Of a stretch of 64,000 nt of DNA, positions 1 through 64,000 are shown in pieces. Made by a program: the position numbers and the translations under genes. Numbering within the stretch: position 1 is the first letter of the stretch; every line of letters starts with the position of its first letter. The notes below the pieces were generated by a model. It saw only the letters and a program-made list of their open reading frames with translations, made no database searches and was not told the origin of the DNA. Source of the DNA: Tetraselmis striata (Eukaryota > Chlorophyta > Chlorodendrophyceae > Chlorodendrales > Chlorodendraceae); the NCBI GenBank assembly GCA_006384855.1, contig VCJN01003582.1:1-64000 (forward strand). The letters are read 5' to 3'.

Positions 1-2708
1 ATCAATGTCCGATCACGACTTACTAAAATCCAAACTACCCGACCACCCAGATTTACCCCCGCTCACTATGCTCCTAGATTCCGGCGCTACACTGTGTTTT
101 ATTGACGAGGCCTTCGCCCGCCTGCGCAAATTTAAGACCGCACCGCTACAAAATAAAATACGTATTGTTATGGCAGACGACCGTATGACACTGGCATTGC
201 AATCATGCACATTACGACTCGACATAAATGGATATCAGGCAAACGTTGAGTTTATAATAACCTCCTTACAGAATAACTTCGACGCCGTCCTCGGCCTTTC
301 CTTTCTCAAAAACCACAACCCAAATATTAATTGGACCACCGGTTCGCTTACGTTCTCCGACGGGCACACCGTGACATGCCCTATTGAACCTCGCTCAAGT
401 AACGTCGACGTAGTTCACGCCAACACTATGGCTCGCTCGTGAGATACTTGAAAAAATATCCCGACACCGTGTTCTTATGTGCCGTGCTGCGCGAGTACGA
501 CGCCACGGAACACACTACTGCCCTTTCCGTAGATAATGATAAAGCCGGTATTACAACCGACCAGTCTGCCGAATATACCCAACAAATACGTCCCCTCCTA
601 CTTTAACACAAAAGTATTTGCCAACCATTGGATTGCCTCCCGCAACCCCGCCCGGGCTTTGGTTTCGAATTACCCCTACTCCCTGATGCCCATGTACCAC
701 CTGGCAAAGTACATTGCGCATCCCCTGCCGAGTTGGATGAGTTATAAAAGCAGTTAAATGACTTTTTAGACAAAGGCTTTATTAGAGAGTCGTTCTCACC
801 TTACGATGCACCCGTCATGTTCGCCCGAAAGGGAAATGGTGGCCTGCGCATGTGCATTGATTATCGCCAATTAAATAAATACACGTGCCGAATAGAATTC
901 CCAATTCCACACGCTGACATGCTGCTAGATATGCTCTCCGGCGCTGCAGTTTACTCAGCTCTCGACCTTGCCCTAGGCTATCACCAACTCCGGATCAAAG
1001 ACTCCGACGTCCAGAAAACGTCGTTTAAAACTCAGTTCGGCCAGTTCGAATTTATGGTTATGCCATTCGGCCTGTCTAATGCCCCCTCGGCGTTCCAACG
1101 GTGGATGAATAACATCCTTCAACCGCACAAAAACACATTTATTCTTGTTTACCTTGACGATGTACTAGCATTTAGCAACTCACTCGATGACCATTTGATA
1201 CACCTTGATGCCACACGCAGCCTCCTCGCCGACAACGACATACGCCTGCGATTGCCCAAATGCTTCTTCGCCAAAGATGAGCTGGAATGTTTATTTAGGT
1301 CATATGGTTAGCCAACATGGCACACGCCCTTCCGAAAATAAATTTGCTGCAGTTCGCGACTGGACCCCGCCTAAAACCGTAAAACAAATACAACAGTTCC
1401 TTGGACGAATTCTGCATTTTTTTATCCCAGATATGTCCACAAATATTCCCACCACGCGGCCCCTCTCTATGATATTTGCCGCAAGACTAAGAAATTTACT
1501 TGGGGGGAACGCGAGCACGTCGCCTTTAATGCTCTTAAACAATCACTATGTTCAGCCCCGGTCTTAAGAACTCCTAAAACAGGCCCAGTCGCCGAGTTTG
1601 TAGTCTCAACAAATGCTTCGAAATATGCCCTGGGCGCAGTCTTACTGCATAAGGACTCCGCCGGCCACCTCAGACCATGCGCTTGCTATGCTAACGTTTT
1701 ACAACCTGCCCATACTCGATACCCCACCTATGATCAAGAACTTTTAGGTGTGGTCTGCGCATTAAACGAATGGCGCTGCTATATCGAAGGCAGCTGCCGC
1801 ATAATTGTCATCACCGACCACGCAACACCCCGCCACTTACCAGATCAACCGGCGCTAGGCCGCCGTCACTCCCTATGGCTTAGCGTTTTTTTCCCATACC
1901 TTGCTAATCATCCCCGCACCGGTAAACCCGTCCTACAAATATTATATCGCAAAGGATCCCAAAATGAAGCTGATGCCCTGTCCCGCCGTCCGGACTTACA
2001 CCATGCCTTAACAGAACACGACACCCAACTTCTTGATAAAGATCTGGAGAACATGCATGATTTCCTCCCTACCATGTGCCACCTACAAGTTAATCCTGAA
2101 TTACTTGTTCCGCATCCGCCACGGCTACACAACTGACGCGAATTTGTATGGCAATCGCATTCCCATGGGCGTTACGTTCGATACCAACGACAACTTGTAC
2201 TGGATGGCTGATAAAGTATGCTTACCAACGTCGGATAAAACCCTGCTTAACTTAATTATCCAAGAATTCCACGACGCGGGCGGTCACCCCGATGCAGAAC
2301 GCACGCTCACCAACATCTCTAAAGCATTCTGGCGGCCCCACATGCGCAAACCCATAAAAAATTACTGCCGCACCTGCCCGACCTGCCAACGCATTAAAAA
2401 TTCCACCCAACGCCCCATTGGCTCTTTGTTGCCTCTTCCCAAAGGGACACGACCCTGGGAAGTTATTGCAATGGACTTTATCACCGGCCTCCCTGCGCAA
2501 AATGGCTTCGACACTATCGCCACATTTGTCTGCACTTTTACTAAATAAGCCACTTGATTCCATGCAGTATTCGTATAGACGCCCCCCAACTCGCCCGCTT
2601 GTTTATGATAACATTTTTTGCCACCACGGCCTTTGCCGCACCATAATATCTGACCGCTACTCCCGCTTCACCTCGACCTTCTGGCAAAATATGTTCCGAT
2701 CTTTATGG
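1..2708 (+). mobile_element. Ty3/gypsy LTR retrotransposon fossil, pol region
   Basis: Pol-like protein segments appear in Ty3/gypsy order. An aspartic protease lies at about 5-440 (LLDSGA followed by VLGLSFL). Reverse transcriptase lies at about 780-1300 (LDLALGYHQL, MPFGLSNAPSAFQ and the YLDD active site). RNase H lies at about 1600-2010, ending in a DALSRRPD-like motif. The HHCC zinc finger and start of the integrase core lie at about 2250-2708. The gag region and 5' LTR lie left of the window. The integrase core stops where the DIRS-like repeat begins at 2706, so the DIRS-like element probably landed in it. The copy is a fossil with several breaks. Its codon use is AT-richer than the host genes. 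Confidence 0.9.
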
Positions 2709-2947
2709 TCATATTGGTAATATAGAGGTTTGATTACACCGGGCTATTCTGTCACCGGTACTGGTCACGTTAAGATTCTAGTTTGAATGCTAGCTACCAG
2801 TACATGTACTCGCAGTACGCGTACCGCTTGGACTTTCCGATGTCCAGCGGCGCTAGCGACAGCATGCGACAGCCCTGCTATATGACGCACCCGCACCACG
2901 AGGAGAGTCCACCCTCTACCTTTGCGCCAGCTGACCACCTGGCGCAA
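2706..2947 (+). repeat. Left terminal repeat of the DIRS-like element
   Basis: This stretch starts with TCATATTGGTAATATAGAGG and matches 7350-7587 and 16,104-16,330 with few differences. It abuts the truncated gypsy integrase on its left. The right-hand copies extend about 55 bases further, into a segment containing CACCCCGCTATGCTACC that the left copy lacks. This asymmetry resembles the split direct repeats of PAT/Kangaroo-like DIRS elements. Confidence 0.85.
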
Positions 2948-5900
2948 CGGCGTCGCACCTCTCGTAGGTGTGCAAGGTGTGAATATCTCTACGAGTGGAC
3001 GGTCTCGACAACTAGTCTTCCACCACGACACTTGCGCACGCACGCTACCGACGATGGCAGGGGGCAAGAAGGTGGCAGACCCTACGAAGGCAACGCCAGC
3101 CGACAGTTTGGCCGAAACGCCCGCGGAGCCGACAGAGACAGCACGGGACACGACAACACTTGCGTTACTGCAAGCGCCGGCGTTGAAGGTGGACGCTTCA
3201 CGCTTTATCGACCCGCTTGGACAAACAGGACAACAACAAGCACAAGGAGCAGCGCGACATTCCCTCGGACGACGACGAAGTCGGCGAGGGTGGCAAGGAG
3301 CCGGAGCACGACGCCCGGATAGCCGCCGCTACGGGGGGGGGGGGGGGGGGGGGGGGGGCGCGCGACGCCGCGGCCGTGTTCATCGACCCTCGGGATTGGG
3401 AAGACCTCTTGCCCCGGGCGTACCAAGACTGCCCCCCCCCCCCCCCCCCCACCGGTCGGGCGCCACACGCCCGAGCCTTTGGCGGCCCCGTAACGACGAG
3501 GCCGACCGCTATCTCACTGAGGCCAACAAGACTGCGTCGCGCGACGAGTACCGCCACTTGCTGAGCTATGGCGTCTACCGCGCCGCCGCCAACGCGGCGG
3601 CTAAGACAACTCTGCTACGCTTCGCGCGCCCGATACCCCCACCCAAGACCGCGTCGACGCCCTCGACCTACTCGACGCCGCGCATCGCACGCTTAAAGCA
3701 GTGGGCGACGCGGATGAGGCCAGGCTCACCTACCTTCGACGCTTCAAGGCCAAGAAGGCCCTCACCCCCGAGGAACAAGTCGCCGAGCGACTCATCTACT
3801 CCCGAGTCTTCGACACCGCCGAGCATGAGCGCTCCGCCAACGTCGTCGACGGCCTCGAGGCAGCGCTCGAGGACAAGCGCCTCGAGAACGGCCTCGCGGA
3901 TGCGGCCAAGGCACAGGCATCAGCGACCTTCAAGAGGCAAGAAGCGGAGCGCGACACCGACCGCGACAAGGCGCGGAAGGAAAAGGACAAGGCGGCGCGC
4001 GAGAGGCGGGAGCAGCAACGCCGCGAGGCAGACGCCAAGAACCGCGACAAGAACAGCGACATGACCGGCGACAAGACACGCGACTGACGGTGTGGCGCGC
4101 CGCGCCGACAGTTGTTGCCCCGACTCCGACTATATGCGTCACCGCATAAGGCGGAGTTGGCGGCACTGGCGAAACATCGGCGCGAGCGCGCAAGTGACGA
4201 GCTGGATACGGGATGGCGTACGCGTGCCTTTCCGCTACAACCGGCCACCGCCAAGGTTCAACCAAGGCGTCTCGTTCAACGACGCAACCCCTGCCCAACT
4301 CAAGTTCCTCACCGCCGAACTAAGACGCTTTACGGCGGCCGGCGCGTGGGAGAAGCCTTCGTGCGCATGGTGGGTGTCCCGGGCGTTCTTCGTTCAGAAG
4401 CCCGGCGACAACCAGTGGCGTTTCATCATCGACCTCCGCGTGCTCAACTCCTTCTGCGCGCGCAAGAAACTACGGATGGAGACACTCATGGGCGTCCGAC
4501 ACCTGACCGTGAAAGGGGCCTACATGTTTTCGCTCGACCTGCAAGACGGCTTCTATGCCATGGGCATCGCGCCTTCCGACCGCGACTACTTCACGGTCAA
4601 CATCCGCGGGACACTCTACCGGCTGTGCGGCCTTCCCATGGGCTGGTCGCTCAGCCCTTACTACTTCACGACGTTCACGATGACGTTCGTCAAGCACCTA
4701 CGCTCTCCGACTACCCCCGCTGCGCCTGGCAATGTCCCGCGGTCGCGCCGCTGGCTGCGCCGCGGGCGGTGGAGGGGAGCGCGCATCTTACCATACATCG
4801 ACGATTCCTTGATGTTCGCCTCGTCGGAGCCGGAGGCGCTGGAGCTCCGCCAGCGCGTCGCCGACTTGCTGGACATCATGGGCCTGCTGCGCAACCCCGC
4901 CAAGGGGCTGTGGGAGCCGGTCCAGTACGGCCAGCACCTGGGGGTGGACATCGACACATCCACGGGATATTTTTATTCCCCGGTGGACAAACTGCAGCGG
5001 CTCGCGCGCCAAGCCAAGCAATTGCTGCAGCGCGCGGCCCGCGACGCCCGTTGGCTACCCGCCGCTGGAGCTGCAGTCGCTCGCTGGGCGGGCTCAATAC
5101 TTTTTTCTTGGCAATCCCGGCCGCGCGCTTCTACCTGCGGGAGCTCCACGACGTGGTGGGCTTGAAGTGGGGCGGCCGAGTGCACATGACACACCAGATG
5201 CGGCGCGACCTGCAGGGGTGGACCGCCGTGCCGACTCAGGCCAATGGCCGCCCTATCCACCGCCCTGTGGAGACGGCCTACATGCACTGCGACAGCTCCG
5301 GCTACGGTTGGGGTGCGGTGCTGAATGGCAAGCTGGAGGCGCGGGGGTTTTGGGGGGCAGCCGACGAGCGCCAGCACATCACCTGGAAAGAAAAGAAGGC
5401 CGTCCGGCTGGCAGTGGAGTCTTTCCTGTCGCACCTCGCCTGTCGCCGCGTGTTGCTGCACGAGGACAACCGGGCGGTGTGCAGCGCCCTTGCTGGCCTC
5501 ACTTCCCGCTCTCCGGCGATGGTGGCGGAGCTACGCAAGCTACGGTACCTGCTGGACAGCAACGGCGTACACATCAAAGCCCGCTACATCCGGTCCGCCG
5601 CGAACGTCTGGGCGGATCGACTGAGCCGACACCTCGACAGCGACGACTGGCAACTGGACCCCGTCATGTTCGCAAAGCTTGAGGCAATGTGGGGTGCGCA
5701 CTCCGTCGATCGGTTCGCATCAGCCCTGAACGCGATGCTACCACGCTACAACGCTGCGTGGTTGGACCCCGGTTGCGAGGCGGTGGACTCCCTGCACCTG
5801 TCCGATGCGAAGTGATGGCGTCGCGAGAACAACTACTGCAACCCCCCTTGGCCGCTTCTGCCGGACCTGGTGCAGAAGCTGCGCCACAGCGGCGCGGCCG

Positions 5901-7349
5901 CTACCGTCGTGGCCCCTCGCTGGGAGGGCAAGGTGTGGCACCAGGCACTTACCGAGATGGCGGTGGCGGAGCGCGTGGTACTGCCTCGCCGCGATCTTTT
6001 TCGGCCGGGGCGGAGGGCAGGGCGCGAAATGCCCGGAGCGCCGCGCTGGGCAGTGAGTGTCTTCCGTGTGCCATACCGTCATGGCTGCACCTGCGCCGCG
6101 GATCAGTGAGCGCAACCTTGGCGTTGTTCCCGGTACGAGGTGCTACGCCTGTCGTCAGGCCCGCGCGCGCGCCACGCGTGCCGCAGGCAAAATATGTTGG
6201 ACATCCAGAGCAGCGGCACGAACCCGTTGGCAGCTACTATGCATCCGTAAACGCGTTCAATACTAGGTAACGACCAACTCGGCGAAACGGCGCTTCATTT
6301 GTACAAGTCGGCGTGGGCAGAGACTATCGCCAGTACGTACGGCAGTAGTGCCATCCGCCCATTCCTACAGTTCTGCGCTGAGCAGGGTGTGCCGCCCCTG
6401 GGTGGCACGGCGGCAACCGTCGCGCGCTACATCGCGTGGCTGGGTTTGCGGGGGATGGTCAAAGCAGCCAGTCTGCAGCCTTACCTTTCCGCGATCAACG
6501 GTTTCTACCGCGACCACGGCGCGGAGCCGGTGGCGCAAGGCGACCTCATCAGCAAGGTGAGAAAGGGCCTCGCGGCATCGCAAGTTGAGCTAGACCCGCT
6601 TGGGGTCCGCACCGACGTGCCCGCCCGGTTGATCACACGGACGTTGCGGCTGGCGGAGACCCTGCGTGAGGAGTTGGGACCCACATGGACCCGCGACCAG
6701 CTTCCTCGTATCCTCTTGTTCCGCGCCGCGATGGCTGTCGTTGCCATGTATGTGTTCTACGCGCGTGGCAAGGCCGGCGTAGCCTGTCAAACGGGCGATT
6801 TGACGGTCACTGCAGATGGTACAATCCTATTGTACCATCGGGACCGAAAAGGCAGACGCGGGCAGCACCGTGACCGTAAGTTACAGTGCCAGATTCCGGC
6901 GCGCGCGCAGCCCCGGATTGCGGCCATGCTGCTCTATTTTGATGCCGCACGCGCAGTTTACTGCGGTCAGCGCGGACTGCCAGCAGCCCGGTGGGCAGTG
7001 ACCTACGACGAGCCGGCGGCATCGTGGACATCGGCCACCGTTACAGACTGGTTGCAGCTAGTGGCAGATATGTTGGAGGAGCACCCGCCTCCCGGGTTTG
7101 TGTGGACGTCACACTCTCTCCGCAAGGGCGCGGCCACTGCGGCGTACGCCATCGGCGTGGTGCTGCAGAAGATCAAGCACTTTGGCGGTTGGGCGCAGTT
7201 GTCCAGCGTCGTGCTCGACTACATCAATCCTACGGCGCTGCCGTGTGCGGCATCGTGGCAGCTCTTCGGCTGGCTTACCCCTTGGGTGGGCCGCCAGCGA
7301 CAGCCTGCCCGCCCATGGGCGGCATGATGGCAAATGCGGCCCCACAATG

Positions 7350-7645
7350 GTTAAATGGTCATATTGGTAATATAGAGGTTTGATTACACCGGGCTATTCT
7401 GTCACCGGTACTAGTAACGTTAAGATTCTAGTTTGAATGCTAGCTATCAGTACATGTACTCGCAATACGCGTACCGCTTGGACTTCCCGATGTCCAGCGG
7501 CGCTAGCGACAGCATGCGACAGCCCTGCTACATGACGCACCCGCACCACGAGGGGAGTCCACCTTCTGCCTTTGCGCTAGCTGACCAGCTAGCGCAGCCC
7601 ACCCACCCCGCTATGCTACCCTTTATTCAATGCGGACAGTACGCC
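7350..7645 (+). repeat. Right terminal repeat of the DIRS-like element
   Basis: This is a near-copy of the left repeat plus about 55 bases that it shares only with the right end of the second DIRS-like copy at 16.1-16.4 kb. It starts 23 bases after the recombinase frame ends. The shared extension places the element's right edge near 7645. Confidence 0.82.
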
Positions 7646-8258
7646 CGTGGGAATACTCACACCTTCCCTCCGCATTATGCTTACGCAACCTGATTATCAG
7701 ATCATGTCTGCCAAATTATCAGCCCGCTTTCCTTTACGTATCCCGTAAGGCTACTTTTTGGGGCCGGGATGGAATGTTAGGGTTACCACCATAACCCTGC
7801 CTGCATACCTATACTTACAAACCTATACCGTCATACTCATACCACTCACTCCCTTATACCAAAACAAGAACACTCAACCAAGCTGCTCATCCGCCCACGC
7901 ACATATGCTTGCCACATGCATGTCACATGCTCGCCACATGCTTACCACGTGGCTGCCACATGCTTGCCACATGCATGTCACATGCTTGCCACATGCTCGC
8001 CACATGCCATGCTTTCACCAGCCATGACAACCCTATGACCCCCTGATGACAACAAGCATAGATTGCATACATGAACCCAAATGCATACATGCGAACCGAC
8101 TGCCAAACGGATAGTGGCACAAAGCCGTGTATGCCTTGGCATACTGTAACAATTTTCCTTTGCTGCAAACCTTTTCCTTGCATGTGCTAAAGTCTCTCGC
8201 CTAAAGCTTACAGTCCCTCACTCAGCCCTTCTTCCACCGGAAATTGTGGTATACATAG
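7646..8258. other. Stretch without a gene, with a short tandem repeat
   Basis: No credible coding region is visible. The first part may be the far side of the interrupted gypsy fossil: a TGTTAGGGTTACC sequence at about 7773 could be the start of its LTR, but no partner is in view. From about 7911 a short CACATGC-type tandem repeat runs to about 8010. The remainder is moderately AT-rich with nothing recognisable. Confidence 0.5.
7911..8010. repeat. Short tandem repeat of CACATGC-type units
   Basis: About ten degenerate 9-10-base units of the form CCACATGCTTG, TCACATGCTCG and CCACGTGGCTG follow one another. A higher-order unit of about 50 bases is repeated, since the pair CCACATGCATG / TCACATGCT occurs twice. 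There are no unique spacers, so it is not a CRISPR-like array. Confidence 0.8.
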
Positions 8259-9134
8259 TTATACCCAGCAAGACACCATCTTGTGGAAGTAGGGGGAGGC
8301 GCGGGAGGTTTTGGGGGGAGGGGTGTTACACACGCGAGGAATGGCGGTATTCGGTGCTACATACAGCGAAAGGCAGTATGCACCCTCACCTGAGCATCGG
8401 GTAGCGTGGAGCGAATGGCCGCCCGGATGCCGGTGCCTTTTGTCGCTGACGTCGCACCTAACAATAGGGATAGTGCCGTAGATTCGGCGGTGCGCTGCAA
8501 ATTTGGAAGTGAAAAGGAAGCTCACGGAGGCCTCGCTCTCGCTTGCGGCAAAAGCAAAGGAGATGGGCCAGAAACGGTGGACGAACTTCTTCTTGTCGGG
8601 GTCAGACTCGAGCGAATATGTTCCCACGGTGATAAGCATCCACGTTCCATAGTGGATCGTGTGAGTGCCATTTGTGACCAAGAAGACTGGCTGGCAATTC
8701 GGATAGCTCCACATGGCGGAGATTGCGGAGAAGCCCGTCGCTACTGAAGGATACCGCAGAGGCGGCAGGCTCGATGTCAAAGACGACGAGACAGTTCAGT
8801 GGCACCTCGCCCACAGACTCCCCAGCACCGGTGCCATCCGCGTCAAGCATGTGCGCAGAACGCGGAGACGTCCGCGAAGGACTCAATTATTGATGTGCCT
8901 CAACAAGAACTTCTTCCTAGCTCATGCATCCTTTCGAAAGCCGTCGTCCCGGATCTTCTCACGCATCTGACGAGGCAGCTTGGCAATAACTCGGCCGGGC
9001 GTGTCCGACATGATGAAGGGCCGCATGACAGTCTTTACGCTAAGTGGAACTTTGTTGTCATACACCTTAGCATGCTCGTGCGGGCAATCGTCACGTTGCA
9101 GCTCCCACAACCTCGTGACATCACTGCGCCACAT
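8259..9134 (-). pseudogene. MULE-type DNA transposase remnant
   Basis: The minus-strand translation from 8780 downward contains a segment typical of Mutator-like (MULE) DDE transposases. It has LVTNGTHTIHYGTW, WMLITVGTYSLESDP and then FWPISFAFAASESEASVSFLF, with the spacing of the family's DGTH / LIT.GT / HSFRP.A..F...E pattern. The first catalytic Asp is replaced by Asn (NGTH near 8670). A second Asp may be the one in RCDVSDKRH near 8450. Further upstream on the same strand (9134-8922) lies MWRSDVTRLWELQRDD, probably more of the N-terminal part, in a different frame. The gene is truncated and shifted at least twice, and no terminal inverted repeats were found. Its class is moderately sure and the copy is not functional. 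Confidence 0.6.
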
Positions 9135-9223
9135 GGAGGGGGCACCACAGCCGACGTCGGTGGGACTTTCAATAGAAAACCTTTAGACAAATTGAGAGTT
9201 AGGTTAGCAAGGCCGACGAGCTA

Positions 9224-9951
9224 ATGCTTGCCCCGTGCTACACGATTGGAGGGGGGCGGGGGGGGGGTGGGCGGGGGGGGGGAGCTCATTTGTTGGGCGA
9301 GTGGGAGCGTGCTACTCACTGCGCGGGCCGCGTCTATCACATCATCGACAAAGACAAATCTGCCTCTGGGCAACATGAGTTGGAGTTGAGGTTGTTTGAG
9401 CCTTGGGTAGTCCATCCGGACACTGGCAAGCCCGACAAGCCCTTTTGGGTTGCGAACCGCGAGGCTGGGGGCACCTTGGCCACCGGGTGGGGCGATGTGC
9501 GTGACATGGTGTGGCCCCCGATAACAATGTTCCCATATACTACTTTGAGCACTTCTACAACAACTCCGGCGTAACGTACCCATTCCACTCGGGGCCCGGA
9601 TGCGCGAGGAAGTGGGCGGCTACGACCTCGTGAACATGGCTGGCATCTAAACAACATTGCTGGCACGGACACCAATATCAATAGGGACGCTTTGATGTTG
9701 AAGGTGCAGAGGAGCCTGTGCGAATACGTTATGCGTCTAGACACGAATGATGGGATGTTGGATGGCGTCATTTGCCACGAGACTGCCATAGGTGTCCCGA
9801 CCTCATGCATTAGACCTGTGACAAGCGGGACAAGCTAGGTCTCACCCAACATGAGTGGCTCGTCCTACTGCCCAAAAAGCCCAAGCCCAAGCGCAAGAAG
9901 AAGGAAATCTGCGATGATGGAGACGATAGCGAGGGAGGTTTCGATATGTAA
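9224..9951 (+). pseudogene. Decayed unknown ORF with a basic C-terminal tail
   Basis: The plus strand holds a convincing but broken protein. From about 9290 it reads LLGEWERATHCAGRVYHI and then LRLFEPWVVHPDTGKPDKPF. After a frame change comes VPIYYFEHFYNNSGVTYPFH. The end (about 9830-9951) is a lysine-rich tail, LLPKKPKPKRKKKE, followed by an acidic stretch and a TAA stop. The tail resembles a nuclear localisation signal. The family is not recognised. Given its setting beside a MULE fragment and other decayed genes, it is probably an accessory ORF of a mobile element. A G-rich tract (about 9249-9283) lies just inside the start. Confidence 0.4.
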
Positions 9952-10604
9952 CAAATTGTGGGATTTAGATAGTAATTCGCTGGTATGTAACACATACATC
10001 CCGTGTGGTTTCCAAGCCCCTCCACGGAATGCATTAATCATAAATAGTCAACACGCCTAGCGTTGCGGTACAGTACTCAGTCGCCTCATCAAGTTGCACG
10101 GCGTACAAGTACCGAGATATTGCGCGCGAACTACTTATGTACGAGAATCCTTCATACGGGCCGCGCGCGGCGCGTCCAGCACACAGCAAACTCCCGGACC
10201 CACCCTGAATTGCACGTAGCGCGCTCGCCGCCAGTGCCCACGGCCATTGCCCATCACGCCCCCCGGAGCGCGAACCCTATCCTTTGGGTACTCATAATTG
10301 GCGGTGGTCGGGCAAGCGCAGGTGGTGCCCACTGTGGTCAACAGTGGCTGCGCACTCGCCCGCATCAGGACGGCACGGATGTCTCTACCTTTTCTGCCCC
10401 ACTCACTCACTGCAACTCACCCACGCACGCCAAACATAATCGGAGACATATCTCGGCACCGATCCCACCCGACAAGGACCCGATATCGCTAGAGGGAGAG
10501 GAAGCCGAGGACCCGACGTCGTTACCGTGGCCGATTTTTGAGTTCCTCCGCTATTCTCTCGCATTGTCCGTTGACGCTACAGGGTGTAGGAGGCTGAAGA
10601 TCCG
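9952..10604. other. Stretch without a recognisable gene
   Basis: Several frames stay open but show no family pattern, and they are shadows of one another. No terminal repeats or homopolymer tracts occur here. It is probably internal non-coding or decayed sequence of the surrounding mobile DNA. Confidence 0.4.
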
Positions 10605-11990
10605 TTGGGCCGAAGCAGCGCCCCAACGGTATATATGGCGCGGCGCGGGAATTTCGCTCGGTGCAGCCTGGCCATTTCGCCCAACCAGCTCGCCGCCTCC
10701 GAATTCTGCCGGCATTCTGGCAAGTCAACCACGGTAGACGGACTGGCAGTTGCGGGCGAGGAGGCGATGGTCTCGGCAATGGCCGAGGCGATGTACGACC
10801 GCTTGAACAACCATCACATGCAAAGAGGCTTGAATAAGCCCGCGAGAACGACCTTTCGCGGCGTGCCAGCAGACCTTCTCGTCTCGGTCTGCGAGGCACG
10901 ACTGATAATGTGGCACAAGGTCCGCGTCACAGCCCGCGGCGGGAGCAAGAAGATTAGATATATGACCACCTGTCGCGAGGGAGTCGAGTCGGTCGCGTCT
11001 TCCAGACGGACGACCGTGCACGGCGGGCCGCTGAAGGTTCGCAATCACAAGCAGCCTGCAAAGAAGGCACGGGCTGAGGCATGGGCGGAGCTGCACGTGA
11101 AGAGGGGAGCGCACGGTGTTGGGGTTAGGACGACCGACAGGGGGGATATCGCGTCCACGTTGTACCCTCTGTCCCTAGAAGTGAAGGAGGAGCATTCCCG
11201 GGCCATCGCAGCAAGCTGAAGGTAGTGAAGGTGAGTGTGTACTTGCACACCGGAGTGGTGGCAGCGAAGGAGCACACCGACATGCATATGTCCACTGGCT
11301 ACTCAGTGGACCCAAGTGATCCAAAGGCATGGTTTTTCCTTCCTACCTTTGATGATCTCAAAGCATACGCAATGCGCGAGCTGCAAGCGCTGTGCGAGGC
11401 GCATTGTATGCACCTCGTGGGTCCGATGGACGACAGCGATGCTCTACGCTCTGTGCTGGGCTGGGACTGTAGCGCACTCATCCCCGCTTCCAGCTCTTTC
11501 TAGACAGATTGGTGGCTCTGTATTCCGGTGGGAGGGGCCGCCGGGCGAGCGAGGCATACAAGTTGGAACGGGAGGCGTTCTGGATTGTGCGCTCAGAGCG
11601 CGCGCGCGAGCTGCGTGAGCGCGCTCGAAGCTGCGCGCTAAGGAGTGGCAGGAGCGCATGGAGCGAAGGTCAACGGGTACCTCGGACAGCACCAACGAAG
11701 ACGACTATTCAACGGCAAGTAGCCCACATCAGCACAGTCATAAAAGCAACGACAGCATTGCCAACTGGGATGCGGCAAACTGCGGGCCAGATGTGAAGCA
11801 GCACTACATGCAGATGAAGGCGGAGCGCGAAGCAACGATGGAGGCAGGAGGCGAGGCTTGTAGCATCGATGAAGGGGGGTCTGAGGATGGGGGTGAGCCG
11901 AGCACCCGCCGCTCACGTTACATGGTTGTCTATGGCAAATCCAGTAAAGGCGAGAAGGAGAAGGGGAAGGGGCACGTTCACTATATGTAA
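10605..11990 (+). pseudogene. Unclassified broken gene, plus-strand member of a convergent pair
   Basis: Three successive stretches look coding. They are 10,605-11,219 (with AMYDRLNNHHMQRGLNKPAR), 11,225-11,503 (with KAWFFLPTFDDLKAYAMREL) and a final part to 11,990 (YKLEREAFWIVRSERARELR, then an acidic Ser/Asp-rich tail ending KGEKEKGKGHVHYM). The changes of frame could be introns or decay. No known domain is recognised. The C-terminal part is highly charged and may be a coiled coil. It converges with the minus-strand gene ending near 12,000, and the two stop codons are only a few bases apart. That layout suggests two genes of one DNA element, but this is inference. Confidence 0.35.
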
Positions 11991-11996
11991 TAAATG

Positions 11997-14187
11997 CATT
12001 CGTATTTTCCCTCGCTTTGCCGCTTTCTCTGCCATGTCTCTTTTCACGGCAGGTGCCTTCACCTTGGGCACGTGGGGATGTGCACGATGGGCTGGTCCGT
12101 GCATGTCACGGTTGTGCGCCATCACGGTGCGGCGTTTCATGACTTGGTCAGTCCTGGAGAGCGTCACCTTGCCGGACTTGAGCAGGCGCGCTGGGGCTGG
12201 TGGCTGCTGCCCTTGCGGAAGCCCTCCTTGATCTCCATGTTGCAGTGCCCCATGCACTGAGCGCTCAGCGCGTCAAGGTTGCCATGCAGTTCCATCCATC
12301 AAGGGAAGTGCCATGCAACTTCATGCATGCACGAAGTGGCGTCCTTTGTTGTTGCGATGTCCAAGAAGGCTGCGAAGAACATCCCCGTAACTGTCCGCAG
12401 CTTGTGGCTGCTGCCCGCTTGTCAGCTGTGAGGCCGCCACGGTTTGCACTCCATGCCGCTTGCATGCCGTCGTACTTCTCCCACACCGCCAGAATCTTGA
12501 CTCCGTCAGCATGTGATGCAAGGATCACGGCATCAATCACAAGATGGCGGGCCTCCAGCATCTTCTTCACCTCAAGCCCGCTGAGGGCAGGAAGAGCTGC
12601 GTGTGCATTGGTGATGGCCCTGCCCTTCCCGCTCTGCACCCTCACCTCTGTGCCAGGTAGCCCGATGAGCTCCATCGCATCCATTGCCGCCTGCGCTGTC
12701 TGCTTATTGTCCTTGCATCGCTTGTGCACGGTGTGCCACGCCACATGCGGACATACATCTGAATGCATGCATGCGTGGTGTCCCCGATCATGTCCTCTGG
12801 CTCGATATACATGAAGCCATGCGGGCATTTGTGACGCTGGCCGAAGTGCGCCCATTGGTAGTCCTGCCTAATTTATTCTCCTTCTTGTCTCCAGTAGGGA
12901 AGTCCCCATGGCGCTGAATGGTCTCTCCACAGCCGGGGCAGAGGTATGGCTCCTCCAGCACATACTCCTTCCCCATGGCGCGCGCCATTTTGGCTGCATA
13001 CCATGTAGACTTGGTGATGGGCTTGGTCATTCCCTTCCGCTCATAGTCTCACGGGGTGAGGTGCATGTATTGTGAAGGCATGTCACAGATGAAGCAAAAG
13101 AAAGATAGCCGCTGCGCCGGCGTGCCCGAAGATACCTCCATGGCCATGTCTCCTCCGAGCACTAGCTTGAAGGTGTAGACTTCTCCATGCAACTTCATCC
13201 CGGGGCCGTAGGTAATCTCCATCAGATGTTCCTTGATTGCCTCCAGTTGGTTGATGAACTGATCATACTTGTCTTGCCCTTCGTAGAGCACGATTTTCAC
13301 ATAATTATGAATGTTCTTTACTGCCCAACCCTCCATCACGTATCCGCTCTTGTCCACCCTTATCAGCAGGGGCTTCAAGATGGCAAGAAGGGCACCTTGG
13401 TGTCCAAGCTTGAAGAATGTGCTGCCGTCAGGTGCAACGAAACATGAGAAAGAATCAGAGGTCAATGTCATGTTGTAGCCATGCACGTAATGCAGCAATA
13501 AATAAATAAATAACAAACCCAACTTACCACGAAACTCGATGATGATGACTCGGTCTTCCGGCAGCTGGTCTTTCGGATACTGTGATAGTCGGGTGCGAAG
13601 CGCCTGCAACACGTCGAGGATGGCCCTCTTGCCATCTTCAGACATCTCGAGTCCCGCTAGCTTTGCCACTCGGTCCTCGCACTCCCATACATCGTTTTTG
13701 CTCAGTAGCAAACACATCAGAATGCCCTATGGCAGCGTCAGAACCTCATGCTCGCCTCGCTCCTCCACCCACTGCTAGTTTAAGGCGTGGATGAGGTGCT
13801 GGTAGCGTCGCCATGTCACCTTGCATGTCAATCGTATGAACGACGCGCGCGACCGACAAGTGGTCGCGAATGGCTTTGATGACGTGCTGCTCGATAGTGT
13901 TGTACAACCCGCGTAGTTGCTTGGCCACGGCTTAGAGAACTTCTGGATAACTCGTTCAAGAAGCAATCCACGAGCTGCACAACGGTATCATCCTCTACGC
14001 CACCTTCGTAGCGGCCGTCGAGGTAGGCCTTAAGCTTCGCTAACTCGCGGCGTTTGAAGTTGCGGTATTCCGAGCCGTTCAGCACGGGTGGGGCCTTGAT
14101 GCGCTTTATGTTCGGGCGGCGTATCATGCCGAAGGCTCGCACCAGCGTCCGCTCCTTATTAATGGCGGCCCACAACCCTTCCCGCAA
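11997..14187 (-). pseudogene. Unclassified broken gene, minus-strand member of a convergent pair
   Basis: A long coding signal runs leftward from about 14,187. It starts LWAAINKERTLVRAFGMIRR and RRELAKLKAYLDGRYEGG. It continues with IEQHVIKAIRDHLSVARVVH and then the best segment (13,717-13,049), holding WECEDRVAKLAGLEMSEDG, LVLGGDMAMEVSSGTPAQ and a CFICD motif. Further on are EPYLCPGCGETIQRHGDFP and, at 12,700-12,400, WHTVHKRCKDNKQTAQAA and LEARHLVIDAVILASHADG. The GGD...CFIC pattern followed by later acidic residues resembles the core of several eukaryotic DDE transposases, but the superfamily cannot be named. The gene changes frame several times. No terminal inverted repeats were identified. 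Confidence 0.42.
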
Positions 14188-14786
14188 TAACCCGTACGAT
14201 ACTGCGAAAACTACCCGAATATGAGATCCGATATGCGGTTCGCGCCGTTAGTACAATGTGCACCTGCGGCAACGCGACGCGCACATTGTGCGGCCCATTG
14301 CCCATGTTGTAGCCTCTAGCAAGCCCGCCGCTGTTAACCACGACACCGCAACCGCCCGTAGCGCCAGAAGTACCTCGTTATTCGGCGATGGTGGGCGGTC
14401 GCGACCGCTACGGCCACGCATGGGGCTTGCTGCGGGATCTCCGTGGCGACCCCGCAGCAACCGATCTGAGCGCCGCCCCAACCATAAACTTCGCACCGAT
14501 GGCACAGGCTCCGTCGGACCAGCTAGTGAAAACGTACCCTAATTATGCCTTCTATTTTGACTAAATTGCCTTTCTATCCGAGCGGTTTTGTGGCCCGAAA
14601 GGCGTATGGTGTCATCAAAACGCGAATCTCTGATAGGGGTGGTCAATCGGGCGGCAGTCGCGAGGGTGGACCTCGCGGCCGCCGTCCGGGGACATACACG
14701 CGCCCCGAGCCAGCCGTGATCGCCCTTTGTCCTCGAAGGGGGCAGGAGGTAGGGCTACGGGCAGGGCGGGAAGTGGTGGGTTGGAC

Positions 14787-15470
14787 GGGGGTGTGCAAGT
14801 GGATACATGATTCGCCGCCTCCAATACCAGGAGGGTACTTCGGGCGGCGCAACGCGGATCCCGCGGCGCAGAGGCGCGGCGCGTGCGGATAGATTATTCG
14901 TACCGCATTCGGATCGCGAAATGTCGTACGGGTTACCGCGGGAAGTGTTGTCTCTCCCGAAATATCTCTCCCGAGCTTTCTCTCCAGCCTGATTCGAAGC
15001 ATCGTTGCCGTTGGTAAACCCTCTCTTTGCTTGCCGAACGGCTGCATTGGCAGAGTCGCGTTGAGTTACGGCCTTTGCAAGCTTTTCCGCATGCGCGGCC
15101 TCCGCCTGTACGGCGGCCGCACGAATCTCCTTTACCGCCGCGTCCTTCGCCCGGGAGCGCACCCGCTCCGCCTCAAGCTGGACTTGTAGCGACTTGACGT
15201 TCTTGTCCAACTTCTCAACACGTTTGTTGGGCATGTCAACGTTGCTGCGAAGCGAGAAATTCTCCGCTACTGGCCGTTGTGTCCTCGCCGCCGCCGGTCG
15301 CTCGCTGGCATTTTTCGGCTGAGCAACCGCAGCTTCCGCCGGCGTTGTCTAGCGTTGCTCTGCCTCCTCCGCTCGCCGACGGCTACCAAACCTGCCCCGC
15401 TTCCCTGCGCGTGCAGCTTTGCCGCCGCTAGCAGCGGCGGGCTGTTGTGGGTCTGGCTCGTCGTCTGGCA
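14787..15470 (-). pseudogene. Coiled-coil, gag-like ORF remnant
   Basis: Reading leftward, the translation begins MPDDEPDPQQPAAASGGK, passes a basic RGRFGSRRRAEEAEQ stretch and then enters a long heptad-rich helix (KNVKSLQVQLEAERVRSRAK and EKLAKAVTQRDSANAAV). This looks like a capsid- or gag-type ORF 1 of a retroelement, similar in style to the gag-like region of the DIRS-like element, but there is no sequence match that would prove it. It is a broken fossil. It could instead be ORF 1 of the same unclassified element that fills 12.0-14.2 kb, since both point left. Confidence 0.35.
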
Positions 15471-15884
15471 TGGTGGGCTGCCATAGGTATGCTGCTAGTA
15501 CCGCCGTCGCCATGCCGCCGCGTACGTCCACCCACATAAATAAGCAGCCACCCACCCACACCGCCGCCTCCCGAGCGCCCCACGCGCCACTTCGCCCGCA
15601 TGTGCTGGCGCGCATTAACCCGTGCATGTCCCATACGAGGTCCACAAGGGTTTTGGGTAAGCCCTGAGGTCGTGTGGTATCCAAACACCGCTGATAGGTG
15701 GTGTGGTGTTACAAGGACATACAAAAAGCGCGTTTCGCGTTTCAATAACGCCGTGTGGCGATAAAGCGATAGTACGTAACGTCTTCACCCCAGTGACAAA
15801 CGGGCGTCATCGCGGTACTTTGCGCTTAACAAGACGGCCGTGTCTCTTTGAAGGTCGTTGCATCCCTCAAATGGCATTTATATA
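15471..15884. other. Stretch without a gene
   Basis: Nothing recognisable is seen between the start of the gag-like remnant and the first bases that match the DIRS-like recombinase at about 15,885. It probably contains the junction between two elements. Confidence 0.4.
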
Positions 15885-16382
15885 GTTCTCGTACGCCATC
15901 GGCGGCGTGGTGCAGCAGAAGATCAAGCAGTTCGGCGATCGCCTGGGCGCGGAGCTGTCCAACATCGTGGTCGACTGCATTCAATCCCACAGCGCTGCCG
16001 TGCGCGGCATCGTGGTAGCTCTTCGGCGAATTAATCCCCTGGCAGCTAGTAGGCTGTCTACCCATGGGCGGCATGAAGGCAAATGCGGCACCTCACTAGT
16101 TTAATGGCCATAGTGGTAATATAGAGGTTTGATTACACCGGGCTAGTCTGTCACCGGTACTAGTGCCGTTAAAATTCGAGTTTGAATTTAGCTACATGTA
16201 CTCGTACGCGTACCGCTTGGACTTCCCGATGTCCAGCGGCGCTAGCGACAACATGCGACAGCCTTGCTACATGCCTCACCCGCACCACGAGGGGACTCCA
16301 CCTACCTTTGCGCCCGCTGACCTGGTAGCGCGACCAACCCACCCCGCTATGCTACCGCCCTTTTCATTGCGGATAGTACGCT
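15885..16382 (+). mobile_element. Second DIRS-like copy, 3' end only
   Basis: Bases 15,889-16,060 match the end of the tyrosine-recombinase gene of the first DIRS-like element (7147-7325), at roughly 80 percent by eye. From 16,104 they match its right terminal repeat through GCGGATAGTACGC at 16,382. Only the last portion of the recombinase and the right repeat survive, so this is a truncated fossil with several breaks, clearly older than or diverged from the first copy. Confidence 0.8.
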
Positions 16383-16608
16383 CTAAGGCCTACTTACACC
16401 CAAACCTGTAAGAGACGCACATCTTTAGCAAATGCTGCCCCACACCGGTATTAAACTGACTAGCCCGGGACTATGGATGGACGAACGACTGGCGGTGAAT
16501 TAAAGGACCCTACAGATACGGTACCGTACTCGTACCACCAGCATATATAGCGCTATAGATATATACACACGCGTGCCGTCGTGCTGACGACCCATCATCA
16601 CATGTGCT
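16383..16608. other. Junction sequence between DIRS-like copy and LINE copy
   Basis: This contains an AT-rich CATATATAGCGCTATAGATATATA stretch near 16,541-16,564 and no coding signal. A run of T-rich sequence at its end (about 16,609) corresponds to the poly(A) tail of the minus-strand LINE copy that follows. Confidence 0.4.
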
Positions 16609-18308
16609 CTTTTTGTTTTATTCCCCCCCCCCCCGTCATGACTGGCAACAGTGAAGCCCTTGCAACGTCTCTACGATGGCCGTTTAGGAAGCAATCCAGT
16701 TACGAAAAGCCCTTGGTAGGCGCGCGACGCTCCGTTATAACCATCAAGCAAATTGCCGAAGCATTCCGCAAGACTAATTGGAGGCCACTAAAGGGATGTC
16801 CAACACTGTTGGATCACCGTCATAAACACTTCCATGAAAATACATGGCACTGACCACGAATGGTCTGCCCTACCCATTTGGGCGTCGGCCCATTCCAGTA
16901 ATGCGAGTTGGGGCAAGCCTCATTTCTCGGCGGAGCAAAGCATTTCGGGAGTGTAATACATGTGCAACAAACATGTGCAGGCAATGTGAGTGACGGCCGC
17001 TAACTGGAAAACTTCCCATTTCCAGTAAAATCCATGGCGCCGTGAAGGGTAGAGGGGACCCCGCGCAAAATTGAAGGCAGCTAAGTCCTCGGGTGTTGAC
17101 GCAATAACGTGACTACTAGTAGTAAAAATCCTTAACCTCCGGAACGAACAACCCAAAGGTATTCGCGACACTCCCACCGCGGGCACTCCACCAACATGTG
17201 GTCTATTGTCTCGGATTCACATTACGGCGGCGTCGCATTTCTTCGGCAACGATACTATGGCCGAGCTACGCCATTGCTGGGGGATATAGTTCTAAGTTTA
17301 TATCCCGCTTATTAAGGCCAACAATAATGCCTTGCTAAAATGGCTATTCGGGGCGTATATCGCCAATTTGAAAGCTCCGCAGTAATCCCACCCCCTTGGT
17401 CTTATTATTGTTTTAAAAGCCTAACAGCCTTGACGAGTTCCTCCCATGCAATTTTTTATGCAATAGGGGGGCTTCGCGTGACATTGGGCGTGAAATTGCG
17501 TTGTCCGCACAGCCCGCCACGTCGCGTGCCGGTCTAGTCAGCACGAAATCGTCACATTCCATCTCAGCACCCGCGGCCCGCCGTGCACATTTGTGGCAGA
17601 GCGGCATCTCCCCGGCACCACTTCACCCGGACCCTCCGCCGGCTGCTCAAGCACCACTGCATCGCACACCTAGAATGGTCAGACGGGTAGGCAATGGCCG
17701 ACAACAAGAAGAGGCATTGTATGGCGTCAACGCAGCGTCGCCGTTGACGGTCTCTCCACTCGGAAACCGCCGCTCGGAGCCGTGGCCGTGCCTCATGTTA
17801 TCAGGCGCATCCGGCGGCTACATCACCTGCGCCATCATGCATCCAGAGCGTGGCCGGCCCACCTTCGCAAGCTCAACCTATCCCTAGCTGACGAGCGTCA
17901 CAACGAGCGGCTGTTTCAGGATATATACCGTGTAAAACCTCGCAAATTCGAAGAGATACTCGCGGGGCTGCAGGTGCCCGACGTCATGCGCTACTCGAAC
18001 CGTGGTGTGAAGCTCGGGGCGACTACGGGTATAGGGATTGCCAGCGGGATCTCCGCAGCGTGTATGTACCAACTAGCGCAGAGATCCAGCGCATGTCGTG
18101 CTTCCACCGCCTCCTCCTCTCCTTGGCCGAGGCTTTCGCGGGCTTTCCGCCGGCCATACCAAAGGACGTGGAGGTCTCGCATGTAGCCGACATGGCGGCA
18201 ACTGTAGCGTGCGGCTGCGGATGGGACTGCGGGTGCGCTGCAAGCCGGCGCTGGGTGGGCCGTTTGAAATGGCGAGCGAGCCGCTCGGCTACCTATGACT
18301 ACTGATCG

Positions 18309-18327
18309 AAGGGGGGGGGGGGGGGGG
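18309..18327 (+). repeat. G homopolymer tract inside element A
   Basis: A run of about 19 G follows the end of the transposase-like fragment of element A. It is one of more than twenty such tracts in the window. Confidence 0.9.
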
Positions 18328-18416
18328 CGTAGCCGTAGCAGTTCAATTCAGTTATGCCCAATCTGAACATCTCGGATAGATCTGCCTCCCCAATATCACG
18401 CCCAGTATGCCCGGTC

Positions 18417-18442
18417 CGCCCAATATGAGCTCATATTGGGCG
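18417..18442. promoter_or_regulatory. Perfect 26-base palindrome with CCCAATAT motifs
   Basis: CGCCCAATATGAG is followed directly by its exact reverse complement. CCCAATAT-type motifs recur at about 18,390, 18,513 and 18,527, and in the terminal repeats. Subterminal repeated motifs of this kind are commonly transposase binding sites; that role is inferred here. Confidence 0.7.
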
Positions 18443-19067
18443 CACCGGTCTGCGCAATTTGGTCGTACGCGAGGGTGTACGCGCTGACGTGTCGCGCCGA
18501 TGCTGACGTCACCGCCCAATATCACGCCCAATATGACGCGAAGCCCTCTTGATAGGCCCATTAATCCCGTTTAGTGCGCGGGCAAGGGGTGGCGATGTAC
18601 CGAAGCGGTGTTCCCACGCCGCACGGTTTATCGCACCCTGTTGTGCTAGGGAGTGGGGCCACGCAGTTGCTCCCGATAGTGCCGCGCCCATCACGCATTG
18701 ATTTCGCCCGGCTCGGTAACTATGAAGTACTCCCGATATCGGATCGCGTACTGGTTGGTCGCTCGCACCCTCGGATGCACCATGCCCCTTACGGAGAGCG
18801 AGAGCGCGCCCACTTCCAGAACTCCCGTCTTAAAATCGTGAACCGCTTTCTGCATCACGGCCCGCTCCCTATGGCGGGGGCGGCAACATAATGTGTCCTA
18901 GCATTATGTGTACTAGTGTCCTAACCGCCCTATGCCGCGCAGCAACATAATGTGCCGAAGCAAGAGCGGCATCCCCATGTCCCATAGGGCCCCGGCACGC
19001 CATATATGAACTCGACGCGTCGACTATTTATCGCTCCTAGGATAGACCGTTGCAACGGCGGCCCTAG

Positions 19068-20470
19068 CTAGTGCCTCGGGGATATTTGTTAGATATATCC
19101 AACATTTGTTGTACATATCACACAAATTTGAAAGGCCCAAAAGGCATCATGCCAAACATAGTTGGAGCATTTACACTGGCCTACGGGGCCCCCAAAGGGC
19201 CTGTCTTGATATCCCCCGGGGTACATGAAGCATACCGGCCGCCAAAAAATGGTCAACACCGTTTTGCCCTTTTCAAACTTTTACAAATATTTAAACTCGC
19301 TCACTCACCTGTACAGCCACCCACCCGCCGCTATGAGGACCTCCGTCACCAAAGGCGCTCGTGTATCAGCCCGCCGAGGCCCCATATTACCCCTCAGTGG
19401 CGACCGAACGTCGGTGCTAGCGTGCTCGGTTGTTCGGAAACGGTACCGAGTCCGTCGGTGATGGCAAAAGCATGGTCCGTTGGGACGACGCCCCGGCTGA
19501 TGTCCAAGAGCCCGGCTAGACACTCCGCCGCGAGCGAGCTACTGATGGTCGCACCCCTCCCTCGCGGCCTCTGCGCCACGAGGTCAAGTGACTGCCATCG
19601 GCCCTTTCGTGGCGCCCTGCCTTGCCGCAAATGTTGATGCGAGTGCGAGTGCGATGGGTGGCAGTCGTGGAACGATTGTTACATGCAGTGTCGTTTCCGG
19701 CACTGGCACGGCAGCACCCCCACCGAGATCCCATCCATCCTTGCGACCTCTTCATCAGCCTCTATCCCAGCGACCGAGATCCCTGCCTGCCGACAACCTT
19801 GGCATGTCTGCCGAGTGGCAAGACAGCCAGCCATGGCTGGAGGGAAACCTGGCGCCATCCCGTCCCGCCGGCCAGCGCCTCGCTATCGCGCCCAAGCGCT
19901 ACATGGACACCGCTACACATGCACATGGACAACGACAAGCACGCCCTTGGCAACTACGGGCGATACGCGAACAGCCGCAGCAAGCAGTCGAGGTGCTGCC
20001 GTTGCTACCGTGACGAGGGTGCGGAGCACTGAAGCTCGTGCCACTGCGTGCAATGCGGCATCACCTTGTGCATGCCCAGCTCGGTGCACAACCGGGACTG
20101 CTTGGAGCACCATCCCCACTGCGACGAGACCGCCACCCGCCCCATGAAGCACGCCCGCGCCGGCTAGGGCGGCACACCCCAAGTCCGCCGCCCCGGCTAC
20201 CGCCCGTAGATTCCCATTCCCGTAGTTGACCCGGGCCACTGGCCGCGGGCGGGATGGTGTATGAGCCTAAATCATGCCGGTTGAGTTGGCTGATGTGATG
20301 GGCGGGTGTGTTATGTAGGTCCCGCCCGCAGCGCGCTCTTAGCGGTATCGGTACAGTCGCGTACCCACCTTGAACGGAAATTCCCCTATTTACCGTACCG
20401 GCCCCGGAATGACGATACAACAAAACCATGTTGGATTTATCGTCACATACAAAAGTTCCCGAGGCACTAG
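19068..20470. mobile_element. Inverted-repeat transposon B nested in the LINE
   Basis: The ends CTAGTGCCTCGGG (19,068) and CCCGAGGCACTAG (to 20,470) are exact inverted repeats of 13 bases. Both junctions carry CTAG, which is also the LINE target sequence in the intact copy, so the target duplication is probably TA or CTAG. The interior reads on the plus strand into a cysteine/histidine-rich end (about 19,930-20,160, with RSKQSRCCRCYRDEG and later CxxC pairs). This recalls the C-terminal zinc domain of piggyBac transposases. That resemblance is weak, no DDE core was recognised, and piggyBac normally targets TTAA. It is decayed and internally deleted. Confidence 0.65.
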
Positions 20471-20532
20471 GCCACGGCGCATGGGCTTGGCAACAGCCCC
20501 TACCCTGCGCGCCGCCGACGACCATATTGAAT

Positions 20533-21249
20533 GAAGGGAAAATTGCAAAACATGATACAATTCAGACTATATTTGCAGAACAGGGTCAAAGCCGGCTTGT
20601 GCAAAACATGATGCAATCCCGAGCAGTGGCAGATTGCAAAACATGGTGCACATTGGGGTATGGCAAATTGCATAACAATGTGTATAAGGATTGCGCATGC
20701 GCGTAGACGGCCCGCTGCCCGGCGGCCTGGCCCGGCGCCGGCCTGGTCCGTCGTCGCATTAGCGTCTGGCGGGGCAACGAGGGGGGGCCAACGCGCCGCA
20801 TAGACGCGTGACATGTGAAAACGTGTCGACGATTTGGCAGGCTGAACCAACACACACGCCCATGAGAACCGCCGCAGAGGCGACTGGTGGGGCGGATCGG
20901 CGATGGGGCGTGACCGTAAGCCGCCGGCGATATATGATCCCCAAATATTTACATAGGCGCTACTAGGAATAATTACTGGTGCATGTGCCCGCACCCTCGT
21001 ATCCACGCGACCGTACCGTACCCTCGCGACCGTACCGACCCGAACCGTAGGCGCGCATCTTGAACGGTCGATTCCATGGGTCGGTCGAACCGTCGCAACG
21101 CCCGCCGCATGTTTTGCAATTGTCCAAGAGTGGCGAAGTCTGGAACGCCTTGTTCTGCAATTTGTCAGTGCACCATGTTTTGCATAAGCCGGGTTTGACC
21201 CTGTGCTGCAAATAAAGTCTGAATTGTACCATGTTTCGCAGTTTTCCCT
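20533..21249. mobile_element. Inverted-repeat transposon C nested in the LINE, long TIRs, non-coding
   Basis: Terminal inverted repeats of about 80 bases (20,533-20,615 and about 21,168-21,249) match at roughly 88 percent. Both begin AGGGAAAA and contain ACAATTCAGACT. A five-base target duplication TGAAT flanks the element at 20,528 and 21,250. The motif TGCAAAACATGGTGCA recurs in and next to both ends, on each strand. The 550-base interior has no coding signal. It is a non-autonomous, MITE-like element of unknown superfamily. Confidence 0.82.
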
Positions 21250-21456
21250 TGAATAAATTGGTCAACGCCGGTGCAAAGGGGTCCCCCCTCTCCCGAGGTT
21301 CCATCGTCCACATGTGGGTCGTCAAGAGGGGCGAGTAGCGCGAACGGGTGACGAAATCGTGGAATGGCTTCGGCCATCATTCAGAGGGAGGGTCGCCGCA
21401 GGGCGGTTTGGGAATGGACCTTGCATATATGGGTTCATGCCAGGGAGTTGGACGGA

Positions 21457-22763
21457 CCACCGCGAACTCGCAACTATACACGCAGAGAGATCGCGGAACC
21501 TCGTATACGTAGCTACTGTTTGTACGTACTATGTAGACAATTAATTAAATCATATTTAACGGCATATAGGGATCATCATAGTAATGCCCATGCATCGTTC
21601 TCCAAACCACGGGTACTGCGACGGGTACTATGATGACGCTGCACCGTGAGGCCGCGCGCGCACTCGCTGACAAAATGTTTACATACTGCTCACCTGCCTG
21701 GCTTTACAACTCCGCGGCCCTGCGCGCTAGTAATAATTGTGGGAAAGGGCGCGAAAATAAAGCTACCGCAACAGGTAGTATATGATATATTTATGTGTGT
21801 ATCCCCGCACCGACTCCACCCGCGACACGGCGGAATGTCGCAGCAGCCGTGCGGAGGTGGACAACAGCGGGAGGAGTATGACGGGCTTGGGCCCGTGGCG
21901 CAGCTTTTGTTGCCAGTCCGACGAGCAGACGGGACAGGAGGGACATAGCAGTTCTCGCTTGCCGACGCTGTGCTGCCCGGCACATTCGGTCGCGCTGGAG
22001 GTGCTGCAACACAGTTCTCCGCACGATCCGCCGGTGCAGTCGACGATTGCACATGTGCGGCGGGCTCAAGTCCACATGCTTAACCGTTGCTCGGCACCTG
22101 AGCATGTTGGCACGCTAAACAAGCCGTGACTGCCGTGGTGACAACCAGTAGGCCGCCGAGTAGGGTCCGGCGACGGAGCGAGCGACGGGTTGTTGCCGTC
22201 TGTCCGGCCTCCAATCGGGCCTTCATATATACCGGGAAGTGGCATGGCGAATGCAACCGAAGACCACGGCAGGATTATATCTGCCGTTGCGGGGGGGGGG
22301 GGGGGGGGGGGGCTGAGAGAGGAGTGTGTGATGGTGCCTCGCGAGGTATTGCATGAGGTCGCCCGGCGATGGGAATGCCATTAAGTCTTTTTACATAGGC
22401 GATGGACCGGCCGTCTTGCAGTCGCCGCCCGCCCGCCGCAGCGACAGCTACCATCATATGTTGCGGAGAAGCCTCGGATAACATAGTTATGACGCCCCGG
22501 TGGAGTCCGGGCAAAACTAGTAGCGCCGGAGCGTCACGTATGCCGCAGGGACGCCAGCCTGGCAAGCACGTCATGAACCTGTCAAGGCGGGTGACGCAAC
22601 ACCCGTAATGAATATTAACCTGCGCATTGTACATAAATGAATGGTACCGAATCCACACCGCATAACACCTGCTATAGCAATAATGTACCGCAAAGTACAG
22701 GTGTCGGCACAATTAAAACGCGAGGATTGTCTCGTAAATATCTCATACGTGAGTTCGCGCTGG
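21457..22763. mobile_element. Inverted-repeat transposon D nested in the LINE
   Basis: The LINE match stops at about 21,456 and resumes at about 22,764. The ends CCACCGCGAACTC (21,457) and, reversed, CCAGCGCGAACTC (to 22,763) are 13-base inverted repeats with one difference. The interior contains a 20-plus G tract (about 22,290-22,312) and no recognisable protein. No clear target duplication was found. The insertion is certain from the split LINE; its nature as a cut-and-paste element rests on short repeats only. Confidence 0.6.
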
Positions 22764-22998
22764 CGTCCTCACAGATGGCGCCCACAGGGAAATAAAGCCA
22801 AGAAAGGGAAGTGATCGGAGGTGTCCCAAGAGTAGTCCACCCAGCCTGCGGACGAGAGGGGGAGGGGCTGTGGTCGCGGGCCATTGCATGCAATGATGAC
22901 GTGGTGGTCAAGACCGCGGCAGGTGCCCCTCCGGCAGGTGTCGCGTTCGCCACCGATGCGTCCCGCGGCCACATGGCTTTACCGCCGGGAAGACACCG

Positions 22999-24379
22999 GG
23001 GTTAGTCGGGGGTTAGTTGGCCTCCACACACAGGTTGATTTTAGGGGTAGTCTGTTGCCCCCCTAACCGCGCGACCGGTCGCGGGATCCTCGTCGTCACA
23101 TACACGCGACAACGAAGACCACCGGTAACCCCCCCCCCCCCCCCCCCCCCCCTTTCCCCTCGCCGCCGAAGCTGTGCGGCTAGTCCCGAGGGATGTCCGC
23201 TGTTCCGGACGGGGTGATGACGGTTCGCTGGCTGGCTGGCCGGCTGGCTGGCGCTGGGCGGCGTGCTGGCGATGGGTGGTGGGCTGCCGGGCGGCGGGCG
23301 GCTCGGCGGAGCGGAGGCTGTTCCTAGTATTTAAGGACAGTGCTTCGCTTAACACAGGGAAAAGCGGCTGAGAAGTGAGAAGAGTACATGTCCTCTCCAC
23401 ATGTCCTCTCCACGTAGGGCGGTGTCCCCTATACGGCGACATGCGCACTTCACACCTCGCCCCCAAACCAGAGCTCACCTTACGCGCGGCCCCTCTGCGT
23501 CAGGGCTCACCGTCACGGACTCCAGATCCACTGCCACCAGACGCTCAGCCGTTCCTGGTTACCTGGTATGGTCACTACTGTTCGCTCTGTGGGTCGGTTC
23601 GCGAGCACTTCCATTCGATCCTTACCCTGACAGGTTTTTCTTAGCACATTGTGAATGAATAATAGCAACCGGAAAATGCCCGAAATAGAATCCTTGTTCG
23701 TGCAGATCGTTCCTACCCCGCCGAGATGGTGGGTGCAGCAGGCCACTTCCTGGGGGCCCTTGCCCCCCCCCCCCCCCCCCCCCCCCACCCCCCTCCTTAA
23801 ACCGAACATCATCTTCCGGGCCACATGCCCAGGCCAACATACCGCTGCTGCCAGTGCGGCTATCACGGGAATCAGCTCGTTTGCGCCCCACCTTCTCACG
23901 CGGGGCAACACATAGAATATATTAAAACGAAGTTGTCGCCCGCATGTCAACGCGTGCCGTCACCTCCTTCGGGAGTTTATTTTTTGCCCCCGTGAGCACC
24001 AGTTGTACCTGGGGCGGGCGACCGAGGAGCCAATACGAGCCGATCTATCGGTCCGGGTATCGATTCCTGGCCGATGATTTTCGGCGATATCGTCCCGGCG
24101 CGTCGCGGGTTTACCTGGTTGATGCAGTAGCCCTTCGGGGTTCAAATGAGGCAACGGTCTACGGGCTATGCCAGACCTACGACTGCAGTTGCCGCAAGAG
24201 GTCAAGTGCTGGGGCGGCTTCGGCCAACGTCCCGGGGCGAACTTTACTTTTCTTTACGAGCCGATCTCGCCTTTCGCCTTTCGACGAATTTCTGTGCTAA
24301 CAACGGCGCTGACGCCTCTGCTTGTGCCGCTGCAGAGCGGAGATATTCCCGCCGTCGACACCCCCCCGACGCCGACAGG
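22999..24379. other. Intergenic stretch before the cysteine-rich gene
   Basis: It holds C tracts at about 23,130-23,152 and 23,765-23,797, a degenerate GGCT repeat at 23,225-23,255 and no credible coding exon. The C tracts lie on the sense strand of the downstream gene, as tracts do in introns elsewhere in the window, so part of this may be 5' untranslated or intronic sequence. Confidence 0.4.
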
Positions 24380-24886
24380 ATGGCCAAGAGGGAGTTTTTC
24401 GCGAGCCAGGGCGACCTGCGCCTCAAGACGGCATGCGGCTGCTGCTCGCAGGCCTTCTGGTTCAAGAGTCCCGACTGCCTGAGCTGCGCCAACGAAATGG
24501 TCTGCTGCTGCATGTCGGGCTCCATGTCCTGCGGCCTCACCACCTCCCCCCCCGTCTGCTACTCCTCCGCCGGCGAGACGTCCTGCGTGCCGATGTCGGT
24601 GCTCAGCTGCTCCGGACCCGTGTGCACGTCCACTGGCAGCGGCATCATGTGCTGCTTCTTCGAGTCCACCTCCGCCTTCGACTGCGGCTTCAAGTGCAAG
24701 GCTTGCCTGGAGTGCAAGTCGCAGATGCTGTGCATGGACTCGCGCGCCGCGCTCCCACCCAGCCAGGACTCGCCGTGCGAGATCGGCTTATGCGGCGTGA
24801 TGTGCTACAAGAACAACCAGGTGGGGGTGGCGGTGGAGCCCAATTTGCCGACAAACGCCCCTGGCGGGCAGAAGATGACGCGCTAG
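24380..24886 (+). CDS. Small cysteine-rich protein of unknown function
   Basis: An uninterrupted 168-residue frame starts at the ATG in GACAGGATGGCC. The frame is open further upstream, but that part looks like untranslated leader without the cysteine pattern. The protein has 23 cysteines (about 14 percent), many in pairs or triplets: ACGCC, VCCCM, MCCFF, FDCGFKCKACLEC. There is no signal peptide or membrane segment, so the cysteines are more likely metal-binding or part of an intracellular complex than secreted disulfides; this is inference. The C-terminus after residue 135 is plain and basic. The codon bias toward G/C at third positions is host-like. A TGTAA signal lies 125 bases after the stop. 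No family is recognised. Confidence 0.8.
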   Translation: MAKREFFASQGDLRLKTACGCCSQAFWFKSPDCLSCANEMVCCCMSGSMSCGLTTSPPVCYSSAGETSCVPMSVLSCSGPVCTSTGSGIMCCFFESTSAFDCGFKCKACLECKSQMLCMDSRAALPPSQDSPCEIGLCGVMCYKNNQVGVAVEPNLPTNAPGGQKMTR

Positions 24887-25010
24887 CCGGCGGCTTCTGC
24901 ACGTGTATATCCGTGGGCATTTCAGAATTTCCGGTCGTGCCTTATTGTGTTCCCGATTTTCTATTTATTACAAGGCAGTAAGACGCCCGCAATCCCTGCT
25001 GGTCAAGCTT

Positions 25011-25015
25011 TGTAA
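25011..25015 (+). promoter_or_regulatory. TGTAA poly(A) signal of the cysteine-rich gene
   Basis: TGTAA lies 125 bases after the stop codon. This pentamer is the usual polyadenylation signal of chlorophyte algae, and the same spacing is seen for two other genes in the window. Confidence 0.6.
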
Positions 25016-26333
25016 CACATGACGCTGTTGCGCTCCGCCTGGGGCTTCCCTGCGCTGCGGCACGTAGGTACCTGTATGTACCTGCATCCATATGCATGGG
25101 GTGGCATGTGTGTCACTCCCGGTGGAGCAGCTCTGCCAGGCGCTGCTTCAGCACGCGCTCCGCAAAGGCCTGCGCAGGTGACATGCGGGTTGGAGCCCAC
25201 CCACACATAATGACAGGGGTGATGGGTATCATGCAGACGGGATTGTCCCGGGGTGAGTAAGGGGGGCACCTGCAACAGGGGAGAATTGTCCGGGAGGTTG
25301 CAGGAGCATATGACGCTCGTCTTGAGGAACATCGCTGCACATGCCAGGAGGGGAGGTGGGTGAGTCAAGCAAGTAGTGGCGAGTGAGTGAGGCCCCTCTG
25401 ACAGGATCGGGCCAAAGCCTGGGGTGGACTATCTTCCAACACAGCTGCGCTTGGTCCCCCCCCCCCCCCCCCCTCTCCCCCAGGAGATCAGCCATCATAT
25501 CTAGACCTTAGGTGTCAGGATACATGAACGCCGTATCCAGCGCTTATTCAACTGGATACAGCAGCCTACGCGAGAACACTGCGAAGAAGCCCCCGCCCGA
25601 GGCCAAGGCCAAATGCAGACAAAAATAAAGGTAGGAAAACCATAGCGAATGCGCTTATACATATGTGCTTATACATATGGTCTTACATGCATACGGCCCG
25701 AACTTGAGCCGTGCACAAAGCCTTCTCACAATGCTCTCACTATGCGTTCTCATGATGCAAGCTATGGATGCCGACACGGTGATGCAAACACTGCAGAAAA
25801 AAGAACCGGGCCCAGCCTGCCACATGTCAAATGTTGACGAAACTTCAGCGGAACTACAGCGAATGTTCCCAAAGGTTGCCAGCAAGCCCAACGCAAGCCT
25901 TGAAATAAAGGTGCTTTTAAGTGCGTCGGCACCCTTACGGGTAATACCGCTTATCCACCCGCTCAACTGGGGCTTACCCAGTGTCACCGAGTCCCAAGCC
26001 CTGTGATCGATATGTATATACAGTGTAGGCACAGTCCATGGATCTTACAGTAGTTGTCAGATAAGTAGTATATTTTATTAGCGCCGAAAGTAATATAATT
26101 TCAGTCCTTATTTAAGCATGCTGTGGGTTCTCTGTATACTTTCATTGGTCTTCACACCCCCCTTCCCCTCTCCATGCGGATGAGAGAGAAACCCGGCATT
26201 CATGATTTACCTGGATATATAATATACAACATGCTGCACAAAACAAAATCTTTGGACCCTTGGTTCCATTTCAAGCGGTGTGTTACTCGTGGATAATTGA
26301 AGCCAGATGAGCGTTACTGTATCGAGGATGTAG
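25016..26333. other. Convergent intergenic region
   Basis: The cysteine-rich gene and the PAC4-like gene converge here. The region contains a C tract (about 25,457-25,474), a partial copy of a dispersed repeat at about 25,812-25,885 and AT-rich sequence from 26,040 to 26,300. Open frames across 25,650-26,030 have no family pattern and overlap the dispersed repeat. Confidence 0.5.
25812..25885 (+). repeat. Dispersed repeat R2, copy 1
   Basis: It contains GTCAAATGTTGACGAAAC and ACAGCGAATGTTC, shared with 49,925-49,990 and 53,432-53,500. All three copies lie beside or within host genes. Confidence 0.65.
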
Positions 26334-27267
26334 TCATGCAGACAACCCCAGCCCCAGCAGGCTGCCGGAAAACAAGTTGAGTGCTACTGGGCTGACGAGG
26401 ACTGAAGAGGGAGTAGCAGGCCGGGTGGGGGGGGGGGAGGGGGGGGGGGGGGGGTCACCCAGCCGCTGCGCCAGGGCGCTGCTCTGGTCCTTGGCGCCCC
26501 CGCTGAGCAGGGCGGTGCAGCTGGGGGTGGCGTCCTGCGGCGCCGGCAAGGGTGGGCGATGTCACCATGGTTGCGCGGACTGCGTCCGGCCACTTCAACC
26601 CCAAGAGCCGATTCACATTGTTACGGCGGAAATGGGCATATCATGTGCTAGACGAAGCGGAACAGAATCTCAAAATGAATCAGCTAAATGTATAACAGTT
26701 CTGAAGGAAATGGAAATCCTCAGAAAATATGCTTTTAGCTGGATTCAGTTCAGCATTCAGGCTGACTTCTTTTCTGCCATTAAGACCCATACTTGTACCC
26801 TCACTGGAACCACATATCCTTACAGTTATGGCATACTGATGCACATATCCGGGATGGACCCATTCAGAAACGCACTGCGTTTCTATTCACTAATTCAGAC
26901 TGACTTGAATTATCTGAAGCTGGAAGCCACCAGAGGATCCAGCTGATACGGAAAGCTCTCAGCTCATCTTCAGCGCAGCTCTGCCTGGACATCCCCCCCC
27001 CCCCCCCCCCCCCCCCCCCCCGCCAACCCCTCCCCCCGCTGACCCGTGGTGGCGCTCCAAGGTATTGCTTGACATCAGATGGGGGGGGGGGGGGGGCACG
27101 TAGGGCGTGGGAGTGGCTGCCGCCAGGCTCTTGAGCGCAGCCGGGCCCGCGCCCACCCACACGTAGCACTGCCTGGGCAGCGCCATCACGTGGAAGGCGA
27201 GCGTTGAGTCGCCGGGAGCCTCCTCCATGAAACGAAGGCTTCGCAGCCGCGGCGCGGAGGTCGCCAT
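26334..27267 (-). CDS. PSMG4: Proteasome assembly chaperone 4-like protein, three coding exons
   Basis: Exons at 27,267-27,100, 26,534-26,459 and 26,401-26,334 join to a 103-residue protein with phases that fit exactly. Exon 1 gives LAFHVMALPRQCYVWVGAGP and LKSLAAATPTPY. Exon 2 gives TALLSGGAKDQSSALAQRL. This matches the PAC4 (PSMG4) pattern of plants and animals: FH...L..Q.Y.W.G, then AAPT, then ..LLGG..D..S.GLA.RL. PAC4 pairs with PAC3 and helps assemble the 20S proteasome alpha ring in the cytosol. The third exon (VLVSPVALNLFSGS) fits the final beta strand but is the least sure. Donors are GTGCCC and GTGACC. Both introns carry long C runs on the sense strand. Intron 1 (565 bases) also contains a dispersed repeat. 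The family is usually about 120-140 residues, so this is short but plausible. Confidence 0.72.
26900..27080 (-). repeat. PAC4 intron segment repeated at 40.6 kb
   Basis: Both sides of a C homopolymer match 40,577-40,745: TCTGAAGCTGGAA and AAAGCTCTC before it, GGTGGCGCTCCAAGGTATTG after it. It lies wholly in intron 1 of the PAC4-like gene. Either this is a mobile repeat sitting in the intron, or the 40.6-kb copy is a duplicated piece of the intron. Confidence 0.75.
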
Positions 27268-27464
27268 AGCTGCGGTGTCGCCGTGAGTGTCGAATGGAGT
27301 AGGATAAATGCGGGGGGAGCTCAATACGGGTCAGGACCGGGGTCATGGTGCGCGGAGGGCGCGCGCGTGCCTCCTGTGTTGATTAATTTTATTTAGTACT
27401 AATTTTATTAAGTACTAATTCTAGCGGTGGATTTCTTACTGGCCGTTTTGTAGTTCATAGTACT
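27268..27464. other. Upstream flank of the PAC4-like gene
   Basis: It includes a short tandem of AATTTTATT-AGTACTAATT units at about 27,381-27,422 and no coding sequence. Any promoter of the minus-strand PAC4-like gene should lie here, but no clear TATA element is seen. Confidence 0.4.
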
Positions 27465-27552
27465 ATATCCCCTCTTCTATTTGCCTTTTATTTTGGTGAT
27501 TTCCGATATCGCCTTCTGCTGCTAGCTCATGTAATTATATATCCCCTCTTCT
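27465..27552 (+). mobile_element. 60-base tail-only insertion of the RLE-type LINE
   Basis: A 60-base segment (27,479-27,538) equal to the last bases of the LINE copy ending at 43,852 is bracketed by the 14-base direct repeat ATATCCCCTCTTCT at 27,465-27,478 and 27,539-27,552. This is what an extreme 5'-truncated LINE insertion with its target-site duplication looks like. Its end CTAGCTCATGTAA matches the 3' end of the other copies. Confidence 0.78.
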
Positions 27553-27656
27553 GGTGCTGCTTCCACCTCGCAACTGCTGTAGTGGACGTTTTCTATTGCC
27601 TATTCTTGACGTATTCTTGTGATTTCCTGATCGCCTTTTGCAGTAGCTCATGTAAC
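27553..27656 (+). mobile_element. Second short 3'-tail fragment of the RLE-type LINE
   Basis: It runs from GCTGCTTCCACC through GTGGACGTTTTCTATTGCC to CAGTAGCTCATGTAA and matches the 3' tails at 43,765-43,852 and (reversed) about 55,196-55,270. It is a 5'-truncated fragment of about 100 bases. Confidence 0.72.
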
Positions 27657-27941
27657 TAATCCCGTTAACGCTTATAAATAACCACTTTATTGTGTACTGC
27701 AGTGCTTGACGAACAGTACCGAGTACTGATTTTTATTACATAAGGGCTTTCGTCACAACAGTACCGAGTAGTACAGATCCATGATCATTTATTGTTAGAT
27801 AAAGCTAAATATGGGAGAGGCGCGTTTCAGTCTCAGCATAACATAAGTCGCTAAATGTAACCGCGGTCGTAAGAAAATATCTTCGTCATACATGTACTGA
27901 TTTTGTCGTACAAACCACAGATTTGTGCGGTTTAGGGTTAG

Positions 27942-28465
27942 TGTGACAATAATGGCATACTCTGTACGGGTACTGTATGATCGTAGCATCATTCATGTAC
28001 GAGTACCTGCTGTATCGTATGTGTGCGCGCGTGTGTCACGCGCCACAATACGAGTACTGGTGGATGATGAATCATGAGATGAGTCCTACTGGTACCGGTA
28101 CACTGTTCAGTAGTAGTTACGGGATAATACGCATGTGCGTACCCGTAGCGGGCATATATGTATAATGCACCTGCCTCTGTAACATCAGTTGTATACTTGT
28201 GTATAAACTGATGTGTCAACTACATGTGCGGAGGTCTCTAAGCGACGACCTCCTGTTCGACACTTCGAGGCACGACTCTCCACGGTGACGCGCTTAGCAG
28301 TGCGCGTGCCGCTTGGTGGTGGCTAGCTGTGAGCTAGCCATACGCATAAATAGCGGCGGGTGGTGACAACGTTGTAACCATTGTTTCTTTCTCTCTCTGC
28401 TGCCTTCTGTGTGTTTACGACAGCCTTGTCTGCTTGACCTGCGTGAGGCACCCTAGACTGTCGCA
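27942..28465 (+). repeat. 5' LTR of the chromovirus
   Basis: 524 bases, starting TGTGACAATAATGG and ending CTGTCGCA. The segment ACGCATAAATAGCGG at about 28,340 is a plausible TATA region for the LTR promoter. It is near-identical to the split 3' LTR. Confidence 0.93.
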
Positions 28466-28466
28466 C

Positions 28467-28480
28467 TGGTTTCGGAGCGA
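28467..28480 (+). promoter_or_regulatory. Primer-binding site
   Basis: TGGTTTCGGAGCG directly follows the 5' LTR after one base. It resembles TGGTATCAGAGC, the complement of the initiator-methionine tRNA 3' end used by many plant and algal LTR elements. Confidence 0.65.
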
Positions 28481-28544
28481 CTGTTGCGCTCCTTATCCTA
28501 GCTTCCACTGCTTTATCTGAGATAACTCGACTGAACAGTTCGAC

Positions 28545-29689
28545 ATGTCCGAGTCGATGAATTCTGCTGGCAAGAGCCGAGAGCTGCTGCTCAACGAGGA
28601 AAGTTCTGTCGACCTGTCGACTACCAAGGTTTGTGCAGCCGTGGTGGTGACTTACGGTAAGGGTCACTCGGTCGAACGCCAAGTGATTCTGACGACTGAA
28701 CCGAACGCTAGATCGACTCTCTTCTTACCTGTCGGAAAGTCGATAGCGTCTGACATTACTGTGCGCGGCACGGCTGTGCGGAAACTCCGCGAGGAAACTG
28801 GTCTGCTTGTCTCTGAGGACGACTTAGAACTGTTTGACGTTCTCATCATAGATGGCATGAAATGTTTCTTATATGCATCTAAGCTATCATCCAGAAAGAT
28901 AGCCAGTGAGATGCGCACGCCTGAAATGCGCACGCCTGAAATGAGCACGCCAGAAAGGTCGCTCGCTCTAGTCATATATCGCACCTAGCTGCACCAGTAG
29001 CTGCGCTGTACTGGACTGCCGGAGCAGCTCGGTACAGTGGGACTGAAGTCGACGACTACTGCCGGACTTGCACATGCTGATCAACGACCTGCTGTGACTG
29101 CGACCTGGGAGCTCGTCGTATAGCCGTTCATGTTTCGGCTCAAGTACAAGATCCTCAACGAGAAGCTTGCATCATCTATAGCAGCATTTGCATATGCATC
29201 TGCATCTATAGTATCATCTGCACCTGCATCTGCATCTATAGTAGCATTTGCACCTGCATTTGCATCTATAGTAGCATCTGCACCTGCATTTGCATCTATA
29301 GTTTGCATGCAGGTAAGTTTGTTACTACAGATGACAGCAGGACGTGCTGATGGAGTGCCGGTAACTTCCGCTGAGTACGCGTCAAGAATATGTCGACATA
29401 CCGGCGATATCTCGACAGGAGATAAGCAACGAGCCGATGACCGTCGAGTGTGCGGCGAACCTCGGCGTATCATTCGCTTGCTATCCGAGGAGAAGCACGA
29501 CGGAGTCGACGAGTCGACACGCTGTTCGGCGACCTTTGCTATGGTCTTTTAGTGGCGCCCGTTCTCTCGGTAAGTTGCCTCGGCACAAAACTGCATGAGC
29601 CAGAGAAGTATGCTAAGCACATGGCTGCCAAAACATGCTTTAAGTGTGGTGAGGCTCACCTTCTGAAAGACTGCCCTAAGATGAAATAG
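28545..29689 (+). other. Gag-like region of the chromovirus with a Nudix-like domain
   Basis: The first part (28,545-28,988) has the layout of a Nudix fold: VCAAVVVTYGKGHSVERQV, then LFLPVGKSIAS, then VRGTAVRKLREETGLLV and LELFDV. The box is close to GX5EX7REUXEEXGU but has Asp for the first Glu, one extra residue and Lys in place of the RE glutamate, so hydrolase activity is uncertain. Short tandem repeats follow (EMRTPEMRTPEMSTPE, and an Ala/Ser-rich 11-residue repeat at 29,175-29,305). It ends with a CCHC-like knuckle, CFKCGEAHLLKDC, expected of a nucleocapsid. This is part of the fossil element, and a Nudix domain here is unusual. Confidence 0.6.
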
Positions 29690-30089
29690 GGGTGCCCTTA
29701 TTCTGCTGCTGACAGCTCAGTAGATAGGGATGTAAGTGATGTTTGTGTTACATCATGCTGTCCAGTAACTGTCGAGTCGCATGACTGCGAAGTTACTGTT
29801 GCCGATATGTCATTGGCACCTGAGGTATCCGCATTATTGTCTAATGCACGTCTGAATGACGATATACCTGTGACGAGTACATGTTCGAGTGACGATGTCG
29901 TCATCTCTGAGAGTAGTAACGACTATGTTGAGTCGCCTACTGATGAGAACTCGAATAGTGTACGCGAGTCTGGTACGACTTTGCCAGTAGCCTGTGTAAC
30001 GGGTGCTCGGAAAGTTTCGACTCATCGTCGCGTAAAGGCTCTGAGGCGTCGTATGCCTAGAAAGACTGCAGTCAGTGCCGAGTGGCGAC

Positions 30090-30430
30090 TGGTCGATAGA
30101 GTCTTCGATCCCTTACATGAGATGTTCCAGTTTACGCTGGAGGGCTGTGCGGATAATGAGGGTCTGAATACCCATCGAAACTTGCCGTTCTGTTCAGAAC
30201 AAGATTCGATATTATCGCGCGACTTGTCGAATGAACGTGTGTTTATTCACCCTCCATGGCATATGACTGAGTCTATTGCGAGGCATTTTGAGCAATGCCG
30301 CAGTAGGGCTAAAGAACATACTGTAGGAGTGTTTGTATTGCCTGCATTTGATAGATTCAGTGCTTTGACAAAGCATTGGAAACTATTGCAGCAATACCCG
30401 GCAAAGACACCTTTGTTCACCAGGTGGTCT
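30090..30430 (+). other. Adenine-methyltransferase-like segment ahead of the protease
   Basis: EWRLVDRVFDPLHEMF, then ERVFIHPPWHMTESIARHFE, VGVFVLPAFDRFSAL and FTRWSHKN follow the pattern of Dam-like proteins: a D/N-PPY/W motif, a strand with LP, then a W/F...L segment. Such segments occur in some protist and animal retroelements. Here the catalytic-type motif is HPPW, so an active methyltransferase is doubtful. It is part of the fossil element's polyprotein. Confidence 0.5.
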
Positions 30431-33400
30431 CATAAAAATGCCACAGTCCAGGAAGATGTTAGACCGCCAAAGTATGGGGTTAACATTTGGTTAGTTGATG
30501 CTAACTGTGCTTTTCCTGATGACTTTGTACCTAAAACTGTCACAAGTCCAAATGTGAGTTTTAACGTGGACTCTGCAAAAGTTGCGGATTCTAGCGTTGG
30601 TATTGGTGAACGTGCATCTGAGTCTATAAATGAGTGTGATGCTGTCAATGTGACTGATCCATCATTTTGGAGTATGCAAAGGCAAAGTTTGCCTCAGATT
30701 GCTTCTTTGACTCGTTGGGATGACCCCAGGCCATTGTTGAAAGTTAATGTGACAATTAACGATGACGCCGTTGTGGATGCACTGGTTGATAATGCGGCAT
30801 CTTTAGATTTTATATCTGAGGACTTTGTGCGCAGAAACAACTTGCAGATACAAAAGTTGAAAGCCAGAACACCTGTCCGTTTGGCTAATGGTCAACGTGT
30901 CTCATGTTACCATACAACTGTTGTGTCTCTGTCTGTTGGAGGACATGTATTTGAGAATCGAGTATTTTATATACTGCGTGAGCTCAAAGTCTCCGACATT
31001 GTATTGGGTTTAACTTGGCTTGATGAAGCGCAAGTTACCATTAAGTATGGTACGGAACGTATCATGACTTTAATGGATGGAACCCATGTACCTGTTGTAA
31101 TAGTGGGTCGTACTCCTGCATGTAGCATGATTACTTCCACTAGGGTACAAAAGTTGATGCGCAAAACTGCTCGTGCGTCTAAGCATAATTCTTTGGCTGA
31201 ATTCTATGTCGTTGAAATGTCGGTTATAAAGGATGATCCTGACCTGCATTTAGACAATGCTATGACACCAGAGCAAAAGGATGCTATTCGTCATTTGTTG
31301 TATGACGAGTTTCCTGAAATTTTGCGTCCAGTCAACAGGCCGCCTGTTCATCGGCCATGGGATCACAAAATTGAGTTAACTGGCAAAATGAAACGCCAAA
31401 GACTTAATCGTTTGTCTCCCGCTGAACGTGCTGAATTGGATCGCCAACTCAAAGATGCGATTGCCGCTGGACTTGTTCGTCCTAGTCAATCTGAGTTTGG
31501 TTCGCCTATTCTTTTTGTTAAGAAGGCAGATGGATCCCTTCGGTTGTGTGTCGATTTTCGTGGGCTGAACGAGGTCACTCGAAAGGATATGTATCCTTTG
31601 CCGCGAATTGATGAAACGTTGGATTCTCTCCGCAATGCCCGTTGCTATACCCATCTGGATTTAGCATCAGGTTATTGGCAGGTTGCCATTGCAGAGGAGG
31701 ACATCCACAAGACAGCGTTTCAGACACCTGATGGTCTATGGGAGTGGACTGCAATGCCATTTGGTTTGTGCAATGCCCCAGCCACTTTCCAGCGCATGAT
31801 GAATGACATCTTGAGACCATTTTTGCGTGACTTTGTGGTGGTGTATCTGGATGATATATGTATATATTCAGATAATTATGATGACCACATAAAGCACCTT
31901 CGTTTAGTTTTTGAGAAACTGAATGAATATAATCTGAGGTTGCAATTAAAGAAATGTTTCTTTGGCATGCAATCTATGGATTATTTGGAGTATACCGTCG
32001 CTGATGGTAAGTTGTCTGTTTCAGAGGCCAAAGTAGCTGCAGTTAGGGATTGGCCTGTCCCTAAAACTCAGAGTGAAGTCAGAAGTTTTGTACAATTCTG
32101 CAATTTCTACTCTAAGTTTATTCATCATTTCAGTGATTTAACTGCACCATTGACTGACTTATTGCGTAAGTCTAAACCAGTTCATGTTGACTGGTCACCG
32201 GCGTGTCAGGACGCCTTTGAGACCCTTCGTCTGCGACTGATTTCCGCTCCGTGTCTTTCCATTCCTTCCATGGGGGCGGATGCGACGTTCACCGTAGCGA
32301 CAGATGCGTCCAACGTAGGGCTTGCTGCAGTAAAACTGCAGGACCAAGGAGGAGGTCCTCAACCAGTGGGTTACTGGGCGCGAAAGCTGAATGCAGCTGA
32401 GCGTGGTAATACCTACAGTGCTTATGATTTGGAAGCTTTGGCTGTCTGTGAATCAATTAAGCACTGGCGTTGTTACCTTGAAGGGTGCTGTCGATTCCTT
32501 GTTGTCTCAGATCATGACACCCTGCGTCATCTGCTCAGGCAACCGGCAGAAAGGTTGAACCGGCGACAAGTGCGCTATGTACGCGACTTGCAGCCGTTTG
32601 TTGGGTCCATATCTCTTGCACACCGAAAGGGCAAGTGGAATGAAGCCGATCCGTTGTCGCGTAGACCGGATTTTAAGCCGATTGGTTTCGGTGGCTTATA
32701 TTGGACCGGGAATGTGCCGGACGCGGCTGAATCACTCGTGAGTGAACAGCGCCCATGTACTGCGGTATTGTCGGCTGTAAGTGCGTCGTCACTTAGCCTT
32801 GATGACAATATTCTCCACCTTATTAAGGCTGGATATGCAGAGGACGCGTTCTACTCCTTATGGGGGGGGTGGAAGCAGTCCGGTCATGTGGTAGAGCACG
32901 ATGGTTATTTTTGGAGACATGGACGTCTTTGCATACCAACCAATCGTGACATCATCAATAAGATATTGTATGAGCTACATGATTCTGTTGGTCACCGTGC
33001 TTATGCAAGCACCTTGGCACGTGCCTTGGACCGTTTTTGGTGGACACGCATACGACATGACGTGAAAACCCTTGTGAACAATGTTCGGTGTGCCGGCGTG
33101 TTCGCGCACGTCCGCAGCCACCTGCACCAACACAGCCCTTACCAGTACCGCCACGTCCATGGCATACGGTTGGTTTGGCTTTTATAACCGAGTTACCTGA
33201 GAGTAATGGTTATAATACTATGTTGGTTGTGTGTTGCCATCTGTCCCGGCAAGCACATTTTATTCCAACCACAGTCAACGTGACTGGTGGACAGGCAGCT
33301 GAATTATTTCTGAAGGAAGTATTCAGGCTGCATGGAATACCTCGTGTGATCGTCTCTGATAGAGATCCACGGTTCCTGTCTGCATTCTGGCAAACTCTGT

Positions 33401-34352
33401 GGCGGAGACTTGGCACTAAATTGAACATGTCTAGTGGCCAACATCCTGAAACAGATGGTTTGACCGAACGCATTAATGCCATAGTCACTGAGTTGGCTCG
33501 TGCGTTTTGTTGTTTCGATGGTTCAAACTGGGTAGACCAGTTACCATTGATGGAATTTGCGTATAATTCCAACAAAGCACTTGGCATTGAGCATGCACCA
33601 TTTGAGGTTATGTATGGTTTCAATCCTGAAACGCCTCCGGATGTATTGTTTGGTATGAGACCAACAATAGCATTCTCTCGTGATGCTCAGCAACGTATCC
33701 AAGATATGAAGGAGATTCACGAGTTGGTTCGGTCAGTGTTGGCTGTCCATAAAGATGAATTGACTGTTCGACCTAGTATTAGGCAACAGCGCAATCCTCC
33801 TATCTTCAATGTTGGAGATAGAGTATCTGTGGATACCCGTCTGCTTAAGGTCAAAGGTCAGCCTTGCAAAAAGCTGATGGACAAGCAGCTTGGCCCATTT
33901 TCTATTGTAGAGAAAATTGGCGGTCATAGTTATCGACTGAAATTACCTGCTGGTGTTAAGTTGCACCCAGTATTTCATGTTAATAACTTGAGACCCTGTC
34001 CCACTGCGCCGTTGCGCCCGCATGTACCTCTTGTTGTTGGTACCGGTGACGACTCTGATGATGAGTATGAGATTGACAAGATTACCAGCGTTAAAATCGG
34101 TTCCATGCCCGGTTTACGTGGTACTCAGTTGCAATTTCTTGTTCACTTTGCGGATGAGTCTATTGCCCCTGTTTGGCATCGTTTGTTTGATGTTAAAAGG
34201 ACAATAGCATTGCAGGTAGGATTTTATGGCTACTCCCAAATGGTTGGACTTTGTAAAGTCACCTGAATTTGTGGAGCATATGCATAAATACCCGGCACGT
34301 GTGCCGACTGCAAATTAAACTGCCTGTGGAATGCTATTTCACACTGTTGTCA

Positions 34353-34369
34353 AGGGGGGAGAGATGTAG
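34353..34369 (+). promoter_or_regulatory. Polypurine tract
   Basis: AAGGGGGGAGAGATG lies directly before the 3' LTR, the expected position of the plus-strand primer of an LTR retrotransposon. Confidence 0.75.
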
Positions 34370-34515
34370 TGTGACAATAATGGCATCCTCTGTACGGGTA
34401 CTGTATGATCGTAGCATCATTCATGTACGAGTACCTGCTGTATCGTATGTGTGCGCGCGTGTGTCACGCGCCACAATACGAGTACTGGTGGATGATGAAT
34501 CATGAGATGAGTCCT
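34370..34515 (+). repeat. 3' LTR of the chromovirus, first part
   Basis: It matches 27,942-28,087 with one visible difference (GGCATC versus GGCATA) and is interrupted by the LINE at 34,516. With 38,869-39,246 it restores the full 524-base length. Confidence 0.92.
34503..34515 (+). repeat. 13-base target-site duplication, left copy
   Basis: TGAGATGAGTCCT here and at 38,856-38,868 flanks the LINE. The sequence is present once in the uninterrupted 5' LTR, which proves the insertion and its exact borders. Confidence 0.93.
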
Positions 34516-34766
34516 TTTTTTTTTTTCGCCCCCGGGACAGGACTGGCACCAGTGAAACCCTTGCAGCGTCTCTACGACGGCCGTTTAGGCAGCAATCCAG
34601 TTACGGAAAGCCCTGGGTAGGCGACGCTCCGTTATAGTCATCAAGCAAATTGCCGAAGCATTTCGCAAGACTAATTGGAGGCCAGTGACGGAATTTCCAA
34701 CACTGTTGGATCACCGTCTAAAACACTGCCATCAAAATACCCGGCACTGACCACGAAAGGTCCGCC

Positions 34767-36038
34767 CTACCCGTTTGGGCGTCGGCCCATTCGAGTAATG
34801 CGAGTTGGGGCAAGCCCCAACCCGCGGAGCAAAGCATTTCGGGAGTGCGATACATGTGCAACAAAAAAGGCAATGTGAGGGAGGGCCCGACGCCATAGCT
34901 GGAAAAATTTCCCATTCCCAGTAAAATCCAGGGCGCCGTGAAGGGAGGGGGGGACCCCGCCCAAAATAAAGGCAGTTAAGTCCTCAGGTGTTGACGCACT
35001 AACCTGACTACTAATAAAATCCCTGAACTCCGGAACTAACAACCCAAAATTATGACGGTGATACCCCCACCGCGGGCACTCCACCAACATATGTTCGATA
35101 GTCTCAGATTCACCTCCGCCACATGCAGGGCAGTGTTCAAGGAACCGCTCAGGCATGGCATGAATCCGGGCCAATCGGCGGGCAGTGGGAAATACTCGGG
35201 TGCGTAATTGTATCATAACGTGCAACCCGGCCACAACCCCCGCGGGGACACCCACACCGTACTGTGGCAACGGGTTTGACGCATAGGACGCCTGGACATA
35301 TATACCCCAGGTGTTATTGCGTGCTAACGATACCGACGATTCGTAACGCGCCCACACCGATGCCTTTACTAGTTTAGCGGCATCGCGCGCGGCTAGTGAC
35401 CTCCACTCAAGTGGAAGGTGCGCCCCCTCAGCTAGCCCTACGTTCGCCCTAGCTAGTCGATCTAACCACCGCACAGTCCCCGACGTCCACGTGTTAGGGC
35501 GCGCCCGACTTGGCTGATCTACTAAATGGGTTATACATGTATTCAAGTCGGATGCTTTAAGGAACGCCCGAGCCCGTGCCGCAGCGGCCGTAGCCTCTAT
35601 GGGCGCAATATCCAATTCCCGCATCATCGGTGCAGTGGCTACCCCAGGGGAGTTTTTACCTACCCCAATGAGGCAACGCAAGCACTGATTGAGTACAGTT
35701 TGTAATTTATTTGCGCCGCTAGTTCTATCCATGTCCCATACTTCACACCCATAAGTTAAAACCGGCAGTACACAGGTTTTAAAAACCGACACACGCACAT
35801 TAATAGGGATTATGTCCCGTCCACCGACTAATACCGAATCGAGCGCCTCAATAGCGCGTTTACCCTTCTTAACCCGGTCGTCTACTATGTGTTGCATACC
35901 TAAATCCGACCTAATGACCGTACCCAAGTACCTATATTCATTTACAACCGGTACCCGTTCCCCCCAAGCTGCCATCGGGCAGCTTGTTCGCGTAACGCGG
36001 TCTCGTCGGAATATCGGCCTAATGCCATCACCCCACAC
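34767..36038 (-). CDS. LINE C-terminal region with zinc knuckle
   Basis: This frame overlaps the end of the RT frame by 97 bases. It supplies the expected continuation RVPVVNEYRYLGTVI (thumb) and a C-terminal half with CPACGGGESETIEHMLVECP, a CCHC-type knuckle usual for LINEs. The two frames meet at the six-G run, where a -1 shift gives a smooth protein. This may be a one-base loss in this copy or real -1 frameshifting; the older copy is deleted over this point and cannot decide. The stop at 34,767 leaves a 3' untranslated region of about 250 bases. Confidence 0.85.
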   Translation of the reverse strand: MWGDGIRPIFRRDRVTRTSCPMAAWGERVPVVNEYRYLGTVIRSDLGMQHIVDDRVKKGKRAIEALDSVLVGGRDIIPINVRVSVFKTCVLPVLTYGCEVWDMDRTSGANKLQTVLNQCLRCLIGVGKNSPGVATAPMMRELDIAPIEATAAAARARAFLKASDLNTCITHLVDQPSRARPNTWTSGTVRWLDRLARANVGLAEGAHLPLEWRSLAARDAAKLVKASVWARYESSVSLARNNTWGIYVQASYASNPLPQYGVGVPAGVVAGLHVMIQLRTRVFPTARRLARIHAMPERFLEHCPACGGGESETIEHMLVECPRWGYHRHNFGLLVPEFRDFISSQVSASTPEDLTAFILGGVPPSLHGALDFTGNGKFFQLWRRALPHIAFFVAHVSHSRNALLRGLGLAPTRITRMGRRPNG

Positions 36039-38791
36039 TTAAGTACCCCAAACCCCATAAAATGATCCTCCGCCCACTGCGAGAAGTGGGCGAACATGGC
36101 ATGCAAGTTATCGAACGAGCCTGTGATACCAACAGCGTCGTCCGCGTATAACTGACCTGGCACCCTTAGTGGTTGCCTTGCCGCTAATGTGTCAGTGCAC
36201 CCTGGAACATCACATCCTAGATGTTCTACCCCATCGAATATATCGTTAATAAATATGTTAAATAGGATGGGGGAAGCGGGGCATCCCTGTCGGAGGCCAC
36301 GCTCTATGGGTATGGGGTCTGATAGTGTTCCCGGGGCCACCCCTGTCTTGACCCGTACCATACTATCCCTGTATAAAGTTTTAATGAAGGTAAGCATATG
36401 ACCCGAAACTCCTATGGCTTGTAGTTTTAGGAATAAAAGCTCATGAGGTACGGTGTCATATGCCTTCCTAAAGTCAATAAAACCCGCGTACGTGGGTAGA
36501 CCTGCCGCTTGGCGACGAGCCGCGATATCGAACAAGCTGGCGACTTGCATGGGGCCCTCCTCATTCCGCATAAAACCCGCTTGCCAACGGCGGATTATCC
36601 CTTTAGCTTGGCAGACGTCTTGCAAGCGTTGGGAAATGATGGTCATAAGGAGTTTCATAGCGGCACCCATAATCGAAATACCCCTATAATTGTCCATAAC
36701 GGTCGCGTCGCCTTTCTTGGGCACCGATACTATGGCCGAGCTACGCCACTGCTGGGGGATATAGTTCTTAGTCCATATCCCGTTAATTAAGGCCAGCAAT
36801 GCCTTGCCAAAATGGCTATTCGGGGCGTATATCGCCAATTTTAAAGCCTCTGCAGTGATCCCATCCTGCCCCTGGGCCTTATTATGTTTTAAACGCCTAA
36901 GAGCCTTGACTAGTTCCTCCCATGTTATATGCCCATTAATCCCGTTTAGTGCGGGGGCAATGGGTGGGGATGTACCGTGTCGGTGTTCCCACGCCGCACG
37001 GTATATCGCCACCCGTTGTGCTAGGGGGTGGGGGTCACGCAGCAGCTCCCGATAGTGCCGCGCCCAGCACGCATTGATTTCGCCCGGCTCGGTATGAAGT
37101 ACCCCCGATACCGGATCGCGTACTGGCTGGTCGTTCGCGCCCTCGAATGAACCCTGCCCCTTACGGAGAGAGCGCGCCCACTTCCAGAACTCCCGTCTCC
37201 CACCACCCTTCTTAAAATCCTGAACTGCTTTTAGCACGGCCCGATCCCTCTGGCGGCGGCGGTTATTACGTACTAGTGTCCGGACCCTATGCCGTGCAGC
37301 ATCATAATGTGCCGACGCTAGAGCGGCATCCCGAGGGCCCCTAGTCCCCCGGCACGCCATAAAGGCCATGCGCCGACGATTAATCGCACCTAGGATAGAC
37401 CGTTGGAGCGGCGGCCCTAGGCCACGACGCCTGGGCTTGGTAACAGCCCCTACCCCACGCGCCGCCGACCATATTGCCTGGATAAAGTGGTCGGCGCCGG
37501 TGTCTAGGGATCCCCCCCCTCCCGAGGGCCCGCCGTCTACAGGTGGGTCATCTAGAGGGGTGAGCACCGCGAACGGATTAGCGGTGACAAAATCGTGGAA
37601 CGGCTTGGGCCATTCAGAGGGAGAGTCACCGTGGGCCGGTTTGGGAATGGACCTTGCAGACAGGCGTTCATGCAGGGGAGGTGGACAGGCATCCTCACGG
37701 ATGGCGCCCACGGGGAAAGAAGACAGGACAGGGAAGTGATCGGAGGTGTCCCAAGAGTAGTCCACCCATGCCGAGGGCGAGAGAGGGGGGGGAGGGCCTA
37801 TGGTGGGAGGCCATGCGATGAAGTGGTCGAGAACGCGGCAGCTGCCCCTCCGGCAAGTACCCCGTTCGCGCGCCGATGCATCCCGCGGCCACATGGGCTT
37901 ACCGCCGGGAAGGCACCGCCAACGCCTGAGTAGAGCCGTCAACTCCCTTTCATCCATGTTCCAATCCCCCCCCACCACAATCATATCCCTCGGATAACTC
38001 GTCCGAAGCCGCGCCAACTCTTCGCGCAGGCGGTCCCGATACGGTTCCCCCTGTGAGCCGGTGGGCAAATAGGCCGAGATAAATATAGTGGCCGCGGAGT
38101 CACTGCAACCTCCCCCCACCCGGACACAGGTCCAACATGGGTGGGGCGCGCCGACTGCCCGCGCCCGGTTCGGCGACCGGACTAATACACAACACCCACG
38201 TTCCGATGCAACGCGGTCCCCGAACGAATAGTAGTCAGAGTACCCATTAAAACGCACTCGCATATCGGTCGCCCTAACCGTGGTCTCCTGAATGAGCAGA
38301 ACATCTACAGATCGCTCGATCAGCAACGCGCCAACATCCTCCACCTTAGAAGACAACCCATTCACATTAAGCGTCGCAACGCACAGGTGGGCGGGCATGG
38401 GAGGGAGGGGAAAGGGCAAGGGGTGGGAGGGAGGGGGAGGGCGGGCGGCGTGGCGATCCCAGTACGAGCGGTGTTCCCGCAAGTACCAACCCCACCGGCA
38501 TGCAAAACGCTGTAAACGCTCGCGGACATGCGCACCCTGCCCTTGGGTATAATACACATCAAAGCGCACTAGCTTATCCCGCTGCAACACACGATCGATC
38601 TTCGGAATGGCCGAGGGCCGGCCATTAAACGCCCGATCGACGCGGCTCCAAAAGGCAGGTAGTGGCGACGGGTCCCCCCAACAACACACACGACGCAGGG
38701 ACGCCCCAGCGCCCTCAGCCAAGTGCCCAACCGTCCAAGGGCGAACCCCCGTCACTATGACGGCTGCACCCGGTGGCGCGCGGTTGCCCAT
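35942..38791 (-). CDS. LINE endonuclease and reverse transcriptase ORF
   Basis: A 949-residue frame. An APE-type endonuclease lies at about residues 135-370 (ATLNVNGLSSK, LLIQETT, VVGGDWNMDE, SDHFPVL). The RT lies at about 590-910 (NKAQGQDGITAEAL, IDFRKAYDTVPH, LRQGCPASPILFN and the YADD active site, then KCGVMALG). No separate ORF 1 precedes it. The first ATG at 38,791 lies 64 bases from the element's 5' end, which suits a full-length transcript. The frame ends at TAA just after a run of six G (plus-strand C at about 35,957-35,962). The protein then continues in the -1 frame. Confidence 0.92.
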   Translation of the reverse strand: MGNRAPPGAAVIVTGVRPWTVGHLAEGAGASLRRVCCWGDPSPLPAFWSRVDRAFNGRPSAIPKIDRVLQRDKLVRFDVYYTQGQGAHVRERLQRFACRWGWYLREHRSYWDRHAARPPPPSHPLPFPLPPMPAHLCVATLNVNGLSSKVEDVGALLIERSVDVLLIQETTVRATDMRVRFNGYSDYYSFGDRVASERGCCVLVRSPNRARAVGAPHPCWTCVRVGGGCSDSAATIFISAYLPTGSQGEPYRDRLREELARLRTSYPRDMIVVGGDWNMDERELTALLRRWRCLPGGKPMWPRDASARERGTCRRGSCRVLDHFIAWPPTIGPPPPLSPSAWVDYSWDTSDHFPVLSSFPVGAIREDACPPPLHERLSARSIPKPAHGDSPSEWPKPFHDFVTANPFAVLTPLDDPPVDGGPSGGGGSLDTGADHFIQAIWSAARGVGAVTKPRRRGLGPPLQRSILGAINRRRMAFMACRGTRGPRDAALASAHYDAARHRVRTLVRNNRRRQRDRAVLKAVQDFKKGGGRREFWKWARSLRKGQGSFEGANDQPVRDPVSGVLHTEPGEINACWARHYRELLRDPHPLAQRVAIYRAAWEHRHGTSPPIAPALNGINGHITWEELVKALRRLKHNKAQGQDGITAEALKLAIYAPNSHFGKALLALINGIWTKNYIPQQWRSSAIVSVPKKGDATVMDNYRGISIMGAAMKLLMTIISQRLQDVCQAKGIIRRWQAGFMRNEEGPMQVASLFDIAARRQAAGLPTYAGFIDFRKAYDTVPHELLFLKLQAIGVSGHMLTFIKTLYRDSMVRVKTGVAPGTLSDPIPIERGLRQGCPASPILFNIFINDIFDGVEHLGCDVPGCTDTLAARQPLRVPGQLYADDAVGITGSFDNLHAMFAHFSQWAEDHFMGFGVLKCGVMALGRYSDETALREQAARWQLGGNGYRL

Positions 38792-38855
38792 ATCGGGGCC
38801 AACCCTACCGGAGCTACGGTTATGTTATACCAGGCGGGAAAACTCGGTAATGCGG

Positions 38856-38868
38856 TGAGATGAGTCCT
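38856..38868 (+). repeat. 13-base target-site duplication, right copy
   Basis: Identical to 34,503-34,515. Confidence 0.93.
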
Positions 38869-39246
38869 ACTGGTACCGGTACACTGTTCAGTAGTAGTTA
38901 CGGGATAATACGCATGTGCGTACCCGTAGCGGGCATATATGTATAATGCACCTGCCTCTGTAACATCAGTTGTATACTTGTGTATAAACTGATGTGTCAA
39001 CTACATGTGCGGAGGTCTCTAAGCGACGACCTCCTGTTCGACACTTCGAGGCACGACTCTCCACGGTGACGCGCTTAGCAGTGCGCGTGCCGCTTGGTGG
39101 TGGCTAGCTGTGAGCTAGCCATACGCATAAATAGCGGCGGGTGGTGACAACGTTGTAACCATTGTTTCTTTCTCTCTCTGCTGCCTTCTGTGTGTTTACG
39201 ACAGCCTTGTCTGCTTGACCTGCGTGAGGCACCCTAGACTGTCGCA
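38869..39246 (+). repeat. 3' LTR of the chromovirus, second part
   Basis: It matches 28,088-28,465 with no difference spotted by eye, ends CTGTCGCA and is followed by TTAGG. Confidence 0.92.
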
Positions 39247-41169
39247 TTAGGGCCGGCCACGCGGAAATTGACATCCACTTTCGGTCGTAACCGCATGCAC
39301 CGTGTCCATCCCCCAGCCCCCTCGCTCGCCACTCGTGACTCATAGAGCGTGAATATAAATGTACGTCCGCCCGTCAGGGCTCTGTACAACGTGCGGGACG
39401 GCGGTGGGTGTGGGGAGCAGCCCAGTGTCGGCCTGAGCGGCTGGTGAGGCACATTGCAGCGCCCGGCGCCATCGGCCGGACCTTGGGCATCCCATGGCAC
39501 TGCTGGTGACAAATAGGTCCTCCCATACCACTACCGACCGCCAATGATGACTAGTCTCAGGCTCCCGTGCCGGGCCACCGTAACTTTGTAGGGCTCTACG
39601 ATGTGACGGAGTGGACTTGCGACCGCGCATTGCGTCGGGTATACCCCCGCCGCGCGCGCTTCGGAGACGGGGCGGGCAGTGGACAGGCAGCGGTCACGGC
39701 CGCGCCTTGCTAGTCATGTTCACCACTTGCTGCGGCTGCTGCGCTAGAGGTTCGTCTGGTTATTTCCAGGTACCCACCTATTTGCGGCTGGCATCCTGTA
39801 CATTGCGCAAAACGACATGTACATACTGCACAACATCCACCCCATCGCTAAAAACAGCATACATCTCACAACCACGCGTCGTGGCATGCTACTCAGGCAA
39901 CGCCGCATGGAGGTTGTTGCTTTGCACGTCCCGTTGCCTGCCGATATGTGGCTTACTCTTCCGCGAAGCGAGCCGAGCTTATTGATTAAGACCTTCCACC
40001 CGAGTACCGGTACGACTTCCGGACCCTCATGGCCGACGCAGCCCTAAACGGCTCAACTGCGGAGGTGATGGTGAGTGAAAGTGCTCGGAGCATCTTAGAG
40101 TGGGAGCAGCGAGCCGGGCAGCCAGTAGCCAACGCAGCCGGGGGAGCACAGGGCGGGCTGCTCGTAGCTACGTTTCCGGCTCCTAGTAGTAGGGCTGTTG
40201 CTTGGGCACGGTCGACTCGCATAGCTCGGGGGGCTGCCGCTGTCGGCTGAGGACGGGTCGCCTCCCGCGGTTGACAGCATGGCTTTGACACTCTTTCGGC
40301 TGCCGGGTACCTCGTCGTGAGAGACGACATGGCTTGATGCTCCGACCGTAGATCATTGCATGAGCATGGTGCTGCGGCGGTGCAGGCTACGATCATAGAC
40401 GCGGTTGCATCCTCGGACCGTCCGGTAGAACGAGGCCGGAGTGCGTCCCCATGTTGGTAAGATGCTTGGGGAGAGGCTGGGAGCCCCGTCGGACCAGTAA
40501 GCGAGACCTTTTGGCAAGCGGGGCGTGATAGGCCGGACCTGGATAGGTAGGCGCCTGGGCGGTTTGTTTGTTGTTCCCGACTGAATTTAATAGTCTGAAG
40601 CTGGAATTCAAGAGAGAATCCAGCTGATTTGGAAAGCTCTCATCAGCTCATCTTTAGCGCAGCTCCGCCTGGACATCCTCCCCCCCCCCCCCCCCCCCCC
40701 CCCACACCCCCGGCATGTGGTGGCGCTCCAAGGTATTGCTTGTGTTGGCGGGTTGTTAGGGCTACGCCTATCTAGCGACTACCCTAGTACCACCACAAAC
40801 CTGTGACGCCGAGATTATGGCCAATAAGTATTTGTACCTGTACTGCTGTTGTACTGCTGTACTGATATTTCAGCACGCGTATTATTTACTGGTACGGCCA
40901 AAACCAGACGCCAGTAATCTTCCTTGTAACATAGAGAACGCGCTACAACTCCTAAATCATCAGGATAGGCGCTACTAGCTGCCTATCCGCGGTACCGAGT
41001 CGGACCGCTACAGGATAGATATGTAATGCAACCGACATATTGTAGCAGATTACATCCAACAGCAACAAACTCAATTCGCCAAAATACTACGAGTATAGCC
41101 ATGTATCATTAAGTACTGCCACGAGTACTTGAACTGGTTTCGGCTTCCTGTTACGATCCATAACCTTAT
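39247..41169. other. Repeat-rich stretch without a recognised gene
   Basis: This is the right flank of the chromovirus. Frames near 40,029-40,250 look coding-like (Ala-rich) but match nothing known. It contains the second copy of the PAC4 intron segment with a C tract (40,577-40,745) and short TGTACTGCTG repeats at about 40,842-40,865. Confidence 0.4.
40577..40745 (-). repeat. Copy of the PAC4 intron segment
   Basis: Matches 26,900-27,080 on both sides of a C tract (40,680-40,703). No PAC4 exon sequence accompanies it. Confidence 0.75.
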
Positions 41170-41604
41170 ATGCAGTCGCCGCCCATCAATACACATGAAC
41201 GCGGCGATGAGGTAGTGGACGATGTTGTCGAGTCGGAGGTCGAGGAGGACGTTGTCATCGTGGAGAAGGAGCTGCCTGCCGCCGGCAACGATGACGGCGC
41301 GCAACTAATTGCCGGCGTTACTCCTAATGCAATGCGGCGGCACCCCCCTCGCGTGCCTAGCATTGCCTCTTCGCGTGCCCGAGGGCAGCTACCCGAACCC
41401 GAACCCCAACAACCCAATGATTCGAGCAACCAACAACATACGAGATCGGCGGCCGACGCGCCCACTGGCGACAATGCGTTCGATTACCGCGTCGATATGG
41501 CACAGCGCAACTGGCAGGATAACTGGGAAACCACCCGAAAGCGGAACGTCGAGTGCGGCTTCTGTACTGTCCCCTATAAACCAGCGCCAGAGGGCATCAT
41601 CTAG
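41170..41604 (+). CDS. Acidic ORF of unknown function
   Basis: A 144-residue frame with an acidic N-terminus (DDVVESEVEEDVVIVEKE) and an end DNWETTRKRNVECGFC. Acidic N-termini of this sort are found in several transposases, including piggyBac, but no domain is recognisable. It stops just before a GTTCAG-rich repeat, and no longer gene is evident. It may be a transposon remnant or chance. Confidence 0.25.
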   Translation: MQSPPINTHERGDEVVDDVVESEVEEDVVIVEKELPAAGNDDGAQLIAGVTPNAMRRHPPRVPSIASSRARGQLPEPEPQQPNDSSNQQHTRSAADAPTGDNAFDYRVDMAQRNWQDNWETTRKRNVECGFCTVPYKPAPEGII

Positions 41605-41627
41605 TTCTAGAGGCACATACAGACCGC

Positions 41628-41805
41628 AGTTCAGTAGTTGTTCAGTGGCCATTCGGTGGCAGCTCGGACTGAACTCGGTTCAGTTCGGACAGTTCAGTTA
41701 TCCAGTTCAGTCTGAACTACGGTTCAGTATAGTCTGAAATGAATTCCGCTGAACTCCATGAATTCAGTTCAATCCGAACTGAATTCGGCCGAAATAAGTT
41801 CAGCA
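41628..41805. repeat. Cluster of GTTCAG / CTGAAC motifs
   Basis: More than a dozen copies of GTTCAG, TTCAGT and the complement CTGAAC occur in 180 bases, in both orientations, several forming small palindromes (for example GAACTGAATTCGGCCG). It resembles a decayed subterminal repeat of a transposon or an unusual low-complexity sequence. Confidence 0.7.
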
Positions 41806-42846
41806 CAACCCTGGGCGAAGCAACCATCGTTGATGATGGCAGCGGCCTTACATCGCTGTCATCGCGCGGTGTTGCGTGTTCACCCCTCGTAACGTGCATC
41901 GCCAGAACAAGTGCAGAGTTACCATCGCGGCGCGTACATCGTACCAATAATTCACTTGGCCGTACGCGGGCACGCGGCGCGCTTGCGCGCTCGTGCGCGC
42001 AGCTGTACTCGTCCTACTGGTGCATGTGCCGCTGCCTTGCTGGGCGCTCGTCGCCAATTTGGCTGCTTCTACTTCAGCTTCTACTGGCTAGCAATTCCGA
42101 CTCGCGCCACGCGCCACTACAGCGCGCGGCAAATGCTGCTTGGCGGCGTGCGGCAAATGCTGCTTAATTCCGGGACACGTCCGGCCTATGTCGCGCCGGC
42201 GTCAACATCTCCCGTCCGCGTAGACTCTGCGCATGCGCCTCGATCGAGGTTTTAACCTCTCGGCGCGAGACCCCTTATGCAACTCAAGACATCTTCCGCC
42301 TTTGTCTAGTCGGCACGTCTGCCGATTGCCCACGCTCGCAGTCGTAAACGAACCGCGTGTAAACTCGCAAAACCAGACTCGATTGCATGTTGAAATAATC
42401 TTAGCGTGTTTATGGGGTTTTCTAACGGATTAAAACTGTCCTTGCGCGACCCGTACCGTATGTTAGTGGTTTCAACCGGTTAAGTATAACTGCTACCATA
42501 CCATGGGGTTTCAGAGCGGGCTGCCCCATACATCGCCCGCGAGCCCTGCGCTCCCGGCCGGGGAGCTACTTAGGACAGCCACAGCAGCTCGTCTGCCATC
42601 TTCCAGCTCGTTGCCTTCGGCAGCAGCCTCCCGTTTCCGTCTCCGCCCTGCGGGCTCCTCCTCCGAGATTCCCCCCCTTCCGCTGAACCTCACTAGCCAT
42701 GCAAAGGCGCTTTTCCGTGTAAAACAGCCTCCACGCCACTTTTGGCAGACCCAGACTCGATTGCATGTTGAAATAAACGACTTCTACAGATAGTCTCCTA
42801 CCCCAATACTTTCCGTGCGTTCTCTAGACGCTATGTCTCTATCCCT
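41806..42846. other. Stretch without a gene, with local duplications
   Basis: It contains the tandem GTGCGGCAAATGCTGCTT at about 42,125-42,165. A 26-base direct repeat beginning CCAGACTCGATTGCATG lies at 42,373 and 42,751, about 380 bases apart. The Pro/Ser-rich frames here have no family pattern. Confidence 0.45.
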
Positions 42847-43860
42847 ATGACCGACATCATACATCATACCACGAGTCCGCCCGCAAGATTCCCCATGCTG
42901 CTTATTCGGCCGCCGCTGCGCGGGTACTGGGCCTTTGCCCGCGCGGAGGTTCCGCGCTTGTCACTTGCCCTGGCCCAACGTGTGGTATTGATCCCTTATG
43001 GCTTCGCTCTACGGATGGCTCGAACCGGAGCGCTACGGATTTCATCGTGGATCATCTACCCATATGCCCCGTAGCGAACTACAAGCACCGCATGCATACC
43101 GCTTTGAAGAATCTGTGGGCATCTGTGGCAATTGATGCGGGGGCGGTCCTTGACCGGGACCGCTCGAGAGCCGGCGACTTGACCCTTGAGACGAGTGGGC
43201 TGCGCCCAGCGGACCGCTCGCGGCCGTCGGACCTGACGCTGGCGGGGTGGGGGGGGGGGCGGCGTGCGATTACATGATCGACTTCGCGTGCGTGTCCTCC
43301 ACGACCCCCACTTGGAGCAACGACCCCCGCTGGTGCATCCCGGGAATCGCGGCGACCGAGGCGGAACATGCTAAGTTGGCAGCGGACCGGGCGTCTTCCG
43401 CCCCAGTGCAGGGTGTTCACCGGTACTACCCTTTTGTGGTTGAGGACCGCGGCCGTCTCGGGAAGTCCGCTTTGACGGTGGTCTACATCTTCGCGGTGCT
43501 GTTGGCTATGCGCAACTTCCCTGGCGGTCCTTCCGCCCCGACCTCTTGCTTTCTTCGTGGTCAATCCGTTCAGGCACTTCGAAACTTTGTCGCCAGCCAA
43601 CCTGCTGAGTTCCGCCGTCACCTGTCGCGCACACGGCGGGGGCTGTTGCAGCGGGTCTCGGCTTGCGTGCATGGTACCCTGGGCGGCATTCTCTCTGCCG
43701 GTGTGCAGATGGCCAAGTCTGATGCGTGTGCTCGTGCCCACTCTGCGTCTTCTCATGTTACTGCTTCCACCCCGCAGTCGCTGTAGAGGACCTTTCTTAT
43801 TGCCTTTTATTTTGGTGATTTCCGATATCGCCTTCTGCTGCTAGCTCATGTAAGTATGCC
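42847..43860 (+). mobile_element. 5'-truncated RLE-type LINE copy
   Basis: The copy starts inside the region that follows the RT. It encodes DHLPICPVANYKHRMHTALK, then RPSDLTLAGW and, from 43,247, CDYMIDFACVSS, TEAEHAKLAADRAS and YYPFVVEDRGRLGKSA. P-D, the following D and E...K are the pattern of the PD-(D/E)xK restriction-like endonuclease of R2/NeSL/Utopia-type LINEs. The 3' tail is TGCTGCTAGCTCATGTAA at 43,852. A run of 11 G lies between the two parts, with a frame change. It is about 80-85 percent like the minus-strand copy at 55-59 kb. It is dead. Confidence 0.78.
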
Positions 43861-45583
43861 GACATCATACTACTCTGGCCGCGACAGGTACCCGGTACTA
43901 CTCGCGAGTCGCAACCGTAGTAAATTCGTACAAGGTGCTACCTGTACTAATTTGTTAAAAAGTAGTCGCTAAACGTAAAGTTCACCCGCCGCCCGGACGT
44001 CGGCGGCCGAACCCGCGCGCCCGGCACTACGACTTCACCTGTTGCGCAAACTGCGGGCGTAGCTAGGTCTGGCATAGCCCTACTTATATGGCGACTGAAG
44101 TCATGCCCGAAACTACTGTGTGCTTAATACAGAAATAACAGGGTATACATGATTATCGTGCATATATCCCCCACTGAGCACACTAGGGTATGGAACTAGG
44201 TCTAGCGCAAACATAGCGACCAACGGAAACGATATTTTATGTCCACTCAGCAGCATCCGCCGGCGCAGCAAGGCTTGGTGATGGCCGTGTTTCGGGCATC
44301 CAGGTCGTCGCCCATGCACATTCGAAGCCACGCCTCGTGGACTACCTGGTCAGCAGGTAGTTTGCCGCAAGGACCCACTAGTCCAGGCCAGTGCCGTCAC
44401 ATAGCAGGCGCTGGAGCTTTGTGCACCTGGGTTGGTGCACTGTGTTCCTCGGGCGAGTAGCACCCCGTCGGCACCGCGCGTTCAGAGCGTAGCCCGGCAC
44501 GTCACACGCTATATAACCGTATTGTTCCAACGGCCAGCAGAAACAGTGGCGGGCCTACACGGGGCTCGACCGACCTCCCGCGACATACCGACGTCGTGGA
44601 CACACACGCTTGACGGTAAGCATTCCTCATTTCTGACACGAAGCCTGTCGTATCTGGATCCCAGCGGGGCTTGGCGGGGCGCCGCGGAAAGCAGATTGCG
44701 CAGCCCAGCAGTGGTGATGGGGCGTCGTGGTGTTGAGAAGCGGCGGTTAGCTTTCCGCGGCTTGGCCCGGCCCAAGCCGGCGAGGCACAGGCTGACGGAG
44801 ACAGATTCACAGGCGTCTGTTTAATCAACCTGCCAGAGCTCGATTCGTGGGTCCATCAATCGGAGACGCGCACCTTGGGGCACGCAGATGGGGCGTGGAG
44901 GGCGGTGCTAGCGAGCCTCACGGGCAGTTTGTTGCGAGGGCTATCCCGTACACTCACCATCTGTCAGCTGACGGGTCAGTAGCCGCCTCCAGAAAGGGGG
45001 CTTCCCTTGAGTCATACAATAGTCGAGATACCAGGGTGAAGCCATAGCTAACAATATCTGTTTCCAGCAGCGCTCGCGCTCGTGGGTGGGGGCGAGCCGG
45101 AGGCATCGCAGCGTCGTAGCTATCTTTGTTCCTTCCAAGAAACAGCCAGAAGTGAGAACTTCGAGTACGGGTATTCGTAAAACGAACACGAACGTCCGAC
45201 TGCTGCATGCGGCAAGGGCGAGGTTCGCGAGACTTGTACCACGCGCAGATGATAGGCATCATTTGCCCGTGGCCTTGGCGAACGTATCGTCGCTCGGTCG
45301 AACTGGCGGTTGCGAGATGTTCCACACCCTCGGAGTGGGGCGAAGGCCGCGCGCGCTGTAGTTAACGGGGGATACCTTGCTGTTGTTGGCATGCTCTCTG
45401 TCATCCCCAATTTGTAAAAGCTTTCGCTGCGACATTCTTCGTCTATAGATATCCCTGACAAGTTCATTCCACCCCTTGCCAACGCTTCGAGACTTTGCTT
45501 TGCTTCATGCTGAATGGGACTGTTGTTACTTCTCGCCTTGACAGGTTGCGGTGATGGGCGGGCCATCACACAGCAGATACAAC
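43861..45583. other. Stretch without a recognised gene
   Basis: Several frames (for example 44,432-44,824, with an RPKPARHRLTETDS end) stay open but show neither domains nor splice-compatible partners. The last few hundred bases should hold the promoter of the FYG-repeat gene; no clear TATA box was found. Confidence 0.35.
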
Positions 45584-48500
45584 ATGGCGCGGGGTAAAAG
45601 ATCAGACGGAAATGCCAGGATGTCGACCTGGTTGCCGCTGGCGTTGCTTCTCCTGGCAGGTGCGATCACTCAGCCTGTGACCTCTCAACCCCTCCCAAAT
45701 TCAAATGAGCAATCACATGCAGGCATACGGACCGACAGATGCACGTCAAGCTTACCATAACCACGCTCCCGGGTCGCTTTATCTTACTATCGTTACCCCC
45801 TGATGAGCAGAGAGAGAACCTTTTCCTGGAACATGTCAGAATACGATACAAACTCTACCTGGATATCCTGACTCTACGCCGCAAAAGTGTTCGTTATCTT
45901 TTTGGACTCGCAAACATATAAATAGTATGTACAGTATCCTAACTTATGCTGTGATTCCCGCCAAAGAGGGAGAAATAGAGAGATATATTCCTGGAAATAC
46001 GCCATCGCAATGCAGCATCAACGCTGCTCGACAGTCATCGCCCCTCGATCCTTCCTCGATGTTGCCACACAGTGCATTTCTGACCTGCAAACCCAGCAAG
46101 TGAATCAGGCAGTGTCCTTTGAAATGCTACAAGCCGCGCCATGCAGCGGGGTATGGGGAGCACCGAGCTGACGCCCCCCCCCCCCCCCCCCCCCCCTGCT
46201 GTTGTCCCTCCCCAGGGCTCTCTGCCAGCGGAGGCGCTGCGCAGAGCGACGCCATTGGCGCGCCCGCTCTGACCGCCGAGCTGGACACCTCTGCGATGAG
46301 CTTCTACGGATTCTACGGCTTTTACGGCGTTCAGCCCGGCGCGGACATCAACTGCGACGTGCTGTACATCCGATTCAACCTTTACAACTACGGCGCGGCG
46401 GACCTCACTTCCGTCAACACCATTAAGTTCATCATCGACCGGACCAAGGCGGCCGTGGACGCCACGTACCTGCTGGCGGTGCCCACCGGCTCGGATTCGG
46501 ACTACACCGTGGCCATCACGGAGCTGTCTGCCACCTTCGTGACCTACGTGCAGGTCACGGTCGAGGTAGACTTTGGCCACGATGGGGAGCTGGGCGGCGC
46601 GTTTGCCGCCCTTCTGGGCATCGACGGGAACGACCTGCCCAGCGACAGGCGCGACGGCCGCTACTTCACGCCTGACGTCGCGCCGGTGGAGCTGGAGAAC
46701 ACCTTTGGCGTGGATGTCGTGGTGGGTAGCTACGAGTTTGCCGTGCTGGAGGCGAGCGGCAATGAGCGCGTGGCGTTCGACGCCGCGCTGCAGGCCGCCT
46801 TCCAGAGCGCGGTGCTGCTGTCGACCGGCGACCAGTCGGCGGCCGACGGCCTGTCCGTGCAAGTGCTGGGCGTCGAGGACGGCGGCGCGGACGGCGTTGT
46901 GGCGCGCCTGTACGTGCACTTTAAGGAGGAGGACGCCGAGGCGCGCGAAAGCTTCCGCACGCAGCTCGATAACGACCCGTACGGCCTTGGTGACAAGTGG
47001 GGCGTGCTGGCCTTCGAGATCAAAGTGGTGGAGGTGGCGGCGGCCGTCGCGATCGACCCCGCCTCGAACTCGTCAGGGCGCCGGCTGCTGCAGAACGGCG
47101 CCGTTGGCGCGGAGGGCGGCACGAATCAGCTGGTGGTGCAACTTGCGTCCGCCGGCCTGGGCGTCGCGTCCATCGACCCCGGTGCCGTGGAGTGCGTGCG
47201 TGCGTCGGTGTCGAGCTTCTATGGCTTCTACGGCACTACCGCCGGCTCTGCATCCGAGCTGCCCGACGGCTCCTCCACTGCCGTCGTCGACGGCTCCTCC
47301 GCGCTGCCAGGGGCCTCGTCTGCCGAGCCGCTCTCGGAGTCCTCCGCCCTCCCGCCCGTTGAAAGCGACGATGTCAGTGACGATGTCAGCTTCTATGGTA
47401 CCACCTCCTTCTACGGCACCACCTCCTTCTACGGCACCTCATTTTACGGCACCTCCTTCTACGGTGCCGACAGCGCCGAGGTCGGCAGCAGCGGCGGCGC
47501 TGTGTCCTCTGGCGCGTCGGGCATCAGCTTCTACGGCTACGAGCCAAGTCCCAGCCCGCCGCGGCCGCCGCGCCCCCTCGGCCCGCCGGCACCGCCGCCG
47601 CCGCCCAATTTTGCCGGCTGGATCCCTGTGCGCTTCACGACGCTGCTCGCCGACTACAACATCGAGGACGTCTCCAGCCCCGAGGACCGCGCCACCTTCG
47701 AGGAGGACTACTACGCCTCTATCGATGCGATGGTCCGGCTGCTGGGAGTTACCGGCGAGTACCAGACCGAGATCGACGACATCCGGCCGCAGGACGGCAT
47801 CGGCTCGACCGGCATCGCGGCCGTCACCACAGTGTGGTTCCGCGACGACACCGTCGGTGCCGATCTTGTGTACCAGGTGCTCAACCAGAACCCGGCACTG
47901 GTGTACCCCGCCTTCTCGCCCGTCGGTTCCGTAACCATCGTCGATGTCAGCACGGCGCCGCCGTCGCAGAACCCGGGGGGGGCGTCCAACACGGCATTCC
48001 GCGCCGACATCGACGACCCTACCGACCTCGACGAGCCCTTCGAGCTTCCCTCCCACATCTGCGAGGCTCGCGACCGCGACCGACTCGGGAACTGCTGCCC
48101 TGCGCCGCTGGCTATGGACGCCTTATACGAGTGCTGCACAACTGCGGAGGTGGACGAGTGCGGCGTGTGCGGCGGCGACGCCTCGACATGCGCCTCTGCG
48201 TTCACAATGCGCGTGGCGCTCGACGACGAGGCGGGGCGCGAAATCGTCGGCTCGGCAGCCTACACCGCTGCCCTGGATGAGATCCGCGCCGACGTCGCCA
48301 ACTACCTCTTCCGCGTCCCGCTGGACTCGGTGCTGCTCGATGACGACGTCGTGGTGAGCCGCAACGAGGATGGTGAGCTGACGTATACGATGGAGGTGAC
48401 GATGCTGCCGGGAGATGGCCGCGCCGCGCCCACCGTTGACACCCTGAACAGCGTGGTGGGCCGTATCAACAGCGAGATTGAGCTGCCTGACCAAAAGGCA

Positions 48501-49091
48501 CTCGAGTCCGCCTGGCACCTGCACCGAGTGGGTGTCTGTGGCAACGGCGTCTGCGAAGTCAACGATTGCAACGACGACTGTGGCCGGGAGGACGACAAGG
48601 CGGAGGTGGAGGAGGTTGAGGCGGCAGACGAGTCGTGCCCCACCGGGGTGCCCGGCATGCTCGTGGGCGCCGAGGGCGCTGTGTGCTCCGACACCGGCGT
48701 GTGCGAGGCGGGCGTGTGCCGCTGCGACCCTGGCTACATCGGCGCGTCCTGCTCCATCTGCGCTGCCGACTTCATCCCGAGCGGTGGCGTCTGCGTTCCC
48801 AACACCGACGCCGAGCCCGTCCCCGGCGATGCCGCGGTCGAGGCGAGCCCTGCCGCGCGCCAGGAGCCCAGCACCCCGTCTGTTGATCCCGTGATTGCGT
48901 CCGGAGAGGCGGAGTCGGCCGGCAACAGCTTCTGGGTCACCACCGCCGCGGGCATGGCGACCATCGCCATCGCCGCCGCGGCCGTGCTGGCGCTGGTGGT
49001 GGGCGTCAGCTACTGGGTTGGATCCAGATCTCGGCGAGAGCAGTTGGCGATGACACAGCCCGACATCCCCGACACAAGCAACAGCGTGTGA
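45584..49091 (+). CDS. Type I membrane protein with FYG repeats and Cys-rich modules, two coding exons
   Basis: Exon 1 (45,584-45,659) encodes a signal peptide (STWLPLALLLLA). Donor GTGCGA and the acceptor at 46,214-46,215 join in phase to exon 2 (46,216-49,091), giving about 983 residues. The ectodomain has FYG repeats at about residues 54-64, 359-364, 417-442 (six units SFYGTT/SFYGTS) and 463. A Pro-rich hinge (SPSPPRPPRP) is at about 470-490. Three alpha/beta modules resemble each other. A DECGVCGGDASTC motif is at about 674, a CGNGVCEVNDCNDDC motif near 799 and an EGF-like CRCDPGYIGASC near 860. A membrane helix (about 930-958) and a short basic cytosolic tail end the protein. It is probably a cell-surface or scale/wall glycoprotein; no named family is recognised. 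Start at MARG or at the inner MSTW is open. Confidence 0.82.
45660..46215 (+). other. Intron of the FYG-repeat gene with a C tract before the acceptor
   Basis: The donor GTGCGA follows LLLLA plus one base. The acceptor CCCTCCCCAG restores the frame. A run of about 30 C (46,167-46,197) ends 18 bases before the acceptor, where a polypyrimidine tract is expected. No coding sequence lies in the intron. Confidence 0.75.
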
Positions 49092-50242
49092 TGGATACCT
49101 CTTCACCCTCTTTCTTTCTTTGTTTACCTTATGTGTTGCCTGCTGGAAGTCAACCATTCCAGCAGCCAGCATGGCATATTTCGGAGTTGACTCGGAATAA
49201 CAAGAGTCGCCCCGTTGCTAGCTGTTTGTTGTCCTATCTATATCCAGCGGAGCCCACCCACCTGGAGGCTGAAGAAGCCCATGTCTTTATCCCTGCTGTG
49301 ACAAGGCGACATCTGCCAACAATGTATGACTTCCATGCTTTTATATTTTCACCCGACCACACAGCCTCCCGCGCAGCAGCACCAACATGGCATTGTGCTG
49401 CATTGCTGCCCTCTGCGGGACTCATTGGCACAGCTGCAGCATACTGTAGGTGTGTGGCGTGTCACGCCGGGGGGTGAGGGGGGACATGGGTGCGGTGGGA
49501 GTAAGAGCCACTGGCATGCGCACGCACATATGCCATCACGTTCCACACTGTCTAGTCTGCAGCCACTGGGTGCTGACAATACGATTGTCGTCGGAGCCCT
49601 CGCGACCGCCACATCCACTCCAAGCGACGAACGCCCAAATGAAGCGCGAGACGGCCCCTCAGCATCGCGGAGCAGCAGGCGCCGACCGGTAAACATCAGA
49701 CAGGTGCATGTGGTGGGTGGTGCTTTAGTAGGTGAAGGCGTAGCATGCGGTGGCGGCCCTCATTAGAAGAAAACTGAGAATGCAATGCGGTGATCTTTTT
49801 GACAAGATGGAGACAGCCAAAAAGCGCGTCCTGATAGAGCTGTATACCAGCAAGTGGCGCCTACTGTACATGCGAGACGGCGAATACGCTACGGGCGCCG
49901 GTGCATGCATAAGAACCCGCCGTGCCTGCCAGAGGTCAAATGTTGACGGAACTGTAGCGAATGTTCTTGTAGGTTGCAGGCAAGCCTGATGTGAGGCTTT
50001 TATGAAGAGATTTACAGGTTTGTTTAGTAAGATCATAACAAGTACCACAACTGGTTCGTGTAGTAAGTGTTCATAATATAGGTTCTTTTCAGAGGGTCAT
50101 AAAAATATCAGAATTTGTTCTTATAATAAGGGTTCTTATTTCTGTGGGCTCTTAATGGGATATGATAACAAATGATAAATGATTTTCCTACAGTAAGGGT
50201 TTATATTATAAGTTCCTATTACAGTAACCTTCAGGATTCTTA
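49092..50242. other. Downstream flank of the FYG-repeat gene
   Basis: No gene is recognised. A copy of dispersed repeat R2 lies at 49,925-49,990. An AT-rich section at 50,040-50,240 has degenerate repeats of the type AAGGGTTCTTAT / TATAGGTTCTT. The absence of a nearby TGTAA leaves the poly(A) site of the FYG gene unknown. Confidence 0.45.
49925..49990 (+). repeat. Dispersed repeat R2, copy 2
   Basis: Contains GGTCAAATGTTGACGGAAC and GTAGCGAATGTTCTTG; compare 25,812 and 53,432. Confidence 0.65.
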
Positions 50243-50902
50243 TTACAGGTGGGTTGGGCAATGAACCTCACTGTCATTGGAAATGCAAATAATGTACCGC
50301 TTTGCGGAGGTGCCTGGACATGCACCAAACGGCGGCATGGCGCGGTGCTGGTGCGGGTTGTCCGCAAAGCGTGACGTCCACTGGCCTTCAGAGGACTGCG
50401 GGCTCACGGGCGCAGCCGGCCCTATGCGGGTTCGTGGAGCCGGGCCGTAAGACAGCTGACCTGAATCGCCCAGGAGCAAAGCTGTAACAAATTTCAATTC
50501 CACTATGCCGTCCTCTGAAGTCCTTTCAAGTCCTTTGCCTTTCCGTCGCTCCTTCCCACCCTCTGTTGTTCCTTGCTTGCCATGTCTCGCCGCAGGCGAT
50601 GGCTGTGCCACCACTATTTGGACATCGGGTACGCGGGATGCATGCAGCAAGAGGGGGGGGGGGGGGGGAGCGGGTGTTCGAGGTGAGCCCCCGGCGAGTG
50701 AGCCCCTCCCGCGCGTCCCAGACACAGAAGATCTCCAACTTAGGGCCCGCATCGGGGCGTGCGGTCCAGTGCCCGTGCGGCAGGCGACCGCGGCCTGCCC
50801 TATTCATAGCACATTACACGACATGAGGGATGCGGGAAAAAGAAGCGCGGCCGGCTTGGCGCCTGCGAGGAAGACCCCCCCCCCCCCCCCCCTGTCGCGC
50901 AC

Positions 50903-50980
50903 GACGGACAGAAGCGTCCCCAGCCCCAGGCTGAGCTTGGAGTGGTCGCAGCTCTCGGGCGCGTTGTCCGCCTCAGCCAT
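50903..50980 (-). CDS. Possible first exon of an unknown host gene
   Basis: From ATG at 50,980 the minus strand reads MAEADNAPESCDHSKLSLGL and then GTLLSV, followed directly by GTGCGC, the donor form used by other genes here. It lies 175 bases beyond the TFIIS stop on the same strand. Later exons could not be fixed; a stretch with PKLEIFCVWDAREGLTRRG at about 50,700-50,750 is a candidate. Against it, the run after the donor is G on the sense strand, whereas the other genes have C. Function unknown. Confidence 0.3.
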
Positions 50981-51154
50981 GTACGCGGGCAGGGGCTATG
51001 CCCGGGCCTAACCCCCCCCCCCCCCCCCCCCCCTTCTCCTCTTTCCTTCACCCCCCCCCCCCCCCCCCCCCCCCCCGCCTGCCTAGCTACAGGCCCCCAG
51101 AGCGCGCCGCGCTGACCGCCGCCCTTCGGAGCATGGCCGATTGCGCCTGCGTGA

Positions 51155-54100
51155 TCAGCTGGAGCGCGGCACAGCGGGCGCGTCCACACATGCGGTCTCA
51201 GCGCGCGCAATGAAAGGGGGCGGAGGCAACCAGGGCAGGAGGGGGGCTAGGGGGTCAACGGGGATGGAGGGGACGGAGGGGGGGGGGGGGAGGGGTTGGA
51301 GGGGATGGGGGCGCACCAGAACTTCCAGCGGTTGCCGCAGTTGACGCAGGTGACGAAGGTGGTCATCGGCTGCGGGAGGGGGGCAGCTTTGTCATTAGCG
51401 AAGCCGAGAACGGCACATGTGTGGCATAGTTCGTCCACGTACGGGTCGGTGCCAGCGTGGTGCGAAGCCATTCACCCGCAAGGGAGGAACCCATACGGTC
51501 CGGCCCAACGTCGACCGGAGCGACCCCGGAATAGGTGTGACCATGACCATGACAGCCGCGCATCTGATGATCCCCCGAAAGTCTCGAGGATGGGGGCAAT
51601 TTCTGACCGGGCGGGGCGGCGCACCTCATCCGCAGACCGCGTTTGCATTTGCTGTGGGGGCACAACCGGGGTCGGGGGGGGGGGGGGGGGGAGTCAGGGG
51701 TGGGGCGCAGCGGATATGCCGGAGCAGCATAGAAGAGACAAAGAGGAGCGGCTGTGGGGTGTTTGGGGCGTTTTTGGGTGCCTTGCCATGGCAGCTGCTA
51801 CTCCTGAGAAAGCTCAAAGACCTAAATGACCTATCACGGCTGCCGGCGCACCGGTGAGAGCCCTCGTCATGAGCCTCACATTGGGCTTGCCCGTGACCAA
51901 TGACCTAACTAAAACCTCATCATGTGAAGCCTGAACCCATGTTTCTCCGGGAGTGTGAATAGGGTTTCTAGGGGCCTTAATGCTCCCAGACATTTGGCAG
52001 CCGTACAGCAATGGCATGGATGGGAGGAAACATGGGGGCTGGCTTAGTTAGGGTTTTCAAGATAGGGCGAATAGGGCGGCATGGGCGGGATCACACTGCT
52101 CTTATCACCGTGACAGCACCCGGACACTCCCCAAACTAAAAGGGCATCTAGCTAGGTTTTGTGACCAGTGACCTAACTAAAACCTCACTATCCTCTCGTC
52201 ACCTGACGCACGAGCCCATCTTTATCCGGGAGTGTCAATACTAGGGATTCTAGGGCCCCAAAACCTCCCAGACATCTGGCAGCCTCCCCACAGGCATGGC
52301 ATGGACGGAAGGAAAGACGAAGGCTAAGTTAGGGTTTGCAGGGTAGAGGGGGGTGACTTACAAAGTATCTGGTTTTCCGCTGCTTGCACTTGCCGCACTG
52401 GAACTGGTCGGTGGAGGCCTGCTGCAGGTGCTTCCCGCGCTCCGCCTCGAAGAGCGCCCACTCCCGGATCTTCTCGTTCTTCTCCTGCAGCTCGCGGCTC
52501 GCCAGCTCCTCGCTGCTCAGCGTGACCAGGTCCGCGGGCGCCACCTCCCCGCGCACCAGCCGCCCGCGCAGGTCCGGGTTCTTGGGGTCCTTCAGGTTGA
52601 AGTTGAGGCTGCGGAACTTGGCCTTGTACTCCTTGGTGACGCCGCCAAACTGGCTGAACATCGCCGCCTCGATGCCCTCCGCCAGCTCCGCCACGTCCAC
52701 CAGGAACCCGCCCGCGTTGCCGCCCTCCGCCGTCGCGCGGTGCAGGCTCTCGGCAAACAGCGCGCGCCCCTTGTCGCGCACCGGGTCGCCGACGGGCCGC
52801 GGCGTGGGCGGCGGCCCGGCGCCCGCGCCACCTGCGCGCCGGCGCCCGGCGGGGGCACGGGTCAGGGGGAGCGAGGGGCGCGATGCGTGTCTCCAGGCGC
52901 AAAGAGGAGGCCTTTGCAGCTCACCCCAGCCGCAGCCGGTGGTGCTCCAAAACCACCTACACCTCCACGTAAGGTTTCCCTCTCTACGCGTCTATGTATG
53001 CAAGTGTGTGTATGAGTGCTGGTGCAGCATGTCTGCGCAGAGAGAGCGAGAGAGAGAGAGAGAGGAGGGAAGAGAGACCTGACATAGAGTATAGGGGGCA
53101 GCATCCCCCCATCCCAACAGCCGGGCAGACAGCCAAGTGGCCCTCCTGCGGGCACATGTGGACACGGGGCATCGAAGCTGCCTGGGGACCCAGCCGGGCA
53201 AAGCTCCCCGGCTGTCGCGCTCATCTGTCAGCATTTCCCTGCAGGGCCGCCTGTTTTGACTCGGCGTCAAGGAGGGCTACGCTGCCTGCCCGGCTCTGCT
53301 GGGATGCGGCGATGCCCTTTGCCCATCTAAACCCTGCAGCTCGATGTAACATCCGACCCGCCTCTCTCCCTCCCTCTTGGGTACATACCGGGGGCGACGC
53401 GGTGATCAGCCCACTGTGAAGCGGGGACCTGACCTGTCTGGCAGAGGTCAGATGTCGACAAAACTACAGCGGAACTACAGCGGGTGTTCTTATGTTGCGT
53501 GCAGCCCCAGTCCGAGGCGCATAACGAGGGCTCTTGCTTGGCCGTCCGGCACCCGTAGAGGGGGGAGACGCACATTCGCAGTAAGCGACGAATGCAAAGC
53601 CTCTGATGTGGCTTGCATGCGAGCTGCGGGAGCGTTGGCCATCGTTCCGCTGTAGTTTCGCCTAAACCTGACCGTTGGCGGCAGGGGCGAACTCTTGTTC
53701 GCGGTGTTCCTACTGCCGCGCCGGCATCCGCATGTGGTGTCTTGGATGTAGGTGGGTGCAGGCGGGGTGGAGGAAAGAGGGGGGCGGTGAGCGGCCATGG
53801 GATCGCACCCGCGGCGGCAGGAGCCTTGCCGCTGTTGGCGCCGGTGGAGAGCGTGCTGTTGGTGCGCTTGACGGCGTCGCCGCCGCTGGCGGATGGCTTG
53901 GGTGACGTCATGCCGCCGCTGAGCGCGCCGCCCTTGCTGCTGCCGCCCGCTGCCGCCGTCGCGTCCGTCGCCACGCGCCGCTTCCAGGCCGCCACCACCT
54001 CCGCCGCCTTCTCTGCCACCGCCTGAGGGTTGTGAAGGGGGGGGGGGGGGGGGGAGAAGGTGGGGGGGGGGGGGAGCTGAGTTCAGTAGAGCATGAGGGT

Positions 54101-54733
54101 GCCATGTGAGGGCGTGGGAGCAGCTGAGAACACGACCGCAAGAGGGCACTAGAGCGCGAGTAAGCATGAAACCATGAGAGAGGGTGAGAGAGCATAAGAG
54201 GGGATGACACCATGAGATCAGCAGGCCACAATACGAGGGCAAAATAGCGTGACAGAGCATCGGAGCGCAGTCAGAGGGAATGAGGGGCATGAGGGTGAGC
54301 CAGCATGAGGGCACGAGAGGGCGAGGGCGCTGAGAGCAGGCGAGCAAATGGGGACGCATGAGAGGGAGCCTGGGGGCGCCAAGAGTGCGCTGGACGGCGT
54401 TTGGATGAGGGAGTGTGAGGGAGCATGAGCGCGGATATGAGCACGAGAGCCCAGAAGGAGAGTGTGAGTGCGCCGGAGAGCGCATCAAGGTATGTGACCG
54501 CCTTTGAGCGCTGCAGGGCGCACCTTGTCCCCGCCCTTGCTCAGCTTCTTCAACGCCTTGCCCGCGCCCGTGGCCGCCAGCAGCTCCAGCGTGACCTCCC
54601 ACTTGGCCAACCGCCCCAGGCCGTCCAGCGCGCGCTGCCGCTCCGCGCCGTCGCCCGCCCCGGCCGCCGCCGCCGCTTTGCTCACCGCCTTCACCACCCC
54701 AGCCAGCTCGCCCTGAGCGACCGCCGCCGCCAT
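51155..54733 (-). CDS. TFIIS: Transcription elongation factor TFIIS (S-II), six coding exons
   Basis: Exons are 54,733-54,524, 54,022-53,809, 52,831-52,362, 51,651-51,625, 51,369-51,317 and 51,158-51,155. All phases agree and give 325 residues. TFIIS stimulates transcript cleavage by arrested RNA polymerase II. The N-terminal LW domain spans residues 1-95 (ALDGLGRLAKWEVTLELL, KALKKLSKGGDK, then VVAAWKRRV across an intron). A Ser/Gly/Pro linker follows to about 155. The central Pol II-binding domain is about 156-270 (VRDKGRALFAESL, LKDPKNPDLRGRLVRGEV, DLVTLSSEELAS). The zinc ribbon has Cys 287, 290, 315 and 318 and the catalytic loop RSADE (Asp306, Glu307), ending RWKFC. Four of the five donors are GTGCG. 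Sense-strand C runs lie in introns 1, 3, 4 or 5. Exon 4 is 27 bases and the last exon supplies one base plus the stop. Length is normal for the family. Confidence 0.92.
52832..53808 (-). other. Large TFIIS intron 2
   Basis: It holds dispersed repeat R2 (53,432-53,500), a reversed match to it at 53,636-53,665, and an AG-rich purine repeat at 53,038-53,075. No further exon is needed because the flanking phases join cleanly (Gly codon split after its first base). Confidence 0.7.
53432..53665. repeat. Dispersed repeat R2, copy 3, with an inverted end
   Basis: The left part contains GGTCAGATGTCGACAAAAC and ACTACAGCGGAACTACAGCG. About 170 bases later GTTCCGCTGTAGTTTCG is its inverse. The pair suggests a short inverted-repeat (MITE-like) element in the intron. 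Confidence 0.6.
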
Positions 54734-55195
54734 CGCGCGCGGTCACTCGTGCGCCGCGGCGCGCTGCCTTTCGGGGGGGTGGGTGACGCGGTTCCGGGTC
54801 CGCGCGGCGCGGGGGACCGGCGGAACTCGAGGAAACGATGTCGGGATGTTTGAACTGCTCCCGCCCGCAGACTATGTCCGCGGCCACAAGAGTACTAACT
54901 TTTTGGTTACAGGGAGAGCGTCAAGAGAGTACTCGTACCTGTAGCGACTGGTGCTCATTCTCGCGTGGGCTTCAGGCAGCTTTATTGTTGCCCGTGACGT
55001 TGCCCGTGACGTTGTACTACGCGGTAGGCTCTTGTTGCTTACGCTTTTGTAATTTGATTACATGAGCTAGACGCTTTTGTAATTCAAACCTGTAGCGACT
55101 ACTGTACCTGCACAGGGTACCAGCCCAGTCCTTTTTGTAATTCACAACCAGCCCAGGTACCTGGTGACCCTAATACTACGGTAGTTAGTGAGCTA
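54734..55195. other. Gap between the TFIIS start and the RLE-type LINE
   Basis: The TFIIS promoter must lie in its first part. No TATA box is clear. The sequence holds two near-repeats of CTACTGTACCTG / GACGTTGTACTAC type and CCAGCCCA pairs and no gene. Confidence 0.4.
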
Positions 55196-58100
55196 GCTGC
55201 AAAAGACAATCAGGAAACCACCCGAAAAGGCAATAGAAAACGTCCACTATAGCAATTGCGCGCGGTGGAAGCAGAAACCAAAAGCAGAACCAAAAGAGGG
55301 TGCGGAATGAGCGCGGGCAAATGCATCATGCTTGGCCGTCTGCACTCCGGCATAGAGAATGCCGCCCAAGGTACCATGCACGCAAGTTGAGACTCGCTGC
55401 AACACCCCCCGCCGCGTGCGCGATAGGTGATGGCGGAACTCAACGGGATGGCTGGCAACAAAGTTTCGAAGAGCCCGGACGGACTGACAACGAAGGAAGC
55501 CTGAAGTCGGGGCAGATGGACCCGCAGGGAAGTTGAGCACATCAAGTAACACCGCGAAGATGTAGACCACCGTCAAAGCGGATTTTCCGACGCGGCCGCG
55601 GTCCTCAACCACACAAGGGTAGTACCGGTGAACACCCTGCACCGGGGCGGAAGACGCCCGGTCCGCCACTAGCTTGTTGCGCTCCGCCTCGGTCGCCGGG
55701 ATCCCCGGGGTGCACCAGCGGGGTTCGTTGCCCCAAGTGATGGTTGTGGAGGACGCACACGCGTAATCGATCATGTAATCGCACGCCCCCCCCCCCCCCC
55801 CCCCCACCCCACCCACCCCGCCAGCGTCAAATTTGACGGCCGCGAGCGGTCCGTTGGGCGCAGCCCACTCGTCTCAAATTTGGATCAAGTCGCCGACTCC
55901 CGAGCGGTCCCAGTCCAGCACCGCCCCCGCTTCAATCGCCACGGAAGCCCACAGAGTTTTCAAAGCGGTATGCATGCGGTGCTTGTAGTTAGCGACGGGG
56001 CAGATGGGCAGATGATCCATGAAGCGACGAAATCCGTGGCGTTCCGGTTCGAGCCATCGGTAGAGCGAAGCCATAAGGGGTCAATTTCACATGTGGGGCC
56101 ATGGCGTGTGACAAGCCCGGAACCCCCGGGCGGGCGAAGGCCCAGCACCCGCTTAGCGGCGGCCGAATAAGCAGCATGGGGAATCTTGCGGACTGACTCG
56201 TGATCCAACTAGAAAAGCGATAGGGAGCAGCCCGGCCCGCCGCACACGCTGTATAAGCGCAAGGTATCAATTCGCGACGCACGAGGCCGCGGCACCCATA
56301 CGTTGGAAGCCAAGAGCGAGGGCCACAAAGTCACGCAAGCGAATCGCACGGCTGAGGTGGCGTTGGACAACCATGGTCGTTGTGGGTTGATCATTGGAGG
56401 CAGCACCCGTACCCGTACCCGAGGGCGGAGTTGTAGTACCGACTGGCTGCGGTTCTAGTAGGGAAGGAGTTGCAACTGACGGAGGGGGCGCCACTAATTC
56501 GCGGGGCGACGGTACCTTGAGAGATACATAAGCGCATCTAGTAACGGTATTGGCAGTTCTCGTACCACCGATAGGAAGCGATTGCTGGGCAGCGGAGGCG
56601 GCCTCACCAGTAGTACCAACTCCATGGGGAGTGGCCGTAAAAGGAGATGTGGTGACGCGCGGTACTCCGCTAGTGCTCGTACCTGTACGGGCCGTAGTAC
56701 CAGCTGATGGATCCGGTGCAGCGGTGGTCGTAGCATTACCGACCGTAAGTAACTCGAAGATCTCGTGGGCGTGCCCGCACGCGGCGCGTGCGCACTGCAC
56801 ATCTGCTTGCGGTAATGTGGTGAGGGCCCGTTCAGTCTCGTATACGCGGCGCGTTTCGCGCGCCCATGGCAAAGCACTCGTAGCCACGCACGGATGACAC
56901 CTCGGCGCGAACCGCCTCGTACAAGGGGTCGAGGGCGGGCCCGTACTCCCGTACCAGCTTTGGCAGGACAACCGATTGCGCGGAATGAAACGCCGCGGGG
57001 GACTCAGACTGCAGCAAGGCCATATTCAAACCGCCATAATCCGCAAGCATACTCATTTGGACGATCGCAGCCTCCATGCGCGGTGTAGACTGGTCCCAAG
57101 CGTCCAAACCAAGCAACGAAAATGCAGCCGAAATGTCGGCGGCGTCCACGGCCTCCACGAAAGGGTCCAGCTCCGACGGCCGCATCATGCGGCAGAGGAA
57201 GCCGGTGTGCCGCACCGCGCATACGACTAGCAGTTGCATGGCCCCATGGTGGCACCCGTATCCCGACGTGCCAGAGGAGGCGATGCGCTCCAACAACGCG
57301 GCTTGGGCCACCCGGCGCCGCCCCAACGCACCGGTCATCCACCCGGGGTAGTGGCTAATAGGAGCACCCAAGTACACGGCGCCATCATGGACAGGGTCGT
57401 CGGCCTACGAAACCCTCTCGGGGCCAACTTCGCCCGCACTGCCCGCAACTCGGCCTCGTTGTCACCGGGGTGACGAACGTACCAAGTCTTACTATCATGT
57501 ACCACCAGTCCGATTTTGAAAAGCTCCGAACAATACTCGTCCAAAACACGCGGGACGCGAGCCGCGGCTGGAGCCGCGCCGCAATCATCCGCGAAACTCT
57601 GGCAGAAAGTATCAGCGGCGGTATGAGCCACAACCGCTTGCACCGGGCCCGCGCTAGCGAGGCAGAAATATAGCGGGGCCATTACCTCCCCCTGGCGCAC
57701 ACCCGTACGAGACTGTAGGGTGGCGCACAAAGTACCGGGATCATCCAGCGCGTAGTAGTACATGTCGCTAGGGCGATCATACAACATCCGGAAAACGGGG
57801 ATCATGCCATGTAGTCGCGGGTGCTATAGCAAGCCGTAAAGTATTGCACCCCGGGATACCTCATTGAAGGCATTCGAATATCCATGAGTAGTAGCCCTTT
57901 GTCGCCAGTACCACGCCCGCCGAAAAGCTGCAGCGCCACCCGCATGCTCATATACGCCGTCTCACAGCCCGCTCCCGACTAAAACTTGCGTTGTACCGGG
58001 CCCATGGCCTCCCGCGCATCGGCACCCACCTGCACGAGAGCGTGGGCGGATGCCAGGCGCACCAGCACGGAGCCGACGCCAAGCGGGCGTACTCGCAGCG

Positions 58101-59600
58101 GCTCGCCGGTCTTCGCCCGCTCCTCGCGCGCGGCGGGGTCGTCCTTATTGTGGAGCGCAAAGACGGCGCCACTCGCCAAGAAAGCCGCAGTGCGCGAGTG
58201 GCACCGCCCCGCCAGGCAGCGGCTCACCCACATGCGCCATGAAGGTACGTCTAGATCCCCTTTGTGCTCCCAACGCCACCAGTCCACATGCCCAGCGGGA
58301 AGGCGGGGTGCATGACGCAGGACTCGCCGCGGGTCCTCCCCCCACCACTGAACCTCATCCGCATTGCCACCCCACGACGGCGGCACCCGCCGCAGGTCTG
58401 GCGGCTCCTCGTGAGGGGAGCAGTACTTTGGGTCGGTGGGAGCAAAAGACGGATGGAGGGCTTCAAAGACAGGGAGCGCCGCAGCGGCGTCTGACACCAT
58501 ACCGAGGTCGGGGGTGTCCAGCACCTGGCGAGCGCGGCGCGGCTCCTGCACAACGGTGAGTTTCGCCGCCCGACGGTGAGCATCTACCACCGCCGGTGGC
58601 ACCCCATCCGCCGCCGCATCGGCGCCCCCCCCCCCCCCCCCCCCCCCCCTGTAGCCTCTGCAAAAGCCGCCCGCGCCCTCGCAGACCGCCGGCGCTTCCG
58701 CCGGCGAGCACTCCGAGACGTACCCGGCGGCAGCTCCCCCCCCCCCCCCCCTCCATCTGGTAATTGTGTAACTCGCTGCCATCCCGCGACTCGCGCCACA
58801 GTAGTTGCTGCATCCCGCACACCGAGAAGCCGGCGCGCACAGCATCCCCCGCCTCCCACAGCCGCACTCGCCGCTCCGCCAATTTTCGCACAACTGCGGG
58901 GCTGTTGGATGGGTAGGGTCGCAGTAGTAGCCCCGCAAATACGCAGCCATCGCCTTCGGCCCCGTGCGACCGGTCGTCGGTAGGAGGGAAGCGGTCCGTA
59001 TAGGCCAGCGTACGGTCTAGCAAGGGGAAGAGGACAGGCCGAGCCGCGGGACAGACGCCGACAGCCATATCCCGCAGCGCCGTACGGGGCATGCATCTTG
59101 CGGTAGCCGTCGCGGGTAGCGCACCACCGAGCGGTGGCCTCGAGGGCGGCATCATGGGCGGCTGAGGCAGGAGCCGGCGCGTGCTATTGGCGATGCAGCG
59201 CCCGCACGCCAGCTCCCGACGCCGGGAGAGCCACACAGGGGGGCGGAGCCGTGGGAGGAGGGGGCTGCAGAACTCGCAGGTGGCGGCACGGGCCGCCGCC
59301 GGCGCGCCATGGAACACGTGGTGGCCAGAGCGCGGGCAGCCGGCTCGTGGGGCGCACCGCACATACACAGAGGGGTCGAAAGTCGCAACGTAGGCGAGGT
59401 GCATCGCAACACCGGAACTGCCAGTCAACGCCCCTGCCGGGCGTCGACGACTGCGCCCGCGCCATCGCAGCGCCGCGCGCCCATACCACCTACACCGCGC
59501 GCCCCCGCCGGGACCGCGCGCGACCCCCACGGCCGACACCCTAGCAGAGGACCCTGGAGAGGCCAGAGGACGCCCCACGGTGCTGAAAACCCCACCGGCC
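55196..59600 (-). mobile_element. Decayed RLE-type LINE (R2/NeSL/Utopia-like)
   Basis: Reading leftward there are: an N-terminal part with CEFC and CGRC motifs (about 59,300); a pre-RT segment (AAKLTVVQEPRRARQVLDTP and FEALHPSF, about 58,560-58,440); RT finger and palm (ALHNKDDPAAREERAKTG and RVRPLGVGSVLVRLAS, about 58,140-58,040); motif A SNAFNEVSRGAILYG (about 57,880); SRTGVRQGEVMAPLYF and the FADDC active site (about 57,710-57,590); a long C-terminal region (56,832-57,377); and the restriction-like endonuclease (55,816-55,247: CDYMIDYACASS, TEAERNKLVADRAS). The coding region changes frame at least five times. C homopolymers on the plus strand at 55,788, 58,623 and 58,736 coincide with some changes. 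The 5' border is approximate. Confidence 0.82.
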
Positions 59601-60598
59601 ACGCCACAGCCAGAAGCCGGGGGTCTAGGGGGATCGCAGAATTCTCGACCGGTCACTCTACGGCACGTTCCATCGAGCCCACCGCAGCCCCCCCCCCCCC
59701 CCCCCCCCCCCCGCGCCCCAGCCACCTCCCACTCGCTGTGGGCTTGTTTGATGGCAAATTCCTGATTATCATAATCTGTAAACATATATTAATGTCTTCG
59801 GCAGACCAGACGTTACTTGTGAAACGAGGCTGATCGACGGCGGGGTCGACTGCTGCGGGATATACAGTACAGGACTACAGGTACAGAACGTAAAAATCCT
59901 TACTGTACGGTAGCTATATCTTATAAATATATACTGTATATATTTCACTGCAGCACACGTGTGCACCGATGTATAGGATAGCGATATGGGCCCGCATGGG
60001 TCGGATCGGTCTGAGCTCAGCAGCCCTAGGCGTGTCCCAGCGTTGGTCGAGTGCTACACTTAGCGACTAGTGCTACCGCCCGGGACATAGCGGCTAGCGA
60101 TCATTCGTCCCTAAATGAGTCATTACCGGTTGCTGTAGCCGATACCGGTACCCCGGCCCGGGCCGGGAGTTAATCCTTACGACCGTCCACATCGCCGGTA
60201 TTTATATGTGCTGCCTTAATCAACAATGGCGATATCTTCGGTACATTTTTGAAACAAACGTACACCCACTGCGTTTTTTCCCGTACATACTCGTGCGGAA
60301 ATACATCCCTGCTTCGGCCTGCTCGTTATTTTAAATGACCCTACTTTACGCAGGTAATGCCCGACGGCCCTGCTCGCACACACGGATGGGGTCTCGGAAC
60401 CATGCCTTCGGCCGCTTGGTCGGTTGGTGCACGGCGCAGTCGATTATTCCGGTCGTAGCATGTCGCAGCACGGAATATCTGTTTCACGCGGACGGTGGTG
60501 ATAAGGACCAGATATGAACAGTCGCAAACTGGCAGGCCAGAGGCGCCAGGCCGCGGAAGCAGATACAATTGGCGCGTGCACGTCTGCATGGGCGCCTC
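59601..60598. other. Intergenic stretch left of the small heat-shock gene
   Basis: A C tract lies at 59,690-59,712. On the minus strand just right of it, MFTDYDNQEFAIKQAHSEWE (59,785-59,726) reads like coding sequence, possibly the start of the LINE or an orphan exon; its identity is unknown. AT-rich TATATACTGTATATA lies near 59,930. Nothing else is recognised. Confidence 0.4.
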
Positions 60599-60601
60599 AG
60601 G

Positions 60602-60607
60602 TATATA
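60602..60607 (+). promoter_or_regulatory. TATA-like element of the small heat-shock gene
   Basis: GGTATATAGAGTAAGG lies about 125 bases before the ATG, so a transcript starting near 60,630 would have a leader of about 100 bases. No clean nGAAnnTTCn heat-shock element was found; GGAATATCTGTTTC at about 60,471 is only a weak resemblance. Confidence 0.45.
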
Positions 60608-60730
60608 GAGTAAGGTGTGCATTTTGTCGTTGTACAAACCAAGCTCAAGCAACACAACTCCCAGTTGAAAATATACATCTCGCCGGACTTCTGCCACCTC
60701 GTCTTCATCCGACAGCTTCCCTTTGCCAAT

Positions 60731-61099
60731 ATGGCTGCCCCTGTCACCGTACCCGCTGTCTTTAACGTGGAGGTGAACCCTCCCGCCGCGGCACCCGAGT
60801 TCAAGGTTGAGGAGTCTTCAAACTCCTTTGAGCTCTCCGGCGACATGACCGGCAAGGCAGACGTTAAGCTTGGCATGACGCAAGATCGTATCCTTACCAT
60901 CGTGGGCGAGCAGACGAAGATGGTGGAGACTCCGAGCTCGGGCGGCAAGCCCAACGTGGAGGAGCAGAAGGTGCCCTACCAGCGCGCCGTGCCTCTGCCC
61001 GCCACCGTCGACGAGACCGCCATCTCCGCGAAGATCACGCAGGACAACCAGCTGCACCTCTCGATGCCCAAGCGCGACACCGCGGTTGGCGCGTGCTGA
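60731..61099 (+). CDS. Small heat-shock protein (Hsp20/alpha-crystallin family)
   Basis: A single-exon protein of 122 residues. The start is the ATG in CCAATATGGCTGCC, which directly precedes the conserved part; the frame is open further up but that lies in the leader. The alpha-crystallin domain spans about residues 22-115: FKVEESSNSFELSGDMTG, VKLGMTQDRILTIVGEQ, a loop with SSGGKPNVEEQK, then YQRAVPLPATVDETAISAK and NQLHLSMPKRD, matching the F.r...LP..vd...i.A...nGvL.v..PK pattern. The usual A-x-x-x-n-G-V-L motif reads AKITQDNQLHL, with the Gly replaced. Such proteins bind unfolding proteins as ATP-independent oligomeric chaperones. The N-terminal arm is very short. There is no targeting signal, so it is probably cytosolic. 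A TGTAA signal follows 108 bases after the stop. Confidence 0.88.
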   Translation: MAAPVTVPAVFNVEVNPPAAAPEFKVEESSNSFELSGDMTGKADVKLGMTQDRILTIVGEQTKMVETPSSGGKPNVEEQKVPYQRAVPLPATVDETAISAKITQDNQLHLSMPKRDTAVGAC

Positions 61100-61206
61100 G
61101 CTCTCTCTTGCTGCGCACAGCCGATGGTTACCTGTCAACAGTGTACATTCTAAAGACCCACTCGACAACCTCTGTTAATAGCTGCCAACGCCAAGAGGCA
61201 GAGGCT

Positions 61207-61211
61207 TGTAA
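61207..61211 (+). promoter_or_regulatory. TGTAA poly(A) signal of the small heat-shock gene
   Basis: TGTAA in GGCTTGTAATATTG, 108 bases after the stop codon. Confidence 0.65.
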
Positions 61212-62366
61212 TATTGCTAGACCTGCAAACTTCCGCGGCAGATTCTGAGCGCAGGGAAAAATCTGCTGTGGGAACAACCGCTGGGTGGGGCCCATGGGCT
61301 GCGCGCGACGACAGGAGCAGTTAATTGAACCTCACTATGGGTGCACGTGCGCGGTGGGAGTTCGCAAACTCCCCACTGCCAAGACCAGAGCTGTTTGGCA
61401 GACAATATTACAATTAGTCGCTTGGGCAATAAGTGACATGCTGGAGTAGATGCACGACGATGACACACTTATCCTATGTCGGTATATTTCTTCTAGTCTT
61501 TCCGGCGGCCGCTGCTATGATATAAATTTGCCCACCATACTTAAAATGCTTTCCTCGCAGTAATGATGAATTTTCTTGTTACATTTTTCGTCATGAAGAC
61601 TTATTCAATCGATTCGCATACAGGCACAGGCGAATCACAACTTTTACCGGAATAGATATGTTTGCGGGATAAATGATATTTCGCATACTATCTCGCTACT
61701 GAATAAGGATAAGTATCTTTGATTACAGCGGCCTGTTATCCTTTTGAACTGAAATTGCTGCGAAATACTGAAGGTAAAACTATTCGCTTCCAGCACTTAC
61801 TATACTTCCGGCCTGGTGAAAATAGCTGCGTATCTTTCCAGGTGGGCATTATGCTCAAGTGTGATTATTGACTCTTGCCTTCCTTCCAGCGAAATTGGTA
61901 GGTCTACAGCAAGATTATATCTCGCTCAGCTGATGGGAGATAAGATGCAGGGAGAGGAGGAGAACAAGCGCGCGGGAAGTATTGCTAGTGGGGAATGTGT
62001 CCAACTAGGCTGTAAGTGCGTCGATGAATATGGTCATGGCAAGCTTTTATCATAATGTGCATCAGTGGACCAGGCTGGCAGCATCTCGATGCAGCTCCCC
62101 TCCAAGCAAGCCAGGCAGCATGGCTATGCTTTATGAGGAAATCACACATTCACATTATTTTACATGGAACATTGCCCAACTAATAGGGGAAGCAGCCAGT
62201 CCTAACACCCCATCATGTCGCTGGGCAGGCTGTCACTGCGCCAACGCCGGCCGTTGCAGTGGACAGCTTCGGACAGCCTCTACCCAGTGCCAATGCTTGT
62301 GCCCCCTCGCGATGGGTACCTTCCACCTGTTTGGGCACAGTAAACATATATAATCAGCAAACGCCA
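61212..62366. other. Convergent intergenic region
   Basis: Between the plus-strand heat-shock gene and the minus-strand deacetylase gene. From 61,500 to 61,900 it is clearly AT-rich compared with the genes. Short open frames (61,816-62,055, 62,024-62,353) show no family pattern. No mobile element is recognised. Confidence 0.5.
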
Positions 62367-62371
62367 TTACA
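62367..62371 (-). promoter_or_regulatory. TGTAA poly(A) signal of the deacetylase gene
   Basis: TTACA on the plus strand, that is TGTAA on the gene's strand, 125 bases after its stop codon. Confidence 0.55.
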
Positions 62372-62495
62372 CAAGGCAGGAAAGGTCAGTGTGACGCTTT
62401 TGAGGACAAAGACCCTGGTGACACCAGGGTTTGATCCACTTTTCACGGGTAGGGACTTTTTGTTGGGAAAAGCTCCGTAAACTAATGTCATATCT

Positions 62496-63800
62496 TCAAT
62501 AGTATATGCACATAGTTAGCCCTTCAACAGGAAGAAAATGCGCTTCCCTCTCTTCACCCATGTCATCCATACTCAGGAAGGGGTTACTGCTCCATATGCA
62601 TTGGTAAACTGAGGAGAGGGGGAAGGGGGAGGGGTGGGATATGTTGGTCCGCCGGCCACAGCAGGCCGCACCGGTTTCAAACGGCTGCTCGTCCTTGATG
62701 ATCATATGGTCCTTGGCGTACTGGCACAGCCTGATGTCGGGGTTGTCGTCCTCGTCGTCTTCATACTCGGGCAGCGCGGTGTCGGGCGGCACATAGTGCA
62801 TTTGCACTGCTGGCGCGCAGTCTAGCTGCTGCAGGTTTTGGAGGATCTGATACCGGTACAGCAATATGTGCAATTGAAAATCAATTCACGGGCCCACGAC
62901 CCCCGTAGTCGCTAATCATGGCAGAAAGCCCGTCGTCGGACGCGATAACAGATTCCGAGAAGTTTCACCAAAGAAACAGAGTCTTGCGCACCTCCCGCTT
63001 CACGTTCTCGACGTAGGCCGCCGTGTTGGCGTTCTCGATGACGTCGCGGTAGGAGGCGTCCGTCAGCGTATGAAGCTTGTACTCGGGCGCAAAGTACTCG
63101 TAGTACGCGCAGTCGGGGAGGTCGTCCGAGATCGGCGTATCCGTCAGCACCGCGGTCTCCAGCGCCCAGCAGCGCGCGACGTTGCTCTTCGTGTAGCCAC
63201 CGCCGCCGGTCACGAGTGTCGGCACGCCGAACGACTTCATGAAGCGCACCGCCTCCGCATGCCCGTTCAGCGAGATATTGAAGCATCCCAGGCGGTCCTG
63301 GGAGAGTGAATCCGCTCCGCACTGTAGCACCACCGCGCCTGGTCGAAACTTCTCCATCACCTGAGAGGAACCATGAGAGGGCCGAAGCGATAGGACAGAC
63401 GCAAATTGAGAGACAGCCCTAGGTTGAATAGCTAGCTGCATTAAATACTACCCGTATTACAAACAATAATCAGCAAGTCCGAGATAGTCCGCGTGTCAAA
63501 ATGTCACGGGGGGGGGGGGGGGACGGTCAGTCCGCACGAATCCCGAGCAGAGCCATGGGACGAGTGGTACCCGGTACCCCTCCCGTATTGAGTACTGCCG
63601 ACATTCATCGCCCAATGTTTCAAGGTCCAAAGCTGGTACTCGCATAAGTAAGACGAGGGCGGTGGTTTTCGCGGCAGCGGGCGGCGGGGCAGCACCTTGC
63701 TCATGATGGGCTTGAAGAGGCCGAGGAACGTGGCGTCGTCGACGCCATCCTTCAGAGGCACGTTGACGCTATAGTTCTTCCCAGTGCGCTCGCCCACGTC
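62496..63800 (-). CDS. HDAC: Class I histone deacetylase (Rpd3/HDAC1 type), C-terminal half
   Basis: Exons at 63,800-63,696, 63,360-62,992, 62,846-62,672 and 62,608-62,496 join in phase to 253 residues; earlier exons lie beyond the right edge. The enzyme removes acetyl groups from histone lysines in corepressor complexes in the nucleus. Visible catalytic-domain motifs are VNVPLKDGVDDATF, FKPIMSK, VVLQCGADSLSQDRLGCFN (with the zinc-binding Asp) and GGGGYTKSNVARCWALET (with the transition-state Tyr). After VENVKRE comes ILQNLQQLDCAPAVQMHYVP and an acidic segment PEYEDDEDDNPDIR, as in HDAC1/RPD3. The terminal exon (MDDMGEEREAHFLPVEG) is less certain, since the frame is also open through the short last intron. 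Donors are GTGCTG, GTGCGC and GTGCGG. The zinc-binding His pair of the N-terminal half is outside the window. Confidence 0.9.
63509..63524 (+). repeat. G tract inside a deacetylase intron
   Basis: Sixteen G on the plus strand, that is C on the sense strand of the intron between the first two visible exons. This fits the pattern of sense-strand C runs in host introns. Confidence 0.85.
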
Positions 63801-64000
63801 CTGTCGACAACAGCAGGCGGCACTCGGTCAGCAGAGCGGCGTCAAGGGCAGAGTGCGTGCCACGCGTCCGTACGGAGGTCAATGGTGGACCGACCGGGAG
63901 GTAACCCCCTGTCGCCGCGCGGCCATATTTATGACAGTTCGTCCCTTGGACGACACGGCCCAGGTCGGACTTCTTTTGCAACACCCCGACGTGCCTAGTT

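Follow-up and report, generated by a model that had tools for sequence, protein, structure and literature searches.

A degenerate, truncated Nudix-like segment at the expected gag start of a Ty3/gypsy retrotransposon in the green alga Tetraselmis striata

In a 64,000-nucleotide stretch of the Tetraselmis striata genome (contig VCJN01003582.1, positions 1 to 64,000; hereafter the window), a Ty3/gypsy retrotransposon carries, inside its long terminal repeats (LTRs), downstream of its primer-binding site (PBS) and upstream of its zinc knuckle, an open reading frame (ORF) of 147 amino acids whose resemblance to Nudix domains exceeds chance (table 1). On balance, this ORF is probably a degenerate and truncated Nudix-fold segment, either captured or strongly diverged, that lies where a decayed gag begins and is carried as a non-catalytic passenger by a helper-dependent copy. 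Its placement between the PBS and the zinc knuckle had been proposed in a first-pass annotation of the same DNA, whose coordinates and quoted motifs are all present and whose residue-level description proved right.

The element that houses this ORF is a true Ty3/gypsy insertion of recent date. It displays LTRs, a target-site duplication (TSD), a PBS, a polypurine tract (PPT) and the order protease (PR), reverse transcriptase (RT), RNase H (RH) and integrase (IN); its RT–RH segment finds the Ty3 RT as its best match in the PDB (E 1e-74), and its two LTRs are identical at 523 of 524 positions, with one mismatch (alignment and blastn). The LINE nested in the 3' LTR is accompanied by a 13-bp target duplication common to both LTR parts and by a T-run at its 3' end. 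The insertion site of the element itself (27931–27941 and 39247–39252) reads TTTAGGGTTAGGG, a plant-type telomere-like motif. Elsewhere in the window lie a second, decayed gypsy element (721–2711), about 39% identical in RT–RNase H to the one studied here; a DIRS-like element (2886–7327), which has an RT region and weakly matches a tyrosine recombinase (Phage_integrase, E 0.002); and a 995-aa ORF (46104–49091) rich in SFYGFYG/TSFYG repeats, the C-terminal part of which gives an EGF-like match.

Table 1. Features of the Ty3/gypsy element, of its Nudix-like ORF and of the nested LINE (window positions).
Feature	Positions	Strand	Remarks
Target-site duplication	27938–27941 (left); 39247–39250 (right)	+	TTAG, 4 bp; read from the sequence
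5' LTR	27942–28465	+	524 bp, TG...CA; alignment and blastn
PBS	28467–28479	+	TGGTTTCGGAGCG; one base past the LTR end; complements the tRNA 3' end ...CGCTCCGAAACCA
Nudix-like ORF	28545–28988	+	ATG 28545, TAG 28986–28988; 147 aa
Box-like segment	28734–28805	+	residues 64–87 of the 147-aa ORF
15-bp tandem repeat	28907–28956	+	encodes (E)MRTP repeats in place of the C-terminal Nudix half
Continued ORF frame, probable decayed gag	28989–29549	+	two more stops: TAG 28998, TAG 29121
30-bp minisatellite	29173–29302	+	stop-free, inside the continued ORF frame
CCHC zinc knuckle	29636–29674	+	C-FK-C-GEAH-LLKD-C; frame open 29441–29686
pol ORF	29690–33187	+	Dam-like segment, aspartic protease (DNAA), RT, RNase H, integrase HHCC
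Integrase core and C-terminal part	33061–34266	+	shifted frame; Ala in place of the first catalytic Asp
PPT	34352–34364	+	AAGGGGGGAGAGA; immediately ahead of the 3' LTR
3' LTR, part 1	34370–34515	+	blastn
LINE	34516–38855	-	endonuclease and RT; nested in the 3' LTR
3' LTR, part 2	38856–39246	+	3' LTR split by the LINE insertion

The support for the Nudix assignment comes from profiles. Among Pfam families, NUDIX (PF00293) is the only one that the ORF matched (hmmscan), at 22.1 bits for a curated cut-off of 21.1 (E 1.6e-4), so that the search against this family which the first-pass annotation had put forward as a check came out in its favor; the alignment joins ORF residues 29–98 to profile positions 4–67 of 134, that is, to the N-terminal half only. 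None of nine control versions of the ORF (eight shuffled, one reversed) matched NUDIX in hmmscan. A profile of 36 bacterial Nudix domains, built for this analysis, gave the ORF 12.4 bits, a score reached by none of 5000 shuffles, and ranked it first among the 565 ORFs of at least 60 aa in the window (E 0.004 for the set). Another, whose 24 Nudix domains were drawn from IMG/VR contigs, gave 23.2 bits (top shuffle 8.8; 0 of 5000 equal) and an hhalign E of 5e-6 with a probability of 86%, scores that are somewhat inflated because the pattern by which the domains were fetched, RE[LVI]xEETGL, shares EETGL with the ORF and makes the comparison partly circular. Weaker matches were obtained with the PHROG nudix hydrolase family (E 0.017) and with NCBIfam PRK09438, a dihydroneopterin triphosphate diphosphatase (E 0.0072, well under its cut-off). 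A search of an anti-phage library gave no match.

In principle, LPVGK...AVRKLREETGL could occur without any relation to Nudix, in a random ORF or at the N-terminus of an ordinary gag that evolves fast, and several observations are in line with such a coincidence. The similarity is concentrated in about 45 residues; searched as a single sequence against some 780 bacterial genomes, the ORF returned chance-level matches only, and phmmer found no Nudix protein in the PDB. The fold predicted from the ORF by itself is poor (see below), and the codon usage is not coding-like: it departs from that of pol (GC3 0.57 vs. 0.41), scores no better in the ORF frame than in another, and gives no positive sign of translation. 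The departure from pol fits either a foreign origin or a loss of constraint. We nonetheless consider fortuitous similarity rather unlikely, for the profile E-values lie far under chance, the Pfam cut-off is exceeded, and two profiles, each built on its own, gave the same result against 5000 shuffles. Likewise, the strand–helix–strand order around the box fits a Nudix domain, and the frame, which is open from 28521 to 28988, has no stop in 155 codons when shuffled sequences average 7.7.

Structure prediction gave a divided answer to the expectation, set out in the first-pass annotation, that a Nudix fold should be recovered. Run on the single sequence, AlphaFold2 yielded no such fold (pLDDT 50, pTM 0.44), and Foldseek listed no Nudix structure among the matches of this model, none of which was useful. 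When guided by an alignment with the 24 Nudix relatives, it did produce a Nudix fold (pLDDT 73.7, pTM 0.67), in which the box helix is predicted at residues 73–85, followed by strands at 94–102 and 105–112. Against the PDB, this guided model gives 22 matches at E<=0.001, nearly all of them of Nudix fold, and it superposes on MutT (3a6s) with TM-scores of 0.57/0.65, values that descend from a partly circular alignment; the model thus shows compatibility with the Nudix fold rather than independent proof of it. Among the solved structures that it matches is the C-terminal domain of MUTYH, a Nudix fold that serves binding instead of ordinary hydrolysis.

The best phmmer match of the ORF in the PDB is the KH1 domain of PCBP2 (E 0.28, residues 60–92), and a degenerate KH-type RNA-binding domain (..G..IGKKG..VKKMREESGA.I) would be apt for a gag protein. 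However, KH profiles score the ORF at 5–8 bits, which 3–11 of 5000 shuffles match, when Nudix profiles give 12–23 bits that none of 5000 attains; the GXXG loop is absent, and Pfam KH_1 does not match. A KH identity was accordingly rejected on its weak profile scores and missing loop, and strikes us as barely credible.

The ORF is not expected, from its residues, to yield a normal Nudix hydrolase. Measured against the box GX5EX7REUXEEXGU, it reads G64-x5-D70-x8-R79-K80-L81-R82-E83-E84-T85-G86-L87: the alignment retains G64, R79, E83, E84, G86, and L87, yet an Asp (Asp70, at G+6) stands for the first Glu, one extra residue ahead of R79 brings the spacing to 8 instead of 7, and Lys80 turns RE into RK. 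The metal-binding glutamates equivalent to E53, E56, and E57 of MutT are therefore not all present, since E83 and E84 are kept and the equivalent of E53 is K80. In MutT, E53, the RE glutamate, is a metal ligand required for catalysis. Moreover, the C-terminal Nudix half is missing; past residue 112, the ORF enters a 15-bp tandem repeat and then stops. Given the Lys at the RE glutamate, the displacement of the first Glu, and the missing C-terminal half, the activity on nucleotides, caps, or ADP-ribose that the first-pass annotation had entertained appears unlikely; its other suggestion, that a box so altered might have just a structural role, gains support from Asp70, Lys80, and the extra residue.

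The position of the ORF, which begins 65 bp past the end of the PBS, is that expected for the start of gag, the term "gag region" being here positional only because the element has no recognizable capsid: neither Retrotrans_gag nor Ty3_capsid matched in Pfam, and a gag profile built from other gypsy loci recovered the zinc-knuckle stretch alone (7.8 bits). Downstream of the ORF, the same frame contains 2 stops up to 29549 when shuffled sequences average 8.8 (P 0.0025 for this frame; 0.014 when any frame is counted), a deficit to which the minisatellite contributes. This weakly suggests that the Nudix-like segment may once have formed the N-terminal end of a gag frame, now decayed. Alternatively, a fragment of a host Nudix gene, together with non-coding DNA (28989–29600), might have been transduced into a single insertion lineage and have replaced gag without any fusion. 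Such an origin would agree with the absent capsid, with the 600 bp or so of non-coding-looking, minisatellite-bearing DNA that follows the ORF and with the codon usage unlike pol; we regard it as highly unlikely, given that the frame of the ORF continues with few stops to 29549 and that the ORF begins where gag is expected to.

A spliced gag was also considered, GTAAGT at 29313 serving as donor and TTTTAG at 29552 as acceptor; with this pair, the ORF frame is kept, but it meets a TAA at 29571 and does not reach the zinc knuckle, and the candidate was rejected. A second idea, prompted by the first three stops of the frame all being TAG, was that TAG is a sense codon. It was rejected too, as TAG codons are absent from the 1165- and 401-codon pol ORFs as well as from the ORFs of the LINE and of the DIRS element, and one LINE ORF terminates with TAG. 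The zinc-knuckle frame itself ends at an in-frame TAG at 29687 (AAA TAG GGG TGC, 29684–29692), directly ahead of pol. This single stop between zinc knuckle and pol suggests, from its placement, that Gag-Pol may be made by stop-codon readthrough.

Between the zinc knuckle and the protease, pol residues ~126–219 (29690–30680) show Dam-like similarity to phage N6-adenine methyltransferases (PHROG DNA methyltransferase, E 6e-4; TIGR01712, E 1.7e-3; motif HPPW). DIRS elements are known to carry Dam-like domains (PMC5890265), and we found no report in the literature of one in a gypsy pol.

Scans of IMG/VR with the ORF, the RT–RH segment, the Dam-like region, and the RT alignment returned no locus of the element. 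A scan of prokaryote assembly contigs with the RT alignment returned 14 gypsy loci, apparently eukaryotic contamination, with which the element can be compared. The element is not intact; beyond the missing capsid, its protease and integrase turn out to be broken. The protease motif is DNAA, vs. DSGA in loci L001, L002, and L003; the integrase changes frame near 33060–33190, and its first catalytic Asp, kept in L001 and L010, is an Ala. The first-pass annotation had taken the element for a chromovirus, a label that Pfam does not support, as Chromo gave no match to the window integrase ORF up to E 10. By eye, the integrase C-terminus looks chromodomain-like, and the Chromo match in L001 falls just under the cut-off. 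Near-identical LTRs around damaged genes imply the recent movement of an already damaged element, of which mobilization in trans would be the simplest explanation; gene conversion between the LTRs, or damage after insertion, are the alternatives.

On the reading that we prefer, that of a captured passenger, an ancestor of this copy would most likely have captured a segment of a cellular Nudix gene, for instance by template switching during reverse transcription, and this segment would have become the beginning of the gag frame. The remaining gag would then have decayed or been lost, hence the undetectable capsid, the stops, the minisatellite, and the change of frame ahead of the zinc knuckle. 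The product of the ORF, if made, would be no more than a small module with a structural or ligand-binding role. The copy, with its damaged capsid, protease, and integrase, would probably have been mobilized in trans by an intact relative, the ORF being carried along.

One may instead imagine a working accessory domain shared by a whole family, in which a conserved Nudix-fold Gag N-terminus would hydrolyze nucleotides or caps, or bind RNA or nucleotides, the present copy being a defective member. Between the ORF and a point shortly ahead of the zinc-knuckle frame, few stops interrupt the reading frame, as for a gag fusion; this would suit the scenario, as would the recent movement of the element and the presence of binding-type Nudix folds, such as the C-terminal domain of MUTYH, among the structural matches of the model. 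Against it, the RE glutamate is here a Lys, the C-terminal half is absent, and an ORF-like segment was found in none of the 14 other gypsy loci (tblastn, best E 4), although this absence says little about the element's own family because these loci are only 34–49% identical to it in RT. Likewise, Pfam detected no Nudix domain in the proteins of four gypsy loci (L001, L002, L003, and L004), where it matched Retrotrans_gag (under the cut-off in L003). We deem the working domain unlikely, and still more doubtful its stronger form, in which a Gag-N-terminal Nudix fold, kept by selection in intact copies, would have nucleotides, RNA ends, or caps as its substrates inside the virus-like particle, or would bind RNA or nucleotides without catalysis, and of which this copy would be a decayed member.

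What is at stake differs between these possibilities. If other copies keep the Nudix domain, a nucleotide- or cap-acting fold would be added to the few enzymes that Ty3/gypsy elements are known to have captured, in gag and not in pol, and it would become testable whether retrotransposons edit the nucleotide pool or RNA ends within their particle. If, as is more likely, this is a single degenerate capture, it would be an instance of gene capture at the PBS–gag junction in a helper-dependent copy, of modest interest.

That Ty3/gypsy elements capture domains is already established for dUTPase, AlkB, and DNMT3. A dUTPase was captured by fungal Ty3/gypsy elements such as PosPlaTy3 (PMC2864245), and the bdelloid LTR elements Juno, Vesta, and TelKA carry dUTPase as well as DEDDy and GDSL ORFs (PMC5408684). 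In orchids, a Ty3/gypsy element bears an AlkB m6A demethylase that is active in vitro (PMC9289625), and in the charophyte Klebsormidium, a Gypsy element encodes a Dnmt3 under purifying selection (PMC5890265). The word Nudix is absent from the text of these four papers, and across the titles and abstracts of the open-access literature (subscription papers and Repbase being outside this scope), no paper reported a Nudix domain in an LTR retrotransposon, the two terms co-occurring only incidentally. Among the gypsy loci compared above, L001 (7047–8789), a gypsy-like element on an "archaeon" MAG contig that is likely eukaryotic contamination, harbors a full dUTPase after its protease (E 4.6e-43) and a 993-aa gag.

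Set beside these systems, the element shares with Ty3/gypsy retrotransposons (Metaviridae) the LTRs, TSD, PBS, PPT, zinc knuckle, PR–RT–RH–IN order, and GPF/Y-type integrase end, and differs from them by its lack of a detectable capsid, its altered PR and IN motifs, its 5' Nudix-like ORF, and the Dam-like segment ahead of its protease. Its ORF resembles the Nudix superfamily (MutT, the NUDT proteins, Dcp2) in the succession of a strand, an LPxGk strand-loop, the box helix R..L.EETGL, and further strands, but departs from the Nudix box and lacks the C-terminal half. With the dUTPase-carrying LTR elements, L001 included, it would have in common the capture of a nucleotide-metabolism domain by a gypsy-type element; there, however, the domain lies within pol or at either end of it and recurs across families, whereas here a single copy has a broken Nudix half-domain where gag begins. 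As in the orchid AlkB and Klebsormidium Dnmt3 elements, a Ty3/gypsy element of a plant or alga appears to have captured an enzyme domain; the AlkB and Dnmt3 domains preserve their key residues, the former with activity in vitro, the latter under purifying selection, whereas the box of the present ORF is degenerate.
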